From: Bacteroidales bacterium
GTDB lineage: Bacteria > Bacteroidota > Bacteroidia > Bacteroidales > P3
Direction of reading: 5' to 3'
NCBI GenBank assembly: GCA_017522065.1
Contig: JAFXAD010000050.1
Coordinates: 89,216-153,215, forward strand
DNA: 64,000 nucleotides
The notes below the pieces were generated by a model that had not been told where the DNA came from, did no database searches, and saw only the letters and a program-made list of their open reading frames with translations. The position numbers and the translations under genes are program-made. This document shows, in pieces, positions 1-64,000 of the stretch (its first letter is position 1; each line of letters starts with the position of its first letter).

Positions 1-304
1 ATCCTTCACCAAAAAGTGTTTCAGGCTGCCATAAAGTCAACATTCCTCCGTCTTTAACTGCCCTATAGTGCTGCCCGCGACACTCATACTCCAGAGTGTA
101 GTCAAACCTGGGCATTTCCTCTTTAGAGGGCCTACGCCCGGAAGCCAACTGGTTCAGCTCGTCGAATATCAGAAGCAGAATCTCTATCATATTCGACTTA
201 CCCATGCCGTTTTGACCCACCAGCATTGTTACCAGTTTGTCATGCAGCGATATGTCAACCGTCACGTTCTTATATTCCGTGACCTTCAGTCTTCTTATCT
301 TCAT
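1..304 (-). CDS. P-loop ATPase (RecF/SMC-like), N-terminal part, cut by window edge
   Basis: About 101 codons of the N-terminus are visible; the rest lies beyond base 1. The protein begins MKIRRLKVTEYKNVTVDISL and carries a Walker A motif, GQNGMGKSN, near residue 30, followed by helical sequence (MIEILLLIFDELNQLASGRR). This layout is typical of AAA ATPases of the RecF/SMC/OLD type found in many defence systems. The ATG overlaps the stop of the HsdS-like gene in an ATGA arrangement, so it is translationally coupled and is the last visible gene of the defence operon. Whether it carries a C-terminal nuclease (Toprim or HNH) cannot be seen. Confidence 0.75.
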   Translation of the reverse strand, partial: MKIRRLKVTEYKNVTVDISLHDKLVTMLVGQNGMGKSNMIEILLLIFDELNQLASGRRPSKEEMPRFDYTLEYECRGQHYRAVKDGGMLTLWQPETLFGEG

Positions 305-936
305 AAGGGTTTCTTAAAAACCTCATTGAGCCAAGCCTTCAGAGTCATCTCAGCCTGCAGGTTCAGTTCGTCACACTTTTTTTTCAGATCCTTCCGACTC
401 ATCTCCATCGACAGTTCTTTCAGTCGCTGCGTCTTTTGCTTCAATTCGTTTGTTAGCTCCTCTATTCGCTGAAACTTATCTGCCACTTCTTGCTGTGTGG
501 CCATATCCGGCACAGGAATTACCATCTGCTTCAGATAGTTCATGTCCAAATGCCCTATGGCCGCACCTTTTATTCGTTTCTGGAAGTCATCATAGCGATA
601 ACTCAGGTAACAATAAAGATAACTCGTGAGCACATCGTCATTTTTCAGACTCAATACTGCCAATGTCGAGGCGGCTATCCCTTCCTGCGCAAAAAACACT
701 TTCCCGCTACGATAGCCATCTTTTACCATGACAAGGTCATTTTCACCTACCACGTATCCTGCTTTGTCAGCATATTGTCCGGAGGCTCCTGTCTCCAGCA
801 TCTTGATAGTAACGTAGGGCAATGAACTGTCAAAGGGACGCACTTCCACACGCCTGGGGCGTCTCGCGGAACGTATTTCCACAAGGTCTGCTAATGGCAT
901 CTCCCTTATATTCACAGTATAAATATTGTTAACCAT
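301..936 (-). CDS. Type I restriction-modification specificity subunit-like protein (HsdS-like, single recognition domain)
   Basis: 211 aa, about half the usual HsdS length of roughly 400. It fits one target-recognition domain followed by one helical spacer. The TRD shows family-style segments such as VMVKDGYRSGKVFFAQEG and LTSYLYCYLSYRYDDFQKRI, then IPVPDMATQQEVADKFQRIE, which leads into a Lys/Glu-rich coiled coil (about residues 150-190). This 'IP-P...Q..IA' type transition is a hallmark of HsdS. A half-length subunit would be expected to dimerise to recognise a bipartite site. The start overlaps the methylase gene by 8 bp and the end overlaps the next ATPase by 4 bp. No HsdR motor is visible in the window. 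Confidence 0.75.
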   Translation of the reverse strand: MVNNIYTVNIREMPLADLVEIRSARRPRRVEVRPFDSSLPYVTIKMLETGASGQYADKAGYVVGENDLVMVKDGYRSGKVFFAQEGIAASTLAVLSLKNDDVLTSYLYCYLSYRYDDFQKRIKGAAIGHLDMNYLKQMVIPVPDMATQQEVADKFQRIEELTNELKQKTQRLKELSMEMSRKDLKKKCDELNLQAEMTLKAWLNEVFKKPL

Positions 937-2659
937 TAATCTCTTTTTCTATCCTTGCCAGTAAACTACGTATTTCCCTTACCACTTTATTGGCCTCATC
1001 CAAGTATTGCATAGGGGTTTCCATCTGCATTTCCAACTGCCCTCTGTCATCATTGAAGGTGATTCTGTAATCCTCACTGCGTATGGCATCCAGAGCTATC
1101 AACTTACTCCTTTTGTCAGCCGTCCTGCTATGGTAGGTCCTGTTGAAATCTTTGAACGCAGATATGTCCCACAGTTGCTCTGGCTTCTGTTTTCCCTTCT
1201 TCATGTCATACACCAACACCTTACCGTCACCCCCCCTCTGTCGCCTGATAAAAAGAGCACACATCGGTATCGTCGAATTTGTATAAATTCCTTGGGGCAG
1301 TCGCAGTATAGTATGCAGATAACATTCTTCAAACAGGCGTTTCCTTGCCCTTCGGTAGTCTGATGAAGTTTTATACAGGAAGTTTTCGGGCAGCAACAGT
1401 GCAGCCCTGCTTCCGGGTTGCAGACTGAGGGAGTTTGCAATCAACTCTACAAAGTCTGTCTGCCTGTTTCTGGTCGTATTGCCCATTCGAGATTTTCCCG
1501 CCAAAGTATAGACTGGCAATGGCGGTTCGCAAATGATACCGTCATATTGTTTGTAGTCTATTGTTGTCAGCGAATCCCCGACTTTCACTTCACTCCGCAA
1601 ACCGTGGAATCGGGTGTTGCAAAAACCAATCCTGGCCACTTCCTTTTGAATTTCCATCCCCGTAAGGGCTTCAGTCAATTGGAACAACTTCTCACCCTCA
1701 TTCAGCCCGTGGTAGTTGTCACTTTTACCTCGCAAATAATTGTCAATCGCTACCAAGAAGCCAGCATAGCCTGATGCAGGGTCATGCCATCGCTCTCCTG
1801 TCTCTGGTTGCAGCAATTCTACTAACAATTGTGCCAATACTGGGGGTGTATAATTCTGAACCGCCCCTCCTTCTTTGGTCATCCCGTTTTCTTGCAGCAA
1901 GAGGTCAAACACCTGCGTGATGTTTTCATCCTTGGCGCACTGCGATACCACTCTGATAGCTTCGCTAAGAACAGTAGCAGAGTAGATGCGCGTTTGCTGA
2001 CCAATCTTTTGTATGGCTTTTTGGTATTGTGCTATCAGCTCGTCACCTGTTTCTTCTTCCAGCGATTTCCAAGTCTTTGATGCTTTTTCATCATAGAATG
2101 TCATCCACCTCAGATATAGCATATTGGCCATTTCATATAGAAACTGATACGTGGACACACCTGCTTCCACCAGACTATCGCGTAGTCCCCATAATTTGCG
2201 CGACTGGTCTTCTACCACTGTGATAAGTCTATGACGAATTCTCAGGTCATCCGTTCCATATTTCTCACGCAGCCAATGCTGTAATTCATGAATGTATTTG
2301 AATCCTTGTTTTTCTGCTTGTATGCGCAAAGTTGAACCATCACCTATGAGAACTCGCTCAAAGGCATCCAGAAAGTAAGTATAGTCTCTATTATATACTG
2401 GTATCTCATCACCAGGCCTTACAACTGAGGCCGCAATCACCGGGTCATAATAGATATTACTTGCATATTTCTTACTTATTGGCATAGGCTGCACATCGCT
2501 GAGCGTCACAGGTGCATCAAGTTCTTTTAGCAAAACCTTACCTTCTTGATCCACCCCTGTTATAACAAAGGCATTGTCACTAAACCACAGTTTGCCCTTC
2601 AATTCCTCAAACTTGGCATCCGTCAGCCTGACAATATCATTCCATTGATAGTCAACCAT
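929..2659 (-). CDS. N6-adenine DNA methylase-like protein (HsdM-like) with divergent catalytic motif
   Basis: 576 aa. The C-terminal half is an HsdM-type class I methyltransferase. SAM-binding motif I is HDPASGYAGFL at residues 292-302. The LLLPENFLY segment (about 421-429) and RLPQGIY..STIPMCALFI also match HsdM. The catalytic motif IV, normally NPPF/Y, reads CEPPLPVY at about 377-384, so the Asn is replaced by Glu and the aromatic by Leu. This raises the possibility of lost or altered methylation. Residues 1-200 are a helical N-domain that I do not recognise in detail. It overlaps RdrB upstream by 8 bp and HsdS downstream by 8 bp, which points to one transcript and one system. Confidence 0.78.
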   Translation of the reverse strand: MVDYQWNDIVRLTDAKFEELKGKLWFSDNAFVITGVDQEGKVLLKELDAPVTLSDVQPMPISKKYASNIYYDPVIAASVVRPGDEIPVYNRDYTYFLDAFERVLIGDGSTLRIQAEKQGFKYIHELQHWLREKYGTDDLRIRHRLITVVEDQSRKLWGLRDSLVEAGVSTYQFLYEMANMLYLRWMTFYDEKASKTWKSLEEETGDELIAQYQKAIQKIGQQTRIYSATVLSEAIRVVSQCAKDENITQVFDLLLQENGMTKEGGAVQNYTPPVLAQLLVELLQPETGERWHDPASGYAGFLVAIDNYLRGKSDNYHGLNEGEKLFQLTEALTGMEIQKEVARIGFCNTRFHGLRSEVKVGDSLTTIDYKQYDGIICEPPLPVYTLAGKSRMGNTTRNRQTDFVELIANSLSLQPGSRAALLLPENFLYKTSSDYRRARKRLFEECYLHTILRLPQGIYTNSTIPMCALFIRRQRGGDGKVLVYDMKKGKQKPEQLWDISAFKDFNRTYHSRTADKRSKLIALDAIRSEDYRITFNDDRGQLEMQMETPMQYLDEANKVVREIRSLLARIEKEING

Positions 2660-5444
2660 TTTTCTTACCCATTAGAATAATTATACTCGTTTTCAGCCGG
2701 TCAATAAAACGTTGACCACGCATCTCGTCTTCCATATCTTTTCTTACGCGTTCTTCCAACCCCTTCAATGTACTCTTTTCTGGATGGTCCTGGAGTGAAA
2801 CAGACTTGTCAAAACGTTGAGAAAGAGAATTGAGCCTGGTTTTATCAAGCCACTCAAACACATCGCTTTCCCTTGTATTTCCTTCTCCAAGCCTGTATTT
2901 GCGTATAAGTGCATGAGCTACCAAAGCATATTCTCGTTCTATCGATGTGGAAAACACGCCCTTGTCATCTGTGTTAATGGATACGGAAATATCATGCCTC
3001 GGATATTCTGACTGCCCGTTGATTGTGTTGAATTTTGTGATAGGATGGTTGTCATAGCGGTCTATTTCTCCTATCTTGAAGTTGGACGTTGGGTTGCACT
3101 CTATAGCAATGCCCAGGCCCTCCACTTGTTGCAGCAGTTGTTGTTGCACCATTTCTATTGTCTGGCACATAGCTCCATCTACCTCCCACGTATCATACGT
3201 TCCGCCATTTAGTTTTCCTTCTTTACTATAGTGGTATTGATGATACAATTTGCAGGCTTCACGCTGTTTTCGGGCCTCGTCGCACACCTTTGTCCTCACC
3301 AGTGCCTTATTGCCCCATGCCGTCACATCCTTATAGCGGTTGTTCACATGACCATCTGCATCATAGCACTCAGGGTTATCACCGCGCAATAGCATACTGC
3401 TATAATACAAATCTATACTCGGTGTTCCTCCATAGCTAGGATATACTCGCCTGAAACAGTCTCCAAACCGCCGCTGCAGTTCTGCATTGCATTTATTGTG
3501 TATGCCCATCCGGCTCATACGGTTCCATAGCCAGGCGGCATTGTCCATCTGCATCTGTAGTGACATAGCCACAGTGTAGTTCCGTAGTTGGTAATACTTG
3601 CCGGCCTCCACACCCAGCACAAGCCCGTGACCTATCCTGTCTCCTTTTTGCAACTGAAGAAAAAGTATGGCTTCATCTACAGCCCGCAGCCCATCCACGA
3701 TGTCCATAAAGTCCTCACCCACATGGTAGGTTATACCGAGGTCGGCAGGACAGTGCATCTGCTTGTTTTTTATCTGATGTCTTCTTAGGTAGCGAAACGC
3801 CTGCGCAAACACCTCTGGTCTTGCCGCTATCTCACTATTGGCGGCATCTATGCCAACTATTCTGTCTGCGTAATACTCGTCTTTCTTATTCTTCCTCAAT
3901 GAATTTCGCAGGTCATAGATACCTTGTGCCTGTTTCTTCACCTTCTCCCTCAAAGCATGGTGTCGCGGCACAGCGTCTAACGCTTCTTCTTTTGGCTCGT
4001 CTTTTTCCTTGATAAAATGATAGATGTAACGGTATGTCCAATGTGTACTTTCTGCATCATTGCAGGTTCTGAACATCGGGTCTTCTATGGCATTGTCATC
4101 GAATTCTATTTCTTCTATATTCTTATCCACCATGTCATCCTCATCTTCAGGAGTAATACGGGTCTCGTGATACCTGCTGCCTTCGGGGTGGTCGCTGAAG
4201 AAACTGGCCACTGCCAGATGGATGGCGGCCTTTTTATAGGCAGGATAGGGTTTGGCAAAGATGAGTTTACGTTCTTCGTAGATACTGAAATTTGCGAAAC
4301 CTACTGTGTCATTAAGCTGACTGATTTCGTGACGGATCTCATTTTTGATTAGAAGATAGATGTATAGTAATGTCGCTACACATCCATCACTATAGTCCCC
4401 AAGATAGATTCCCCTCAGCGTACTATATAGTATATGTCTTTCGCCGGAGAGCAAACTATACGCGCACATTTCCTGCTTCCCACGGGGCACTGTCACGCCC
4501 TCTCTGATGGCGTAGTCAAAGCGTTCAGCATCGCCTGTTTGGTCATTGACATACTGTTTTCCGCAGGTTTGCAATGCTGTTTCAATAGATTGCTGCAATT
4601 TGCTTGCCTCATCCAATATAGTGCTGTCCGGGAACTTTCTCATCAAGCCTGACAGTTCCTTTTTTGTATATACAGGACTCTTTGCCTCAAGCTGTGCAAG
4701 ATACAAGCGTATAGCGGCTGCAACTACCGCTTTCTGATAAAGACCTGTTGAATCGTTGCTTTGATGGTGGTGTCCTTGAACGAATCCTGCTATTTCATCA
4801 AATTGTGTCTTACGGCCTGTGATGTGATTCATCAGGCATATCCAGTTGATATCGAAATTGAGAGAAGAGCCCTTCAAGTGCGCATGTATGTCCGCCAATG
4901 GCATTTCCAGCATGGTTTCCAGTACGGGATCGTCGGTCCTGATATATGAAGGCCAGGCAAAATCGTTTCTTTTTGTGGGATCTGGAACGTTATTCAAGTC
5001 GTAAGCGGCCAGAAAAGCGCACACCAGCAGATCTTCTCCTATAGCAGAACTGAGTGTATGCCAACGTAGAATGTCCTGCCAATGGCAAACTACTTGCGTG
5101 TTATCCTTCAGCTCCAGTGTTCCTTGATCCACGAAATAAAGCAAGGCGTTGTATATCGTAGGGGCCTTGGAGTAAGCCAGACGGTCTGAATCTGCGTCTG
5201 CTTTCATCCAATGCGTCTTCAGCATCTCAACGATACCGTACAGCTGGTCTATCGTGAACTGCTCATCATCACCACATACACTACGCATCATTTGAACCAG
5301 CTCCATAGGTTCAATCCGTGGTGATTCTACGCTATAGTTTCCTTTCACCAGTTGCTTGATGAATGGGGTACAATCCGCCCGCAACAGCAGTCCCCTAAGA
5401 CACAACTGCAGCTCCTTCTGTTTATGAATTTCTAATGATGACAT
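2652..5444 (-). CDS. rdrB: RADAR-type adenosine deaminase (RdrB-like)
   Basis: 930 aa, in the size range of RdrB. In RADAR anti-phage systems RdrB deaminates adenosine to inosine in nucleotides or RNA during infection. All metal and catalytic elements of the adenosine deaminase fold are present: the HAH pair in DIHAHLKGSS (H187, H189), YHVGED (H574, catalytic E577), RIGHG (H606), IECNPTSNFK (about 781-790) and SINTDDKG with D826/D827. Long insertions between these motifs are typical of RdrB compared with housekeeping Ada (about 350 aa). The start overlaps the ATPase gene by 23 bp. The active site appears intact. The assignment to RdrB rather than another large Ada-like protein rests on size and pairing with the RdrA-like ATPase. 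Confidence 0.85.
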   Translation of the reverse strand: MSSLEIHKQKELQLCLRGLLLRADCTPFIKQLVKGNYSVESPRIEPMELVQMMRSVCGDDEQFTIDQLYGIVEMLKTHWMKADADSDRLAYSKAPTIYNALLYFVDQGTLELKDNTQVVCHWQDILRWHTLSSAIGEDLLVCAFLAAYDLNNVPDPTKRNDFAWPSYIRTDDPVLETMLEMPLADIHAHLKGSSLNFDINWICLMNHITGRKTQFDEIAGFVQGHHHQSNDSTGLYQKAVVAAAIRLYLAQLEAKSPVYTKKELSGLMRKFPDSTILDEASKLQQSIETALQTCGKQYVNDQTGDAERFDYAIREGVTVPRGKQEMCAYSLLSGERHILYSTLRGIYLGDYSDGCVATLLYIYLLIKNEIRHEISQLNDTVGFANFSIYEERKLIFAKPYPAYKKAAIHLAVASFFSDHPEGSRYHETRITPEDEDDMVDKNIEEIEFDDNAIEDPMFRTCNDAESTHWTYRYIYHFIKEKDEPKEEALDAVPRHHALREKVKKQAQGIYDLRNSLRKNKKDEYYADRIVGIDAANSEIAARPEVFAQAFRYLRRHQIKNKQMHCPADLGITYHVGEDFMDIVDGLRAVDEAILFLQLQKGDRIGHGLVLGVEAGKYYQLRNYTVAMSLQMQMDNAAWLWNRMSRMGIHNKCNAELQRRFGDCFRRVYPSYGGTPSIDLYYSSMLLRGDNPECYDADGHVNNRYKDVTAWGNKALVRTKVCDEARKQREACKLYHQYHYSKEGKLNGGTYDTWEVDGAMCQTIEMVQQQLLQQVEGLGIAIECNPTSNFKIGEIDRYDNHPITKFNTINGQSEYPRHDISVSINTDDKGVFSTSIEREYALVAHALIRKYRLGEGNTRESDVFEWLDKTRLNSLSQRFDKSVSLQDHPEKSTLKGLEERVRKDMEDEMRGQRFIDRLKTSIIILMGKKNG

Positions 5445-7899
5445 TCAAATCGTCTTCAAAAGGGTCTTTTATCGTTGTGGTATTGAAGATGCTCACAAAT
5501 TGTTCTTTCACAGCAGCATTTTCCGAAGAAAACAATTCGGCAAATTTCCTGAAGAACTCAAAGTGAATAGTGTATGGCTTATCTTCTTCCCCAGTCCTGT
5601 CATCATCATATCGGTCATACGATTTGATACTATAGTTGGCTACCGCTTCAAAGAAATCGTGAAGCATTCCATAACTGTCAAGACCCTTGTCATATTCTTT
5701 TGCCCTGACTGTATCCAAAAGGTCTTCCATAATCTCCATATTGCGGAAACAGCAGAACGACAGCCATTTTTCTTCATCGTTTTTCCATTCTTTATGACGG
5801 TTTTGCGATGTCAGTTGCTTCATATCGGTAAAGAGCGGGTCGCGGCCTTCACTTCTTTCTGATTTTAACATGTCAAGAAATGCCCTTCCATGAGGCAACA
5901 CCTGAAATCTGTTGAAACAGCGTTCCACTCTGCATAGGTTGAAAAACAACGCTCCTAGGTCAAAGTACAAATCGGTATGCTGCGAAAAGGCATCATAGCA
6001 TAAGTCTGGCGAACTGCGGAAAGACAATTGCATGGACAAATCTTTGCTTCCATCATAATAAATCGTCAGCATCAGAAATTCTGCCAGCCTTATCAGATTC
6101 TGCTCACTTGCCTTCTGCCAGTCATTCAGGCATAATTCAAAAAGATTGTCAATATTACCTAATGATATGACACTACGGAAAATCTTGTTCGAATTATACT
6201 CCTGTGGTATCAGTTCATCCAAGTCGGTACAATACACGCTGCCTCCAACAATGGCTTCATAGTCATTCCACACTACATCGTGTTCTGGTTTTTGTATCAG
6301 CAAATTCGCTCGTTCCTGCTCCTTCTCCTTTTCACTCGACGAAGAGATGCTGTCATAGGCCCCATATAGCTGGATGCTATAGAATGACCTTAAGAAAAAC
6401 AAGAACTTCCTGACATCCTCGCCCATTTTTGTGCGCTGCGTCAGTCTGATAATAGCCAACACATCGCCAATAGATATGTTAAAGGGAGTGTTGTGGGGAC
6501 TCAGAATCTTATCTACGATTTCTTTTCCCGTCCTGTTTTTCAGGTTCGACTCGGTAATGTCATCCAGTATCTGGAGCACCTCGTAATTCAGTTCTTCCAT
6601 GTTTTGCACACGCTTCACCCTGTCTGCATATTCCTTGTATTCTTCTGTCAGGTTAATATCACACCAGTCATTGTAGAAATACTGACGAAACATTTCCTTG
6701 TTATAGTAATGAGGACTTGCCTCGCCCGACTCTGCATAGTCGTTCATCTGCAACAGCAGTTTAAACATCTGTCGCATATCACGCAGGTTCCTCGGCACAA
6801 TATAACTCACCCGTTTGGCACTGTTATAAAACAGGTATCTTGTCTTCAGGAATATCAGTTCCGGGATAACCTGCTTGATCTTAATTCCGTCTGACAGGTT
6901 ATAACCCCACCGCTCTTTGTCATTAAAGACAGGTTCTGCGTCCATATATTCCGACGGCGAAGGCATATAGATGCGCTGATGGGCGGGAAGCAGTTTAGCC
7001 AGATAGCGTTCCGCACGCTGGGCTATCTCATTCCTTTCACTATAGTTCACACGCTGAAATCTTCTGTAGGGAGTCCCGTCATCCGTAACAAGATATTCTT
7101 CAGTGTACTTCCGCTGGATGATACCCGACAACTGCGCTATCTTCATCGACATCAGTGTGATGATGTTGGGTTGCATAAAGTATTTCCGCAATTGTTCGCA
7201 CATCTCGTAGGCGTGATCGCTGTCTATATCTATATCATCAACCAGCAACAGTAGCACCCCATCTTTGCAACCGCTGTATTTCAGATACAAATCCACCAGA
7301 TTCTGGATGTTCTCTCTAATATCCACCGAGGCCGCCATATCCACCAGGTACTCCATACCGTCCTTTGCCTTCTTGTCACCAAACATGCTGCGAAGGTTCT
7401 GCTGTACAGTGACAAACATCTTCATCAAGTCTGTCCTATACTTATTCCCCGTCCCTTCTTCCACGCACTCTGCCGACTCTTCTTTTTCTTGGAAAACACG
7501 GTATAGCCGGGCAATGAACAAGGATAGTATATTGTGTTCTTCATCAAAGAAGGAAGGGTCAATCATGGGAATAGCAAGAAACTCCGCCTCTGCTGCATAC
7601 TTGGCATTCTGGCAAATCGCTTCATGATGTTCTGATGTGAGCATATTGGCCATCGAAAGCATACAAGAGGTCTTTCCTGTTCCACGCTCACCGTCGAACA
7701 CAACAATGTTATTATTGTTATCTACGCTGTTACGTAAAGCCGCAGGTGTTTCCTGCATATTCTTAACGCCCTTCAGGTAGGCATCAATAAGAAGTATGCA
7801 CTGTTCATACTGATCCCTGAACATGGAATCTTTTGCCTCTTCCAGATCTTCTATATACGGTCTGTTATCGCCATTCAAGTCAAATTTTATCTTCTTCAT
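5422..7899 (-). CDS. rdrA: RADAR-type P-loop ATPase (RdrA-like)
   Basis: 825 aa. Walker A is FDGERGTGKTSCM (residues 68-80) and Walker B is LLLLVDDIDID (about 216-226), followed by a segment (YFMQPNIITLMSMKIAQL) that resembles the sensor-1 region of KAP/AAA+ ATPases. The remaining ~550 residues are largely helical, with no nuclease or membrane segment that I can see. In described RADAR systems the ATPase RdrA forms a large assembly with the deaminase RdrB. Here the two genes overlap by 23 bp in the same order. A 10-bp gap separates it from the upstream cyclase-like gene. The start MKKIKFDLNGD is well supported by this spacing. Confidence 0.83.
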   Translation of the reverse strand: MKKIKFDLNGDNRPYIEDLEEAKDSMFRDQYEQCILLIDAYLKGVKNMQETPAALRNSVDNNNNIVVFDGERGTGKTSCMLSMANMLTSEHHEAICQNAKYAAEAEFLAIPMIDPSFFDEEHNILSLFIARLYRVFQEKEESAECVEEGTGNKYRTDLMKMFVTVQQNLRSMFGDKKAKDGMEYLVDMAASVDIRENIQNLVDLYLKYSGCKDGVLLLLVDDIDIDSDHAYEMCEQLRKYFMQPNIITLMSMKIAQLSGIIQRKYTEEYLVTDDGTPYRRFQRVNYSERNEIAQRAERYLAKLLPAHQRIYMPSPSEYMDAEPVFNDKERWGYNLSDGIKIKQVIPELIFLKTRYLFYNSAKRVSYIVPRNLRDMRQMFKLLLQMNDYAESGEASPHYYNKEMFRQYFYNDWCDINLTEEYKEYADRVKRVQNMEELNYEVLQILDDITESNLKNRTGKEIVDKILSPHNTPFNISIGDVLAIIRLTQRTKMGEDVRKFLFFLRSFYSIQLYGAYDSISSSSEKEKEQERANLLIQKPEHDVVWNDYEAIVGGSVYCTDLDELIPQEYNSNKIFRSVISLGNIDNLFELCLNDWQKASEQNLIRLAEFLMLTIYYDGSKDLSMQLSFRSSPDLCYDAFSQHTDLYFDLGALFFNLCRVERCFNRFQVLPHGRAFLDMLKSERSEGRDPLFTDMKQLTSQNRHKEWKNDEEKWLSFCCFRNMEIMEDLLDTVRAKEYDKGLDSYGMLHDFFEAVANYSIKSYDRYDDDRTGEEDKPYTIHFEFFRKFAELFSSENAAVKEQFVSIFNTTTIKDPFEDDLNVIIRNS

Positions 7900-7909
7900 G
7901 ATGCCTTTC

Positions 7910-8602
7910 TTATTTTGATACCCAGTTGTTCATCGCAATATTTACAATCTTTCCCCGATAAGTGGGAAAAGACAGTCCTTCCATCTCAAACAACTTGCGG
8001 TTGTTTTCTGTCAGGTTTTTCCAAACTATATCACTGATCACAATATCATCATCTGCCTTATCAGCATTTCTCGATGCTCGGTCTATAGTCTCTCCCCTCC
8101 ACATAAATCTGGAAAATCTATCGTCATGCAAATTGATGGGGAGCATATTTACAGCGCCATAGTCCATTCCTATGGATGCTTTGATCGCTGGCATGCCTCT
8201 TTGTTTAGCTTTCTTTGAAACCACCAGTGCCAATGTCCTGACACGGGCTGCATCATCCAAAGCTTCGTTGAGCTCAGTCTTCAGTGAGGTGTCATATACC
8301 AGACGCAAACACTTGTCTGTTACCATAATATCCTTACAGCAGGAGCTATTACCTCCTATACTGATTGCTTCCGATACAAAACTCTGAATAACAGGAAGGT
8401 TATACTTCTCTTCCGCTAGATGCCAGATGTCTGGCATTATTTCAAAATTCACGTGAATCACAGTAGCCTGTGGCATATATACCGCTGAAGCATTTATTAT
8501 CTCCAAGCTCGGTATTGCCCTGCCTGGTTTCTCTGGTATCTCTGATGCCAGCATGGCATCTATACGTTCCAGAGAATCTGTGAAATAATAAGTTGTTGCC
8601 AT
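7910..8602 (-). CDS. Class III nucleotidyl cyclase homology protein, probably degenerate; first gene of the RADAR-like operon
   Basis: 230 aa from the ATG at 8602 (MATTYYFTDSLERIDAM); the frame is open 22 codons further upstream, but that extension looks non-coding. Residues about 45-195 match the cyclase homology domain: a hydrophobic first strand (ATVIHVNFEIM), VTDKCLRLVYDT, KASIGMDYGAV, and GETIDRASRNADKADDDIVIS. In active enzymes the first strand carries a metal-binding Asp, here Asn52. The 'VNxAxR' segment that stabilises the transition state reads IDRASR here. The second Asp (D97) is kept. I infer a nucleotide sensor or an altered cyclase. A membrane-protein accessory (rdrC/rdrD type) as described for other RADAR loci is absent. 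Confidence 0.65.
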   Translation of the reverse strand: MATTYYFTDSLERIDAMLASEIPEKPGRAIPSLEIINASAVYMPQATVIHVNFEIMPDIWHLAEEKYNLPVIQSFVSEAISIGGNSSCCKDIMVTDKCLRLVYDTSLKTELNEALDDAARVRTLALVVSKKAKQRGMPAIKASIGMDYGAVNMLPINLHDDRFSRFMWRGETIDRASRNADKADDDIVISDIVWKNLTENNRKLFEMEGLSFPTYRGKIVNIAMNNWVSK

Positions 8603-8698
8603 TTTTTGATTCCTTATGATTACTCCCCCTCTGCGGCACAAACACATACCTACAAAACTCCCAAACACCTTTTAGAATTGATTTCAACTTTTCACTCT

Positions 8699-9106
8699 TC
8701 ATTTTTCACTTTTCACTTCCAGTATCCCTTCCTCCTCGTGCTCCACAAACGGCCCCTCCTTGCATTCAAAGATAACACTCCCTGACTCTAATGACTCCAT
8801 CTTATGCCACACATTCTTAGGGATGTCAACCCCATAGTTGCCACTCTCTTGACTCAACACCACATCTTCTATGATAGAGCCATCATCATTGTGAGTAGTC
8901 ACCCTAACCTTGCCTCGCAGGATAACGAAAGACTCATCCTTCGTTGGATGCCGATGGATGGGTACCACAGTCCCTGGCTCCACAGCATTCAGCATCCGAT
9001 GGCACTTATCTTCCAGCGACTGGTGGAAGTTATAGTTCATCCGCAGCCGCTCCGACGCCTTCGCCCTCTCCGTCAACTCATCCAATATCGCCTGCGTGAT
9101 AACCAT
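8699..9106 (-). CDS. wbuC: WbuC-family cupin metalloprotein (copy 1)
   Basis: 135 aa from the ATG at 9106 (MVITQAILDELTERAKASER). It has a single cupin barrel with metal-ligand candidates in PIHRHPTKDES and a later WHKMES. WbuC proteins are found in O-antigen and capsule loci; their exact reaction is unsettled. It lies 29 bp after the PglE-like aminotransferase gene and is co-oriented. A second copy at 17244-17663 has the same motifs and an identical C-terminal tail EEEGILEVKSEK, and the DNA after the stop is also similar. The frame extends upstream of 9106 but overlaps the aminotransferase, so the internal start is preferred. Confidence 0.8.
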   Translation of the reverse strand: MVITQAILDELTERAKASERLRMNYNFHQSLEDKCHRMLNAVEPGTVVPIHRHPTKDESFVILRGKVRVTTHNDDGSIIEDVVLSQESGNYGVDIPKNVWHKMESLESGSVIFECKEGPFVEHEEEGILEVKSEK

Positions 9107-9135
9107 ATTCGTATGATTAGTGAAATTCGTTTTCG

Positions 9136-10395
9136 TTACCCCACAATGGCGTTCTTTATCGTCTCCACAATATACTTGACATCCTCTTCCGTCACATACG
9201 GACCAGCAGGCAAGCACATACCCACTTTAAAAATCGCTTCGCTAACACCATTCAGATAGCAAGGCACGCCTTTATAGCAAGGCTGCTTGTGCATAGGCTT
9301 CCAAACCGGACGAGCCTCAATCTGAGCCTGGTCCATCAACACACGCAGTGCCTCCACATTGTCATTAGGCTGACAATCCGTCGTAGCACTCTCCGCCATG
9401 TGAATCACCCCCGCAGCACCGCCTACAGCACCCTTCACGATGGTCTTGTACGCATTCTCCTGCCCCTTAATCTTCACATCCTCATCAATGGTGATAGTAC
9501 ACAACCAGTAGTTGGAATCGTAATCTCCACCAGCAGGCTGACTGTGTACGTGTATTCCTGGCACGTCTTTCAAAAGTTCTTCATATAACTTCTGCACATG
9601 CTTATGATGAGCCAAATGGTCATTAACCACAGTCATCTGTCCGCGACCGATACCCGCACAAATGTTCGACATACGATAGTTGTAACCTATCTTTTCATGC
9701 TGATAGTACGGATAACTCTCACGGTACTGCGTGGCATACATCATAATCTCGCGCCAATGGTCTTCATCCTCAGTAATCAGTGCACCACCGCCCGAGGTCG
9801 TGATCATCTTGTTGCCATTGAATGACAGCACACCATACTTACCAAACGTACCCAGCGTCTGTCCTTTGTACTTCGAACCAAATCCCTCAGCAGCATCCTC
9901 CACTACAGGAATACCGTACTTATTGGCAATCTCCATTATACGGTCAGCCTTGTACGGCATGCCATACAGTGCCACCGGCACGATGGCCGCAGGCTTCTTT
10001 CCCGTCTTCTCTATGCGGTCTTTGATAGCCGCCTCCAGCAGTTCTGGGTCCATATTCCACGTGTCCGGCTCCGAGTCAATCAACACTGGTGTTGCACCCA
10101 GGTACGTAATCGGGTGTGTCGAGGCACAGAACGTAAAGCTCTGCACCAGCACCTCATCCCCCGGCTTCACGCCAGCCGCCAGCAGTCCCAGATGTACCGC
10201 AGCCGTTCCGCTCGATAGTGCGACAACCCGTTTGTTTTCGCCTACAAACTTTTCAAGGTCAGCCTCAAAACCATTCACATTCGGTCCCAGAGGCACCACC
10301 CAGTTCGTATCGAAAGCTTCCTTAACGTATTTCTGTTCCATTCCGTCTTCGCTCATATGAGCAAGACAAAGATAAATTCTTTTTCTTTCTGACAT
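9136..10395 (-). CDS. DegT/DnrJ/EryC1/StrS-family sugar aminotransferase (PglE/bacillosamine-type)
   Basis: 419 aa PLP-dependent sugar aminotransferase. Visible elements are the N-terminal SSGTAAVHLGL, the VVEDAAEGFG aspartate that contacts the PLP nitrogen, and SFNGNKMITTSGGGA with the catalytic lysine. The C-terminal EARPVWKPMHKQPCYK is characteristic of the 4-keto-6-deoxy-sugar aminotransferases that make UDP-bacillosamine-type or legionaminic-acid-precursor amino sugars. It probably supplies an amino sugar for the surface polysaccharide and would suit the PglC-type initiating transferase at 24611. About 40 internal residues (KGAVGGAAGVIHMAES region) form an insertion near the substrate site. 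The product is not determined by sequence alone. Confidence 0.82.
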   Translation of the reverse strand: MSERKRIYLCLAHMSEDGMEQKYVKEAFDTNWVVPLGPNVNGFEADLEKFVGENKRVVALSSGTAAVHLGLLAAGVKPGDEVLVQSFTFCASTHPITYLGATPVLIDSEPDTWNMDPELLEAAIKDRIEKTGKKPAAIVPVALYGMPYKADRIMEIANKYGIPVVEDAAEGFGSKYKGQTLGTFGKYGVLSFNGNKMITTSGGGALITEDEDHWREIMMYATQYRESYPYYQHEKIGYNYRMSNICAGIGRGQMTVVNDHLAHHKHVQKLYEELLKDVPGIHVHSQPAGGDYDSNYWLCTITIDEDVKIKGQENAYKTIVKGAVGGAAGVIHMAESATTDCQPNDNVEALRVLMDQAQIEARPVWKPMHKQPCYKGVPCYLNGVSEAIFKVGMCLPAGPYVTEEDVKYIVETIKNAIVG

Positions 10396-10502
10396 ATATT
10401 AAATTATTATACAATAAACCGAATAAGACAACCTGATGTCTCCATTCGTCAAATAATTATGGTATAAGACATCAAAAGTCAAACAAACACCCAATCCGTT
10501 GT

Positions 10503-10658
10503 TTAGTGCGAAGACATAGCTTCAACAATCTTTTCGACCAAACTAATTCTCTGTTGTGTCTCTTTTTGTCTAGACTCGTATTCCTGCTGATTTTTCTCGA
10601 TACCTGTTAAAACCTGTCTTCGGTATAGATCGATTTTTAACTCCATATATTTTCTCAT
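10503..10658 (-). CDS. Short charged ORF beside the IS4 end; possible remnant of a disrupted gene
   Basis: 51 codons (47 aa if the second ATG at 10646 is used). The product includes RRQVLTGIEKNQQEYES and ETQQRISLVEKIVEAMSSH and is strongly charged and helical, possibly a coiled coil. The first ATG lies only 3 bases inside the left end of the IS4 element, so this may be the 3' remnant of a longer gene cut by the insertion or a following deletion. I recognise no family. The remaining bases 10396-10502 before the aminotransferase hold nothing clear. Confidence 0.35.
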   Translation of the reverse strand: MRKYMELKIDLYRRQVLTGIEKNQQEYESRQKETQQRISLVEKIVEAMSSH

Positions 10659-10661
10659 TAG

Positions 10662-11959
10662 TGTCCACTAAAAATTTAACATTTTAAAAGTTTAACAATA
10701 ACTGTCCATTAAAATAGTTGAGTTCTTTGAAATCGTTGAGTTGATTATTGTTGAAGAGATCGTAAAGCGGAGTTTTGTCTGTCAGTGAAACTCCGAGTAT
10801 CTGCAACACCTCATAGGTGCTTCGTTTCAGTTGCAGATCGTGTTGAACGATTGCCACAAGGCAGTAGGCGCAGATGGCCGAATAGATTTGGATGCGCACT
10901 GCGTTTTCAGTGGTGCCCCAGAATTTCTTGATTTTCAAATGCTGTTTTAGCCATTTGAAGAAGAGTTCCACCTGCCAGCGGTTCTTGTAGAGTTCCGCCA
11001 CCTGCAATGAAGAGATATGAAAGGCATTCGTCAGAAACGTGAATTCCCTTTCCTGTTCGGCATCCCAGAAACGCACAAGCCGCAACGGCTCTGGGTAGTG
11101 CTTGCTCGGATAGTAACCCGTCAAAGTGATAGTGGCGTCTGACAGCACGTCGTTAGGAAGTCTTCGTCTCCATTTTACAGCCCTGTACTGTAGATTCTTC
11201 TTGGCTCTCACGACAAAGTAGGAGTCCGTGCAGGTGATTCTATGAAGACGGCAGAAATCGTTGTAACCTCGGTCGAAGATGTAGTATGCGCCAGGCTCGT
11301 ATGTAAGCTCATCCATTGCACGGACATCGTTGACCGCCGCTTCGGTGATATGGAAGAATGCCGGCACCTGCGTCTCGATGTCATAGAGGGTGTGTATCTT
11401 GATGCCACCCTTATGCTTGCGGAACTTGGCCCACCAAAACACGGATAGACACAGGTCGATGGTCGTTGAATCAAAAGCGTAGACACTGCCACCGAGTTTG
11501 AAGATGTCCGTAATCCGCTTGCTTCTGGCTTCCGCCACAAGGAAGTAGGCAAACTCCTCGATGATGCGGCAGTCGCGGTTCTGGTTGGCTTTAGCAAGAT
11601 TGCTCTTGGTGATATGCTTGCCAAAGCCGAGATGGTAGCACTTGCTGCGGTGAGCCTCGATGATGACAATCAAATCACGCAAACTCTCGCAATTGGTCAA
11701 TTGTCCGAACATCATCACCAGCAACTGGTTCCAGCAGGTGAAGTGCTTCACATAGCGGTCGCCGCTGTATTTTGTGACGATACGACGGAACTTGTCGTTA
11801 TTCAGGAATTAAACCAATTGAGCAAAAACGTATATGTCTTGATTCATATGCAGGGATTATCCTGCAAAGATACAAATTCAAATCGTCGCGCTCGAAAAAT
11901 CTCTACAAATAATTAACTAACAATAATTTCAAAGAACTTTCACTGATTTTTAGTGGACA
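10662..11959 (-). mobile_element. IS4-family insertion sequence (inactivated)
   Basis: About 1.3 kb bounded by imperfect terminal inverted repeats. The left end begins TGTCCACTAAAAAT at 10662, and the right end reads ATTTTTAGTGGACA, its inverted copy, ending at 11959. It contains one transposase reading frame on the minus strand. The flanks (TTTCTCATTAG to the left, GCAATGTGTAT to the right) show no direct target duplication. That suggests a deletion or recombination next to the element after insertion. It lies between fragments of other genes, in a small graveyard of mobile DNA. Confidence 0.85.
10684..11847 (-). pseudogene. IS4-family DDE transposase interrupted by a nonsense codon at codon 13
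   Basis: Reading from the ATG at 11847, the frame gives MNQDIYVFAQLV, then TAA (11809-11811), then continues in the same frame as FLNNDKFRRIVTKYSG and on through the whole transposase to 10684. The longest open part begins at the ATG at 11751. DDE-type features are VYAFDSTTIDLCLSVFWWAKF (first Asp), AYYIFDRGYNDF (second Asp) and YKNRWQVELFFKWLKQHL (the YREK-like Glu region) of IS4 transposases. Only one base change (for example CAA to TAA) is needed to explain the stop. Downstream re-initiation is possible but would lose the N-terminal DNA-binding part. Confidence 0.8.
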
Positions 11960-12036
11960 GCAATGTGTATTCCCTTCCCTCGCATCATCACATGGTAGAT
12001 GCCGCAGCCGCTTTCCTTCATTGCACTCCGAGGCAT
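11960..12036 (-). pseudogene. N-terminal fragment of a REP-associated (Y1/TnpA-REP, RAYT-like) transposase
   Basis: From the ATG at 12036 the frame reads MPRSAMKESGCGIYHVMMRG, which matches the conserved start of Y1-type HUH transposases (MPR.AR.KS..GIYHVMLRG). After about 25 codons the sequence runs into the right end of the IS4 element. No continuation is found on the other side of the IS. Too short to function. The GC-rich hairpin at 12128-12143 could be a REP-like element belonging to it. Confidence 0.6.
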
Positions 12037-12114
12037 GGTACTAATATGGTATTGACAACAATTCTCAGTTTAAACTACACTTAGATAACAATTTTCGAGG
12101 GAATATATTGTGTA

Positions 12115-12348
12115 TCAAAGTTCCTGTCCCCCTGATTCGGGGGCGTTGAACTCTGAGCGATGGTCAAGTGCGATGATGTCAATCTCTAGATGTCCCTTGC
12201 GGTAGTTACGTTCGAGGATGGTGTAACCGTTGTCCTCCAGATACTTCGTCGCCATCTGTTCGCCCAGTTTTCCCAGTTCCAGCGCCTCGCGCCTCTCCTC
12301 TGGCGTGCGATTATTGGTTCTCTGTGTGTGAAACTTCAGTAGTGCCAT
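12115..12348 (-). pseudogene. Truncated YraN/UPF0102-family endonuclease-like gene
   Basis: 77 codons. Residues about 22-63 match the family signature: ELGKLGEQMATKYLEDNGY then ILERNYRKGHLEIDIIALD, with the E-x-D core of this nuclease fold. Intact members run to about 115-125 aa and continue with 'VFVEVK'. Here the sequence instead switches to SEFNAPESGGQEL and stops, with the tail encoded by a GC-rich hairpin. The 3' half is therefore missing, probably replaced by a REP-like or other mobile fragment. Confidence 0.65.
12128..12143. repeat. REP-like hairpin
   Basis: CCCCCTGATTCGGGGG forms a 5-bp perfect GC stem with a 6-base loop. It overlaps the 3' end of the truncated YraN gene and sits about 90 bp from a RAYT-type transposase fragment, so a REP element is plausible. 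Only one copy is obvious in the window. Confidence 0.4.
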
Positions 12349-12402
12349 AAGTCATTTTTTCTGGAACTCGGTAAATCTGGTCAAGGCAGGAAGTGAGGGT
12401 TT

Positions 12403-13686
12403 CTATGGCCGGAAGAGGTGCTCGCCCAGGCCGGTCCAGAAGCTGACGAAGCGGTTGTCGTCGTACACGAGGCGCTGCTTCCAGGCGTTGCCCTGCCAGC
12501 GGCGGTATTTGTAGGTCATCTTGGGGATGAAGCCCGCTGGCTCTTCGCGCGGATACTCGGGCGCGAGGATGTCCGTAAGGATACGCTGTTTCAGCAGCGG
12601 GTCGAAGTCGCCCTTAGGAAACACCTCCTCCGCAAAGCCCAAATCCTCCACGCAGATGGCATTGACGCAATGGAAAAACTGGCTCATGCCGTATTCCTCC
12701 AGCACCCCTTGTAGCCACTCCCAGTCGACCTCCTGTGATGGCTGATGTTTGATGGCTGATGTATGAGATTTGTCCTCACATCTTACCTCTTCCGTCTTAC
12801 ATCTTACATCTCCAGTGTGTTTCTCGGCAAAGAAGGCCCAGTCGAGTAGCTGGCGCAGAGAGATGTCGATGGCGGCGAAATGGGCTCCCAGATGGCGCAA
12901 CAAGAACAGCGCATGGAGATTGGGCGACGGTAACCACAGCCTCTCGCCCAGCAATTCTACCGGCTGGTGCGCGAAACCGTACCCTTTCAGCGTTTTCTGC
13001 GCTTTCTGCGAGAGTTTTTCGTTTTGGTTTTCGTTTTCGTTTTTCTGCTCGAAAGCACCCAGTTCCTTGAACAGACTCTCCATCCTGCGGCTCGACCGGT
13101 AGAAATGGACGTTCACAAAGTCGTAGTGGTTCTCCACCGTGAAGCCGCCCCAATCGAAGACCGTGTGGTGATGATGCGAGGTGTCTACCTTGATGCCAAT
13201 CGTTTTTTCCATAGCAGCGTCGGCCTCCTTCTGCTGGCCGAAGAGCCAGATGTCGATGTCGCCACAGGGCCGGTGTTCTGGACGCGGCCAGTTGAGGCTA
13301 CAGGCGTAGCCTTTCAGCACCATCATCCTGTAGCCGTGAGCATTATAGAATCGCGCCAGTGACGCCACCGCCTGCAGATATATCTTGCGAGGCATCTCGA
13401 AGCTCTGCAACGTCTCCCCTATCCACTGCAGCATCAGCTCCTTAGGAGGAAACGATGGCTGATGTATGATAGCTGATGTATGAGATTCACCCTCACATCT
13501 TACATCATCCCTCTTACATCTTACATCATTGATGCCATCCACCAGCACAGCCGGCAGCGCATGCTTTTGGGCTTGGGCATAGATAGCCTCCCAGTCGGGA
13601 TTGGCCGACAGCGGACCCGCCCGGTGCCCAATTCCCAGCCTCACCAGCTGCAGGAAATCATTATAAACGTCCGTCTCCATATTCAT
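12403..13686 (-). CDS. Nucleotidyltransferase-family protein (NTP_transf_5 type) with repeat-derived in-frame insertions
   Basis: 427 aa. The core is MMVLKGYACSLNWPRPEHRP then CGDIDIWLFG: the 'KG..L...YP.P..R..GDiDl' signature of the uncharacterised nucleotidyltransferase family (PF14907), often next to capsule genes. Two stretches look foreign to the fold: VRCKRDDVRCEGESHTSAI near residue 38 and GDVRCKTEEVRCEDKSHTSA near residue 315. Both are encoded by ATGTAAGATGTRAGA-type repeat DNA that stays open in frame. A third, Gln/Asn/Glu-rich stretch (QKNENENQNEKLSQKAQ) is also low complexity. The start overlaps the preceding ATPase gene by ATGA. Substrate unknown; still open, so listed as a gene. 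Confidence 0.7.
   Translation of the reverse strand: MNMETDVYNDFLQLVRLGIGHRAGPLSANPDWEAIYAQAQKHALPAVLVDGINDVRCKRDDVRCEGESHTSAIIHQPSFPPKELMLQWIGETLQSFEMPRKIYLQAVASLARFYNAHGYRMMVLKGYACSLNWPRPEHRPCGDIDIWLFGQQKEADAAMEKTIGIKVDTSHHHHTVFDWGGFTVENHYDFVNVHFYRSSRRMESLFKELGAFEQKNENENQNEKLSQKAQKTLKGYGFAHQPVELLGERLWLPSPNLHALFLLRHLGAHFAAIDISLRQLLDWAFFAEKHTGDVRCKTEEVRCEDKSHTSAIKHQPSQEVDWEWLQGVLEEYGMSQFFHCVNAICVEDLGFAEEVFPKGDFDPLLKQRILTDILAPEYPREEPAGFIPKMTYKYRRWQGNAWKQRLVYDDNRFVSFWTGLGEHLFRP
12735..12812. repeat. Dispersed GATGTAAGATG-type repeat inside a coding sequence (copy A)
   Basis: Plus-strand text is a run of GCTGATGTATGAGATTTGTC followed by CTCACATCTTACCTC and CTTACATCTTACATC. It resembles copy B at 13454-13530 and looser copies at about 17720, 45790 and 51530. 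It lies in frame inside the nucleotidyltransferase gene. Confidence 0.6.
13454..13530. repeat. Dispersed GATGTAAGATG-type repeat inside a coding sequence (copy B)
   Basis: Contains GATGGCTGATGTATGAT, a second GCTGATGTATGAGATTC and repeated CTTACATC words, in the same order as copy A about 700 bp away. It encodes an ESHTSAI-type peptide like that of copy A on the minus strand and keeps the reading frame open. Confidence 0.6.
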
Positions 13687-14090
13687 TCAAATAACGGCCA
13701 GCCCTCCAATTCCTCTTTGAGGGTTTGCTCCAGTTCGCGTTGGGCTATGGGGTCGTGTGCCTTGCGCTCCATTTCGCGTTTGAGTTTTGCCATACGGGTT
13801 TGTTGGCTCCAGTAGGAGTAGCCCGACGGCCCCATGGTGAACACCCCGGGGATTTTCTCCACCAGGTTGTTGCGCTTGAAGTCTTGATTATACGCCACCA
13901 CATCGTGCGTGCGCCCGCCCCATTGCAGTTGACATTGCGGGTAACGCCCCACGTCGTTCAGCACGCGGCTCAGGGTGGTTTTTCCCGTGCCGTTGCCGCC
14001 GAAAATGAGGTTCACCTTCGCTAGATTGTCGAACGTGACGCCCTCATGGTCGTAGCTGGCCACATCGCGGATGGAGATGGATTTTATCAT
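13683..14090 (-). CDS. Short P-loop ATPase fragment (AAA_13/RloC-like N-terminus)
   Basis: 135 aa. It begins MIKSISIRDVASYDHEGVTF and has a clear Walker A, FGGNGTGKTTLSR (about residues 30-42). VVAYNQDFKRNNL and IPGVFTMG follow, as in the N-terminal lobe of large RloC/AAA_13 ATPases. Those proteins are usually 700 aa or more and continue with a coiled coil and Walker B; neither is present here. The last 40 residues (KLKREMERKAHD...) are charged and helical. It is either a truncated gene that remains translated or a small stand-alone ATP-binding protein. The ATGA overlap with the nucleotidyltransferase gene suggests coupled translation. Confidence 0.6.
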   Translation of the reverse strand: MIKSISIRDVASYDHEGVTFDNLAKVNLIFGGNGTGKTTLSRVLNDVGRYPQCQLQWGGRTHDVVAYNQDFKRNNLVEKIPGVFTMGPSGYSYWSQQTRMAKLKREMERKAHDPIAQRELEQTLKEELEGWPLFE

Positions 14091-14111
14091 TGAATATGTC
14101 TATGGTGCAAA

Positions 14112-14139
14112 CGAGGCAGGTTTGAACAAGCCCGCCTCG
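14112..14139 (-). terminator. Hairpin after wecB
   Basis: CGAGGC-A-GGTTTG-AA-CAAGCC-C-GCCTCG forms a long stem with one mismatch just past the wecB stop. There is only a short T run after it, so it could be a weak terminator or an RNA-stabilising structure. Confidence 0.5.
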
Positions 14140-14146
14140 TAAATCA

Positions 14147-15292
14147 TTATCTTAGTGCATCAACGATGCGACCGCAAGCCAAGCCATCACCATAGGGGTT
14201 CACGGCCTTGCTCATCTTTTCGTAGGCAGCCGCATCATCCATCAAGGTGCTCACTTCCGACACAATCAAATCGTGATTGGTACCAACCAAATGAACGGTA
14301 CCACTCTCAAGTGCTTCCGGTCTCTCAGTTGTATCTCTCATCACCAGCACGGGTTTTCCAAGACCAGGAGCCTCTTCTTGAATGCCACCACTGTCGGTAA
14401 GCACAACGGTTGATTTCTCCATCAGATACACGAACTCTAAGTACTGAAGTGGTTCGATGAAGAAGAAGTTCGGGCGAGTCAAATCTTCGCCAAACACTTC
14501 GTGGATCGGCTTACGCACGTTGGGGTTGAGGTGCATGGGATAAACAAAGTCTACATTTGGATACTTCTCACTCAGATCCTTCATAGCCGTCACCATGCTG
14601 ATAAACCCGTCACCAAAATTCTCACGACGGTGGCCTGTGATGAGAACGAGTTTCTTACCACCATCCAAACGAGTTACATCATAACCCGCCTCTTTCAGCA
14701 CGTTGATCTGCTCATCGGCCAAAGCTTTGTCACTCTTCAGCTTATTCACCACCATGTGAAGAGCATCAATAACGGTATTACCCGTCACATAAATCTTTCC
14801 CTGAGCTTTCTCGGCTTTCAAGTTGCTTTCACTCAAAGGTGTGGGTGAGAAGTTATAGGTAGCAATTCTGCCCGTAATCTGGCGGTTCATCTCCTCCGGC
14901 CATGGGCTGTAGATGTTGTGAGTCCTAAGACCTGCCTCCACATGACCCACAGGAATTTGCTGATAGAAGGCAGCAAGGGCTGCAGCCGTACTGGTAGTAG
15001 TGTCGCCATGCACCAGCACCACATCGGGCTTGCACTCTTTGAACACATCCCTCATGCCCGTCAGCACACGGGCTGTTACGTCATACAGGTCTTGTCCCTG
15101 CTTCATGATGTTGAGGTCGAAATCAGGAGTAACCTCAAATATTTTCAGCACCTGGTCGAGCATCTCTCTGTGCTGACCCGTCACGCACACTATGGTTTCA
15201 AAATCTTTCGGATACTTCTGGAACTCCTTCACCAGCGGACACATCTTGATGGCCTCTGGACGGGTTCCGAAAACAAGCATTACTTTTTTCAT
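14147..15292 (-). CDS. wecB: UDP-N-acetylglucosamine 2-epimerase (non-hydrolysing)
   Basis: 381 aa from the ATG at 15292 (MKKVMLVFGTRPEAIKMCPL); an upstream in-frame ATG at 15322 adds ten residues not typical of the family. Conserved segments are GTRPEAIK, VHGDTTTS, VEAGLRTHNIYSPWPEE.NR, TGHRRENFG and DSGGIQEEAPGLGKPVLVMR, which together are diagnostic of WecB. It converts UDP-GlcNAc to UDP-ManNAc for surface polysaccharide. No UDP-ManNAc dehydrogenase (WecC) is adjacent, although a nucleotide-sugar dehydrogenase lies at 54502. Active-site histidine and acidic residues appear intact. Confidence 0.93.
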   Translation of the reverse strand: MKKVMLVFGTRPEAIKMCPLVKEFQKYPKDFETIVCVTGQHREMLDQVLKIFEVTPDFDLNIMKQGQDLYDVTARVLTGMRDVFKECKPDVVLVHGDTTTSTAAALAAFYQQIPVGHVEAGLRTHNIYSPWPEEMNRQITGRIATYNFSPTPLSESNLKAEKAQGKIYVTGNTVIDALHMVVNKLKSDKALADEQINVLKEAGYDVTRLDGGKKLVLITGHRRENFGDGFISMVTAMKDLSEKYPNVDFVYPMHLNPNVRKPIHEVFGEDLTRPNFFFIEPLQYLEFVYLMEKSTVVLTDSGGIQEEAPGLGKPVLVMRDTTERPEALESGTVHLVGTNHDLIVSEVSTLMDDAAAYEKMSKAVNPYGDGLACGRIVDALR

Positions 15293-15323
15293 TTGTATAT
15301 TTATTCTTAAGTATGAATACAAT

Positions 15324-15920
15324 TTATTTCACATATTTTCCTTGTCTAACTATGTCCTTAATAGGATATGGTTCCGACTTGTAAACTTCGCCAAGCGTAG
15401 TTGTAACGTAAGCTGTTATTGTTGCATCAATATCTTTCTCTAAAAGCTTTTCAAACATGCCTATATTGTTAGGAACAAGTTGATAGCCTTCACTAACCAC
15501 TTCACCATATTCCATTTTTCGAGGAAAAACAATAGCTTCACCAACAACATTAGTCATTATAAACGTGTCTGCATTTCGTTCTATAGGAATAGAGACCTTA
15601 AAAAAAGGTTTGTTATAGAAACGGATTTCCTTTGTCAAGTTAGTAATTTGTACATTTATTGACACCCCTTCAATGCTAAAACCAGGAATAATATAGTTTA
15701 TACCAAGATAAATGTTTGCACCGATGATAGGAGGTTCTTTAGTATTGTTACTCATAAGAATTTGAATTATTCTGTCAGGCAATTCCGAAATTAGTGATTG
15801 GTGTTCTATTAAAGCCTTCCTGACCTCCTCTGGAATAGAAGGATTTATTGTAATGGTTGAACCTTCAACTTTTTGAATAACAATATTACCATTACCATCT
15901 ATATCAACTTTTGCGCTCAT
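15324..15920 (-). CDS. Uncharacterised protein with GNGNI-type N-terminal motif
   Basis: 198 aa, no family recognised. The N-terminus contains DIDGNGNIVIQKVEGSTIT, a glycine/asparagine motif of alternating beta-strand character. A similar motif (IIGDNNQIYSDIKDSRIN) occurs in the next protein upstream. The rest is predicted beta-rich (ANIYLGINYIIPGFSIEGVS) with no signal peptide or membrane helix. The gene starts 6 bp after the small membrane protein gene, so these genes with 16184-16858 form a tight three-gene unit. Such motifs occur in some bacterial conflict-system proteins; that link is my inference. Confidence 0.6.
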   Translation of the reverse strand: MSAKVDIDGNGNIVIQKVEGSTITINPSIPEEVRKALIEHQSLISELPDRIIQILMSNNTKEPPIIGANIYLGINYIIPGFSIEGVSINVQITNLTKEIRFYNKPFFKVSIPIERNADTFIMTNVVGEAIVFPRKMEYGEVVSEGYQLVPNNIGMFEKLLEKDIDATITAYVTTTLGEVYKSEPYPIKDIVRQGKYVK

Positions 15921-15926
15921 ATTTAC

Positions 15927-16151
15927 CTATTTGAAAAATTGAATAATAGAATCACGATAAACAATACAAGTAATAATTAGTCCAATTATCGCCACTATCA
16001 AAGAAGCCACACCAATCCATCTCTTGGATGAATTATTGTTTGTAATAGTATCATTGTTTATATTATGGAAATTGTCGTCACTATTAATACGACTATCCTT
16101 AATATCACTATAGATTTGATTATTGTCACCTATTATCTTAATGCTTCCCAT
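15927..16151 (-). CDS. Small membrane protein with GDNNQI motif
   Basis: 74 aa from the ATG at 16151 (MGSIKIIGDNNQIYSDIKDS). A TTG at 16187 would add twelve residues and create a TTGA overlap with the upstream stop. The structure is an Asn/Asp-rich N-terminal half, then one clear transmembrane helix (WIGVASLIVAIIGLIITCIV) and a short C-terminal tail. The soluble part repeats the 'GxNxI...S.I' motif of the neighbouring 198-aa protein. Function unknown. A single-helix partner of a soluble sensor is compatible with a small conflict or stress module. Confidence 0.55.
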   Translation of the reverse strand: MGSIKIIGDNNQIYSDIKDSRINSDDNFHNINNDTITNNNSSKRWIGVASLIVAIIGLIITCIVYRDSIIQFFK

Positions 16152-16183
16152 TTCTTTACAAAATGTCCAGATAAATACAACTA

Positions 16184-16858
16184 TCAAACAAGGAATACTC
16201 TCATGAATAAAAGTGTGATATTCACAACAAAATCTATCTCAGAAGATTCAACCTTGTCATTATGTTTCACATACTCATTTTGGTATTTTGAATAATAATC
16301 AATCATTTTCTCAAACATATTTCTGAATTGAGCTGATACACCTTTGTTCTTCAGGTATTGCCCGATTTCTGCTGTTTGGTTTTCCAAAGACTTGTTATTT
16401 CCAAGCACCTCACGCAGAAGCAGTTCTAAAGAGAGTCGAAAATCATCAATTACGTTTCTTTCGTCAATTCCAGCTTCAATTTTTGCTAATGCTTGATCGA
16501 CTTGTTGCTGTATGTTTGGATATGAGACGAGAAGTGCTCTGGTTTTTGATACTGATTCTTGCTTAGCAATTTCGTTGTCAAAACAACAATCTAGTAAAGC
16601 TTTATCATCGTAAATATAGTCATATCCTTTTTGAGTAAGCTTAAAAAATGAAGGCTTCTCAATTGAATCCACCTCAAAATATCCATTTGTATATAAATCA
16701 TTTAACACTTCATCAAATGCATCTTTTTCAACTGGATTTAATTTATCAAATAATTGAAACTGTAAATTTCTTGTCATAAAGCCTTGTCCAGTACGACAAT
16801 TAGTTTTCCTGAACATATCAAGAAACATTTCTGCAAGTTCTGATTTCCTTCTACTCAT
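16184..16858 (-). CDS. Uncharacterised protein: N-terminal winged-helix-like, C-terminal helical domain
   Basis: 224 aa. Residues about 1-80 look like a winged helix (EVLNDLYTNGYFEVDSIEKP then FFKLTQKGYDYIYD). Residues 110-220 are all helical and contain RLSLELLLREVLGNNKSLENQ and YYSKYQNEYVKHND, a pattern resembling HEPN/Abi-type C-terminal domains. No catalytic R-x4-6-H motif is certain. It is the first gene of the three-gene unit with the small membrane protein and the GNGNI protein. It could be a transcription regulator or an abortive-infection-like sensor; I cannot choose. Confidence 0.55.
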   Translation of the reverse strand: MSRRKSELAEMFLDMFRKTNCRTGQGFMTRNLQFQLFDKLNPVEKDAFDEVLNDLYTNGYFEVDSIEKPSFFKLTQKGYDYIYDDKALLDCCFDNEIAKQESVSKTRALLVSYPNIQQQVDQALAKIEAGIDERNVIDDFRLSLELLLREVLGNNKSLENQTAEIGQYLKNKGVSAQFRNMFEKMIDYYSKYQNEYVKHNDKVESSEIDFVVNITLLFMRVFLV

Positions 16859-16876
16859 AATAAATTAAAAATTCTA

Positions 16877-17107
16877 TTATCTATACTGATTCACCCTCTT
16901 ATACTTCTCCCCTATTTCCAACAACTTCTGAAACAGCTCAACTCTATCTTCTTTCAACTCCCCTGCATTCATCTTTTTCCTTGTGGCTTTGAGCCAGTTT
17001 AGCATATCGTGTTCTTCCAATCTGTGACGTGACGGATTCCTGTGGTTCGTTTCCATAAATTCCATCACTTCGTTATATTTGGCCAGCCAACGTTCGTCTT
17101 GCGTCAT
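16877..17107 (-). CDS. Small helicase-associated (HA) domain protein
   Basis: 76 aa consisting of one HA repeat: W..KYNEVMEFMETNHRNPS, then EEHDMLNWLKATRKKMNAGE, then R..LFQKLLEIGEKYKR.NQY. These helix triplets occur in multiple copies in large helicases. Stand-alone copies like this are common as small genes in Bacteroidales genomes, and their role is unknown. The gene lies 18 bp upstream of the 224-aa gene. The N-terminus and both ends match the domain limits, so it is unlikely to be a fragment. Confidence 0.65.
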   Translation of the reverse strand: MTQDERWLAKYNEVMEFMETNHRNPSRHRLEEHDMLNWLKATRKKMNAGELKEDRVELFQKLLEIGEKYKRVNQYR

Positions 17108-17243
17108 TACCTAGGACTGTTAACTATTACCCGTTAACTTTAAATTTTTCATCATTCCACTTCTTTGGGTCGCCTTTGCGGAACAACCAGAAAAGTGCAA
17201 AAAGCCCAAAAACCTTTTAAGATTGTCTTCAACTTTTCACTTT

Positions 17244-17663
17244 TCATTTTTCACTCTTCACTTCCAATATTCCTTCCTCCTCGTGCGACACAAATGGGCC
17301 CTCCTTGCACTCAAACAGCACACAAGGCTCAACACACATGATAGTGTGCCAAGTGTTTTTAGGAATGTTTACACCAATATTTCCAACATCATCACAACAA
17401 AGTAGGGCATAATCTTCCATTGTGCCTCTGGAGTTATAGGTAAACACCTTCGCTTTCCCAGTGAGAATGATAATGGTTTCATCCTTCTTTGGATGACGAT
17501 GGATAGGGATTTCCGTGTCGGGTTCCAACGCATTTAGCATACGATGGCATTTCTCTTTCAAAGACTTGTGGAAGTTATAGTTCAGCCTCAACCTTGGCGA
17601 TACTTTTGCCTGCTCGCTCACATCGTCCAAAAGATGATCGTCTATAAATTCAAGATGTTTCAT
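17244..17663 (-). CDS. wbuC: WbuC-family cupin metalloprotein (copy 2)
   Basis: 139 aa. Cupin motif PIHRHPKKDET with metal-ligand histidines, GNIGVNIPKNTWHTIM, and a C-terminal ECKEGPFVSHEEEGILEVK. It is clearly homologous to copy 1 at 8699-9106 but diverged in the middle, while the 3' end and the AT-rich bases after the stop are much more alike. The gene lies downstream of the long capsule operon (after the GT2 at 17792). Role in polysaccharide biosynthesis is inferred from context. Confidence 0.82.
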   Translation of the reverse strand: MKHLEFIDDHLLDDVSEQAKVSPRLRLNYNFHKSLKEKCHRMLNALEPDTEIPIHRHPKKDETIIILTGKAKVFTYNSRGTMEDYALLCCDDVGNIGVNIPKNTWHTIMCVEPCVLFECKEGPFVSHEEEGILEVKSEK

Positions 17664-17791
17664 ATTATTCAGTTATAGTTTATCAAATCCCCATCCTTAA
17701 CATTTTCCTTCTTTCCTTTTACATCTTACATCATATCCCCCCCCCATTACGGCCAAAATACAAAGCTGCAATTCGGCTTTCAAAATTTCTC

Positions 17792-18784
17792 TCATTTTCC
17801 ACGTAAAACTATTTCCCTCAAATCATTAAGCCGTTTCAAAATCCCCATTGGATTACAAAAACGGCTCAAAAAAGCAACTGTAATAATGGTGAAGTAAACC
17901 GACCAACAACCGTATTGTTTGGCTTGTCTTTTGTATAACCGTATTATCGGTTTTAGTTCTGGAACAACTCGAAGATAGTTAGCCAATTCAGAGCAAAAAG
18001 TGGATTGATAGCCTTTCAGCTCTTCACGCTCTTTACCAGGGGTCAAATAATTAAGAATTTCATTGAAAATCACCACATAGCTCTGACCTTTTTTCCGCTT
18101 GCTGCCGCCTGTCAGTATCGAGCCTGGCCGTATATGATAATAATAGGTTACATCATTGCAAAGCTGTGCGTTATTCAAATGTTTTATCAAATAGAATGTC
18201 CACAGCAAATCCTCATTGATGATTCCTTCCTTGTTATATAGCCCGTTGTCGATTATGAAAGATCGCTTCACCAGTTTATTCCAAACTGTATAATTAAGTT
18301 TGCGACATCTGAGAAACTGTTCTCTGACTTCGTCATTGCTAAGCAGCCGTTTTTCATCGCTTTTCCCTAACGCTTCTTTCCCGTCACCCTTCATTTGGTA
18401 CCTTCCCTGCACCATTTGTATGCTGTCGTCATCACAGACATACGACACCAGTTTTTCAATGCAGTCGGGCGTAATCTCATCATCGCTATCCAAGTAATAC
18501 AGATAAACGCCCGAAGCAGCATCGGTTCCTGTGTTCCTGGCAGCGGACAGACCACGATTCTGTTCATGGTGAAGTATTCTGAACTTAATCGGCCCGTTAT
18601 ACCCTTCAATCAGCCTTTCACACTTGGCTATACTATCGTCTGCTGAGCAATCATCCACGAGGATGCTCTCAATATTCTCATAAAGTTGGTTTATTACAGA
18701 CCAGAGGCATCTTTCCACATAATCCGAAACCTGAAATACAGGGATTATGATGGATACCCCTGGTGACTGATTTACATCAACCAA
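17792..18784 (-). CDS. Family 2 glycosyltransferase
   Basis: About 330 aa with a GT-A fold: VSIIIPVFQVSDYVERCLWS, the nucleotide-binding VDDCSADDSIAKCE, GLSAARNTGTDAASG, and the DXD-type YYLDSDDEI. The C-terminal half is helical, with a hydrophobic stretch near the end (SVYFTIITVAFLSRF) that may attach to the membrane. The apparent start is TTG at 18784, overlapping the shifted end of the HAD gene, so expression may depend on coupling to that gene. It probably adds a sugar to the capsule repeat unit; donor and acceptor unknown. Confidence 0.85.
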   Translation of the reverse strand: MVDVNQSPGVSIIIPVFQVSDYVERCLWSVINQLYENIESILVDDCSADDSIAKCERLIEGYNGPIKFRILHHEQNRGLSAARNTGTDAASGVYLYYLDSDDEITPDCIEKLVSYVCDDDSIQMVQGRYQMKGDGKEALGKSDEKRLLSNDEVREQFLRCRKLNYTVWNKLVKRSFIIDNGLYNKEGIINEDLLWTFYLIKHLNNAQLCNDVTYYYHIRPGSILTGGSKRKKGQSYVVIFNEILNYLTPGKEREELKGYQSTFCSELANYLRVVPELKPIIRLYKRQAKQYGCWSVYFTIITVAFLSRFCNPMGILKRLNDLREIVLRGK

Positions 18785-19430
18785 TTGAGTTCCGAAATTG
18801 TGTGAATTCTCTTTTTCGGCAGATACTCCATCGGCAGATTGAAATTCTGCCCGTAAATATTTCTGCCATCATCCATCAAACAAATGGTTTCCCAACCCAA
18901 TCGGTTGGGCGCAACAAAATCCTTCTCAGGATTATCCACACATAGACAAAGTCACAGCCTTTATATCGTTCCTCCATCCATTTGAAGGCATACTCATCCG
19001 GCTTTTGATGACCTGTCTCATCCGATATGAGTATATCTTCCCTTTTTATAAACTCTTCCAGCCCAAGGGCTTTGATTTTATTTCTCTGTGACACCGACCG
19101 TCCGTCCGTTATGATTGCCAGACGGTATTTCTTTTTCATCAGCCCCTGCAAGGCTTGTCGTGTATCCTCGTCCAAGCAAAGGCTTGGTCGGTGCGCACGA
19201 TACATCTTTACAAGGATGTTCTTGTCGATGGATAATTGATAGGAGTCTATGATTTCTTGAAAAGCATCCTTCCCTTGATGATAATAGCCGATCAATTCAT
19301 CGTATGGGGCGTTCAATACGAACTGTTTTTCCAAATACTCCCCTATCTCTCGAAATGCCGATTTCAGGAAATCAATTTCCTTATACAGCGTATCGTCCAA
19401 ATCGAACACTACGACGTTGCTTCTCTCCAT
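18772..19430 (-). pseudogene. HAD-superfamily hydrolase broken by a -1 frameshift
   Basis: The N-terminal part is intact: VVVFDLDDTLYKEIDF (nucleophile and acid Asp), AIITDGRSVSQRNKI (motif II), and DETGHQKPDEYAFKWM with the motif III lysine. At about 18934-18942 the frame breaks just where motif IV (GDNPEKDF) is expected. The +1-shifted frame continues DNPEKDFVAPNRLGWETICL and ends at 18772. Net length is one base short of a whole number of codons, so a single-base deletion or a sequencing error explains it. It overlaps the end of the ATP-grasp gene by about 50 bp. Probably a sugar- or amino-acid-phosphate phosphatase for the adjacent cassette. Confidence 0.75.
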
Positions 19431-20388
19431 CATTATAAACAATCACCTCATCATCATAGCGCAACATGATGGTTTGGTCGTACCAATCGTCAGAGTATTC
19501 CAACTTTTTACACATCAAATACTCTTCAATAATCATTCTGGGAAAGTTAGCGCCAGCGCAGTATGACAGCGGATAGCCTCCACCGAAACGTGGATTGATT
19601 TCAATGCCCAGAACATCGTCGTCCGTCTTTCGGTAAAAGAGCTGCACGCAGATGCTCCCAACCACACCAGGGGTATATTCCATGCGCTCTTTCAGGTAAT
19701 CAACCAAGTAATTTTTTTTTGTGATACCTTTATTTATTTCGCCGGCACGCACTTCGAGTCGCTCACGCGGAACGATTGATTTCACATGATTGTCACGACC
19801 ATAATACATATCAACCGTAAACTCCTTATACTCTTCTTTGTTCACATAATCCATAAAGAGAAGTTTTGGATCGTTCAAAATATCACTAGTCAAATCTTCA
19901 CTTTTATGGATAATATGTATATTTTCGCTTCGCGACCCGTCATAGGGTTTGGCAAACATTGGGTATTCGGGGTGATATTTGTCTCGTGGTGCAGGGGTGT
20001 TGATTTTATATTGTTTGAAAAGTTTGTCGGTTTTGCGTTTATCCAAACACTTCAGCACAAAATCATAATCTGGAACTACCACACGAATACCCCGTTTGGC
20101 AAAAATGTCTTTGTTTGCAGATAGCACTGCCAACTCCGTATCAATTGTTGGAATAATGAGGCCAATGCGATGCTCGATGCAAAGTGTTAAAAGTGTTTCG
20201 ATATAATCTTCTGACGAGCAAGGAGGAACCCTAAAACAACCGTCTGATATAACCCCAGCAGGTGACATCATTGGATTCATGTCACAAGTATAAACTTTAT
20301 CATCGCTACACACTTGCTTGAGTTCAATCATGAACTCACGGGTCAACGACACACGTTTACCAGCAGAAGTTATCAGTATGTTGATCAT
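19381..20388 (-). CDS. ATP-grasp ligase (copy 4; linked to opine/B12 cassette)
   Basis: About 335 aa from the ATG at 20388 (MINILITSAGKRVSLTREFM). The pre-ATP-grasp domain has GLIIPTIDTELAVLSANKD. The central ATP-grasp domain has MFAKPYDGSRSENIHII (lysine and glycine loop), LLFMDYVNKEEYKEFTVDMY, and the metal-binding GIEINPRFGGGYPLSYCAGA. Such CarB-like proteins join a carboxylate to an amine with ATP and are often found with HAD phosphatases in capsule loci. This pairing is seen here, with the HAD gene overlapping the 3' end. It probably forms an amide link to a sugar or amino acid; substrate unknown. Confidence 0.85.
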   Translation of the reverse strand: MINILITSAGKRVSLTREFMIELKQVCSDDKVYTCDMNPMMSPAGVISDGCFRVPPCSSEDYIETLLTLCIEHRIGLIIPTIDTELAVLSANKDIFAKRGIRVVVPDYDFVLKCLDKRKTDKLFKQYKINTPAPRDKYHPEYPMFAKPYDGSRSENIHIIHKSEDLTSDILNDPKLLFMDYVNKEEYKEFTVDMYYGRDNHVKSIVPRERLEVRAGEINKGITKKNYLVDYLKERMEYTPGVVGSICVQLFYRKTDDDVLGIEINPRFGGGYPLSYCAGANFPRMIIEEYLMCKKLEYSDDWYDQTIMLRYDDEVIVYNDGEKQRRSVRFGRYAV

Positions 20389-20430
20389 TTTGATTAACAA
20401 CTTCTACCTACTTTGGTCAACAAAACAGGT

Positions 20431-22293
20431 TCAGTGTATTTGAGAGATGATCTTGCGGTATCTATCTAGAGTGTTAATGATCTTTCCTTCGTCATCCACC
20501 ACGCTAATACCGCCATTCTTGATAGCCGTGTGCCATTGGGTGGCTTTGGGGAACTTGCGTTTCTGATCCATCAAGTATGGCACGGGCAGGAAACCTTCAA
20601 CAAACACTTTGTAGAAACCTTCTGGAGTATATAGATTAGGCACTGCCTTTTCCATCATGGCTATTGCCTCTTTGGCTTCGCTATATAATGCTTCCTCACG
20701 ATATTTGACTTCCTTGTCGTATTTCATGTTAGGAATCTTGCCCAACATTCGGGCATTGCGGTATTCATGAAGTGCATTGAGGGTAATGCGAATACTATCT
20801 TTAATGATTGGAGGTGTAGCCAAACGCACAGCTTCCGAATAATTCACCACATGGATAATTTCCGGGCTATTCTCATTATCAGGCTCAAGGTCGTCCATCA
20901 GGCAGGTGACGGCGGCTAACTGTACTTTGGCTTCTTCCAAATCAGGAGCGAAATAGTCCAAACCAGCACGCGATTGCAAACTCACATGGAAGGTGTCATC
21001 TTCCAATTCACGAACTAGTTTGAGCATAGTTCTGCCCTTGGCCAAATCTTGAACACCCGTGGTGTATTTAGGTGTGTTTAGCATGTTTTGCAATATCAGA
21101 TGCTGAACACCCAACTTCTTGCATGCTTTGGCTGCCAAGAAGCCTGTTATGATATAGGTAATATCATCTGCACCACGGAAAGCGAAGTGATGAGGTACAT
21201 TGGGTTCAACAGGTTTGCCTGTAGTGACAATCCAACGCACAGCCTCAAAGTGTTCTTTCAGGTTGTCCAGAAGGCTGTTATGGCCACGGCCATCCAACTC
21301 GTCAAACCACCAGAAAGAAAGGGCATGCCACGAAATATTCAAGGCACGTTCATGAATCTTTGCCAAGCCCGGCACATCCTTAGTGCCCGAATAGGTTCTT
21401 GCCAACATGGGTTTTGCATTTTCCTTGATGGCCACATATTCCATCTCGGAATTAACAGGCACACCGCCACCGTTGGGTTTACCTTCCCAGTTCTCACCAA
21501 AATTTGATTGTGTTAACTGTGAGCTTCCGATGGAGAGAACATCCAGTAAACGACTCTGGGCCAATTCTCTGCACCATGAATTGTATTCCTTTAATGCCTC
21601 CAAGCGGTTTGGGTTATACGGTCCGGAATGTGTTCTGATGATGGGTAAAGCATGCTTCTCCTTGGCATATTTCAATCGTGCCACGTAGGTATCATTATCG
21701 GCCCCACATTCTTTATAGCCATAGTGATCAAGCGGCTGTTCCAACTTGTAACGTTCCGACTCAATCAGTTTCTTGGCAAAATCCCAACGCATATTGTCGT
21801 ATGGATTGTTCTGGTTCAATGCCGCAGGCATTAATCCTTTTGGCACATGCAACATGGAAAGGGATTCTATCGGGCTTTCATTACCTGGGAATACCAATAT
21901 CTCGCCATTGGTTTTACCTTTCACCAATTCACAAGTGTCGGGCAATCCGGCAAAGAATATCTGCTGCAACTGTCCACCGTCGTCGGCAAACATATTGTCG
22001 TCCATCAGATGATGATATAATGAAAGGAAATAATTGCATCCTTCCACGGGGTCAAGACGATAGCTGAATCCCAATCGGGTGATGTGGTTCCTGACAAGCC
22101 AACTCTTCACGAGGCTATAGTTGTTGATTTTATGAATCTGCTCAACAGCCTCGTTTACATCATCGTTTGATACATACACCTTATAGCCGCAATCCCTCAA
22201 CAGGTTGGCCATAGTGTAAACACCCATCGTGTGGACATCCACAAGGGGCTTAATGAATCCGAAAACGTCTTTTAAAGCAGGATTATGCTTCAT
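20431..22293 (-). CDS. Cobalamin-binding, mutase-like enzyme (methylaspartate/glutamate mutase type)
   Basis: 620 aa. The N-terminus has the base-off B12-binding signature D-x-H-x-x-G as DVHTMG (residues 19-24), followed by VYTMANLLRDCGYKVYVSND as in B12 domains of mutases. The remaining ~500 residues look like a TIM-barrel domain related to glutamate mutase E subunit, for example THSGPYNPNRLEALKEYNSW, the SQLTQSNFGENWEGKPN region and HHFAFRGADDITYIITGFLA. Both parts are fused in one chain. It overlaps the opine-type dehydrogenase gene by 11 bp. A carbon-skeleton rearrangement of an amino acid such as glutamate is the likeliest reaction; the family call is by eye only. Confidence 0.65.
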   Translation of the reverse strand: MKHNPALKDVFGFIKPLVDVHTMGVYTMANLLRDCGYKVYVSNDDVNEAVEQIHKINNYSLVKSWLVRNHITRLGFSYRLDPVEGCNYFLSLYHHLMDDNMFADDGGQLQQIFFAGLPDTCELVKGKTNGEILVFPGNESPIESLSMLHVPKGLMPAALNQNNPYDNMRWDFAKKLIESERYKLEQPLDHYGYKECGADNDTYVARLKYAKEKHALPIIRTHSGPYNPNRLEALKEYNSWCRELAQSRLLDVLSIGSSQLTQSNFGENWEGKPNGGGVPVNSEMEYVAIKENAKPMLARTYSGTKDVPGLAKIHERALNISWHALSFWWFDELDGRGHNSLLDNLKEHFEAVRWIVTTGKPVEPNVPHHFAFRGADDITYIITGFLAAKACKKLGVQHLILQNMLNTPKYTTGVQDLAKGRTMLKLVRELEDDTFHVSLQSRAGLDYFAPDLEEAKVQLAAVTCLMDDLEPDNENSPEIIHVVNYSEAVRLATPPIIKDSIRITLNALHEYRNARMLGKIPNMKYDKEVKYREEALYSEAKEAIAMMEKAVPNLYTPEGFYKVFVEGFLPVPYLMDQKRKFPKATQWHTAIKNGGISVVDDEGKIINTLDRYRKIISQIH

Positions 22294-23359
22294 GAGTAAT
22301 ATAGTCTAATATCTCTTGTTTTGTTTTCTCGGCAAGACCAAGATTCTTCAGATTACGTCCATTTGAATGCAGGTCTTGACCTAATAATGCCTCGCAGATG
22401 TGGATCATCGATTCCAACAGCGGGGTTTCAACACCGGCAGCCTTGCCCAATTCCATAATTGGCAAAACACCGGTAGGAATGTCTTCCGTCAACTGACGAG
22501 TAAAGATGGTTGAGGGTGACTTGATGTCGTGATAGGCCGGATTGTTGCGCATACGCTCACACAACGTATCGCCTACCGTATCCTTATACGCAAATTTAAT
22601 CCAGTCTTTCACACCCAACAGATCAATGCCGTAGGCTTTTCCCACCGCCAAACGTTCAGCATCGAAACGTTCAATGAAAGAGGCCACCTGTTCCGTCATG
22701 TCACGATAAAACCAGAACACCTCGTTGCGTTCAACTGTGGCAGCATTGAACAGCAGCACACAGGGATGGAACATAGCCCCGATATTTTCCAGTGAAGTTC
22801 GGAGCACATTGGTAGTTTTCATAAAGCAAGGGTACAATGGATTGATGCGGCTAAGGACATAATCGGTATCACGAGAAGGCAGTGCCGAAAGCAACACCTC
22901 GTCCTTCACACCAATGATATTGACAGTGCCGTTCTGAACAATACGGCAAGCATACACCAATGTTTGTGCCTCTGCCAAGTAGAAGCGAACTTTACAGCCT
23001 GCATCCAGCAAAGCTTGTTTGAAAACCAAGGCTCCGCAGGTACGGCCTGGGTTGAGAATAATCACTTGACCATCTTCAACGTAAGGAGCAATACTTTGCG
23101 CCACTGCTTTATGTGCATTGGCGATAACGGTAACCATAATGATTTCAGCGCCCTTCACCGCCTCTGCAATATTAGTAGTAATACTGTTGAGCTTGCCAAA
23201 ACCTTTGATACGACCTTCCAAATGGACGCCGCCAAGTTGTTTCAGTTCATTAATTTTTTCTTCAACAATGTCATAAAGAGCCACGTCATAATTCTGCATG
23301 GCCAAATAGCCGGAAATGGCCTGACCGCCATTACCAGCACCCACAACTGCTATTTTCAT
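22283..23359 (-). CDS. Octopine/opine-type NAD(P) dehydrogenase
   Basis: 358 aa. N-terminal Rossmann fold MKIAVVGAGNGGQAISGYLA with further glycines in the ILNPGRTCGALVFK region. The C-terminal helical domain has the family segments NIGAMFHPCVLLFNAATVER and AYHDIKSPSTIFTRQLTEDI (the octopine dehydrogenase-type catalytic region). These enzymes reductively join an amino acid to a 2-oxo acid, giving an N-(carboxyalkyl) amino acid. The start overlaps the ATP-grasp gene by 4 bp (ATGA) and the end overlaps the B12 protein by 11 bp. A polysaccharide-decoration role is inferred from position. Confidence 0.85.
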   Translation of the reverse strand: MKIAVVGAGNGGQAISGYLAMQNYDVALYDIVEEKINELKQLGGVHLEGRIKGFGKLNSITTNIAEAVKGAEIIMVTVIANAHKAVAQSIAPYVEDGQVIILNPGRTCGALVFKQALLDAGCKVRFYLAEAQTLVYACRIVQNGTVNIIGVKDEVLLSALPSRDTDYVLSRINPLYPCFMKTTNVLRTSLENIGAMFHPCVLLFNAATVERNEVFWFYRDMTEQVASFIERFDAERLAVGKAYGIDLLGVKDWIKFAYKDTVGDTLCERMRNNPAYHDIKSPSTIFTRQLTEDIPTGVLPIMELGKAAGVETPLLESMIHICEALLGQDLHSNGRNLKNLGLAEKTKQEILDYITHEA

Positions 23360-24609
23360 ATAATAAATATTTTATGATTTTTAATATTAAACAAATCATG
23401 ACGCATTATATCCTCCCCCTTGTCATTTAATACACGCAAGGCTGCATTGGCTTCGGCTAATTTCTTTTCCACTTCTTCCAGCGAATCGCCTACCACTAAG
23501 AATCCTGCAGCACGGTCACTACTAGTATTCGATTTCTCAATTACCGAATCAGGTCCTCTATAGATGAAATAATCGAGAATTACACTCCTTTCTTTGAGTT
23601 CATCCAATCCCTTAACCGATTTATAAACGCCAGGATAACAATATATATAGCTCATGATGGCATTATTATATTGTTTTTGTGGCTCTACTTGGGGCTTCTT
23701 GCCCATCACCATTTCTACATATACTTTCATAATGTCAACACCTGACAGGACTTGTATCAATCGGTATTTCGAACCTCCACCCATACGGGCACTGAACTCC
23801 AGCACATTGTAGCTATCGCCCTTCTGAATCATCTGCACCAGTAGAGGCGTATCGTGCAAATGCCATGCATCAACAATCTTCTGGCAGATTTCAAGCACAC
23901 GCTCTTCCTTGTAGTCGGTAGGCGCAGGGTAATAACTCTGAATGATGGTGAAAGAATCCTTGTTTTCCTGAATTTTTTTTGATGCGGTTATTGAGAGCAG
24001 CTTGGCAGTGGTTCCTTCCACATACACATCCACAGAAAGTTCCTCACCTTGCTTGAATTCTTCAATAATTACATCACCCGATAGCGAATATTGGAAAGCC
24101 TCTTTCAGAGACTTCTCCAAATCAGCTTGGGCAAACACCTTTTTCACACCCTTTGAGCCATTACTGTCAACCGGCTTCACAACCAAAGGATATTCAAATT
24201 CAGGCAATTTGCCGTCCCAATTCTTGTCGATATAGATGTGCTTGGCTGTAGGAATACCCGACTGCACCATTTTGTCTTTCATAAAGCGTTTGTTGGTCAA
24301 ATCGCGTACATCCTGTTCGGTAAGGTAGGTAGGCAGTCCCATCTCGGTAGCCACGTAAGCCATAGTTGAAAGTGGCTGGTCGCCACAAGCCGTTAGGATA
24401 TAATCAATTTTTTCCTCACGAGCTGCAGCCAGCACGGCGGCCTTATCCATGGTGCTAATCTTCAAAAACCTGTCAGCAAAAGGAATAGCCCTCACTTTGT
24501 CCGACATGTCCACAAGAAGAATTTCAACATCGCCCTTAAAATAGCGACGGATTTCCTCCATTAATGCTATCTGGTCATTACCGCCAGCAAGTATCATTAC
24601 TTTCTTCAT
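23356..24609 (-). CDS. ATP-grasp ligase (copy 3; upstream of opine dehydrogenase)
   Basis: 417 aa. The N-terminal domain has AGGNDQIALMEEIRR and IDYILTACGDQPLSTMAYVA. The ATP-grasp core has YPLVVKPVDSNGSKGVKKVF (nucleotide lysine and glycine loop), VIIEEFKQGEELSVDVYVEG, and VLEFSARMGGGSKYRLIQ as the metal-binding strand. It belongs to the group joining carboxylates and amines. Translational coupling to the dehydrogenase suggests it activates the amino acid or the opine produced by that enzyme, or attaches it to the sugar. Confidence 0.85.
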   Translation of the reverse strand: MKKVMILAGGNDQIALMEEIRRYFKGDVEILLVDMSDKVRAIPFADRFLKISTMDKAAVLAAAREEKIDYILTACGDQPLSTMAYVATEMGLPTYLTEQDVRDLTNKRFMKDKMVQSGIPTAKHIYIDKNWDGKLPEFEYPLVVKPVDSNGSKGVKKVFAQADLEKSLKEAFQYSLSGDVIIEEFKQGEELSVDVYVEGTTAKLLSITASKKIQENKDSFTIIQSYYPAPTDYKEERVLEICQKIVDAWHLHDTPLLVQMIQKGDSYNVLEFSARMGGGSKYRLIQVLSGVDIMKVYVEMVMGKKPQVEPQKQYNNAIMSYIYCYPGVYKSVKGLDELKERSVILDYFIYRGPDSVIEKSNTSSDRAAGFLVVGDSLEEVEKKLAEANAALRVLNDKGEDIMRHDLFNIKNHKIFII

Positions 24610-24610
24610 A

Positions 24611-25207
24611 TCAATTATTCCCTGTAAATGGTCCTGTAGTTAATACTATATCTTTTGAAGTCAACACGTTCTTGATTGTAAGAAAAACAACTTTGATGTC
24701 TACCCATAAAGAACAGTGATCTACATACCAAACATCAAGTTTAAACTTTTCTGTCCAACTAATGTTGTTACGGCCATGTACCTGAGCCCAACCACTGATG
24801 CCAGGTCTCACTTCATGCCTGCGATGTTGCTCCTCACTGTACAATGGCAGATATTTTGGCAATAAAGGACGAGGGCCAATGAAAGCCATATCGCCCTTTA
24901 GTACGTTTATTAATTGTGGAAGCTCATCAATGGAGAATTTTCGAATGACGGCACCTGCTTTGGTCAATCTTTGTTGTTCAGGCAACAAGTTCCCATTCTC
25001 ATCCTTCTCGTCTGTCATTGACTTAAATTTGATGAGTTTGAAAATCTTCTCATCTTTACCAGGACGATCTTGGGTAAAAAAAGCGCCAGCTCCTTTATTA
25101 GCAAAATGCAAAATGATTGCCACAAGGATGATAAACCACCCAATCAACAGTATTGCTATCAAGGCAATCACGAAATCCAAGACTCTTTTAAAAAAACTTT
25201 TATACAT
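24611..25207 (-). CDS. Monotopic phosphoglycosyl transferase (PglC/WcaJ C-domain type), initiating sugar transferase
   Basis: 198 aa, the size of the minimal PglC class. One N-terminal re-entrant membrane helix (VLDFVIALIAILLIGWFIIL), then FFTQDRPGKDEKIFKLIKFK, the catalytic FSIDELPQLINVLKGDMAFI, GPRPLLPKYLPLY, and RPGISGWAQVHGRNNISW. It transfers a sugar-1-phosphate to undecaprenyl phosphate and so starts the polysaccharide repeat unit. The gene follows the GT4 gene by 6 bp and precedes the ATP-grasp gene by a single base. Compatible with a bacillosamine-type first sugar given the PglE-like gene at 9136, which is inference. Confidence 0.9.
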   Translation of the reverse strand: MYKSFFKRVLDFVIALIAILLIGWFIILVAIILHFANKGAGAFFTQDRPGKDEKIFKLIKFKSMTDEKDENGNLLPEQQRLTKAGAVIRKFSIDELPQLINVLKGDMAFIGPRPLLPKYLPLYSEEQHRRHEVRPGISGWAQVHGRNNISWTEKFKLDVWYVDHCSLWVDIKVVFLTIKNVLTSKDIVLTTGPFTGNN

Positions 25208-25213
25208 ACTTTA

Positions 25214-26368
25214 TTACTTATCAAAAATCTCATCATAAAAGTCATACAAACATTTTCTCACAAAACCCTGCTCATAACGATCAGCAACCATCTTGCGCGA
25301 TTTAGAAGCCATTATTTTCCTTTCATCAGGTTGACATATCATCCGTTTCATTGCATCAAAAAGAGCGTTCTCGTTTTTTGAAGGGATAATATAGCCATTC
25401 TCTCCTTGGATTATAATCTCTCGTGAACCATTAATGTCTGTCACGATTGATGGCAACTCCATGGCGCCAGCTTCAAGCACCGTATTCGGGAAACCCTCTC
25501 GGTAACTAGAAGAAACATAACAATCAGCGGAAGCATAATAAGCCAGCAATTCATCTCCAAATTTCATCCCCACTGCTTCTAATCCGTTACCTTCCTTTTC
25601 AATCAACACTCTTGACTCTTGATTAATGGGGTCAAGTTTGTCTTCAAATCTTCCGACAAGCCAAAGCCTCGTGTTAGGAAACTGTTCATGTAAACGTTTA
25701 TATGCACTGCACAATTCATTAATTCCTTTATCTTTTACTATTCGACCTACAAAAAGAAAGGTAAAACAACTATCATCGCGAAGGGACTCTGTAAGCTTCA
25801 TTACTTCTGGTCGTCGACTATAATGCTCCATATCAACACCTCGAACATTTCCGTACCCAAGAACCCTCAAAGGCTTGTTTGTAATTCTATTATACAGTAA
25901 ATCATTTTTTACACCCTCTCCTTCTGGGATGACATGAGTTGCACAAAAACAAGTGAGCTTATCGGTCGCCATCAATATCTTCCGTTTCAATCCCGTTGAT
26001 GTTGGGAAAACCAACCCAGTAAACGTGTGAACTCGTAGAGGTACCCTTGTTATCCATGCAGCTACCATGCATAACATTCCTGCTTTAGGAGTCATAGAAT
26101 GGACCATTGTCGGTTTCTCTTTACGAAAAACCTTCACCAAGCGCCATAAAGAAACAAAATCGCGTTTCAAAGAAATATGCCGTTCCATAGGAATTGCTAT
26201 GGTACGAACCCCTTCTCTTATTTCTATTTCCCTCATTTGCTCTCCAGGCGATGATAGAGCTATAACTTCATACTTTACAGATAATTCTCGCAGCAAATCT
26301 CTACAAAAACTGTTAAGCGAGCCGGGCACAGTGGTTGCACGGATTATTTTCTTTTTAATCATATTCAT
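25214..26368 (-). CDS. Family 4 (GT-B) glycosyltransferase
   Basis: 384 aa. N-terminal RATTVPGSLNSFCRDLLREL and PTMVHSMTPKAGMLCMVAAW; C-terminal donor-binding FLFVGRIVKDKGINELCSAY, then SSYREGFPNTVLEAGAMELP with the E-x7-E retaining-GT signature. Resembles PglA/WbpT-type enzymes adding the second sugar. The start overlaps the acetyltransferase gene by 4 bp (ATGA). The substrate is not deducible, but the position next to the initiating transferase fits a second-step enzyme. Confidence 0.88.
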   Translation of the reverse strand: MNMIKKKIIRATTVPGSLNSFCRDLLRELSVKYEVIALSSPGEQMREIEIREGVRTIAIPMERHISLKRDFVSLWRLVKVFRKEKPTMVHSMTPKAGMLCMVAAWITRVPLRVHTFTGLVFPTSTGLKRKILMATDKLTCFCATHVIPEGEGVKNDLLYNRITNKPLRVLGYGNVRGVDMEHYSRRPEVMKLTESLRDDSCFTFLFVGRIVKDKGINELCSAYKRLHEQFPNTRLWLVGRFEDKLDPINQESRVLIEKEGNGLEAVGMKFGDELLAYYASADCYVSSSYREGFPNTVLEAGAMELPSIVTDINGSREIIIQGENGYIIPSKNENALFDAMKRMICQPDERKIMASKSRKMVADRYEQGFVRKCLYDFYDEIFDK

Positions 26369-27693
26369 TTTGCTAATACAATCTCCTCTTTTGAAACAGA
26401 AACGACTTTCTCACCTTGGTACAAAGCTGTTAAAATGACTTCTCTGTTCTCAACTGGCAAGTTATTAAGTTTCGCATAATTAAACTTAAATGTACTTTCC
26501 TCTTGTAATGATATTGTCTTTACCCGTAATGTTGAGTCTTCCTTTTTATCACGATGAATGAAAGAAAGCATTTCGCCTAATTTATGCTTTATCCAACTTA
26601 GCAAGCCTTTATTTCTGAGGTAAACCTTAAATGTGAATTTTGCCTTGTCAATTGCATAAAACAGCCAAGCGAATGGGTTCCACCGACTCAAATTAATAAG
26701 GAACTGATAATTGTAAGTTTCTTCCTTTGCCCATTTGCGCTTATAAACAGAAGAGCCTTTTGAATAGTCAAACAATTGATATTTGCCTTGATTGCATATC
26801 TCCTCAAATAGCATTTTATATTGGACAATACCCAAGCTATACTTGGCAAATGCTGGATCAAATGCAGGTATCCAATCTATAAGCACCTTCCCATTTGTCA
26901 AACAAAAAATGAACGCAATTACTACCTCATCAAGTATAAGTAACGAGATATGTGCTTTTTCACCATACATCAAGCTTTTTATAAGTTCTGAGTAGTAAGG
27001 GCGCATTTTCTCAGAGCCGAAGAAACTGGTTGCATAGACATCAGCGAAACGTTCAGAATGCACCTTATAAATCTGGTTCAAGTAATTCATATTTGCATCG
27101 TAACCAGCTTTATCTTCCACGTTTACAATCTTGAAATCGCCTAGTTCTGATACCTTACGCTGGAATTTCTTAAGCTCAGTTCGTTTCTTTGCCGAAGTAT
27201 ATACATTCTTAAAGAATTCATCAAAGTTCTCAGTAAAATGCAAACATGGGCATGCATACAATTGTAGTTTCCTGTTTGGATGAACATCCTTTTCCAGAAC
27301 TCCATATAATGGCGAAGCGTTATTAATATCATATATATTTAGAACCACACTGTATTTTTGCGTTTTCAAATATGACATGAAGATATTATGAACTTTCTCC
27401 ATGTCTTTATCAAGGCAAATATACTGCTCGTAATTAAAATTACGATAACCAATAAACCTGAATTTCTTTACATAAAGTAAAGAACTTTCAAATGTACACT
27501 CAAAAGGAATGATAGCAATAACCTTATCATTCTCTATAACATTAAAGAAATAGAAATTTCCATGAGGATGATACTTCAAATAAACAGAAAGGAATGCATA
27601 GCTTAGAAATGGATTCTCGCTAACATCAAAATCCCTAACATTATTTAGAAGCCGTTCTACTTCATGATAACATATTACTTTAGTATTATTCAT
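26365..27693 (-). CDS. GNAT-fold N-acyltransferase (CelD/BcsL or FemAB-like)
   Basis: 442 aa from the ATG at 27693 (MNNTKVICYHEVERLLNNVR), which overlaps the deacetylase stop by ATGA. A first lobe with SYAFLSVYLKYHPHGNFYFF and KRTELKKFQRKVSELGDFKI, then the GNAT lobe with AHISLLILDEVVIAFIFCLT and YSLGIVQYKMLFEEICNQGK, ending with FDYSKGSSVYKRKWA, which is typical of the BioF2-like family. Predicted to transfer an acyl or aminoacyl group to an amino sugar. Coupled with the preceding NodB deacetylase gene, it may replace an acetyl group by another acyl group. Confidence 0.8.
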   Translation of the reverse strand: MNNTKVICYHEVERLLNNVRDFDVSENPFLSYAFLSVYLKYHPHGNFYFFNVIENDKVIAIIPFECTFESSLLYVKKFRFIGYRNFNYEQYICLDKDMEKVHNIFMSYLKTQKYSVVLNIYDINNASPLYGVLEKDVHPNRKLQLYACPCLHFTENFDEFFKNVYTSAKKRTELKKFQRKVSELGDFKIVNVEDKAGYDANMNYLNQIYKVHSERFADVYATSFFGSEKMRPYYSELIKSLMYGEKAHISLLILDEVVIAFIFCLTNGKVLIDWIPAFDPAFAKYSLGIVQYKMLFEEICNQGKYQLFDYSKGSSVYKRKWAKEETYNYQFLINLSRWNPFAWLFYAIDKAKFTFKVYLRNKGLLSWIKHKLGEMLSFIHRDKKEDSTLRVKTISLQEESTFKFNYAKLNNLPVENREVILTALYQGEKVVSVSKEEIVLAK

Positions 27694-28670
27694 TTTTTTG
27701 AAATTATCATTTCTGCCAATTCGCTCATTGTATAAGATTGCATGCCATATTTTGCATGACAATCAGCATAGCATTTCAGTACTAATTCTAGATTTTTCAA
27801 ATTTAATTCAATATTGTCACCAAAGTTGTGAGGATGCCACCACAAGTGATACATTCTACCCTTCTTGGCTGCATTTATTATTTCCTTTTTTATTCTATTT
27901 ATTCTCAATGTTTCCAATAAAGCCAGCCTTTTATTATAAGGCCTAAAAAATCTACTCGCTGGAATATTAATAGGACAACCCTTTTTAAGTATCAAGGACG
28001 AATAATCATAACTGTTGCTAGTGGTCAATGGAATGTAAGAATCCAAAAGCCTTCCTAATTTATTCTTCAAGCGATGAATTGTATTTTTAGGCTTTCCAAA
28101 GAATTTAGTAGCATTTCCCCTATAACATATAATTCCATTTTCGCAACATATCTCTAAATACTCACTTTTCACATTATTCCTTGGGAAAACTATACTTTGA
28201 AGTTTTATTCCATAAATTGCTGCAATATTATTTGCCGCCAACAAATCTTGAGCGAATTCTTCTAATGTTTGTCCCTCTTCATAACAATAATAATGGCAAT
28301 AAGTGTGCGTTCCTATTTCTACATTCTTACATTTTCTCAGTTTCTCCACCAACATGGGGGCAAAATATAGGGAATAATCTTCCTTTGATAAACCTTTCAG
28401 ATAATCACCATACGGAGATAATTTTTGATTATTATATGATGGTTTTTTTGTGGGTGAATACTGGATAGCCTCTTCCTTATCTCTGCACATTAAAAGTCCC
28501 ACCGTCGAGAAAGTCGCTTTGACGCCATACTTTTCAAAAAGACATAACATTCTGTCAACTACTTCTGGCACATTACGAACGTTGCTTTCTGCATACGCCC
28601 TGACGTAAGGCTTCTCTATGACACCCCAGAGCAACTCAAAATCCAATGAAATAATTAAACTTCCTTTCAC
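27690..28670 (-). CDS. Polysaccharide deacetylase (NodB homology)
   Basis: 326 aa. NodB motifs are LIISLDFELLWG (catalytic Asp), GVKATFSTVGLLM, IGTHTYCHYYC (the HxxxH zinc site) and a C-terminal HLWWHPHNFGDN. The sequence between motifs is long (YSPTKKPSYNNQK...), so it is not a small chitooligosaccharide deacetylase. No signal peptide is seen, so it probably acts in the cytoplasm on lipid-linked or nucleotide sugars. Overlaps both neighbours by 4 bp (GT4 upstream, acyltransferase downstream). Confidence 0.88.
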   Translation of the reverse strand: MKGSLIISLDFELLWGVIEKPYVRAYAESNVRNVPEVVDRMLCLFEKYGVKATFSTVGLLMCRDKEEAIQYSPTKKPSYNNQKLSPYGDYLKGLSKEDYSLYFAPMLVEKLRKCKNVEIGTHTYCHYYCYEEGQTLEEFAQDLLAANNIAAIYGIKLQSIVFPRNNVKSEYLEICCENGIICYRGNATKFFGKPKNTIHRLKNKLGRLLDSYIPLTTSNSYDYSSLILKKGCPINIPASRFFRPYNKRLALLETLRINRIKKEIINAAKKGRMYHLWWHPHNFGDNIELNLKNLELVLKCYADCHAKYGMQSYTMSELAEMIISKK

Positions 28671-29752
28671 AACAATTTGGCTTTTTCAATAAACTCGAAA
28701 TAATCTTTCTTAAGTTTGTTTTCAAAATACGAAGAATAGAAATTGTCCCATCTCGATTTGCAGTTTTTCTTTTTTGTAAGATAATCCAACATAAAATCTT
28801 CACTTCTTATGCATTTGAATACATTTTGTAACGAAACAAGGTCATCTTCAATAACGTAACCTGTATTATATCGTTCAACATTATTACCAACTAATGTATT
28901 TTTAGATGTAATAATAGGCTTTCCTAGAGCTAAAGACTCATAATACTTATTTGGTGAAGCATATTTATGGTCTTTATCACTCAAATAATATAATGCAACT
29001 AAAAAATCACATTCTGACATAAGCTCAAGAGCTTTAGTATAGTCAACTTTACCATAATATCGAATTCTGTTTGTTTTTGCGGCTGCACCTTTCACCATTT
29101 CATCCAAACCTCCACCAATACCAGCTATATCTAAAACCACTTTTTCTTCACATAAAGCAAATTGTATAAGATTCTCTAGACCTCTACTTTTTTGGAAAAT
29201 ACCCACATATGTGAGATGTATTAATTGGGGGAATTCAACTTTATCTTTATCAGAAACTGCTTGTTTTATAACCGGGACATTTTCGATTTCAATATAATTC
29301 TTAACATCTTTCTTATCAAAGCCCACTTGTTCTAACCTCTGATCGCTTGGAAGTATTACTCCTTCTATTTTTTTTGCTATTTTCACCTCTTTCTGCGGGT
29401 CTTGGGAATCATATATATCTAAAACCATATTTTTCCCGAATACTCTCATGAAATAAGACAGCATACAATTCTCCAAATTGCAAGCATGAATTACATCATA
29501 CTTAGGACTTAATTTTATAAGCATAAACCAAAGATAAAACACCCAACCTATAAGAGGAATAAGATTCTTCCATTTTGCACCATAAGGAGCATACACTCTA
29601 TACTGATGCTCGTTTGGATATACCTTTGAACAATTGCATAGTCTATCCCATGCTATAACACAATAGGGTGTATTAGTTTCTATACAAGCTTGTACATATT
29701 TTTGCAGTCTAATATCGTAGTCAACTGTTGACCTATTAATAAAACAAATCAT
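28667..29752 (-). CDS. Family 4-like glycosyltransferase
   Basis: 361 aa GT-B-type enzyme. N-terminal MICFINRSTVDYDIRLQKYV and YDVIHACNLENCMLSYFMRV; C-terminal LTYVGIFQKSRGLENLIQFA, KTNRIRYYGKVDYTKALELM and SPNKYYESLALGKPIITSKN with the glutamate of the retaining site. No transmembrane segments apart from one hydrophobic stretch (LIPLIGWVFYLWFMLIKLSP). The stop overlaps the deacetylase start. Sugar donor unknown. Confidence 0.85.
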   Translation of the reverse strand: MICFINRSTVDYDIRLQKYVQACIETNTPYCVIAWDRLCNCSKVYPNEHQYRVYAPYGAKWKNLIPLIGWVFYLWFMLIKLSPKYDVIHACNLENCMLSYFMRVFGKNMVLDIYDSQDPQKEVKIAKKIEGVILPSDQRLEQVGFDKKDVKNYIEIENVPVIKQAVSDKDKVEFPQLIHLTYVGIFQKSRGLENLIQFALCEEKVVLDIAGIGGGLDEMVKGAAAKTNRIRYYGKVDYTKALELMSECDFLVALYYLSDKDHKYASPNKYYESLALGKPIITSKNTLVGNNVERYNTGYVIEDDLVSLQNVFKCIRSEDFMLDYLTKKKNCKSRWDNFYSSYFENKLKKDYFEFIEKAKLL

Positions 29753-29789
29753 AATATCAAAATCTAAATTTAAAATATATTATACCGTG

Positions 29790-31013
29790 TCAATTAATGA
29801 TCCCATACGAAGAATTAATAAAAAAGACTTTTTCCGAATTTCGAACAATAGGAGTACTTTTTATCTCACAATCCACAAAAAAAATTGCGTTTGTTCTGTC
29901 AATTAAAACATCATCCATTTTGCATTTTATTACTTTGATATCATTGGAATAAAGCTGGTAATTGTTTCCCAGAACCGCATTTGAATAGCTTTGTAAAGAA
30001 AAACCCTTGTTATCTTTCATAAAACAATTATATATGGTAACATCCTTTATCTTTTCATTATTATTTGCCCAGGCTTCCACGTCAATACCTGCACTTGGAG
30101 GAGTATTATTAAAACTTCCCGTATGAGAAAATTCGCTATTCATTACGACACAATGGTGCACTGACTCAATACTCAAACCTTGCCGTCTATTATATAAACA
30201 CTTGCAACTATCAATAATCACATTAGAACAATTATATACAGGCTCTTCTTTTGAATCAAATGCCTCAATCATATCTATTCCATCACCCCAGAAAAAATAA
30301 CAACTAGTATTCTTTATTATAACATTTGATGAACCACAAATAGAAATACCATGAGACCATTCTCCCCTATTGCCAATGTGACATTTAGCATCTCCGTAGT
30401 ATGATCCACCATCAACAACAACATTATCTACATGATAAATCCTTACCAAAGATGTTGCCTCAAAATCATTAGGAATTTCATTTAGTGTACCTTTAAAAAC
30501 TAATCGAGTATTTGAAGGTATTGATATAGCATAACCATTTTTTCTGGTGGATGTCCAATAATTACCTTCTTTTAAATAGACTGTTGTAAATAAATCGCCT
30601 TTACACAATGCCATTAAATTTAAAAAATTGTCTCTATTGTCAAAAGTACTATCTTCACTAAAACTCAACCATTCACTGTAAACTACACTATTTTTCCATG
30701 TTCCCGTTATTGTAACATTACTGAAGATTTGTTTTTTATCACTAATAATAGAAGTATTATTACCATTAATTGTTCCATTTATAATCTTTCCGCCAGAAAA
30801 CAAAAGAGTATAGTTGTATGGTATGTCAATTGTTCTCCCCTGAAGATCAATTATTCTATCAATATCATAAATGTTTTTTTTCACTTCTAAAAGTGAACTT
30901 CTAGCACCTCCTTCATACTCAACTGCTGATGAAAACAAAAAAAAACTTATGGTCAATAAAGGGGTAATAATAATTAAAAAACACCTATTTTTCTTTAATC
31001 CTATTAGGGCCAT
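29790..31013 (-). CDS. Exported right-handed parallel beta-helix protein
   Basis: 407 aa. The N-terminus is signal-like (KKNRCFLIIITPLLTISFFL then FSSAVEYEGG). The body consists of short beta-strand rungs: IPYNYTLLFSGGKIINGTIN, SNVIIKNTSCYFFWGDGIDM, CSNVIIDSCKCLYNRRQGLS, and VTIYNCFMKDNKGFSLQSYS, typical of pectate-lyase-like/right-handed beta-helix proteins. In capsule clusters such proteins can be polysaccharide lyases, epimerases or depolymerases. No catalytic residues can be assigned with confidence. The start overlaps the GT2 gene by 29 bp. Confidence 0.75.
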   Translation of the reverse strand: MALIGLKKNRCFLIIITPLLTISFFLFSSAVEYEGGARSSLLEVKKNIYDIDRIIDLQGRTIDIPYNYTLLFSGGKIINGTINGNNTSIISDKKQIFSNVTITGTWKNSVVYSEWLSFSEDSTFDNRDNFLNLMALCKGDLFTTVYLKEGNYWTSTRKNGYAISIPSNTRLVFKGTLNEIPNDFEATSLVRIYHVDNVVVDGGSYYGDAKCHIGNRGEWSHGISICGSSNVIIKNTSCYFFWGDGIDMIEAFDSKEEPVYNCSNVIIDSCKCLYNRRQGLSIESVHHCVVMNSEFSHTGSFNNTPPSAGIDVEAWANNNEKIKDVTIYNCFMKDNKGFSLQSYSNAVLGNNYQLYSNDIKVIKCKMDDVLIDRTNAIFFVDCEIKSTPIVRNSEKVFFINSSYGIIN

Positions 31014-31971
31014 ATTGAGGTAATTGTCTTAATAGTAAATAAGCTCTTCTTCCGATTCCAAGGTTAAACAGCAAAAGATAAGCTTCATACATATATTGTT
31101 TCGTATCGCTAAATTTCATCGCTTTAATCAGATGCTTCTTTTCTTTCAGCATTGTTTTAATTTGACGTTTGTCTTCCCTTGATAAATTACACATTATTAT
31201 TAACACCCAGTTTATACAACCAGCTATAACACTTGAAAAATAAGGAATTGCTTCTGCTTTTACATTTTTACAGAAATCATACATCCTTTCAGATATAAAG
31301 ATCAAATCGCACGCATTTTTCATTCCCATTTTTGCCATAATACTACTGTCTCTTTGAAGATAGTTATAAACAACTTCATTGTATGAAGTCATACGTTTCG
31401 CAAGGTAAACTGCACGCGGTTTAAAATCAACATCTTCATGATAAATGTGCGGATAAAATTGCAAATTATTATCTAATAAGAATTCCCTGCGATAAATTGT
31501 AAATTGTGCTGGAATAGAGACTCCCGTATTAATTAATACATCTTTACCTTCTTTCACTCCATCAATAATATACTTCTTATCATAAGTACAAGGAGAACCG
31601 TTCTCATATACATACTTAAATTGTATCTGAAGAAGATCTAATTCACCATCTAAAAAGTTACATATGTTTTTTAAACAGTTATCCTCAATATAATCATCAG
31701 AATCAACGAACCAAATATAGTCTCCCTTTGCATAAGACAAACCATTATTCCTCGCAACGCTTAATCCGCTATTTTCTTGAGAATAAACCCTGATATTACT
31801 AATCCCTTTAGAAATGGTATTGACTACATCTAAACTATTATCTTTAGTTCCATCATTAATGATGATAATTTCATAATCATCTAACGAAATGTCTTGATTA
31901 ACACAACTCATAATACATTTCGCTATGTATTTCTCTACGTTATAAACCGGAATAATTATGGATAATTTCAT
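30985..31971 (-). CDS. Family 2 glycosyltransferase
   Basis: 328 aa with classical GT2 motifs: LSIIIPVYNVEKYIAKCIMS, YEIIIINDGTKDNSLDVVNT, SGLSVARNNGLSYAKGDYIW, FVDSDDYIEDNC (DxD), and YHEDVDFKPRAVYLA (acceptor-side EDxxF). The C-terminal part is helical. Starts 17 bp after the polymerase gene and overlaps the beta-helix gene start. AT-rich like its neighbours between 26 and 38 kb. Donor and acceptor unknown. Confidence 0.88.
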   Translation of the reverse strand: MKLSIIIPVYNVEKYIAKCIMSCVNQDISLDDYEIIIINDGTKDNSLDVVNTISKGISNIRVYSQENSGLSVARNNGLSYAKGDYIWFVDSDDYIEDNCLKNICNFLDGELDLLQIQFKYVYENGSPCTYDKKYIIDGVKEGKDVLINTGVSIPAQFTIYRREFLLDNNLQFYPHIYHEDVDFKPRAVYLAKRMTSYNEVVYNYLQRDSSIMAKMGMKNACDLIFISERMYDFCKNVKAEAIPYFSSVIAGCINWVLIIMCNLSREDKRQIKTMLKEKKHLIKAMKFSDTKQYMYEAYLLLFNLGIGRRAYLLLRQLPQYGPNRIKEK

Positions 31972-31988
31972 ATTATTATATTTTCAAA

Positions 31989-33143
31989 TTAGTAATAAGA
32001 TTCAGACTCTCGCATTGGAACAGGATCCTGAAACACGGTTCTATAAGGGAAATACCGTATATCGTATGGAACCTTAGACGATTGAAAAGATGGGTCTGGA
32101 CGATAAACATCTACATATCCCATTATGAGAACACCACACGACAATGCTATTAATAAAGGCTTCAATGATTTAATGCTTGTTCTCGTATTATTATATAATA
32201 AATTAACAAGTAGTACAATATATATAAGCTGTAAGTAATTATTCATTCTATATAAGATAGGCAACTTTGATTTTAGCAACATTAGTAACATCCAGAAAAT
32301 AACCAATTTTACGAAAGGCGAATCTTTTTTGTCAGAAAACAATATAACACATATTGGCAAAAACAGCCCAATGAACACTAATCTAATTAGACCAAGGAAG
32401 CTGATAACAGTACTGTCTTTTTGACCTATATATATAGTGGCTTTATTACCTATAGTATCGGAAAAGGCCATAACTGAAATTAAAACTCTATTAATCTCTG
32501 AAAGATCAACAAACTGGACAACAATATATATTAAAGCACAAATAATGCATAGCACATATTTATTAGAGAAAACAACTAGCGGTGCTAAAACGAACATGAT
32601 AAAAGCAAACGAATGGAACCCCATTGCAACAATTGCACACAAAATATACTTAATGAATTTTTTCTCTCTTAACAAAAACAAAGAATTTAAAAAAATCACA
32701 GATGAAATAGATTCCCTTAATACCTCAAAACTATTAGCAAACCATAATAATATGAAAAAAAACAATAGAGCAGTAAAGGTGTATTGGGTTGTTTTTTTTA
32801 TAAACCTAAATGCTAAAACATGATAAACTATTGCATGAAAAAATTGTACTGCTATAAAAGATCCAAATACAGTTTTACAAAATGACATCACAAATGCCCA
32901 TAGTGGTTGTACGAGTAAATTGTCTTTCTGGAAGAAGTCGCTTAGAACAGGCGTTTCAATAGTTTTAAAATGCCATTCGTAAACTACCGTATCACTTCCA
33001 ATATGGTACCTTAATCCTACAATTACGATCAACAGAGTTACGACACACTTTTCCCAAAATGATCGTCCTGCGCTTTTATTCTTGATATCATATTGATATG
33101 CAAGTATTGCAATCAATAAAGCTATTAGGAGATAAAAATACAT
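31989..33143 (-). CDS. EpsG-family polysaccharide polymerase (Wzy-type)
   Basis: 384 aa integral membrane protein with about ten hydrophobic segments (for example MYFYLLIALLIAILAYQYDI, FTALLFFFILLWFANSFEVL, FIMFVLAPLVVFSNKYVLCI). The loop GLRYHIGSDTVVYEWHF matches the 'vG.R...G.D...Y...' signature of EpsG-like polymerases. VLRESISSVIFLNSLFLLRE also fits. It would polymerise repeat units in the periplasm after flipping by Wzx. It lies between GT genes, and only one polymerase candidate is visible in the cluster. Confidence 0.82.
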   Translation of the reverse strand: MYFYLLIALLIAILAYQYDIKNKSAGRSFWEKCVVTLLIVIVGLRYHIGSDTVVYEWHFKTIETPVLSDFFQKDNLLVQPLWAFVMSFCKTVFGSFIAVQFFHAIVYHVLAFRFIKKTTQYTFTALLFFFILLWFANSFEVLRESISSVIFLNSLFLLREKKFIKYILCAIVAMGFHSFAFIMFVLAPLVVFSNKYVLCIICALIYIVVQFVDLSEINRVLISVMAFSDTIGNKATIYIGQKDSTVISFLGLIRLVFIGLFLPICVILFSDKKDSPFVKLVIFWMLLMLLKSKLPILYRMNNYLQLIYIVLLVNLLYNNTRTSIKSLKPLLIALSCGVLIMGYVDVYRPDPSFQSSKVPYDIRYFPYRTVFQDPVPMRESESYY

Positions 33144-33160
33144 TTTTTATATTATAAATA

Positions 33161-34390
33161 CTAAAGTTTTTTAAGGAAAACAACAAACCGAACAAGCAAA
33201 CCCCTAATGTTCCTGACAAAAGGAATTATAGATGAAACATTATAATATGAACCATCATTATTAGTACGCTCAATGAAATAAATCTGGTCTTTAAAATGTT
33301 CATCTAATAACTCTTGTTCACTTTTTTCAGCTATCACACTACTAGGCGACTTATAATCGTTATTTATAAGCACTTTTTCCAAATAATACGATATTGGAAT
33401 TTTTTTTTCGTCTTTTCGAAAAACTTTATTATAAGTATCTTCACCGTATAAACCTAATGCATAATAATCATTTGCATCAACAGCTATTGTAGGAATACCT
33501 AAATTATAAGAAACTAAGACAGAGTTCGAAGAAGCAATGGCAATATTGGCAAATTTTACAATCTGAGACGGTATCGGATAAACATAACCGAAAAGATGTA
33601 GTTTAATATTTGACACTTCTGAGGTTATCTTTTTTATATCCTTTTCAACTTTTCCATCTGGTGAACCTCCTATAAAAATTAAACTAATAGATAGGTTTTT
33701 ATGATTTCGTGAAAAAAGTAAGATTTGATTTACCATTTCATAAATATAGGGTTTATCAAGCCTACCTATACTCAATATGGTTCTATCTGTTTGTTTTTCT
33801 CGATTAAACGTATCTAATATATTATTATAAGTATCAGTGGTGTTATCTAGATCATATGAAACGTTTGAGCAATAAAAATCCATCACAAACTCATACTTTT
33901 TATATTCCGGTTTGTAATAATTCTTAAAAATTCGTTTTAATGAAGCTTCTGAAGCATTCATGCATTCCCATCGGAATAATTTATATTCTATAAACCTAGC
34001 AACCCGGGGAGAATAATCAGGAATACCTTCTTCTAAAAAATCTATTATATGCTTTGCTTTTAGTTTTGAAGCCAACATCTCGCCCCAAAATGCTAGATGA
34101 AACAAACAGGACTCTACTATAATATTATTATCATCTAAACCAAGACTAATAACAATATCCTTTATTATTTTTTTAACACGACATGGCAAATAGAATTGTA
34201 CGCCCCATGCTAATTCCGGGAAATAATATGTTTCGAAATCATGCATTCTCTTAATAAATACGTCGCTCTTTGTAAAATAACATATTTTAACATCCCAACC
34301 TAATGAGCGTAAATATATGCTCTTATTACAAACATACATTTGAGAGCCCCCCATACTTCCAATTTCCGGCGTCAGAAAAATATAAGTCAT
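33161..34390 (-). CDS. GT-B-type glycosyltransferase (GT4-like)
   Basis: About 409 aa from the ATG at 34390 (MTYIFLTPEIGSMGGSQMYV), which overlaps the flippase stop by ATGA. N-terminal GGSQMYVCNKSIYLRSLGWD is the usual acceptor-binding start. The C-terminal lobe includes RTILSIGRLDKPYIYEMVNQ, LSISLIFIGGSPDGKVEKDI and NIAIASSNSVLVSYNLGIPT. The E-x7-E motif is poorly conserved, so the exact GT family is uncertain. No membrane helices. Part of the capsule operon. Confidence 0.75.
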   Translation of the reverse strand: MTYIFLTPEIGSMGGSQMYVCNKSIYLRSLGWDVKICYFTKSDVFIKRMHDFETYYFPELAWGVQFYLPCRVKKIIKDIVISLGLDDNNIIVESCLFHLAFWGEMLASKLKAKHIIDFLEEGIPDYSPRVARFIEYKLFRWECMNASEASLKRIFKNYYKPEYKKYEFVMDFYCSNVSYDLDNTTDTYNNILDTFNREKQTDRTILSIGRLDKPYIYEMVNQILLFSRNHKNLSISLIFIGGSPDGKVEKDIKKITSEVSNIKLHLFGYVYPIPSQIVKFANIAIASSNSVLVSYNLGIPTIAVDANDYYALGLYGEDTYNKVFRKDEKKIPISYYLEKVLINNDYKSPSSVIAEKSEQELLDEHFKDQIYFIERTNNDGSYYNVSSIIPFVRNIRGLLVRFVVFLKKL

Positions 34391-35901
34391 TGAATCTTTC
34401 TTTTGATAAAACATACAAGTCGTTTTCTGTCTCTTTTTTCCATAAGCAAAAAAACAAACAGTACAATAATCACAATAGAGGAGAGTGCAACCAAAACACT
34501 ATCAATTATTCTTTCTTGAGGTATTAATTTATATATTAGAAAACAAGCTATGACTATCGGCACAAGAGTTTTTCCACATCTTAAGACACAAAAGAATAGT
34601 TCTTTTTTTGTGTATCCTATATCCTTCCATAATATATATGGTTTTACAACAAAACTCCATATTAGACTAAATATTATTCCAAGATATCTTACCCATAGTG
34701 GAGATAAACCTATTTTAAATAATAAATATATTAAAGAGAATTGGGTAACACAAAGAACCACTGATGCAACCGAATTCTTTTTAATTCTATTAGCAGCCAC
34801 CATAGGAGTATAAAAGGCTGCACTAAAATTACCTAAAATGTTTTGTATAATAATAAGCCTTGCGAACTCTGTGGCATATACAGGAACTTCAACCAACCAA
34901 ATATCCAACAAAGCGGGCATAATCATTATTGCAGGAACACCAAGCAGTAATAATAAGTAAAAAACATATTCCGCGGATACTAAGGTTAATCTTTTTGATT
35001 CTGAATAATTCTTCTCCGCATATAATTTAATAACTTGTGGATTAATTGCGTTTCTCACATTATCAACAAACTGCATCAATGCGCTAGAAATCTGATTAGA
35101 AACAGCTTGCGCAGCAACAACAAATGGTTGAAAAAAAAGATTTAATAACATGATAACACCTTGCAACATCAAAGTATTACTAAGGTTGGCAACAATATTC
35201 CATCCAGAAAATGTCATTATATTTTTAAAAATACTCTTATCAATCTTTATTCTAAAGCTTACCTCATTGAAATTTTTTTTACAAAAAAATACATTTATAA
35301 TAAGGGTTGAAATTCCTACTATTGCCACCAAACAAGAATAATAAACTAGACGATCAAAAGGAGTTCTTATTAAAAGGAATACTACTAATAATTTTGCAAT
35401 CGCCTCATAAACACCAATATACGCATAGAACTCCATTCTTTCATGTGCAATTATATCCGAAGAAAATGGTACCTGAATAATAGAAATAATAGTTTGAAAA
35501 ATAGAAATTTGATATACAATAAAAGCCGCATTAATTCTTTCAAGTGGACATACCAGTACATTATAAAAATACCATATACCAATAGTTTCCCCTAATAAAA
35601 AAATGATACCAGCCAGAAGAACATGAGCACCTAATGCTGTAGAAAAAGTAGAATTAAGTTTATTGGTATCTTGTTTCCCCAATTCATATGTGATAAACCG
35701 AGAAGTGCCAAAGCTAAGCGTTCCATTAAGAAATGATAGCAAACCAACTATACTGAATATTACATTATACAGCCCATAATCATCTATCCCAAGTTTATCA
35801 AGTACAACGCGTGACGTATATAGTGTCACGCCCATGACCAATAATAATCTGGCGTATAAAAATACAGTATTTTTAGCTATACGTTTGGAATCAATGGCCA
35901 T
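34387..35901 (-). CDS. wzx: Polysaccharide flippase (Wzx, MATE/MOP superfamily)
   Basis: 504 aa with about 12-14 predicted membrane helices. The N-terminal KNTVFLYARLLLVMGVTLYT, SRVVLDKLGIDDYGLYNVIF and SIVGLLSFLNGTLSFGTSRF are characteristic of the Bacteroidetes Wzx family. It moves undecaprenyl-linked repeat units across the inner membrane. It follows the wecE gene by 3 bp and overlaps the GT gene downstream. Strongly AT-rich coding sequence, which is common for wzx/wzy. Confidence 0.92.
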   Translation of the reverse strand: MAIDSKRIAKNTVFLYARLLLVMGVTLYTSRVVLDKLGIDDYGLYNVIFSIVGLLSFLNGTLSFGTSRFITYELGKQDTNKLNSTFSTALGAHVLLAGIIFLLGETIGIWYFYNVLVCPLERINAAFIVYQISIFQTIISIIQVPFSSDIIAHERMEFYAYIGVYEAIAKLLVVFLLIRTPFDRLVYYSCLVAIVGISTLIINVFFCKKNFNEVSFRIKIDKSIFKNIMTFSGWNIVANLSNTLMLQGVIMLLNLFFQPFVVAAQAVSNQISSALMQFVDNVRNAINPQVIKLYAEKNYSESKRLTLVSAEYVFYLLLLLGVPAIMIMPALLDIWLVEVPVYATEFARLIIIQNILGNFSAAFYTPMVAANRIKKNSVASVVLCVTQFSLIYLLFKIGLSPLWVRYLGIIFSLIWSFVVKPYILWKDIGYTKKELFFCVLRCGKTLVPIVIACFLIYKLIPQERIIDSVLVALSSIVIIVLFVFLLMEKRDRKRLVCFIKRKIQ

Positions 35902-35904
35902 TTA

Positions 35905-37044
35905 TCAAAGAAAGAATTTTCGAACTGAAACAATAATATGACGAACTTCCTCATCCGTCAGCTCATAAAACATTGGCAAACGCACAAGACAATCAGCATA
36001 ATGATCACATTGTGGCAAATTAGGAATACATCCAACATGATGTTCACGATAGTAATCACTCAAATGTAAACTCAGATAGTGAAATACTGCACCTACACCT
36101 TGTTCTTTGAGGAAAGCTATCAATTTAGTACGTTCATCAAGGTTACGGCATACCAAATAGAACATGTGAGCATTATTGGAGGCATATTCTGGCATATCGG
36201 GCATGGTAAAATAACCTTTTGCTGCTAAGTCCTTCAATCCTTCATAATATAAATTCCAAATAGTTTTGCGGCGAGCCTGAATGGTATCAAGACTCTCCAA
36301 CTGTGCCCAGAGAAAAGCTGTGTTTATTTCAGAAGGGAGGAAGCTAGAACCGGTATCCACCCAACCGTACTTATTCACCATTCCGCGGAAGAACTCCGCA
36401 CGGTTGGTACCCTTCTCCCAAATGATTTCGGCACGACGAATAAAACGCTCGTCGTTGACGCAAAGCAAACCTCCTTCACCACCTGCGGTCACATTCTTTG
36501 TTTCATGGAAAGAAAAGCATCCCAAATTGCCAATACCACCAAGAGGCTTGCCCTTGTAGTAAGAATCAATGGCCTGGGCAGCATCCTCAACCACAAACAG
36601 GCTATGGCGATTGGCAATGTCCATAATCTTATCCATGTCGCATGCCACACCAGCATAATGAACAGGAACAATTACTTTGGTCTTGTCTGTAATTAAAGCT
36701 TCAATCCTGTCAGGGTCGATGTTAGGATTATTCTCACAACTATCCGCAAAGACGATTCTTGCACCCTGACGAACAAACGCGAGGGCAGAGGAAACGAAAG
36801 TGTACGAAGGCACAATCACCTCATCGCCAGGCTTCACATCGCAGAGAATGGCGGCCATCTCCAATGCATCTGTACCTGAAGTGGTCATGATAGCTTTTTT
36901 GAAGCCATATTTTTCTTCAAAGAATTGTTGACATTTCTTTGTAAACACACCATTACCAGACAGTTTACCGGTGTAAACAGCCTGATACATATAATGGGCC
37001 TCCTTGCCCGTCAAAAAGGGTTTGTTGAATGGAATTCTAATCAT
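35905..37044 (-). CDS. wecE: dTDP-4-amino-4,6-dideoxygalactose transaminase
   Basis: 379 aa from the ATG at 37044 (MIRIPFNKPFLTGKEAHYMY). PLP aminotransferase with TTSGTDALEMAAIL, VVEDAAQAIDSYYKGKPLGG (Asp and WecE-type extension) and FSFHETKNVTAGGEGG with the catalytic lysine. The 'FHETKN...GEGG' and SSFLPSEINTAFLWAQLE segments are specific for WecE/RffA rather than other StrS-type enzymes. It makes dTDP-Fuc4N from dTDP-4-keto-6-deoxyglucose, consistent with rfbA in the same operon, although rfbB (the dehydratase) is not in the window. Possible acceptor of an amino acid through the ATP-grasp ligases. Confidence 0.93.
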   Translation of the reverse strand: MIRIPFNKPFLTGKEAHYMYQAVYTGKLSGNGVFTKKCQQFFEEKYGFKKAIMTTSGTDALEMAAILCDVKPGDEVIVPSYTFVSSALAFVRQGARIVFADSCENNPNIDPDRIEALITDKTKVIVPVHYAGVACDMDKIMDIANRHSLFVVEDAAQAIDSYYKGKPLGGIGNLGCFSFHETKNVTAGGEGGLLCVNDERFIRRAEIIWEKGTNRAEFFRGMVNKYGWVDTGSSFLPSEINTAFLWAQLESLDTIQARRKTIWNLYYEGLKDLAAKGYFTMPDMPEYASNNAHMFYLVCRNLDERTKLIAFLKEQGVGAVFHYLSLHLSDYYREHHVGCIPNLPQCDHYADCLVRLPMFYELTDEEVRHIIVSVRKFFL

Positions 37045-37139
37045 ATTGTCTATTCGTTTCTTACTATTAAAAGATATTAAAAGCACTCTAACTTTTCACT
37101 AGTTAAATACTTGCATTACATGGCTTAAAAATCAAAAAT

Positions 37140-38417
37140 TTAAATAATACTAGTTAGGTAATTATCCATTTTACGACATACACTACTTAAAAGCATCAGG
37201 GAGTTGTTTTCATCATAAACCTTTATACTACTCTTAATTTTACTTATAGATATAGAAAGAGCCTTCAAATCTTTAGACACAATATGTATTTTAGCAAAAG
37301 TTTGACCAAGAGTTCCTTTAAGTTTTTCAGGCATTTCGTCACCAATATTATAAAATTGTGTATATTTAACAACATCAGACATGTTTGTCACTTCATCAAT
37401 ACCTTCAATTCTGCCTATAACACCTGGCTTAATCAATAAAACAAGACAGCATGCAATTTGAGAGAAAAATGGATTTACTTTCTCCCAAACAATTTGATCA
37501 CACATAGAGCCTGTTAGAGCATAATTAATAAGCATTTTTATATAATCCACCCCGATCATTTCATTTAAGAGAATAGAACTTTGTCCACCCCCAACTCTAT
37601 ATCCCATCTCATAAAAATGAAATCCTTCTTCATCATAAAACGACTCTATGAATAGAGTACCATTCTTTAAGCCAATGCTTTGAAACATTTTTATTACTTT
37701 ATCATTCAGAGTTTCAATATATTCCAACATGCGATTTGATGGATATATAACTCCTGCAGTTAATGGTGTATTATTACCTTGTTCATCATTTACATACTTA
37801 TCTCCAACAGCAGAAAGTTTGATGTTTCCATCCCTAATAATGTAATCAATATTAATACATTCTACATTCCTACTATCCATATACTTTTCAACTAAAAAAG
37901 AACTTGTAGGAGAGAAACTCTTGGCATATTCTATACCTTTACGAAAAGAATCTTTATCATTACAAATTAAAATCCCCCTACCAGAATAACTATCAGATGG
38001 CTTAGTAATACAAGGAAACTTAACATTACTTTCATCATACTCTTTTACTACTGGGACACCGCTATTAATACATAGTCTTTTAAACAAAATCTTGCTTTTG
38101 GTTATATCTATCTGATCTTGTGTAGCATAAAAAGGCAAACCAAGTTTACTACAAAGAATACAAGCTACTGTCGTATTAAAATCTTCATAGCCTGTAAATA
38201 CGCCGTTAATTTTTTCTGCCTTAGCTAATTCTATTAATCCGTCAATATCTCCTGTACTTATATTATATGCCTTATCCGAATATTTTTTAGCTGGAGCTGA
38301 TGGATTGTTATCAGTAACAATGGTATAAACGCCCATTTTTTTTGCAGTATTAACTACATGTATCAATAATGTAGTTCCACCTAGAATAAGCAACCGCTTA
38401 CCATTTAACCCTGTCAT
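37140..38417 (-). CDS. ATP-grasp ligase (copy 2)
   Basis: 425 aa. N-terminal domain LLILGGTTLLIHVVNTAKKM and KINGVFTGYEDFNTTVACIL. ATP-grasp core: FPCITKPSDSYSGRGILICN, SSFLVEKYMDSRNVECINID, and FHFYEMGYRVGGGQSSILLN, where the canonical 'E.N.R' metal site reads EMGYR. This substitution (Asn to Gly) is also seen in some family members. AT-rich, unlike copy 1. The gene is separated from copy 1 by 89 bp of non-coding DNA and from wecE by 95 bp. Confidence 0.82.
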   Translation of the reverse strand: MTGLNGKRLLILGGTTLLIHVVNTAKKMGVYTIVTDNNPSAPAKKYSDKAYNISTGDIDGLIELAKAEKINGVFTGYEDFNTTVACILCSKLGLPFYATQDQIDITKSKILFKRLCINSGVPVVKEYDESNVKFPCITKPSDSYSGRGILICNDKDSFRKGIEYAKSFSPTSSFLVEKYMDSRNVECINIDYIIRDGNIKLSAVGDKYVNDEQGNNTPLTAGVIYPSNRMLEYIETLNDKVIKMFQSIGLKNGTLFIESFYDEEGFHFYEMGYRVGGGQSSILLNEMIGVDYIKMLINYALTGSMCDQIVWEKVNPFFSQIACCLVLLIKPGVIGRIEGIDEVTNMSDVVKYTQFYNIGDEMPEKLKGTLGQTFAKIHIVSKDLKALSISISKIKSSIKVYDENNSLMLLSSVCRKMDNYLTSII

Positions 38418-38506
38418 TTTAATTATTGTTTTATGTAAATAAAATATTAATTAACCATTTAGCATTTTAATAAAACGAAAAACATCATTTAATTATATTC
38501 AATCAA

Positions 38507-39625
38507 TTACTGATTTAAGAATCTCCTGTCTGATTGATATATAAGATAACCACTCCTATCTGCACTGCATTCAATACGACGTAGTTCATTATCCGTAATA
38601 GCAGCTTCAACTATCTCAGGGTAATTATTCCAATTTTCAATGATAGGTTTTAGATGTTTTGTTTCTTCCGACAGGAAATACACACCCGCAAACTTGTTCA
38701 CTGTCAGTTTCGGCTCTTCAAAATCGCCAAAAGCTACATCTATTACTCCTTTCAGAAAGTCATAACCAGTTGACAGCTTAACAAGGTTAGAACCAATGAA
38801 ATCTCCTCCCATTCGTGCACCAATTTCAATTACTCGTATATCACCGTCCTTGGCAATCTTCAATTCAGCATGGGATGCTCCATATTGTATATGAAGCGCA
38901 TCCAAAGCGTTAAGGACAATCGCTTTTACTTTGGTTTGAATATCCTCTGGAAGTGAAGCCGGCTGGTGATGTTCAATCTCGACAAAGAAAGGAGCTTCGG
39001 TAGTTACTTTATCTGTAATCTGGAGCACATAATGCTTGCCTTTGAAAGAGATTGATTCAACGCTTATCTCACGTCCCTCCACAAACTCCTCGATAACGGC
39101 TTTCTTTTGAAAAGATTCATTGCAAGCACGCTCAACAGCTTTTTGTAAATCCTCCATCCTCTCCACTTTTTCAACCCCACGGCTCCCAGAACGGTCGGTA
39201 GGCTTCACAATAACCGGGAAACGAAAAGATTTGGAAACTTCTGGTACCACACCATCTGTTAAACAAAACCTAGGTGAAGGAACATTGTGTTCCATAAAAC
39301 ACTGACGCATCAGGTACTTATTCGTGGATGTTTGAGAATACTTGTCTGGATTCCCTACTAACCCCATCTGTTCCGCCACATAGTTAACCGTCAGTGTTGC
39401 CACATCAGAGGCAATTGTGGTAATGCCATCAATTTTTTCTTCCTTGCATACCTTCAAAATCGCCTCTTTGTCAATCGTAGAGATAGGATAAAATTTGTCG
39501 CACAAATCCTTGCACACTGCCCCTTCTTCCCAAGCAAAGCAGATGGAGTACACTCCCAACTCTTTGCATTTCTCCACAAGCGGCTGTTGGAGGTAACTTG
39601 CGCCAATGATTGCGATTTTTTTCAT
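38507..39625 (-). CDS. ATP-grasp ligase (copy 1)
   Basis: 372 aa. N-terminal IAIIGASYLQQPLVEKCKEL and IDGITTIASDVATLTVNYVA. Core: FRFPVIVKPTDRSGSRGVEK (nucleotide lysine/loop), AVIEEFVEGREISVESISFK, and IRVIEIGARMGGDFIGSNLV (metal site). It is similar in style to copy 3 (23356) but distinct. It lies 17 bp downstream of rfbA on the minus strand, near the promoter-proximal end of the capsule operon. Likely forms an amide between an amino sugar or uronic acid and an amino acid; substrate unknown. Confidence 0.84.
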   Translation of the reverse strand: MKKIAIIGASYLQQPLVEKCKELGVYSICFAWEEGAVCKDLCDKFYPISTIDKEAILKVCKEEKIDGITTIASDVATLTVNYVAEQMGLVGNPDKYSQTSTNKYLMRQCFMEHNVPSPRFCLTDGVVPEVSKSFRFPVIVKPTDRSGSRGVEKVERMEDLQKAVERACNESFQKKAVIEEFVEGREISVESISFKGKHYVLQITDKVTTEAPFFVEIEHHQPASLPEDIQTKVKAIVLNALDALHIQYGASHAELKIAKDGDIRVIEIGARMGGDFIGSNLVKLSTGYDFLKGVIDVAFGDFEEPKLTVNKFAGVYFLSEETKHLKPIIENWNNYPEIVEAAITDNELRRIECSADRSGYLIYQSDRRFLNQ

Positions 39626-39642
39626 TTGCCTATTAAACTTGT

Positions 39643-40578
39643 TTATTCATTGTGACCTAACAAACCGTGGTGCGTTAGACTTATAGAATTAATTTCTTCC
39701 TTCATTTCTTCAATCACCTTTAGAAGATATTGACCATATTGATTCTTGAGCATCGGTTTGGCTAACTCTCGCATCTTCTCCTCGGTTATCCAACCATTGC
39801 GGTAAGCGATACCTTCCAAGCATGCCACCTTCAGTCCTTGACGCTTTTCTATGACTTCTACAAATGTGGAAGCCTCGCTTAAAGAATCATGGGTTCCTGT
39901 ATCCAGCCATGCGAATCCGCGACCAAACACTTGCACCTTCAACTCACCATCTTTCAGAAACTCTTGGTTAACGGTTGTGATTTCCAATTCACCACGAGCA
40001 GAAGGCTTAATCCGCTTTGCCACATCCACAACCTTGTTGGGATAGAAGTAGAGACCAACCACAGCATAGTTTGATTTAGGATTTACAGGTTTTTCTTCAA
40101 TACTCAAGCAGTTACCCTGTTTATCAAATTCAGCCACACCATAGCGCTCAGGATCTGATACCCAATAACCGAACACAGTGGCTTTCTTATTTTCTTCAGC
40201 ATCTTTAACAGCTCTACGAAGCAAACTGGTAAAACCACTGCCATAAAAGATGTTATCTCCGAGAACCAAACATGCACTGTCGTTACCAATAAACTTCTCT
40301 CCAATAATAAAAGCCTGTGCCAATCCATCGGGTGAGGGTTGCTCAGCATACTCAAAGTGAACTCCGTAGTCGGAGCCATCGCCAAGGAGACGTTTAAAGC
40401 CAGGTAGGTCGTATGGTGTGGAGATGATGAGTATATCCCTTATTCCTGCCAGCATTAAAGCCGAAATCGGGTAATACACCATGGGTTTATCATAAATCGG
40501 GAGCAATTGCTTGCTCACGCCCTTAGTAATAGGGTACAATCTTGTGCCAGAACCACCAGCAAGAACTATGCCTTTCAT
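39643..40578 (-). CDS. rfbA: Glucose-1-phosphate thymidylyltransferase
   Basis: 311 aa. The signature [20 protein letters not shown] is at the N-terminus, followed by [40 protein letters not shown] and [20 protein letters not shown]. All are diagnostic of RfbA/RmlA, which makes dTDP-glucose. About 15 residues at the C-terminus ([15 protein letters not shown]) extend beyond the usual ~290 aa. It sits between galE and the first ATP-grasp gene and supplies precursor for wecE. Confidence 0.95.
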
Positions 40579-40590
40579 ATTTGTATAATA

Positions 40591-41610
40591 TTATTCGTTA
40601 TAACCTTCAGGATTGTTTTTTTGCCAATTCCAACTATCACGTACCATATCCTCTATTCCATATTTGGCTTCCCAGCCAAGCTCTTCTTTTGCCTTGGCAG
40701 GATTGCAGTAACAAGTTGCAATATCACCGGCACGGCGAGGCTTGATGTTAAAAGGTACGTCAACTCCATTTACTTTAATGAAAGCTTTCACCATATCCAA
40801 TACACTGTAACCATGGCCTGTGCCTATGTTATAAATACCAATACCGCAATTTCGTGCTATAGCTTGCAAGGCACAGACATGAGCTGCTGCAAGGTCACAG
40901 ACATGAATATAGTCGCGCACTCCTGTGCCATCAGGCGTGGGATAGTCATTTCCAAACACGCCAAGCTCTTTTCGTTTCCCCACAGCAACCTGAGTGATAT
41001 AAGGCATCAAGTTATTGGGAATACCATTAGGGTTCTCACCAATACGGCCGCTTGAATGAGCACCAACGGGATTGAAGTAGCGAAGCAACACCACATTCCA
41101 TTCAGGATCTGCCTTTTGGATGTCTATCAAAACCTGCTCCAACATACTTTTAGTCCAACCGTAAGGGTTGGTGCATTGACCTTTGGGACAGTTTTCTGTA
41201 ATTGGTATCTCATCTGGGTCTCCGTACACAGTGGCACTGGAACTGAAGATTATATTCTTACAGCCATGCTTACGCATTACATCCACAAGCACAAGAGTAC
41301 CACCAATGTTATTCTCATAATACTCCCAAGGCTTTTCTACGCTTTCACCAACAGCCTTAAGCCCTGCAAAGTGGATGCATGCATCAAATTGGTGTTCGGC
41401 AAATACTTTTTCAAGTCTTTCACGGTCACGGATATCGACTTGATAAAACGTTATTTCTGGCACTCCAATAATCTCTGCAACACGTTGCAAAGCAATTGGA
41501 TTGCTATTGCTGAGGTTATCAACTACAACAGCGGTATGTCCCGCTTTATAAAGTTCAACTAAAGTATGGGAGCCTATAAAACCTGCTCCACCGCTGACTA
41601 ATATATTCAT
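40591..41610 (-). CDS. galE: UDP-glucose 4-epimerase
   Basis: 339 aa short-chain dehydrogenase fold: NILVSGGAGFIGSHTLVELY (NAD site), IIFSSSATVYGDPDEIPITE, NPYGWTKSMLEQVL (Y-x3-K catalytic pair), and VVLLRYFNPVGAHSSGRIGE, which is specific for GalE. Interconverts UDP-glucose and UDP-galactose. It is the first gene of the capsule operon on the minus strand. Upstream bases 41611-41784 hold a tRNA-like remnant but no convincing -7 box that I can see. Confidence 0.95.
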   Translation of the reverse strand: MNILVSGGAGFIGSHTLVELYKAGHTAVVVDNLSNSNPIALQRVAEIIGVPEITFYQVDIRDRERLEKVFAEHQFDACIHFAGLKAVGESVEKPWEYYENNIGGTLVLVDVMRKHGCKNIIFSSSATVYGDPDEIPITENCPKGQCTNPYGWTKSMLEQVLIDIQKADPEWNVVLLRYFNPVGAHSSGRIGENPNGIPNNLMPYITQVAVGKRKELGVFGNDYPTPDGTGVRDYIHVCDLAAAHVCALQAIARNCGIGIYNIGTGHGYSVLDMVKAFIKVNGVDVPFNIKPRRAGDIATCYCNPAKAKEELGWEAKYGIEDMVRDSWNWQKNNPEGYNE

Positions 41611-41649
41611 TGCCTTATATTTTTCTTTCGTTAGAGTTTAGGGGCATGG

Positions 41650-41692
41650 GGTCCGCTGGGAATTGAACCTTTAATTGAGAGACCAACGGACC
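41650..41692 (-). other. tRNA-Glu-like remnant without anticodon arm
   Basis: On the minus strand the sequence begins GGTCCGTTGGTCT and ends GGTTCAATTCCCAGCGGACC. The 5' and 3' ends pair as a tRNA acceptor stem (7 bp), and GGTTCAATTCC resembles a T-loop, but the middle is only about 23 bases, so the anticodon arm is missing. Bacterial tRNA-Glu genes begin with a very similar GGTCCGT. It is not a functional tRNA; a leftover of a tRNA or of an integration site is the best guess. The rest of 41611-41784 holds no other feature that I can see. Confidence 0.35.
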
Positions 41693-41784
41693 ACTCGATT
41701 CCCTTTATTTTGGAGCAGTCGGGCTATGCGGAAGACCCTCCTGCCCTGTGAGCGGTCTTGGCTGCGCGTAAAGACCTAGAACCG

Positions 41785-42066
41785 CTATATCTTTATGAAT
41801 TTCGTTTCGTTCTGTTCAATTCTACCTTCACCAATAATCTTCTCCAGAATAATGCTGACTCTTTCGCTGTCTTTCTGATCCAGTTGATTGCTCTCGTATA
41901 TACCATTGTATGCGGTTCTGCCCTCTTCCATCGCCCGATAGAGGATGTAAGAGCATACGCCTTTAAAGGTAAACTCTGAGCGTTACATGGCAATGAATTC
42001 CTCGATGAGTATGCGAAGCTGTTGGTCGGTATAAGTGATAGATATTGGGGTGTTATTGTTTATCAT
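41785..42066 (-). pseudogene. Small 93-codon gene with an in-frame TAA at codon 28
   Basis: From the ATG at 42066 the frame reads MINNNTPISITYTDQQLRIL then IEEFIAM, TAA (41983-41985), and stays open as RSEFTFKGVCSYILYRAMEE, ending with a TAG at 41785. The two halves look like one continuous small winged-helix-like protein. The start is 8 bp after the TPR gene stop, so it is the last gene of the DUF2971/pseudokinase/TPR unit. Either the gene is dead or the stop is bypassed. A single CAA to TAA change would explain it. No family recognised. Confidence 0.6.
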
Positions 42067-42073
42067 TTAAAAA

Positions 42074-43645
42074 CTATTTTTTATTTTTCAATTCAACTTC
42101 TGCACGAATGTCTTTTTTCAGTTGTTCGGTTTCATCGTCGAAGCCTGTGTTGAGCGAATCAAGTTCGTTGATGATATTGGGGTCGTAATCGTCGCAACAA
42201 TGCACTTCTTCACGGATCATATTCAGTCGGGCTTTGTCGGCCAAATTTTTCTTACGAAGCCTTTTTGCGGTATCGATTGACAGCTGATAATAAGCACGCC
42301 CCTCATCAATATTGTTTTTACGATATTCAATCAAACCTTTAGTGGCCAGCAAGCATATACCATTATCGACATTTTCTTTCAGCCGACGCTCAACATTGAT
42401 TTTTGAATAATACTGTTCGGCTTCTTCCGTCTTGTCAGATAAGCCAAGAGCATAAATCAAATTGTTGGTCATGACGAAATCTTGAGAATTCATGTCGAGC
42501 CACCGCCTGATGATTGCCGCCGAGTAATCGTACTTCTTCAGGAAAGTACACGACAAATCAAAAGCAAACGACACGGGTTCGCTTGAGAACCTAAATTCGC
42601 GCATCCAATGAATGGATGAAAGAAACGCCTCCTCGAAGTTACCCATCACAATATAATTGCGTGTGTCGGCCTCGTCTTTGTGCGTAATGGCACCAAATTG
42701 ACCATAATCGAAGAGCCTTTTTGACTCTGCTTTCGCAATATACTCGGCTTGCGCCAAACTATTGTCGTTAGGCTCTCGCAAGCCCATTCCAAACATCTGC
42801 TGCCAATCCTTACGCTTGCCAGCCTTATGATCCTCCTTACAGATGGCGAAACAAAGTTCGCTACTACTATAGGGAGAATAATTGTCAGACAATACCAATT
42901 TACGGCCGGCATTGATGTGCTTTGAAGAGCGTTTCATTACGGAAGTCACCGCTATTTCTGCTGCTAAAAGCCACGGGTCGTTATTGATCCAGCCGTTGTT
43001 GTTGAGTATTTTCCTCGCACGGGATGTATCGCCAATATGCACAAAGAAACGTGCTGCACAACGGGAAACAAACCGATTGTGTGGAGCAAGCTGCACCGCA
43101 CCGTTCATATAAAATTCGGCCTTTTCGTTCAATCCCAAATCGGCATAACATCTGGCCAATTCGCAATAGGTTATGGGATTGTAACAGAAATTGCGCAGCT
43201 GCCTTCTTAATTGTCCGATTCGTGCTTTGGTTTTTATTTCTTGGTTGTCCAAACCAAAAATCAACGTTTCGGCACGTTCTTCAAATGTAAGAATCTTATC
43301 TTCGGGCTTGGCAATAATAACACTTTCAGGCTCTTTCAACAAATAGTTAGCCACATCAACAGCCAATGGTGAGCAGTCGTCGCAGTTGTTCAACATAAAC
43401 TCAGCCGCTTTAATAACTTCGGGCAGTTTTGTGTTGTCGCTGGCCACTGCGGCATTGATCAAATCGGCTGCGGTGGTAATGGTGTGACGGTCTTGCCAAG
43501 CACCCATATATTCGCCAAAACGGTCGAAACGAATCGGCACTATACTTTTCTGGGTATAGGCCAACTCACCCACCCGTGCAGACTCGTCGTAGCTCCTCCA
43601 CAGTGGAATGATATTGCGTTTTTCCTCGTTCCTGATGCTTGCCAT
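42074..43645 (-). CDS. Tetratricopeptide-type helical repeat protein of the pseudokinase module
   Basis: 523 aa. N-terminal ~70 residues are non-repetitive (NIIPLWRSYDESARVGELAY). From about 160 there are TPR-like units, for example NPITYCELARCYADLGLNEK then AEFYMNGAVQLAPHNRFVSR, and later YDYSAAIIRRWLDMNSQDFV and TKGLIEYRKNNIDEGRAYYQ. No enzymatic motif or membrane segment. The start coincides with the last base of the pseudokinase stop codon (one-base overlap). A scaffold or sensor role is likely. I know of no family with this full-length architecture. Confidence 0.7.
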   Translation of the reverse strand: MASIRNEEKRNIIPLWRSYDESARVGELAYTQKSIVPIRFDRFGEYMGAWQDRHTITTAADLINAAVASDNTKLPEVIKAAEFMLNNCDDCSPLAVDVANYLLKEPESVIIAKPEDKILTFEERAETLIFGLDNQEIKTKARIGQLRRQLRNFCYNPITYCELARCYADLGLNEKAEFYMNGAVQLAPHNRFVSRCAARFFVHIGDTSRARKILNNNGWINNDPWLLAAEIAVTSVMKRSSKHINAGRKLVLSDNYSPYSSSELCFAICKEDHKAGKRKDWQQMFGMGLREPNDNSLAQAEYIAKAESKRLFDYGQFGAITHKDEADTRNYIVMGNFEEAFLSSIHWMREFRFSSEPVSFAFDLSCTFLKKYDYSAAIIRRWLDMNSQDFVMTNNLIYALGLSDKTEEAEQYYSKINVERRLKENVDNGICLLATKGLIEYRKNNIDEGRAYYQLSIDTAKRLRKKNLADKARLNMIREEVHCCDDYDPNIINELDSLNTGFDDETEQLKKDIRAEVELKNKK

Positions 43646-44736
43646 TATTTATGGTTCTTTTGTGATAAAAGCCGTTGTGCCTTTCTGTACAGAATATCCA
43701 ATTGGGTAAGAACACGCTGCAGGTCAGCATTCTTCTGTGCGGTGTCGAAGTTTCCCGGATAGCCACGCTTGGTGGGGTCAGGGTTGCAAAGACAGGAAAT
43801 CATACCAATGATAGGCTCCTGCAACTCTTCTTCGCAAATGCAACTTTTAAGGTTCCCAAGAATGGTGTCGAAAGCATTTGTTATCTCGGGCAACACTGCG
43901 TCATAACCAATACCACGGCTTGCCCATTCCTTTAACGTGCACGGGAGATGAAGGTCAAGCAGCGTAGTCATATTGAGTGAGGTCAAGTAATAAACTACCA
44001 AATTGCCTAACATATACGTGTCTATCTGATAATAAGCACTCATCTTGTCGGGAATCACATAATCGAAGTAAGCCTCGGGCGGTGCGTAGGTCAAATCGCC
44101 ATTAAACATTTTGCTTCGTTCGGGTGACTTGAGGTCTTTTTGGTCGCATCGAGAGGTGTGAAGTGCCCCCAGCTTATATTTGCTGTTGGTTTCAAAAACC
44201 TCCACGCTTTGGGGTGTTATATTATGATGGGCGATTTCGTTGGTGTGAAGCTGTTTCACCCCCTTGGCCACCTGATGCAGTGATTTGAGCTTGTCAACCA
44301 ACAGTCCCAGATTTACAACCAAATCAGTGGTTGACGAATACTTAAGGAAATCGCCTATCTTGCCTTCGGAAAGCTCATAAACAACATAAGTCACCGTTGG
44401 GATAATATAACCATTCAATTCCAACTCGCCTGAATCAATATAACGAATTACATTGTTCATGTGACGTCCGGCACAAGCTTCGGCAATCTTGGTCTCGTAA
44501 TGAAACGCTGTAGTTTCACGGCCAAGTAGCTCGGTACGACCTATACCCTCCTCTTTACTGCCTCTGTTGCACTTCTCGGTATCCAACACCTTCATGATGG
44601 CCGAACCATTCTCGTCCTCAACGTGATAAAACAACGAATACTGGGCGGTGGTGTCGTTATTCACAATAAGATCACCAACCTTCCAATTGCCTATGGTCTT
44701 ACCCGTCAAATCCGAACTAGCAAAATCTGTTCTCAT
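43645..44736 (-). CDS. Protein kinase-like protein lacking catalytic residues (predicted pseudokinase)
   Basis: 363 aa with an N-lobe and C-lobe in kinase order: the AIMKVLD lysine (K49), helix-C region around E72, YVVYELSEGKIGDFLKY hinge, LHQVAKGVKQLHTNEIAHHN (catalytic-loop position), LTYAPPEAYFDYV (APE motif) and QIDTYMLGNLVVYYL (helix F Asp). The catalytic HRD reads HHN (170-172), the loop lysine is missing, and the DFG position reads GALH (about 190-193). It should bind, but not efficiently use, ATP. It lies 4 bp downstream of the DUF2971 gene and overlaps the TPR gene by one base. Confidence 0.75.
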   Translation of the reverse strand: MRTDFASSDLTGKTIGNWKVGDLIVNNDTTAQYSLFYHVEDENGSAIMKVLDTEKCNRGSKEEGIGRTELLGRETTAFHYETKIAEACAGRHMNNVIRYIDSGELELNGYIIPTVTYVVYELSEGKIGDFLKYSSTTDLVVNLGLLVDKLKSLHQVAKGVKQLHTNEIAHHNITPQSVEVFETNSKYKLGALHTSRCDQKDLKSPERSKMFNGDLTYAPPEAYFDYVIPDKMSAYYQIDTYMLGNLVVYYLTSLNMTTLLDLHLPCTLKEWASRGIGYDAVLPEITNAFDTILGNLKSCICEEELQEPIIGMISCLCNPDPTKRGYPGNFDTAQKNADLQRVLTQLDILYRKAQRLLSQKNHK

Positions 44737-44740
44737 AACT

Positions 44741-45703
44741 CTAATAAACTGGTGTTTCGTTTAATTGTGAATAATTAACCGGCTTGTCGAGCCCGTATTT
44801 AAGAGTAACCTTTCTCACCAAATAAGCCAGCCAAGGCTTAGTTGTTGGCGACACATATATAGCCTCAATCAAAGTGTCCAAATCGGCAGCAACTGGCATT
44901 CCTGTTTCAGTCACCGTTGCGTCCTTAATTACAACACGCACCTCTTTTTCGTGGGCGAAACCGTCGCGTTTGTACCAAACAGGAACTTGTTTGTCGTTTA
45001 ACGGTTTGTCGTACGAAACATAATTCACCTTGCCTATTTCAAACACATCATTCTTCAACGAACGGCACAAACGCTCCACCGTGGTTTGGACAGCCACCCC
45101 CTCGCTCAACGCAGATGTGTAGAGTTTCCACATCCCTTCAGACTCCCTTTCGTTCTCATGCCAACAACTGACGAAATAAGCCTTACGTTTTTCACCCTGT
45201 TGTTTAATCATAGCGTCCATCTCTTTTTTCAGAGCAGTGTTTATCTCGTCATTAGAAGGGTTATTATTACCCGCATTTTTCAAATCAGTTGTAACTTTAA
45301 TGCGAAGGTATTTCTCCATTTCGGCATAGATGGCATCCTTCTGAAAGTTGAATCCTTTGGCACATTCAAACGGATCGTCGAACGAATCGGCACGAGTGAA
45401 AAACAATTTGCCGCTATCGAGAAGGGAGACGAACTTGGAAAAATCCTGGTATCTCCAAAGCTTGACATCCTTGTCGGGCATCTCCGCTTCTTGTCTGTAG
45501 AAGACATAGTTGGACAACGGCGTATCAATCCTGTCTTTACAATCATCGCAGGCAATAGCATACGACCCGTCATTCATCTTCCCAGCATAAACCCTGGCAC
45601 CCTGGACAAGCGATTTGCCGCACAAAGTGCATTTTCCATACTGGAGCACCGACAACTGATGCAGGTTGATATTATCGTCAGTAAATGGAGATAGGATTGG
45701 CAT
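44741..45703 (-). CDS. DUF2971-domain protein with N-terminal zinc-ribbon-like element
   Basis: 320 aa. Residues 20-60 contain CTLCGKSL and IACDDCKD, two CxxC pairs suggesting a zinc finger. The DUF2971 region follows: KLWRYQDFSKFVSLLDSGKL, FFTRADSFDDPFECAKG, and YFVSCWHENERESEGMWKLY, then YKRDGFAHEKEVRVV. These are the hallmark segments of DUF2971. The domain is frequent in Bacteroidetes accessory islands, and its biochemical activity is not known to me. It heads a three- to four-gene unit with a pseudokinase and a TPR protein, which suggests a sensor/effector pair. Confidence 0.8.
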   Translation of the reverse strand: MPILSPFTDDNINLHQLSVLQYGKCTLCGKSLVQGARVYAGKMNDGSYAIACDDCKDRIDTPLSNYVFYRQEAEMPDKDVKLWRYQDFSKFVSLLDSGKLFFTRADSFDDPFECAKGFNFQKDAIYAEMEKYLRIKVTTDLKNAGNNNPSNDEINTALKKEMDAMIKQQGEKRKAYFVSCWHENERESEGMWKLYTSALSEGVAVQTTVERLCRSLKNDVFEIGKVNYVSYDKPLNDKQVPVWYKRDGFAHEKEVRVVIKDATVTETGMPVAADLDTLIEAIYVSPTTKPWLAYLVRKVTLKYGLDKPVNYSQLNETPVY

Positions 45704-45736
45704 TTTTTTGATATTAAAATTTTATCCCACTATTTC

Positions 45737-45790
45737 ACGCTCCCGGGAGCGTAGATGTCCGTGAGATCTCCGTGAGATGTCCGTTAGATG
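45737..45790. repeat. Module-flanking repeat, copy 1, with a perfect palindrome
   Basis: Contains the 16-bp palindrome ACGCTCCCGGGAGCGT (45737-45752), followed by GATGTCCGTGAGATCTCCG and GATGTCCGTTAGATG. The same words in the same order, also preceded by TTTCACGCTC, occur at 51455-51510, where the palindrome is degraded. The two copies bracket the caspase/receiver/GHKL/methyltransferase/AbiJ-like block. Another palindrome, ATCCCGGGAT, lies near 45820. Confidence 0.7.
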
Positions 45791-45893
45791 GATGATGTAT
45801 GAGGTTTTTGTTATAATCCCGGGATCCTATCTGTAGGCATCTCATACGCCCATTCAAAGCTATTGCCAACGATGAAGAAATCCGAGTGGGACA

Positions 45894-46502
45894 TTATTCA
45901 AAATCAGAGAGTTTCAAGTCATCTTCGCCATATACCACTAGCGCTTCTCTATTATCCAATAAAGCTGCCGCAAGATATGAGTCATTAGGATATTGTTCCT
46001 CAAGTTCTGCTATATCGTGATCGTACTGAGCTATCATTTCTTCTCTTGCCTCCTTAATGCATTTTCCATCCATAAGACTCTTCATACCAGACATACAGCT
46101 TCGGGCATATTGCGGATATCCATACCAGATACTAAGCTTGTTATCATATCCCCAGAACGAGCGTAAGCCATCAGCAAGAAGGCTATCCTTCAGTTCCTTT
46201 GCACAGGTGCATGAAACAGCATACAATAGCTTGCCCGAAAACAGTGTATTGTTCGTGTCTAAGGAAACTATATCTCCATTATTACCTGCTATGCTCCTTG
46301 CGTCCCCATGGTTAGCCATGAAGCATATATGGCATGTAGGTAAACTTTGAAGTAAAAGCTCGTTCGTTAACGATGGAGGGGTCAAGACCACACTCTCAAA
46401 TCCATGCTCCTCCATAGCCAGTTCCATTTCTTCCCCACAAAAGGCAAAATGACCACCAGCCTCATCAGAGGTGTCATTGTTATAAGCTATAAGGAACTTC
46501 AT
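45894..46502 (-). CDS. Caspase-like (clan CD) cysteine peptidase candidate
   Basis: 202 aa. HICFMANHGDARS carries the His-Gly (H65) and LLYAVSCTCAKELKD carries the candidate catalytic Cys (C98), each after a hydrophobic strand as in gingipain/CHAT/caspase-type proteases. FWGYDNKLSIWYGYPQYA follows and may shape the substrate pocket. There is no signal peptide, so it acts in the cytoplasm. Short for the class. It lies 1 bp downstream of the receiver-domain gene and probably serves as the effector of that module. Assignment rests on the dyad motifs only. Confidence 0.65.
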   Translation of the reverse strand: MKFLIAYNNDTSDEAGGHFAFCGEEMELAMEEHGFESVVLTPPSLTNELLLQSLPTCHICFMANHGDARSIAGNNGDIVSLDTNNTLFSGKLLYAVSCTCAKELKDSLLADGLRSFWGYDNKLSIWYGYPQYARSCMSGMKSLMDGKCIKEAREEMIAQYDHDIAELEEQYPNDSYLAAALLDNREALVVYGEDDLKLSDFE

Positions 46503-46503
46503 A

Positions 46504-47106
46504 TTACTGATCTAACTTAAATTTCGCAATACAATACTGATTCATGATTCTTTCGAAATCTTTTCCCACTTCAGTTTGCAAACGGACTTCATTTAACAAT
46601 TGTCCCCACGTATAGGCTTTGTTGTTCTGGTTGAAAACAACTCTGTCCTTATCTTCCTGATGGCGGTTCAGCCACTGCTCAAGTACACAGTCAAAACGGG
46701 AATCCCATAGTGCTGCAATAGAGTCTATCAAAGCGCAAGCATCCTGAACAGTACTGTTATTCCTATCCAAGAACCAAATATAATCCTGATTAATCATCTC
46801 CACAAGATCAATTCCTGCAATCTGACTGAGATTATTGGCAGACATCATAACTATATATAGCAAAGACGTTTTTTCACGGATCTGCTTAAGAAGGTTGATT
46901 CCCTGTAAACCATAGCCGTCAAAACGGCAGTCCACGAAGACAATCATTCTATTATTCATGTTATCCAGCACGTATTGAAGTCCCTCAGCCGGGTCCATGA
47001 AAACAGAGGCATCAATTTGAGGCCTGAATTTCTTGATTGACAACACAAAGGGTTCCTTGAGCCCTTTTTTCATATTGTCATCTATAAACACCACCTTAAA
47101 CGACAT
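46504..47106 (-). CDS. Response-regulator receiver-like protein with unknown C-terminal domain
   Basis: 200 aa. The REC fold is visible: KVVFIDDN (acidic pair D9/D10), MIVFVDCRFDGYGLQGINLL with phospho-acceptor D59, and YIVMMSANN (Ser in place of Thr). The usual conserved lysine near strand 5 reads LDRNN (about 114-118), so the phosphorylation switch may be unusual. Residues 120-200 form a separate helical domain (LWDSRFDCVLEQWLNRHQED) without a DNA-binding look. It sits 5 bp after the GHKL-kinase gene and 1 bp before the caspase-like gene, consistent with signal transfer from one to the other. Confidence 0.78.
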   Translation of the reverse strand: MSFKVVFIDDNMKKGLKEPFVLSIKKFRPQIDASVFMDPAEGLQYVLDNMNNRMIVFVDCRFDGYGLQGINLLKQIREKTSLLYIVMMSANNLSQIAGIDLVEMINQDYIWFLDRNNSTVQDACALIDSIAALWDSRFDCVLEQWLNRHQEDKDRVVFNQNNKAYTWGQLLNEVRLQTEVGKDFERIMNQYCIAKFKLDQ

Positions 47107-47111
47107 AGTTA

Positions 47112-49214
47112 TTATTTTTTAAATGGTAATACTATCTTAACAGTTGTTCCTACATCTCCGAATTCACTATCCTCAACAGAGACAGTACCTTTTAGGGATT
47201 CGACACGGGTCTTGACAACATACAAACCTATACCTGCACCTCCCTGGTCTTCAGTGGTAGTATTATATAAACCAAATACCCACTCGCGTTTCTCCTTAGG
47301 AATGCCATTGCCTGTATCTGAAACCAAAATAACCAAATCATCATCTTCTGCATAAGCCGTACATTTGATTATTTTGGGATCACTATCCTTCACAGCCTTT
47401 ATGGAATTGTCCATCAGATTTTGAAGAATATCTCTAAAAAACTGTCTGTTCGTGTTCTTTAGTTCTAATCTCTTGGGCAAACTTGTTTCAAGGGTAATCC
47501 CTGAGGATTGCAACAAATCTGAATATCCCGCAAGGACTTCAGTTAGTGTCAAGCTCAGATTGATGTCTTCCGGATGAAGATTTGATTGTGAATAACTGAG
47601 CATATAATCTATGACGCGGTTCAATATCATGAATTCGTCATACATTTCACCGGCATACTCCAAAAAGAGGTCATCTTCATCGGGATTGGGAAAGAAGTTC
47701 TTAAAATACTCTACACGGTCACGTATCTTGTTGAGCGTTGTTCTTACAGCATGGGTGATATGTATGGCATATTCCTGCAAGGACATGATACTCATGTAGA
47801 TGTTTTCTTTTCGAGAAAACTCTTCCTCCGCCTCTTTTCTTTCCCTGATAACATTTTTTACAGCTCTATCCGTTTTCTTCGCTTGTTGGATAACTGGTTC
47901 AAAACTCTTTTTAAGTTCTGGCTTTTCCTTGGTTATTGTCTCAACAGAAGTGATAAAATCCTGAATAATCTCACCGGTAGCATCCAACGTGTCTTGAGAC
48001 TTCTTTTTCTTTTGTATACGGGCAAACTTCTTGTAATTCTCGATAGCATCAAGTTGCGTGATGATGAATCGCTTCAACTCACGATATTCTTCATTGTCAA
48101 CAAAATCCTGTCTGTTGGTTGCATCGATGATTTTAGGATTGTCCTTCATTGTAATTTCAACAATCCCGATGATTTCACGTGAACTGACACGGTCAAAGAT
48201 ATTTTCCCAAACACGCTTGTCAATACCAAGAACATCACGTTTCTCGTCATCTTTAGTCTTGCTCTCGGCGAAAGGAGTTGTGATAATTCCGTCTCTATAT
48301 ATTTTGATACCATCAATCTCGTTGTTGGGGAACTCCTTCCTATATTTCCTCCTGGCGGCTTCATCGAAATAAAACACCTTCATTTTTATTCCCCCGAAAG
48401 ACTTCAATGGAACAGGATTCACCACAATGGTACTGCTCCTATCGTCAAAATGCACCGCATCTTGTGTTTCAGATTCATTGTCATACCCCAAAGAAAAACT
48501 GACAGTGGCAATATCAACATCGTTCTGGTTTCTTGTGGCCACTACATCAATGTCATATGATGACGCTTTAACTTTTACTTGGAAAGGAAAATTGAGGTTG
48601 GCGTAAGGTGAAACAATTTTTGAAACCTCAGTGACGAAACGTTGAATATCTATCTTCGTCCATACTTCACGCACACCAGTTACAATCAATTTTGTTCCTG
48701 AAGCATTGCTGTCTTCACAAGGTGTAAATTTGTACTGATTTTCAATGTCAGTAAACAAGGTTATTCCTTCGCCATTTTGACTATTATAATATGCTGTCCA
48801 ATCAATATCCACATTAAGCCATTCTTTTTCACCGGCTTTCTTGGTGATGATTGTTACCTTATCACCCAACTTATCAACTGCAAAGCGACCTATTCCTTTT
48901 TCTCCTACGCACTTGCGGGAAAAAGGTTCTGGCGTATATGGTTCCTTGCGTTTGCTGGAGGTTCCAATAACCATCCACTTATCACGAATATCCTCAAATG
49001 ACATTCCGAACCCATCATCTTCTATAGTAATAACAGCACCATTCTCTCCAGCAGCCACGTTCTTAAACGTCACATTTACGGTTTGTGCATTGGCGTCATA
49101 ACTGTTCTTGACCAACTCAAAGAGGGCAGTTATCCTGTCAGTAATCAAATCACGACCTATCAGCCGGAATGTGCTGACATCAAAACGCCATTTAAGAGTT
49201 CCTTGATTTTCCAT
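47112..49214 (-). CDS. Double-GHKL protein: MORC/Hsp90-like N-terminal ATPase plus histidine-kinase-like C-terminus
   Basis: 700 aa from the ATG at 49214 (MENQGTLKWRFDVSTFRLIG); an upstream in-frame ATG would overlap the methyltransferase stop. The first GHKL ATPase has LFELVKNSYDANA, ITIEDDGFGMSFEDI and CVGEKGIGRFAVDKLGD. A long coiled region (about 400-470) leads to the H-box-like LQEYAIHITHAVRTTLNKIR and a second GHKL domain, ILQNLMDNSIKAVKDSD, LVSDTGNGIP and GGAGIGLYVVKTRVESL. The protein may sense DNA or phage through the MORC-like part and phosphorylate the receiver protein downstream. MORC-type ATPases are known in R-M contexts. Confidence 0.82.
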   Translation of the reverse strand: MENQGTLKWRFDVSTFRLIGRDLITDRITALFELVKNSYDANAQTVNVTFKNVAAGENGAVITIEDDGFGMSFEDIRDKWMVIGTSSKRKEPYTPEPFSRKCVGEKGIGRFAVDKLGDKVTIITKKAGEKEWLNVDIDWTAYYNSQNGEGITLFTDIENQYKFTPCEDSNASGTKLIVTGVREVWTKIDIQRFVTEVSKIVSPYANLNFPFQVKVKASSYDIDVVATRNQNDVDIATVSFSLGYDNESETQDAVHFDDRSSTIVVNPVPLKSFGGIKMKVFYFDEAARRKYRKEFPNNEIDGIKIYRDGIITTPFAESKTKDDEKRDVLGIDKRVWENIFDRVSSREIIGIVEITMKDNPKIIDATNRQDFVDNEEYRELKRFIITQLDAIENYKKFARIQKKKKSQDTLDATGEIIQDFITSVETITKEKPELKKSFEPVIQQAKKTDRAVKNVIRERKEAEEEFSRKENIYMSIMSLQEYAIHITHAVRTTLNKIRDRVEYFKNFFPNPDEDDLFLEYAGEMYDEFMILNRVIDYMLSYSQSNLHPEDINLSLTLTEVLAGYSDLLQSSGITLETSLPKRLELKNTNRQFFRDILQNLMDNSIKAVKDSDPKIIKCTAYAEDDDLVILVSDTGNGIPKEKREWVFGLYNTTTEDQGGAGIGLYVVKTRVESLKGTVSVEDSEFGDVGTTVKIVLPFKK

Positions 49215-49218
49215 ATTC

Positions 49219-50322
49219 TTATCTGTGGGTTCTGATGTGTTCTTTAATACTGTCTGCAATCACTTCTCCCAAACGTGGAGGAACGGCATTGCCTATATAG
49301 CGGGATGCCTTAGTAATGGAAACCTCTTCTTCATTAGGAAAGAACTTGTATTCTAGTGGAAATGTCTGTAACAAAGCTGCTTCCCTAATGGAAATAGCGC
49401 GATTCTGGACAGGATGTCCAAAACGGCCATTGCCTATTCCTGTACACTGGGTGGTTATCGTAGGGCTTGGTTCGTCCCACACCATTCTGCCATATACACT
49501 ACCAAAACTCTTGCCTCCTTCTTTTTTGTGACACTCCAACAAGAGCTCTTCAGGCCAATCTTTCCAGCCACCGCCGTATGGTGTAGCCTGCATACGTTGC
49601 ATATTCAGTTCACCAATCGCAGCACAGCGATGAAGTGCATCTGTTTTGCAAGCTTCTCCTGCTTTCAACTCTGGCAAATGTCCTATTACTTTCCTCACAG
49701 TTTCATAAGTTCCCTTCTTATGAGTTGGCTTTGACAACTCTATATCACCAAGCTTTGACGCTAACAATACAAGGCGTTTACGGGTTTGTGGCACACCATA
49801 GTCAGGACAGAACACCACCTGGTATTTAACGGTAAAGCCCTCATTCTTCAGCGTGTTGACAAAGTCGCCCAACACATTTTTTAGTTTGAACGAAGCTATT
49901 GATGGAACATTTTCCATAGTCACTATATCAGGCTGAACTTCCCTCACTAAACGACCAAATTCATAAAGAAGGTCATATTTATTGGAATCTTTATTCTTGT
50001 TTTTAAAGGCGTAGGAAGAAAAAGGCTGGCAAGGAGCACACCCTGCAAGTACCTTAATAGCGTTTTTGTGATATTTTGAACGTATTTCCTTTCCTGTGAC
50101 CTCCCTTATATCCTTAAATATAAAAGAAGCATCTGTGTTGGCCTCATACGCATATTGGCAGGTCCAATCTAAGTCAAAGCCTTCTAAGACATGCAGGCCA
50201 TGACTTTTCATACCATAACTAAGGCCTCCTATTCCACAAAACAGGTCAACCACCTCTATTCGTGGCAATCTTCCACGGCGCTTGCCGCCTGTCTTAGTGT
50301 CAGTATGTGTACTTTTAACCAT
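49219..50322 (-). CDS. C5-cytosine DNA methyltransferase
   Basis: 367 aa. Motif I VVDLFCGIGGLSYGMKS, motif IV AGCAPCQPFSSYAFKNK with the catalytic Cys, motif VI TMENVPSIASF, motif VIII QTRKRLVLLAS (the Q-R-R region), and IGNAVPPRLGEVIADSI (motif X). All are intact, so the enzyme should be active. The target is not deducible from the variable region. The gene begins a compact four-gene operon with the GHKL, receiver and caspase-like genes (gaps of 4, 5 and 1 bp). No cognate restriction endonuclease gene is present. Confidence 0.92.
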   Translation of the reverse strand: MVKSTHTDTKTGGKRRGRLPRIEVVDLFCGIGGLSYGMKSHGLHVLEGFDLDWTCQYAYEANTDASFIFKDIREVTGKEIRSKYHKNAIKVLAGCAPCQPFSSYAFKNKNKDSNKYDLLYEFGRLVREVQPDIVTMENVPSIASFKLKNVLGDFVNTLKNEGFTVKYQVVFCPDYGVPQTRKRLVLLASKLGDIELSKPTHKKGTYETVRKVIGHLPELKAGEACKTDALHRCAAIGELNMQRMQATPYGGGWKDWPEELLLECHKKEGGKSFGSVYGRMVWDEPSPTITTQCTGIGNGRFGHPVQNRAISIREAALLQTFPLEYKFFPNEEEVSITKASRYIGNAVPPRLGEVIADSIKEHIRTHR

Positions 50323-50530
50323 TTAACAAAAAACTAATTACAAATTTCTTCTTTTTTCCGTCTTTTTCGTCATCTTCATCAAGCGTTGTCATAGAAAAAC
50401 ACTCCGCAGTGATATATATAATAGGGCGTAAATTCTCTTCTTTTAATCTGCTTACTCCCGGCCTTAAACTAAAGCTTGGGGATTATAACCATAATTCAAT
50501 GATTCAAAAATGATAAATGTATGATAATAT

Positions 50531-51379
50531 TTATTTCTTATTCAAATAATTCACAAATGTGCTACACGACACCAACATAAAGATGGCTTCATCGGCACCT
50601 GGAGTGTAGGTGGCATCGTCGTCCATCAAGGCGTGGCGAATACCTGTGTTAGGCTGGTTGGTGTATGTATATAGTTTTTCAAACGCATCATTCAACGTTT
50701 TGGGAATTATTACTCCATTTTTCTCAAGTTTACTCAGCGCTTTGCCGAGTGTGCTCTCGTCCGTCTTCTTCCTGCAAAGGGCCTCAACAGCTGAAATAGA
50801 CTCTTTGATGGAGTTGCGATAATCGCCAGCAGGACGTTTTGAACAAAGCTCCAAGGCTTTTTTCAGATGCTCGCGCACATTATCCTTGCTTCCATCAATT
50901 GCTTGCTTGATAGAAGCAATCTCTTCCTCGGAGGTCACTTCAACAATCTTTTTATCAATAATGCGATACGCAAAATTCAACCTTTTGAATTCGCCGTTTA
51001 ACTCATTTACAAACAAATTGATTCTATTTGTCAGGAAATCAACTTTTTCGGATAGGGCATATAAATAAGTCAAAGCGCACTCTAAGATATCAAGTTTACG
51101 GTACCATGGATTAGTGTCATCTTGAATGAAGTCAACCAAGACTACCTTGTATTGATAACCGTTTGAGAATTCCTCTATTCGCCTGTTCAAGAAGTATCTC
51201 CACAGCGTTTCTTCCATACTTTTGTAATAATCATAGGAAGTGTATGTGAGTCTGCTCAACTCTTTCCGAAAATCAGCAATGCAATTACAAATAGCATTTT
51301 CAATTGCTTCTGTAATACCCTCCCGCACAAAAGCATTGTCAACAGGAGTATAGCCATAACGTTGCGAAAAGAGATTCAT
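50531..51379 (-). CDS. AbiJ-family abortive-infection-like protein
   Basis: 282 aa. N-terminal NLFSQRYGYTPVDNAFVREG resembles the start of AbiJ_NTD4 domains (F..RYGy.pv). The C-terminal part, RNSIKESISAVEALCRKKTD, STLGKALSKLEKNGVIIPKT and TGIRHALMDD then ADEAIFMLVSCSTFVNYLNK, matches the all-helical domain shared by AbiJ/HEPN-like proteins. It lies 208 bp upstream of the methyltransferase gene and may be independent. Function is inferred from family only. Confidence 0.7.
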   Translation of the reverse strand: MNLFSQRYGYTPVDNAFVREGITEAIENAICNCIADFRKELSRLTYTSYDYYKSMEETLWRYFLNRRIEEFSNGYQYKVVLVDFIQDDTNPWYRKLDILECALTYLYALSEKVDFLTNRINLFVNELNGEFKRLNFAYRIIDKKIVEVTSEEEIASIKQAIDGSKDNVREHLKKALELCSKRPAGDYRNSIKESISAVEALCRKKTDESTLGKALSKLEKNGVIIPKTLNDAFEKLYTYTNQPNTGIRHALMDDDATYTPGADEAIFMLVSCSTFVNYLNKK

Positions 51380-51984
51380 ATTTATGCTTTATTTGTTCTG
51401 AAAAAAACCAATCTATCTTATAACCCAAATTCAGCGAATCACATTTTTTCGGTTTCACGCTCTGTGTAGCCTAGATGTCCGTGAGATCTCCGTTAGATGT
51501 CCGTTAGATGTGCATGAGATGTCTTTTAGATGTATGATGTTTGAGGTATGAGGTATGATGTTTAATTTCGTTTACTGTTTTCGTATACTATTTTTGTTTT
51601 CTTTTGTCACACAGAAATCACGGATTTCAAAGAAATATTATTTACGTCAGTCGCTCACCGCAAGGTGAGCATTTTCTGTGCTTTCTGTGCTTTGTGTGTG
51701 ATTTGAAATATTCGTCTCTGTGAAATCACTTGACCCCTTGGGGATGGATAGAATGCAGGTTAGTAAAAGTACAGGTGTTTGTTTCGTTGTGACATACAAC
51801 TTTTAACTTATAACTCTTAATTCTTAACCGAGAAACTACAGTGTGGGTCGGGCGGAGGGCGAGTTAGATAATGTTTACTGCTTACTGTTTACCGCTGTTT
51901 ACAGGTTATTGTTTACAGTTTACTCCTGTTTACTGCTTACCGTTGTTTACGGGTTACAGTTTACTATTGTTTACTGCTTACAGG
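51380..51984. other. Intergenic region of simple and dispersed repeats
   Basis: 605 bp without a convincing gene. It holds copy 2 of the module-flanking repeat (51455-51510), a GATGTATGATGTTTGAGGTA-type stretch (51530-51560), and from about 51880 a run of TGTTTACTGCTTACAGGTTA-like words repeated imperfectly about eight times. No promoter for the downstream gene is obvious. Confidence 0.6.
51455..51510. repeat. Module-flanking repeat, copy 2
   Basis: Reads TTTCACGCTCTGTGTAGC then GATGTCCGTGAGATCTCCG and GATGTCCGTTAGATG, in the same order and orientation as at 45737-45790. The palindrome at the left is degraded here (CACGCTCTGTGTAGC). Confidence 0.65.
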
Positions 51985-52704
51985 TTACGGTTTACCTTTA
52001 GAAGGTGACCGTGACACCGTCGAGCCAGCGGTCTCGAGCTGAAATGTGGCCGAGGAATTGCCGGGGGTGTAGACGGCACCGGTGAGGGTGGTCATACGGT
52101 TGCGTTTGAGCGGGACATTCGTGACGGTCTTGGTGATGAGCACATTGTTGCTGGCATCGAGGGCCTGGATGGTGATGGTCATCGTCTCCTCGTCGCTATA
52201 GAGGAAGGGGAAACTGGAGACGGTAACCGTGGTTCCTGCCGCCGCAGACGGGTTGTTGGTCTGGGCAAAACCGTCGTCGGTGAGGGCGAGCCCCGTGGTG
52301 GGGTTGAAGCTCTTGCCGCCTTTGGCGTAGGTGGTGCGGATCTTGGTGGCTTCAGCCGGACGGCCATCGGTGGAGAAGATCCTTAGGCATGAGCTGATGC
52401 GACTCAGGGTCGTCGTGAGGTCGAGCGGGTCGGTACTGGTGACCGATACACTCTGGGTGCCTGCGAAGGTCTCGCGCGGGCGCTCAGTAGTGTAGCCTGC
52501 TTCGGTGGGGCTGGTGAGGTAGAACTCGTCGCCATCGCTATGCGCGTAGGCCACGGCCACCATGGTGTAGCTGCCGATGGTGAGGTTGCAGTCGAACTCA
52601 CCGAAGGTGGTATAGGTGGAGGCGTCGTCCTTGTACTGGGTGGTTTTGTAGACCTCGTCGCCATCGGAGGTGTAGGCATAGTACCACATGTTGGTATGGG
52701 CCAT
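51985..52704 (-). CDS. Chimeric ORF: toxin C-terminus joined to a FimB/Mfa2-like fimbrial fragment
   Basis: 239 codons. The first ~15 residues (MAHTNMWYYAYTSDGD) continue the reading frame of the broken toxin gene upstream (52914). The rest is FimB/Mfa2-like beta sandwich: YTTFGEFDCNLTIGSYTMVA, then SVSVTSTDPLDLTTTLSRIS, and VTVSSFPFLYSDEETMTITI. The lipoprotein signal and N-terminal domain of fimbrial subunits are missing, so this part cannot be exported normally. The ORF is likely the product of a deletion that joined two genes in frame. Confidence 0.6.
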   Translation of the reverse strand: MAHTNMWYYAYTSDGDEVYKTTQYKDDASTYTTFGEFDCNLTIGSYTMVAVAYAHSDGDEFYLTSPTEAGYTTERPRETFAGTQSVSVTSTDPLDLTTTLSRISSCLRIFSTDGRPAEATKIRTTYAKGGKSFNPTTGLALTDDGFAQTNNPSAAAGTTVTVSSFPFLYSDEETMTITIQALDASNNVLITKTVTNVPLKRNRMTTLTGAVYTPGNSSATFQLETAGSTVSRSPSKGKP

Positions 52705-52914
52705 GTGGTAGCCCTTCTGTTTCCAGCGGCTCAGGGTTGGCTCGCGGCGCAGGAGACCGTCCTATATCTTGTAGAATGCGTCTGAGGCATCATCAATATT
52801 CTGGAGCATCTGCTCTTCTGAATACGTATGCCTATACTTCAGTGCTACGTGGTAATAGAACGAATAGATGGCCTCATAACACTGTGGAAGGACTAATTAC
52901 CGGTACTTTCTCAT
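52650..52914 (-). pseudogene. RelE/ParE-like toxin gene remnant with two in-frame stop codons
   Basis: The ATG at 52914 overlaps the antitoxin stop (ATGA). The frame reads MRKYR, TAA (52897-52899), LVLPQCYEAIYSFYYHVALK and TYSEEQMLQNIDDASDAFYK, TAG (52762-52764), GLLRREPTLSRWKQKGYHMA, HTNMWYYAY, and passes without frameshift into the fimbrial fragment. The 'W.K.GYHMAHTNMWYYAYT' stretch resembles the end of Bacteroidales RelE/ParE-type toxins. Family call is tentative; that it is broken is certain. Confidence 0.55.
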
Positions 52915-53216
52915 GGCATGGAATAAACCTCATGAACCATTCGGTGAAGTCGCTCACGCATCGTTTCTACGTCAATAGCATGGTCTGCAACGGCTGCCAG
53001 ATTCGAAAAACCACGATTCTTCACACGCTGTTCTATGGCATCATACACTTCTTCCGTCGTACGATCATCCACTAACTCTTGACCTTCCGCACGCATCTGC
53101 CGCATACGGGCGTCCACAAGCTCCTGCGCCCAAAGACGGATGGCTGCCGTGGAGTCCAGCTCGGGACACATCTCGCGAAGTGCCGCCTCGTCGATGTTTA
53201 TACTTACCATGCACAT
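52911..53216 (-). CDS. Antitoxin-like protein
   Basis: 101 aa, intact. SINIDEAALREMCPELDSTA then AIRLWAQELVDARMRQMRAE has the helical pattern of antitoxins paired with RelE-type toxins in Bacteroidetes. The C-terminal ERVKNRGFSNLAA region is probably toxin-binding. The stop overlaps the start of the broken toxin gene by 4 bp, the usual antitoxin-toxin order. An orphan antitoxin is stable to carry, which may explain why it survives. Confidence 0.6.
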   Translation of the reverse strand: MCMVSINIDEAALREMCPELDSTAAIRLWAQELVDARMRQMRAEGQELVDDRTTEEVYDAIEQRVKNRGFSNLAAVADHAIDVETMRERLHRMVHEVYSMP

Positions 53217-53298
53217 AATATATTCGTTTTATATAGTCTTCTTTATTCTTTATAATGGGTAGTAGCCGCCGGTTTTCTTGCTGTCGCGGTGCTCTTCA

Positions 53299-54264
53299 CT
53301 ATATCGGATAATATTCAGCGGTGTTCAGTTCCCCTTTTCGGGGTTCTATGAGGCCGCGGTCGACGAGAACAGCGACATGGCGTTCGATGAGAGTTTGCGG
53401 GATGCCGGTAGACTCAGATATCTTGGGAATGGAGTATCCAGGGTGACCTACGACGCAGGCGAGGACAACTCGCTGAATAGCGGTGAGGCCTTCAATGGGG
53501 CGGATGATGCCTTCGTCAAGACTGACGGACAAGTGACCGCTGAGGTCTTCTTGCAACGGCGAATTTTGCGAATTACGCGAATTATCTTTTTCAGAACTCG
53601 GAATTGCCTCTTCGCTCGCGGACGGTTCTTTTTTTCTCGCAGAAAGCGCGGAAACCGCAGAATTTTTTTTTCCCGAACTCAAATTATCGTCCTGAGCTTC
53701 TTTCAACGGCGAATTGCTAGAATTATCTTTTTCAGAACTCGGAATTACCTCTTGATCTGTTTTCGAACACGAATTACACGAATTGCTCAAAGCTTCTATT
53801 TGGCTCGCAGAAAGCGCGGAAATCGCAGAAAATTCTTCTCGGGTCGAATTACTCGAATTTTCTTGTTTGCTTTTGGCGAGGGCTTGTTGTTTGTCGAGTT
53901 GGCGGGCTTGGGTCAGGCGGCGGGCTGCTGTCTGCATGAAGGCGGCCGCGGAATCGGTTGTACGGCTGGGTTCCTTGTCAATGCCGAGCTTTGGTGTGCC
54001 GTCATCATGGAAGTCCGAAGTGCTCTCCGGCTGTTTGTCGCTGTCCTTGATGTAAGGCAGGACTCGCTTCAGCGCTTCGTAGATTTTCGCAGCTTCGTCT
54101 GTGCGGCCCTCTCTTAGGCGCTTCTTGAAGATGTCGGCTGCCGTCCAAAACATACAGAGCGATGTGTAACGTCCCTTGTGGGCGGCGTACATCGGACGTA
54201 TGGCGTCGTAGGCCTCCTCTATCTTGCCTTGCTTGCGGAGCTCGAAAATATCTCTGACGGTCAT
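53299..54264 (-). CDS. TPR-type N-terminus plus winged-helix C-terminus, with repetitive Ser/Asn-rich middle
   Basis: 321 aa. N-terminal MTVRDIFELRKQGKIEEAYD then AIRPMYAAHKGRYTSLCMFW is a TPR-like domain common in Bacteroidales. The C-terminal 60 residues (EGLTAIQRVVLACVVGHPGY, ISESTGIPQTLIERHVAVLV) form a winged helix. Residues 130-245 are a low-complexity linker: SSEKDNSSNSPLKEAQDDNL and SSEKDNSRNSQNSPLQED repeats alternating with SAISALSASQIEALS and SAVSALSARKKEPS. The linker is encoded by GAATTATCTTTTTCAGAACT- and CGCAGAAAGCGCGGAAA-type repeats. Possibly a regulator; role unknown. Confidence 0.7.
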   Translation of the reverse strand: MTVRDIFELRKQGKIEEAYDAIRPMYAAHKGRYTSLCMFWTAADIFKKRLREGRTDEAAKIYEALKRVLPYIKDSDKQPESTSDFHDDGTPKLGIDKEPSRTTDSAAAFMQTAARRLTQARQLDKQQALAKSKQENSSNSTREEFSAISALSASQIEALSNSCNSCSKTDQEVIPSSEKDNSSNSPLKEAQDDNLSSGKKNSAVSALSARKKEPSASEEAIPSSEKDNSRNSQNSPLQEDLSGHLSVSLDEGIIRPIEGLTAIQRVVLACVVGHPGYSIPKISESTGIPQTLIERHVAVLVDRGLIEPRKGELNTAEYYPI

Positions 54265-54501
54265 TCGCTTGTAAAGGTTATCGGTTAAAGAGTAAAGAGG
54301 TTTGACTGTTGTTTGGCAAACGCCTTGGGAGCGGTCGTGCTACGCACTCAAAATCTTTAGAAAATCTATTTTAAAATCTATCAAATTATATACTCGTAGG
54401 TAAGTTTTTATTGCGGGAAACGTTAATAATATAATCTTGACAGACAATATCAATGCAGCATCATATCTGTGGTTTCTGCCATTTCTGCGGGACTTCAAAA
54501 A

Positions 54502-55806
54502 CTAGTCGCGCTTGAAGATGTCGCGGGTGTAGACTTTTTCTTTCACGTCGTCGAGGCAGCTGTCATATCGGTTGGCGATGATAGCTTGGCTTTGGGCTTT
54601 GAACTTGGCGAGGTCGTTGACCACCAGGCTTCCGAAGAAGGTTGTACCGTCATCGAGGGTGGGCTCGTAGATGATGATGTTGGCACCTTTGGCCTTGATA
54701 CGTTTCATCACGCCTTGAATGGCACTCTGGCGGAAGTTGTCGCTGTTCGACTTCATCGTCAGGCGGTAAACTCCGATGGTCGGCGTCTTCTGTTCGGAGC
54801 CGTACTGGTTATTGCTGCTGTATGCATAGTAGCCAGCCATCTTAAGCACCTGGTCGGCAATGAAGTCCTTGCGGGTGCGGTTGCTCTCAACAATGGCACT
54901 CATCATATTCTGCGGCACATCCTCATAGTTGGCCAGCAGCTGTTTGGTGTCCTTGGGCAGGCAGTAGCCGCCGTAACCAAAACTGGGGTTGTTGTAGTGC
55001 GTGCCAATGCGTGGGTCGAGACCAATACCTGTGATGATAGCTTGCGTGTCGAGACCTTTCATCTCAGCATAAGTGTCGAGCTCGTTGAAGTAGCTGACGC
55101 GCAGCGCCAGATAGGTGTTGGCGAAGAGTTTCACTGCCTCGGCCTCTTTCATACCAATAAACAGGGTCGGGACATCTTCCTTGATGGCTGCCTCTTGCAG
55201 CAGCTTGGCAAAGACGTGGGCGCGTTCGGTGAGCCAGTCGATATCCGTTAAAGCGCGGATGGCCTCGTTCTCCTCCTCGTATTCCTTGCCGGCCATCATC
55301 TTGGGCACACCTACGATAATGCGGCTTGGGTAGAGGTTGTCGTAGAGAGCCTTGCTCTCACGCAGAAATTCAGGGCTGAAAATCAGATTGAATTTCTTCA
55401 CGCCCTTGGCGCGGTACTTGACGTAAAGGCTGCGGGTGTAGCCCACGGGGATTGTGCTCTTGATGACCATCACGGCGTCGGGATTCACCTTCAGCACAGC
55501 GTCAATAACGGACTCTACAGCACTGGTATCGAAAAAGTTCTTCTGGCTGTCGTAGTTGGTGGGGGCAGCGATAACGACAAACTCGGCGTCGCGATAACCA
55601 GCCTTTTGGTCGAGGGTGGCATTGAGACTCAACGGCTTATTGGCCAGATAGTCCTCAATATAGTCATCGTGTATGGGCGACTTCTTATTGTTGACCAAAT
55701 CAACACGCTCTGGCACGACATCAACAGCAGTGACATCATTATGTTGCGCCAACAAAGTGGCGATACTCAATCCTACATAGCCGGTTCCGGCAACGGAAAT
55801 TTTCAT
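54502..55806 (-). CDS. ugd: UDP-glucose 6-dehydrogenase
   Basis: 434 aa. Rossmann start [60 protein letters not shown], the active-site cysteine in [15 protein letters not shown], and C-terminal [13 protein letters not shown]. Length and motifs match UDP-glucose dehydrogenases, giving UDP-glucuronate for surface polysaccharide. It is preceded by a good TAnnTTTG promoter at 55970-56001, so it is transcribed alone, far from the main capsule operon. A UDP-ManNAc dehydrogenase is less likely but not excluded. Confidence 0.9.
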
Positions 55807-55969
55807 GCAAAAACTTAAACCTTAACGTTAACACAGAATAAAGGAAAATCCACACCTCAATTCCAACGTTAACTACCTTGGTATGAAAACAAAAAGATAA
55901 TGCTAAAGCACCCTCAGTCACACTTCACAAAATCGATGCCCACTGAGGAATAGCCTTTTTAAAACTTTG

Positions 55970-56001
55970 CAAAAGTACGTTTTATTTGTGAAACAACAAA
56001 A
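55970..56001 (-). promoter_or_regulatory. Bacteroidetes-type promoter of ugd
   Basis: On the minus strand: -33 box TTTTG (55997-56001), a 19-bp spacer, and -7 box TACTTTTG (55970-55977), matching the TTTG / TAnnTTTG consensus. Transcripts would have a leader of roughly 155 bases. Confidence 0.75.
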
Positions 56002-56220
56002 TTAATTAAAAAAAAACTTAAAAAGCACTTGTGCGTTTTCTTAAGCAAAATACTTAACTTGCTATTTCCAAAAACTTTAATAAAAATTATATGAGGGGTT
56101 CAAAAACGTTATTTCCTTGTGAACCAAAATGGATAAGTCACATTTATTAAGATAAAAATCAATCATTTTGGCAAAAATCGGGGGAAATATTTCAATTCAA
56201 TTGTCGGGGTGGAATATTCT

Positions 56221-56880
56221 CCTGCTCGCAGGCGAGCGAGATCTTGTAGATCTTGTGGATTTATACTTCTGATTTTTATGTCGCGCGGGATTGCTGATGT
56301 CTCGAAAATCTTTATCCTGCTCGCGGGCGAGCGAGATCTGGTAGATCTTGTGGATTTATGCTTCTGATTTTTATCTCGCGCGGGATTGCTGATGTCTCGA
56401 AAATCTTTATCCTGCTCGCGGGCGAGCGAGATCTTGTAGATCTTGTGGATTTATGCTTCTGATTTTTATGTCGCGCGGGATTGCTGATGTCTCGAAAATC
56501 TTTATCCTGCTCGCGGACGAGCGAGATCTGGTAGATCTTGTAAATTTTAATCTTCTGCTTTTTTTATGTCGCATTTTTATCTCGCGCGGGATTGCTGATA
56601 TCTCGGGAAAAAAATCCTTCTCGCGGGCGAGCGAGATCTGGTAGATCTTGTAAATTTTAATCTTCTGCTTTTTTTATGTCGCATTTTTATCTCGCGCGGG
56701 ATTGCTGATATCTCGGGAAAATTATCCTGCTCGCGGGCGAGCGAGATCTGGTAGATCTTGTGGATTTTAATCTTCTGCTTTTTTTATGTCGCATTTTTAT
56801 CTCGCGCGGGATTGCTGATGTCTCGTAAATCTTTATCCTGCTCGCAGGCGAGCGAGATCTGGTAGATCTTGTAGAATTAT
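56221..56880. repeat. Tandem repeat array, 7 units of 95 or 110 bp
   Basis: Units start with CCTGCTCGC at 56221, 56316, 56411, 56506, 56616 (CCTTCTCGC), 56726 and 56837. Each contains GCTCGCGGGCGAGCGAGATC, an AGATCTKGTAGATCTTGT segment and TCGCGCGGGATTGCTGAT, all with internal symmetry. Longer units carry an extra TTTTTATGTCGCATTTTTA-like insertion. The array lies between the ugd promoter and the tRNA-Ala gene. Its short reading frame (RSRSPASR-type repeat) is not a convincing gene. The 56002-56220 stretch left of it is AT-rich with no gene. Confidence 0.85.
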
Positions 56881-56928
56881 TCAATCTACAGCGGTAATGC
56901 TGACGCAGTTTTTTTCACTTTAAAAGAA

Positions 56929-56952
56929 AAAGAGGTCTTGTGTGACCTCTTT
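56929..56952 (-). terminator. Rho-independent terminator of tRNA-Ala
   Basis: AAAGAGGTC (56929-56937) and GACCTCTTT (56944-56952) form a 9-bp stem with a 6-base loop. On the minus strand it is followed by TTTTCTTTT, directly downstream of the tRNA. Confidence 0.85.
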
Positions 56953-56957
56953 AGCAG

Positions 56958-57031
<74 letters not shown>

Positions 57032-57187
57032 TCAAATGCGGGTGCAAAAATACAAACATTTTCCAAACCTCCAAAATTATTTTTTATTTTGCATGGAATC
57101 AGGGTTGTAGAAATGCTTATTGCTAAAGAAAACTTCTTTTCGCACTTCTCAATTCGCGATTTTCGAAGCAAAACGATATTCTAATTT

Positions 57188-57870
57188 CCTGCTCGCAAGC
57201 GAGCGAGATCTTGTAGATCTTGTGGAATTTTTCTTTTTTTCTCCTGCTCAGCGTTCCGCCTCGCGAAATCTATAAATCTTATAAATTATTACGCTCGCAA
57301 GCGAGCGGATTCTTGACAATTATATTGTTGCTGTTTCTTGTCGTTAAAAATTTATTTATGATAATTCCTGGTCAATTCCTGTTTAAACAAAAAAAATATT
57401 TACGGTCATTCACGGGCATTCACGTTCAAAAAAAATCTCCTGCTCGCGGGCGAGTGAGTATTCTAATGCTCTACGAGCAGAAATCAAACAAATTAAAATC
57501 AAATTTTACAAAACCTTTATTTCAAACAAAATATAGACAAAAGCAAAAATTATTAGCTCGATCACAATTGAAACGAATATACTTCTTATGAGCACCTCTA
57601 ATAATTATTTAAAACGGCGTGGTATGCCTGCGAATACCTAATGAGTAAAGAAAATGCAATGAGCAATTGTACGAATTAAACGAATTGATATTTAGAAATT
57701 TGTTTTGCAAACAAAAAGCGAATTAAACGATTTACAGGCATTCGCGTTCAAAAAAAATCTCCTGCTCGCAGACGAGCGAGATCTGGTAGATCTTGTTGAA
57801 TACTTATGTCCCATAAAAAGCACGGCAAACTTTCTCCTGCTCGCAAGCGAGCGAAAGATGGTAAATCTTA
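57188..57870. repeat. Scattered single copies of the CCTGCTCGC repeat
   Basis: Copies at 57188, 57439, 57761 and 57836, each starting CCTGCTCGC and continuing RAGCGAGCGAGATC or a degraded form. Two are preceded by CGTTCAAAAAAAATCT. The intervening AT-rich DNA (57040-57900) contains no gene I can support. Confidence 0.7.
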
Positions 57871-57920
57871 TAAATTTATTCCGCTTTTGGCGGTAATGCT
57901 AATGCAGTTATTATCGAAAA

Positions 57921-58751
57921 TCAAACATCCCAATTGAAACCGGAGAATGGGTCTCCATTTCCGCTTTCGCCGCCGTTCCATCGGTCGGAAGATTCTTCTG
58001 CGCGTCCAGTGTCATACTGCTGTCCCTCACTGAGTTCCTGCAGATGGCGCAGGCGACGCATTCCAACCTTCCACAACTTGATATCGAAGTAGATGAACAC
58101 AACAAAGAGCAAGCCTCCAAGCCATCCGGCATTCTCGCCCATCCCTTCGGGAATCATCAGCAACGCATCGAACGTGCCATGCAGAAACATCGGGTAGAGA
58201 AAAGCTTTGAAGAGGTTGGCGCCGCGATGCTCTGTATCGAACTTGGCCAGAGCAAAATAATAACCCATAACGACACCAAACAGGAAGTGTCCCGGAACAG
58301 ACAGCAGCGCACGCATCGACCCCGTTGCTACGGCAGTCGAAAAAGTGTCCTGCGAAAAGACATACATCAGATTTTCAAGACAGGCGAAGCCAAGCGACAC
58401 GAACGTGGCATACACAATTCCGTCGAAATATTCGTCGAAGTCGGCACTCTTCCAAACAGCCCACGACAGCATCAACAGTTTGCACAGTTCCTCGGAACTA
58501 CCCGCGACGACGTAGCCGGTATATATACCCCTAAACGCACCCGGAAGCATGCTGCCGCCAAGCATCTCGTATGCCGACGAGAGAAACGATTCAAGAAACA
58601 CAGCCGGGACAACACTCAGGCAACCAAACAAGAAAGCCTTGATCAGCATTCGCAAAGGCTCCTTCTCGAACTTGTCTTTGCGGTATACAAAGAAACCTAA
58701 AACAACTACCGGCAATATGGCCAAAGCAACAAGTATTACATTCTGCGACAT
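57921..58751 (-). CDS. prsW: PrsW-family intramembrane protease
   Basis: 276 aa with about eight hydrophobic segments. The PrsW glutamate motif is VAGSSEELCKLLML (E87/E88), followed by GFACLENLMYVFSQD, LSVPGHFLFGVVMGYYFALA and MFLHGTFDALLMIPEG with conserved histidines. The soluble C-terminus (from about 230) is acidic and Gly/Ser-rich. PrsW proteins cleave membrane anti-sigma factors or related substrates; the local partner is unknown. It has its own promoter divergent from the LutA-like gene. Confidence 0.88.
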   Translation of the reverse strand: MSQNVILVALAILPVVVLGFFVYRKDKFEKEPLRMLIKAFLFGCLSVVPAVFLESFLSSAYEMLGGSMLPGAFRGIYTGYVVAGSSEELCKLLMLSWAVWKSADFDEYFDGIVYATFVSLGFACLENLMYVFSQDTFSTAVATGSMRALLSVPGHFLFGVVMGYYFALAKFDTEHRGANLFKAFLYPMFLHGTFDALLMIPEGMGENAGWLGGLLFVVFIYFDIKLWKVGMRRLRHLQELSEGQQYDTGRAEESSDRWNGGESGNGDPFSGFNWDV

Positions 58752-58811
58752 GATGGAAATAAAGAATTAAAAACTCAAGAAACACATATTCAAAAAGGTT
58801 TTTACACGTTG

Positions 58812-58819
58812 CAAAATTA
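58812..58819 (-). promoter_or_regulatory. -7 box for the PrsW gene
   Basis: TAATTTTG on the minus strand (CAAAATTA on plus) fits TAnnTTTG, about 60 bp before the ATG at 58751. The -33 region is not clear. Confidence 0.5.
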
Positions 58820-58871
58820 GCACTTTTTCACGTTCTGCTAAAATATTTTTTCATATTCCATGAAAATGCAG

Positions 58872-58879
58872 TATCTTTG
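58872..58879 (+). promoter_or_regulatory. -7 box for the LutA-like gene
   Basis: TATCTTTG fits TAnnTTTG, 22 bp before the ATG at 58902. No clear -33 TTTG. Confidence 0.55.
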
Positions 58880-58901
58880 CACTTCCATTTATACGTATAA
58901 A

Positions 58902-59672
58902 ATGAACAATAACAACTATAAGGTGGGGATTTTCATCCCGTGTTGCGTCGACCAGTTCAATGCAGCGACAGGTATAAAGATGATGCACCTGCTGCAAAAA
59001 TTGGGCATCGACTGCTACTATCCTGACGACCTGACCTGCTGCGGTATGCACCTCTACCAGCAGGGCAACCGCGAAGCCGCCAAACAGCTTGGCGAACGAC
59101 TCATCGGGCTCTACGGGCAATGCACCTACATCGTCTCGTGCAGCAGTGCCTGCGTAGCCTTCATACAGCACGAATTCCCGCATCTCTTCCACAACACGGC
59201 CTACCACAACGACTACAGAAATTTCACAAGCCGCTGTCTCGACATCAGCGATTTCCTTGTCAACTTTGCCGACTATAAGCCTTCGGGTATTTCGTTCCCG
59301 CACAAAGTCGCCATTTTGGACCATTGCACCACTCGTCGCGACTACACCAGCCCGGCACACCCCGAACGCAAAGGACTTCACGACGAGCCGCGCATTCTGC
59401 TCAATGCCATCGACGGACTTCAGCTGCTCGAGATGCCGCAAGCCGATGTCTGCTGCGGGTTCGGAGGCCTCTTCGCAAGCCAATTCACGCCCATCAGCGA
59501 CAGCCTTGCACGGCGAAAAGCAGAAAACGCCCTCTCGGTGGGTGCGGAAGTCATTGTCTCGACCGAGCCCTCATGCCTGCTGCACATGCAGTCGTATATC
59601 GACAAGAACAAGCTGCCGCTCAAATGCCGCCATATCGTCGACATACTTGTGAACGATGACACCAACACCTGA
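58902..59672 (+). CDS. LutA-like (Fe-S)-binding CCG-domain protein
   Basis: About 256 aa from the ATG at 58902 (MNNNNYKVGIFIPCCVDQFN). Two cysteine-rich CCG domains: PCCVDQF...DDLTCCGMHLYQQGN with SCSSACVAFIQHEFP, and DHCTTRRDYTSPAHPERKGL...ADVCCGFGGLFASQ with STEPSCLLHMQ. This is the LutA/YkgE family of lactate-oxidation complex subunits, although lutB and lutC are not visible here. The 14-codon upstream extension (MKMQYLCTSIY...) covers the -7 box, so the later ATG is chosen. Confidence 0.85.
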   Translation: MNNNNYKVGIFIPCCVDQFNAATGIKMMHLLQKLGIDCYYPDDLTCCGMHLYQQGNREAAKQLGERLIGLYGQCTYIVSCSSACVAFIQHEFPHLFHNTAYHNDYRNFTSRCLDISDFLVNFADYKPSGISFPHKVAILDHCTTRRDYTSPAHPERKGLHDEPRILLNAIDGLQLLEMPQADVCCGFGGLFASQFTPISDSLARRKAENALSVGAEVIVSTEPSCLLHMQSYIDKNKLPLKCRHIVDILVNDDTNT

Positions 59673-59673
59673 C

Positions 59674-60624
59674 ATGCAACCTCTACGCTACAACTCCTAT
59701 TCAGCCTACTTCAAACACAACTATGGCACACGACTGCAGAAACTCTCTGTCGACGCAGGATTCAGCTGCCCTAACCGCAACCCGCACGACCGCGCCAAGG
59801 GAGGCTGCACCTTCTGCAACAACCAAGCTTTCAACCCGTCATACTGCTCGCCTCAGAAAAGCATAACCCAGCAACTCGACGAAGGAATAGAGTTTCATCA
59901 GCACCGCTACCGCAACGCTGAGGGCTACCTCGCATACTTCCAACCCTATTCGAACACCTTTGCACCCGTCGACAAACTCAAGGACATATATTCCGAAGCA
60001 CTTGCCCACCCGAAGGTAAAGGGTCTCATTATCGGCACCCGCCCCGACTGCGTCGACGATGCCAAACTCGACCTGATAGCCTCGCTTGCCGGTGTGCCAC
60101 ACCGCTTTGTAGCAATAGAATACGGCATTGAGAGCTGCTACGATGCGACCCTTGCCGCCATCAGGCGCGGACACGATTTCCAGGCGACGCGCCATGCCAT
60201 AAACCTGACTGCCGAACGTGGCATACACTGCGGCGTTCACCTCGTGCTCGGACTCCCCGGCGAGTCGCACGACATGATTTTGGCCGAAGCCGACATCATC
60301 AACTCACTACCCATCAACTCGTTGAAACTACACCAACTGCAGGTTATCAAAGGCACACCTATGGCCGACGGCAGCGCACAGGCAGGCAACTCTTTCCGGC
60401 TCGACGAATACATATCGCTCGTATGCGACTTCGTCGAACGGCTCCGTCCCGACATCCTCATCGAACGCTTTGCAGGCGAAGTGCCGCCACGTTTCCAGGC
60501 ATTCCCCGAACGCAGCTGGCACCGACCCGACGGCAGACTGCTCCGCAACGAACAGATTCCGCCAATGGTCAACAACGAACTGGTCCGCAGAGGCACCTGC
60601 CAAGGATACCACTATCAATCATGA
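59674..60624 (+). CDS. yhcC: Radical SAM protein, YhcC/TIGR01212 family
   Basis: About 316 aa from the ATG at 59674 (MQPLRYNSYSAYFKHNYGTR); an in-frame ATG at 59656 overlaps the LutA-like gene. The [4Fe-4S] cysteines are in DAGFSCPNRNPHDRAKGGCT followed by FCNN. GLIIGTRPDCVDD, AIEYGIESCYDATLAAIRRG and HLVLGLPGESHDMILAEADI follow, as in YhcC. The stop overlaps the FecD start by ATGA. Substrate not known for the family. Confidence 0.9.
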   Translation: MQPLRYNSYSAYFKHNYGTRLQKLSVDAGFSCPNRNPHDRAKGGCTFCNNQAFNPSYCSPQKSITQQLDEGIEFHQHRYRNAEGYLAYFQPYSNTFAPVDKLKDIYSEALAHPKVKGLIIGTRPDCVDDAKLDLIASLAGVPHRFVAIEYGIESCYDATLAAIRRGHDFQATRHAINLTAERGIHCGVHLVLGLPGESHDMILAEADIINSLPINSLKLHQLQVIKGTPMADGSAQAGNSFRLDEYISLVCDFVERLRPDILIERFAGEVPPRFQAFPERSWHRPDGRLLRNEQIPPMVNNELVRRGTCQGYHYQS

Positions 60625-61595
60625 GTAATAAAACAATGAAACATAACCGACTACTGATATCAGCCATTCTTGCCATCGTCCTCCTTATCGCCATGGCACT
60701 CTGCTCTATGGTAGGAGTGGTCTCGTTCGACTGGCACGACCTCACGCAGTCGCCAATCTTTTGGAACCTGAGGCTCCCACGTGTCATCCTCAGCGTCATT
60801 GTCGGGGCCGTCCTCTCCGTCTGCGGCACTGTCTACCAGTCCGTTTTCCGCAATCCTCTTACCGACCCCTACGTGCTCGGCATCTCGTCAGGAGCCTCGT
60901 TGGGAGCCGCCATCGCAATCCTTATGGGATGGGAGGCTCACCTGTGGGGTGTGGGCAGCATGGCCCTGATTACCGCCATATTGACCATCCTTCTCATTTT
61001 CAAGGTGGCCTCCATCGGCAACCGCATGCACACCACCACTCTCCTGCTGACAGGCGTATGTCTTACATTCCTCATAACGGCAGTCATCTCGCTCCTTATG
61101 GCACTGAGGCACGACAAGATGGAAAGCATCATCTTCTGGACCATGGGCAGCTTCGCATCGGCATCGTGGATCGATATCGGAATCCTTCTGCCAGTGTCCA
61201 TCGTCGGCATCCTCATCGTGCTCTACTACAGCAAAGACCTCAACCTGCTCCTGGCCGGAAGCGAAGTGGCACAGAGCCTCGGTGTCGAGGTCGAAAAAGT
61301 CCGTCGTCGGCTATTGCTTTTCACCACCCTGATGGTTGCATTTGCAGTCTCCGCGTGTGGTGTCATCGGCTTTGTCGGTCTTGTCGTTCCGCACTGCATA
61401 CGCCTTGTGTGCGGATCGGACAACCGCCGCATAGTTCCCTACTCCATCTTTGTCGGTGCACTCTTCCTGCTGCTGTGCGACACGCTGTCACGCACGCTCA
61501 TACCGCCCAACGAACTACCGGTGGGAAGCATCACCTCGCTCGTCGGTGCCCCAATGTTCATCTATCTCCTCTACAAATCAAAACGAAGCATCTGA
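60621..61595 (+). CDS. FecCD-family iron/cobalamin ABC transporter permease
   Basis: About 324 aa from the ATG at 60621 (MSNKTMKHNRLLISAILAIV). About ten membrane helices; LRLPRVILSVIVGAVLSVCG and NPLTDPYVLGISSGASLGAA are the FecCD signature, followed by GSEVAQSLGVEVEKVRRRLL and CGVIGFVGLVVPHCIRLVCG (the ATPase-coupling region). It imports siderophore-iron or B12; which one is not decidable by sequence. No periplasmic binding protein gene is adjacent. Overlaps YhcC by 4 bp. Confidence 0.9.
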   Translation: MSNKTMKHNRLLISAILAIVLLIAMALCSMVGVVSFDWHDLTQSPIFWNLRLPRVILSVIVGAVLSVCGTVYQSVFRNPLTDPYVLGISSGASLGAAIAILMGWEAHLWGVGSMALITAILTILLIFKVASIGNRMHTTTLLLTGVCLTFLITAVISLLMALRHDKMESIIFWTMGSFASASWIDIGILLPVSIVGILIVLYYSKDLNLLLAGSEVAQSLGVEVEKVRRRLLLFTTLMVAFAVSACGVIGFVGLVVPHCIRLVCGSDNRRIVPYSIFVGALFLLLCDTLSRTLIPPNELPVGSITSLVGAPMFIYLLYKSKRSI

Positions 61596-61599
61596 TATT

Positions 61600-62361
61600 A
61601 TGGTCCAACTGAATCACCTCTCATACAGTTACGGTTCACACACCATACTGAACGACATCAGCCTAACCGTCCCTGACGGCTCGTTTTGTGCCGTCATGGG
61701 GGCCAACGGATGCGGCAAGACGACCCTGCTGCGGTGCATAGCCAACCTGATACACCCCGCTCATGGCGAAGTAGTTATCGACGGCAAACCTGCCCGCGAC
61801 TACACCACACGCCAACTGGCACAGCGAATAGCGTGCGTGCAGCAACATCCGCAGACCGACATCGAATTTTCTGCCTTCGAAACCGTCCTTATGGGACGCA
61901 ACCCTTATCAGAGGCACCTTCAGAACGAGTCGCAACATGACTGGGACATCGTGGAGCAATGCATGAAACAGACCAACACATGGCATCTGCGGCTGTCGCT
62001 GCCAAGCCAGATGAGCGGCGGCGAACTGCAACGCGTGATGATAGCACGCGCATTGGCACAACAGACGCCCTACCTCCTGCTCGACGAACCGACATCCAAC
62101 CTCGACATCGCCCACCAGTTCGAAATCATGGAGCTGCTGACCGACATCAACCGCAATCAAGGCAAAACAATACTCATCGTCGTCCACGACCTCAACCTGG
62201 CCCTGCGCTACTGCCCGCAGTGCATGCTGCTGCAGGGAGGAACAATACTCTTCCACGGACCCACGTCCGAAGCCCTGCAACCCGAGCGCATACTTACGAC
62301 CTTTGGCGTCAAGACTCATCTCGTGGAAGGATATATCCAAATCGACGGACAATCACGATAG
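61600..62361 (+). CDS. FecE/BtuD-type ABC transporter ATP-binding protein
   Basis: About 253 aa from the ATG at 61600 (MVQLNHLSYSYGSHTILNDI), 4 bp after the permease gene. Walker A GANGCGKTTLL, Q-loop VQQHPQTDIEFSAF, ABC signature QMSGGELQRVMIARAL, Walker B YLLLDEPTSNLDIAHQF and the H-loop VVHDLNLALRYCPQC are all intact. A B12 importer would suit the cobalamin-dependent enzyme at 20431, but iron uptake is equally likely. Confidence 0.92.
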   Translation: MVQLNHLSYSYGSHTILNDISLTVPDGSFCAVMGANGCGKTTLLRCIANLIHPAHGEVVIDGKPARDYTTRQLAQRIACVQQHPQTDIEFSAFETVLMGRNPYQRHLQNESQHDWDIVEQCMKQTNTWHLRLSLPSQMSGGELQRVMIARALAQQTPYLLLDEPTSNLDIAHQFEIMELLTDINRNQGKTILIVVHDLNLALRYCPQCMLLQGGTILFHGPTSEALQPERILTTFGVKTHLVEGYIQIDGQSR

Positions 62362-62441
62362 AAAAGCCTGCAAAGCAACACTTTTTGTAAGACACACATA
62401 CCAAGATACAACCTCGACAACTCACTTATTGAAAAAAGTTG

Positions 62442-62449
62442 TATATTTG
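62442..62449 (+). promoter_or_regulatory. -7 box upstream of purD
   Basis: TATATTTG fits TAnnTTTG, 83 bp before the purD ATG. No well-placed -33 TTTG is seen. Confidence 0.5.
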
Positions 62450-62532
62450 AAATCTGAACCAAATCGTTGCAACATCAAGCAACGAACTAATTATCACCTA
62501 CTATAAGCAATTATTACGAATAAAACAATATC

Positions 62533-63840
62533 ATGAATATACTCTTACTGGGATCGGGAGCTCGCGAACACGCCATGGCAACAAAAATATCACAAAGCAC
62601 ACGATGCTCCCAATTGTTCATCGCACCCGGCAACGCCGGAACCACCAATTGCGCCGTCAACGTCAATCTGAACATCGACGACTTTGATGCAATCGGCAAA
62701 TTTGTTGTCGACAACGATATCAGCATGGTTGTCGTCGGACCCGAAGCACCGCTGGTTGCCGGCATCGCCGACTTCTTCGCAAACAGCCCTAAGTTGCACA
62801 ACGTCATGCTTATCGGCCCATCGGCCGACGGAGCGCGCCTGGAGGGAAGCAAAGATTTTGCCAAACAGTTTATGCAACGTCACAATATCCCTACCGCCGC
62901 ATACGCAACATTCAGCAAGCAGAACATCAAGGAGGGATTCAAATATCTCGAAACGCTCAACCCGCCCTACGTACTCAAGGCCGACGGGCTGGCAGCAGGC
63001 AAAGGTGTGCTGATACTCAACGATATCGACGAGGCACGCAACGAACTGCACCTCATGCTCGACGAAGCCAAATTCGGCGATGCATCCAACAATGTGGTTA
63101 TTGAGCAGTTCCTCAAAGGCATCGAACTGTCGGTCTTTGTACTGACCGATGGCAAGCACTACAAAATCCTGCCTTCGGCCAAGGACTACAAGCGCATTGG
63201 CGAGGGCGACACCGGCCTCAACACCGGCGGTATGGGTTCGGTAAGCCCCGTTGCGTTTGCCGACAAGCAGTTTATGCAGAAAGTAGAACAGCGTATCGTT
63301 GCACCGACTGTCAAAGGACTTGCCAAGGAGGGCATTAACTACAAAGGGTTCATATTCATCGGCCTCATGGCTGTCAAAGCCGACGACGGCACACTCGACC
63401 CCTACGTGATTGAATACAACGTCCGTATGGGCGACCCCGAAACGGAATCAGTGTTCCCTCGCATCAAGAGTGACATTGTAGAGCTGTTTACCGCAACCTG
63501 GGAAGGCGAGCTCAACCATGCGTCGCTCGATGTCGATGAACGCACTGCCGCATGCGTGATGCTTGTGGCCAACGGATATCCGGAGAAATACCACAAGGGG
63601 GACCCCATCAGCGGCCTCGAAGAAATAAAGGAGTCGCTGATTTTCCATGCCGGAACCAAGAAGGACGACCATGGTGCCATCATCACCAACGGAGGCCGCG
63701 TCCTGTGCGTTACCTCGTTGGATACCACCCTGCCCGGGGCTTTGCTCAAAAGCCTGCAGGCTGCCGACAAAATAAAATGGAAAGGCCGCTACTATCGACA
63801 CGACATAGGCCAAGACCTACTAAAGCTCTCGATCAGCTAA
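62533..63840 (+). CDS. purD: Phosphoribosylamine-glycine ligase
   Basis: 435 aa. GAREHAMATKISQSTRC, FIAPGNAGTTNCAVNVN, VVGPEAPLVAGIADFF, ADGLAAGKGVLILNDI (ATP-grasp), NTGGMGSVSPVAFAD and EYNVRMGDPETESVFPRI are diagnostic of PurD. It forms glycinamide ribonucleotide in purine synthesis. Length normal. It is the last housekeeping gene before the IS3 element. Confidence 0.96.
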   Translation: MNILLLGSGAREHAMATKISQSTRCSQLFIAPGNAGTTNCAVNVNLNIDDFDAIGKFVVDNDISMVVVGPEAPLVAGIADFFANSPKLHNVMLIGPSADGARLEGSKDFAKQFMQRHNIPTAAYATFSKQNIKEGFKYLETLNPPYVLKADGLAAGKGVLILNDIDEARNELHLMLDEAKFGDASNNVVIEQFLKGIELSVFVLTDGKHYKILPSAKDYKRIGEGDTGLNTGGMGSVSPVAFADKQFMQKVEQRIVAPTVKGLAKEGINYKGFIFIGLMAVKADDGTLDPYVIEYNVRMGDPETESVFPRIKSDIVELFTATWEGELNHASLDVDERTAACVMLVANGYPEKYHKGDPISGLEEIKESLIFHAGTKKDDHGAIITNGGRVLCVTSLDTTLPGALLKSLQAADKIKWKGRYYRHDIGQDLLKLSIS

Positions 63841-63864
63841 AGAAAAAGCAGCCCGCATGTGAAG

Positions 63865-64000
63865 TGACCCCAAAAAGTTGGACGGATTAAATAATCAGTT
63901 AATTTGTCTACAGAAATGAGTTCGGTATTGCACCGGACTCATTTTTAGTTTAAGCTTGATGCGTTTGTTGTTGTAATAATCTATGTAGTCGGCGAGCTGA
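63865..64000 (-). mobile_element. Left end of an IS3-family (IS150-like) element, cut by window edge
   Basis: The end begins TGACCCCAAAAAGTTGGAC at 63865, typical of IS3-group terminal inverted repeats. The transposase C-terminus follows 30 bp inside. The element lies 24 bp after the purD stop. Confidence 0.8.
63895..64000 (-). CDS. IS3-family transposase, C-terminal end (partial)
   Basis: 35 codons on the minus strand: LADYIDYYNNKRIKLKLKMS then PVQYRTHFCRQIN and TGA at 63895-63897. The 'YI.YYNN.RI..KLK..SPV.YR' ending is diagnostic of IS150/IS3 OrfB integrase-type transposases. The remainder lies beyond base 64000, so intactness cannot be judged. Confidence 0.85.
   Translation of the reverse strand, partial: QLADYIDYYNNKRIKLKLKMSPVQYRTHFCRQIN

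Follow-up and report, generated by a model that had tools for sequence, protein, structure and literature searches.

A Bacteroidales operon in which a RADAR pair with a probable pseudo-cyclase adjoins an HsdM-HsdS-PtuA-PtuB module

At the start of the window, by which we mean the whole 64,000-nucleotide stretch of Bacteroidales DNA that was analysed, a minus-strand operon joins a RADAR pair (RdrA and RdrB) and a cyclase-homology gene to an HsdM-HsdS-PtuA-PtuB set. We read it as two defence modules placed head to tail in one operon within a defence cassette and acting in parallel, with a probability of roughly 0.6. Because each half is found without the other, two chained modules are favoured and a composite is not demonstrated. 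Several points count against this reading. The coupling of the seven genes is tighter than two neighbouring systems need, and a dead HsdM would not account for how the host escapes triggering at its own sites. In addition, as set out below, the cyclase site is partly retained, the cyclase-bearing rows are scattered on the RdrB tree, and RdrA resembles the solved RADAR chains in one half alone.

All genes of the operon lie on the minus strand. The cyclase-like (PycC-like) gene (7910..8602) has an ATG start, although the ORF caller extends it to a GTG at 8668, and a 10-bp gap separates it from rdrA for the RADAR AAA+ ATPase (5422..7899). There follow rdrB for the RADAR adenosine deaminase (2652..5444; 23-bp overlap with rdrA), a gene for an hsdM-like N6 methylase (929..2659; 8-bp overlap with rdrB), one for an hsdS-like specificity subunit (301..936; 8-bp overlap with hsdM) and ptuA for a Septu ABC-type ATPase (4-bp overlap with hsdS), of which 2..304 in the window holds the first 101 of 532 codons. 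The coordinates of these six genes are confirmed, as are the overlaps of 23, 8, 8 and 4 bp and the single gap given in the first-pass annotation. That annotation had described six genes ending in a further ATPase; the ATPase is PtuA, but the operon extends past the window start and has at least seven genes. ptuA runs on to G000:C50:87921, and the seventh gene, ptuB, encodes an HNH nuclease of 237 aa; it shares 4 bp with ptuA and sits beyond the window edge, at G000:C50:87924-87211 (L002:18709-17996). None of the seven frames is interrupted, and neighbouring genes are coupled through overlaps of 4-23 bp and the one 10-bp gap.

From the gene overlaps, a single transcript is likely, as had been proposed. 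A simple scan of window 1-9300 gave 13 terminator-like sites where shuffles gave 7.6 (sd 2.6), and 24 promoter-like sites where shuffles gave 18.5 (sd 3.9), both kinds being consensus matches only. The operon strand has 4 of the terminator-like sites, and one minus-strand site of this kind falls within ptuA.

The cassette sits between cupin gene copies. An FdtA/WxcM-like cupin gene (8699..9106, minus strand) marks its upstream edge, where the ORF 8699-9217 matches Pfam DUF6016 (E 2e-23), and a start-less copy (L002:10553-10260) lies at its far edge; L002:10268-10557 and window 8694-8987 share 76.8% nucleotide identity. The region also carries DRT3a/DRT3b, PDC-S01 and Dsr2-like genes. Rfam at gathering cut-offs returned nothing in L002.

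RdrA and RdrB lie side by side as AAA+ ATPase and deaminase. They match the NCBIfam RdrA and RdrB families with E 4e-26 and 2.5e-47, both below the equivalog cut-offs. Against solved RADAR chains in PDB, RdrB matches 8fnw (E 7e-29), and RdrA matches 8hr7 and 8fnt (E 3.5e-10 and 9e-10) in its ATPase half only, as is usual in the RdrA family. Such family and PDB matches, far beyond chance, bear out the original naming of the pair. The Walker A motif of RdrA, GERGTGKT, and its Walker B motif, VDDID, are conserved in five aligned RdrAs. In RdrB, H187, H189, H574, H606 and E577 align with H152, H154, H498, H530 and E501 of the E. coli protein, completing the zinc histidine tetrad and the catalytic Glu. 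Of 88 RdrB rows, 87 or all 88 keep each of these residues; the H187/H189 segment by itself aligns weakly (2.3 bits), with both residues kept in 87 of the 88. By their sequences, the two proteins are related to RADAR, and the motifs of the ATPase and of the zinc deaminase are intact. A viral-contig scan with RdrB alone found no relative, and one with an RdrB alignment found six loci.

The protein encoded upstream of rdrA had been placed in the accessory position of RADAR as a cyclase homologue, and it does match PADLOC PycC (PDLC02368, E 4e-28). Relatives occur immediately upstream of RdrA in three other Prevotella loci (L021, L028 and L029), so a gene of this cyclase-homology type accompanies RADAR repeatedly. 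The four proteins match the PycC profile over full or near-full length (E 9e-22 to 3e-31), and the window protein is 23-34% identical to the other three. At the first metal Asp position the residues are N, R, R and T (window, L021, L029 and L028), with Asp kept in none; at the second they are K, N, D and S, with Asp kept in one; and the catalytic Asn of class III cyclases is kept in none. Among 29 control cyclases, which are loci of the best matches in a longer match list, these residues are kept in 28, 28 and 24, although one control, L160, also lacks both Asps. A fourth position is basic (R or K) in three of the four RADAR-linked proteins and in 28 of the 29 controls, so the cyclase site is not wholly erased. 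Because the metal Asps and the catalytic Asn are largely lost in all four, the RADAR-linked protein is probably a pseudo-cyclase, and because the same residues are absent in four divergent loci, a kept non-catalytic role is favoured over decay. PDB searches gave only a chance match with a profile of the four (E 2.3) and no match with the single sequence. In the RdrB tree, the cyclase-bearing rows do not form one clade, requiring 4 changes when all 500 shuffles needed no more, and they interleave with rows L022 and L026, which both end inside rdrA so that the upstream gene cannot show.

HsdM matches Pfam N6_Mtase (E 3e-32) and PADLOC MTase_I (3e-61), with about 146 additional N-terminal residues. 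NPPF or NPPY at motif IV is the mark of a catalytically competent HsdM. The window protein has EPPL there (within window 1531-1511), unlike a competent HsdM of a type I restriction-modification system, whereas all 12 comparison HsdMs have NPPF; the five other N6-MTase ORFs read in the same genome have NPPY or NPPF. Further changes are DPASGYAGF, and QNYTPP for QYFTPR. The motifs thus suggest that HsdM is probably catalytically dead. With its catalytic motif degenerate, self-methylation is unlikely as a gate, and the earlier suggestion that DNA-methylation status may gate the deaminase is weakened. A dead HsdM conserved in close relatives was not found, with one distant match among the family's other 60 genomes. 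HsdS matches Pfam Methylase_S over residues 11-169 of 211 (E 3e-16) and is half size with one recognition domain; in six relatives of the M-S-PtuAB set, the ORF or the annotation gives S subunits of 486-589 aa. Three HsdR queries that recover HsdR in L132 and L193 detected no HsdR-like ORF in the window or L002, and one HsdR query, run without a positive control, detected none in the draft genome (91% complete).

Downstream, full-length PtuA matches PADLOC PtuA (PDLC00293, E 2e-73) and reaches 117 bits against a cut-off of 300 for NCBIfam TIGR04435, a restriction system-associated AAA ATPase; its ATPase motifs are present by eye in the translation. PtuB, following PtuA as the HNH nuclease does in Septu, matches PADLOC PtuB (PDLC00339, E 3e-69), with H66, R68, P69, K70, N95 and N104 of its HNH motif invariant in seven aligned PtuBs. 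PtuA alone found no relative in a viral-contig scan, the PtuA of L134 matched nothing in the phage records, and the PtuA of L132, used as a query on 296 genomes of the phylum, matched only the source genome of the window.

How the two halves occur elsewhere was seen in their neighbourhoods. Among 86 RADAR stretches, of which the genome loci are the best 80 of at least 246 confirmed relatives and many end at a contig edge, PtuAB is found in none and HsdM in two; thresholds were E < 1e-12 for PtuA and 1e-6 for the other queries, which leaves weaker ABC-ATPase matches out of the PtuA count, such as a 336-aa ORF in L026 (5e-09). Conversely, HsdM, HsdS, PtuA and PtuB occur together in all six other loci found with the PtuA type of the window (M-S-A-B in four and S-A-B-M in two), with no RdrA or RdrB within the stretches read. 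Thus, HsdM-HsdS-PtuA-PtuB is a module separate from RADAR. Methylase and S genes accompanied always by hsdR and never by RdrAB had been named as evidence against a link; the six relatives do lack RdrAB in the stretches read, yet only two have HsdR in the same stretch. L134 sits at the beginning of a circular record, whose final 14.2 kb contain neither an annotated hsdR nor an hsdR-sized unannotated gap. Behind RdrB, the other cyclase-RADAR loci carry Avs4/NACHT-like and TIR genes, or DUF2806 and AIPR/AbiU genes; L029 has genes there whose assignment to sugar metabolism comes from reading them rather than from a profile scan. In these neighbourhoods the seven-gene joint set was seen at the window locus only; of the proposed fusion of RADAR to the HsdM/HsdS/ATPase set, the shared operon stands, and a fused composite is not supported. 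We found no description of the gene set in the literature searched, and the first-pass annotation likewise knew of none.

If the seven genes formed one composite, M-S would be a common DNA sensor gating both PtuAB and RADAR, and the pseudo-cyclase an adaptor to RdrA. Joining of all genes by overlaps or a 10-bp gap would suit this, as would two degenerate enzymes beside two motif-intact effectors in one operon, but with the joint set at one locus, each half occurring alone and different genes behind RdrB in three other cyclase-RADAR loci, we consider it very unlikely; it was dropped as the default reading after the neighbourhood counts. An ordinary type I restriction-modification system, with HsdM and HsdS still methylating, HsdR encoded elsewhere and RADAR and PtuAB as unlinked neighbours, is unlikely. 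HsdR in two of the six relatives and other N6-MTase genes in the genome agree with it, whereas EPPL and the further HsdM changes, absent from the 12 comparison proteins, the HsdR searches above, and the presence of PtuA and PtuB next to M and S in all six relatives found argue against it.

The degenerate residues admit two other explanations. The locus could be decaying, its methylase and cyclase merely degenerated and the operon being lost, as catalytic losses in two enzymes and the half-size HsdS would allow; seven open and coupled frames, intact PtuAB and RdrAB motifs and loss of the same cyclase residues at four divergent loci make this hardly probable. If the cyclase-like gene encoded an active Pycsar cyclase, with RdrA switched on by its cyclic nucleotide, the full or near full-length PycC matches and the basic residue in three of four proteins would fit. 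However, Pycsar has an active cyclase with metal Asps and the window protein lacks both; the first Asp is lost in four, the second in three and the Asn in four of the four proteins, and Pfam scans found no cyclic-nucleotide-binding domain in the seven operon proteins. An active cyclase was rejected on these losses, and this reading is extremely doubtful.

With two modules in parallel, which probably share transcription, infection would lead RdrA to engage RdrB, and RdrB, judging by its intact active site, would deaminate ATP/dATP to ITP/dITP, the reaction reported for E. coli RADAR. The pseudo-cyclase would most likely bind RdrA or a nucleotide and set the activation threshold. If PrrC next to type I restriction-modification and the PtuAB of retron-Eco7 are a guide, the M-S complex may read DNA sequence via the half-size HsdS and keep PtuAB silent, until phage attack on, or competition for, M-S frees the PtuA ATPase and PtuB nuclease, which could then arrest the cell by cleaving tRNA or DNA. 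Because M looks dead, self and non-self would not be read by its own methylation mark. It is quite unlikely, though conceivable, that the modules are coupled as pseudo-enzyme switches, dead M-S restraining PtuAB and dead cyclase restraining RADAR, so that one DNA-borne trigger would free a nucleotide-pool poison and a nuclease.

The trigger mechanism of RADAR is described as an open question in PMC9994260, and the recurrent cyclase homologue lacking metal Asps, encoded immediately upstream of rdrA, offers a concrete candidate for its regulator. The window resembles other RADARs in its homologous, adjacent ATPase and deaminase in the same order with a complete zinc site. It differs in its upstream pseudo-cyclase gene, where the neighbours of other RADARs are of different kinds (in L016, for instance, RdrB is followed by a SLATT membrane protein), and in scoring under the equivalog cut-offs. 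Pycsar PycC is alike in the profile match along the protein, but the window protein lacks the metal Asps and Asn and no Pycsar effector was recognised in the operon. MADS is alike in that PADLOC matches its mad2, mad3 and mad5 to the MTase, the AAA ATPase and the S subunit, respectively (E 4e-18, 5e-19 and 2e-15); however, the PtuA, MTase_I and Specificity_I profiles outscore these, and membership was rejected on NCBIfam scores far below the cut-offs (27 of 720, 32 of 420 and 30 of 400 bits for MAD2, MAD3 and MAD5).

An ABC-type ATPase adjoining an HNH nuclease, with motifs intact, is shared with Septu and with the PtuAB of retron-Eco7/Ec78. The sensor slot, occupied by HsdM-HsdS in this operon, is empty in type I Septu and is taken by a reverse transcriptase in retrons (PMC8565338). 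With M-S-PtuA-PtuB, Septu effectors would have a further kind of sensor, in addition to the retron and to having none. PrrC (PMC11555353) is an effector nuclease that has an ABC ATPase domain and is encoded within an hsd locus; unlike that arrangement, the operon has PtuAB as the nuclease, no HsdR and an M that looks dead. Defence systems inside methyltransferase-bearing systems appear in PMC8565338 and PMC12255303 as Hma with embedded Septu and DarTG2 embedded in type I restriction-modification, but Hma comprises a helicase, an m5C methyltransferase and an ATPase rather than HsdM-HsdS, and DarTG2 is not PtuAB. A natural version of the M-S-PtuA-PtuB module with a dead methylase would uncouple the reading of DNA from its marking.

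The window covers positions 89216-153215 of its contig. The minus-strand genes at 1..8602 of the window, with overlaps of 23, 8, 8 and 4 bp and a single 10-bp gap, were all found on re-reading as the first-pass annotation had placed them. The ATPase cut by the window edge is Septu PtuA, 532 aa long when read from L002, the neighbouring stretch of the contig, and is directly followed by a 237-aa PtuB with a 4-bp overlap. Farther downstream of ptuB are genes for a 397-aa unknown protein, DRT3a and DRT3b reverse transcriptases, a PDC-S01 ATPase, a 1251-aa unknown protein and a Dsr2-like SIR2 protein. The reverse transcriptase pair (L002:12364-15995) lies on the same island as the operon, and an Rfam scan of L002, which holds it, gave no match. 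The short ORF that separates ptuB from the gene for the 397-aa protein (L002:17537-18000) resembles by eye another (L198:8962-9234) that follows a cupin gene in a different genome of the same genus.

The deaminase/ATPase pair is RADAR as had been proposed, matching both the NCBIfam RADAR models and solved RADAR chains. The model scores of RdrA (E 4e-26) and RdrB (E 2.5e-47) are under the equivalog cut-offs. According to PMC9994260, low sequence identity is usual within the RADAR family, and window RdrB residues H187, H189, H574, H606 and E577 align with the zinc ligands and catalytic glutamate defined there. Each of these positions is kept in 87 or 88 of 88 RdrB rows, the exceptions being gaps, and Walker A and Walker B are kept in RdrA. 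Ten of the first 11 matches listed in the RdrB scan carry Bacteroidota titles; the other is a MAG with the title Erysipelothrix.

RADAR neighbourhoods were compared over 86 loci, the best 80 of 246 from genomes and 6 from viral contigs. At L024, L025 and L027, the RdrB zinc site is complete with no RdrA match. A set of three genes, for a peptidase read as M42, a viperin-like radical-SAM protein and an SNF2 helicase, stands beside RdrB in 7/86 loci (these three, L026, L028, L035 and L101); this may be an RdrB system with a different partner. Directly upstream of rdrA in 13 loci, mostly of Bacillota (L055, L057, L060, L061, L062, L066, L069, L073, L074, L079, L083, L088 and L102), stands one of a set of related ORFs (about 590-720 aa), a candidate RADAR accessory; among those scanned, the L055 and L069 ORFs gave no Pfam or PADLOC match, and the L069 ORF no NCBIfam match. 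A second related family (414-479 aa) lies two ORFs ahead of rdrB in six loci (L067, L075, L078, L080, L084 and L098).

The cyclase-homology gene next to the RADAR pair also stands: its product matches the PADLOC PycC profile along most of its length, and such a gene is directly upstream of rdrA in three of the 86 loci, L021, L028 and L029. We compared the positions of the metal aspartates, Asn and basic residue of class III cyclases. In the order window, L021, L029 and L028, the first Asp position holds N/R/R/T, the second K/N/D/S, the Asn position D/K/Q/E and the basic position R/K/D/K. Among 29 control PycC-profile matches from the same order, Asp is found in 28 at the first position and 28 at the second, Asn in 24, and Arg or Lys at the basic position in 28. 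Judged from its sequence, the window gene is read as a pseudo-cyclase. On the RdrB tree, the four cyclase-bearing loci fall inside a group of 13 rows (SH-aLRT 99) or 11 rows (SH-aLRT 89). In seven of the 13 rows no cyclase gene is seen (L023, L024, L025, L027, L030, L035 and L101), the stretches of L035 and L101 starting close to or inside rdrB and those of L022 and L026, also in this group, ending inside rdrA. The cyclase label does not form one clade, requiring 4 changes, and 500/500 shuffles needed no more.

The window HsdM frame is open, and its codons were read. It has DPASGYAGF at motif I and EPPL at motif IV, where all 12 comparison HsdMs have NPPF; NPPY or NPPF is also present in five further N6-MTase ORFs of this genome. 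QNYTPP occupies the site of QYFTPR in the others, and Pfam gives no match to the roughly 146 extra residues at the N-terminus. The half-size HsdS has a single recognition domain.

The first-pass annotation had the RADAR pair fused with HsdM, HsdS and the ATPase into one composite, and here separate occurrence favours two modules. PtuA (E <1e-12) and PtuB (E <1e-6) are in 0/86 RADAR stretches, and HsdM (E <1e-6) in two, L054 and L058. In L058 (Fluviicola), HsdM, HsdS and an 821-aa HsdR-like ORF immediately precede rdrA-rdrB; in L054 (Pedobacter), HsdM is four ORFs ahead of rdrB. Six further loci, in one genome and on five plasmids, were found to carry a PtuA of the window type, with HsdM, HsdS and PtuB beside it in 6/6, HsdR in 2/6 and no RdrA or RdrB match in their stretches. 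The window's order, HsdM-HsdS-PtuA-PtuB, recurs in a Bacteroidia genome (class name inferred from relatives; L132, with HsdR) and on plasmids of Pseudoalteromonas donghaensis (L134), Vibrio vulnificus (L135) and Pseudoalteromonas sp. KG3 (L193, with HsdR), while plasmids of Roseomonas (L133) and Pantoea eucalypti (L192) have HsdS-PtuA-PtuB-HsdM. By contrast, neither HsdM nor HsdS is seen in the stretches read around ten further PtuB relatives from the order, and a recognisable PtuA adjoins PtuB in nine. On the PtuAs of the window, L132 and L134, NCBI model TIGR04435 (restriction system-associated AAA family ATPase) scores 117, 135 and 156 bits, short of its 300-bit cut-off, so an association between ATPases of this kind and restriction loci has some precedent.

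What follows rdrB differs in the three other cyclase-bearing loci: an Avs4/NACHT-like NTPase (4-bp overlap) and a TIR protein in L021, DUF2806 and AIPR/AbiU in L028, and putative sugar-metabolism genes in L029. The slot behind rdrB thus looks like a place of gene addition, which favours two modules within one operon, though the two may be coupled.

Cupin genes flank the cassette: one is complete (8699-9106), the other lacks its start (L002:10553-10260; 76.8% nucleotide identity). A further copy is at about 17247-17642 of the window. The genes at 9136-10395 (aminotransferase) and 14147-15322 (epimerase) are presumed to encode nucleotide-sugar enzymes, so the setting is taken for a polysaccharide locus. 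Related cupins are near RdrB in 2/86 loci (L024 and L026), and the cupin is found at E 1e-20 in 15/59 genomes of the genus. Of eight proteins scanned from five cupin neighbourhoods (L194-L198), five match defence profiles (PDC-S71, QatA, PtuB-like, PDC-M29A and PDC-M62A) and three match none. FdtA/WxcM-like cupin copies were seen beside or around defence genes at the three sites of this contig and in L194, L024 and L026; the cupin region is a possible integration hotspot.

RdrB produces ITP/dITP, and RdrA enhances the production, as stated in PMC9994260; the pseudo-cyclase might regulate RdrA. PtuAB of retron-Eco7 reportedly causes growth arrest and tRNA-Tyr degradation and is neutralised by the reverse transcriptase and msr-msd jointly. 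Here, HsdM-HsdS would have the holding role for PtuAB. Neither RADAR with a cyclase nor PtuAB with HsdM/HsdS was found in the literature searched, in which subscription journals and bioRxiv were thinly covered. Embedding of one defence system in another has precedents, DarTG2 in type I R-M (PMC12255303) and Septu in Hma (PMC8565338).
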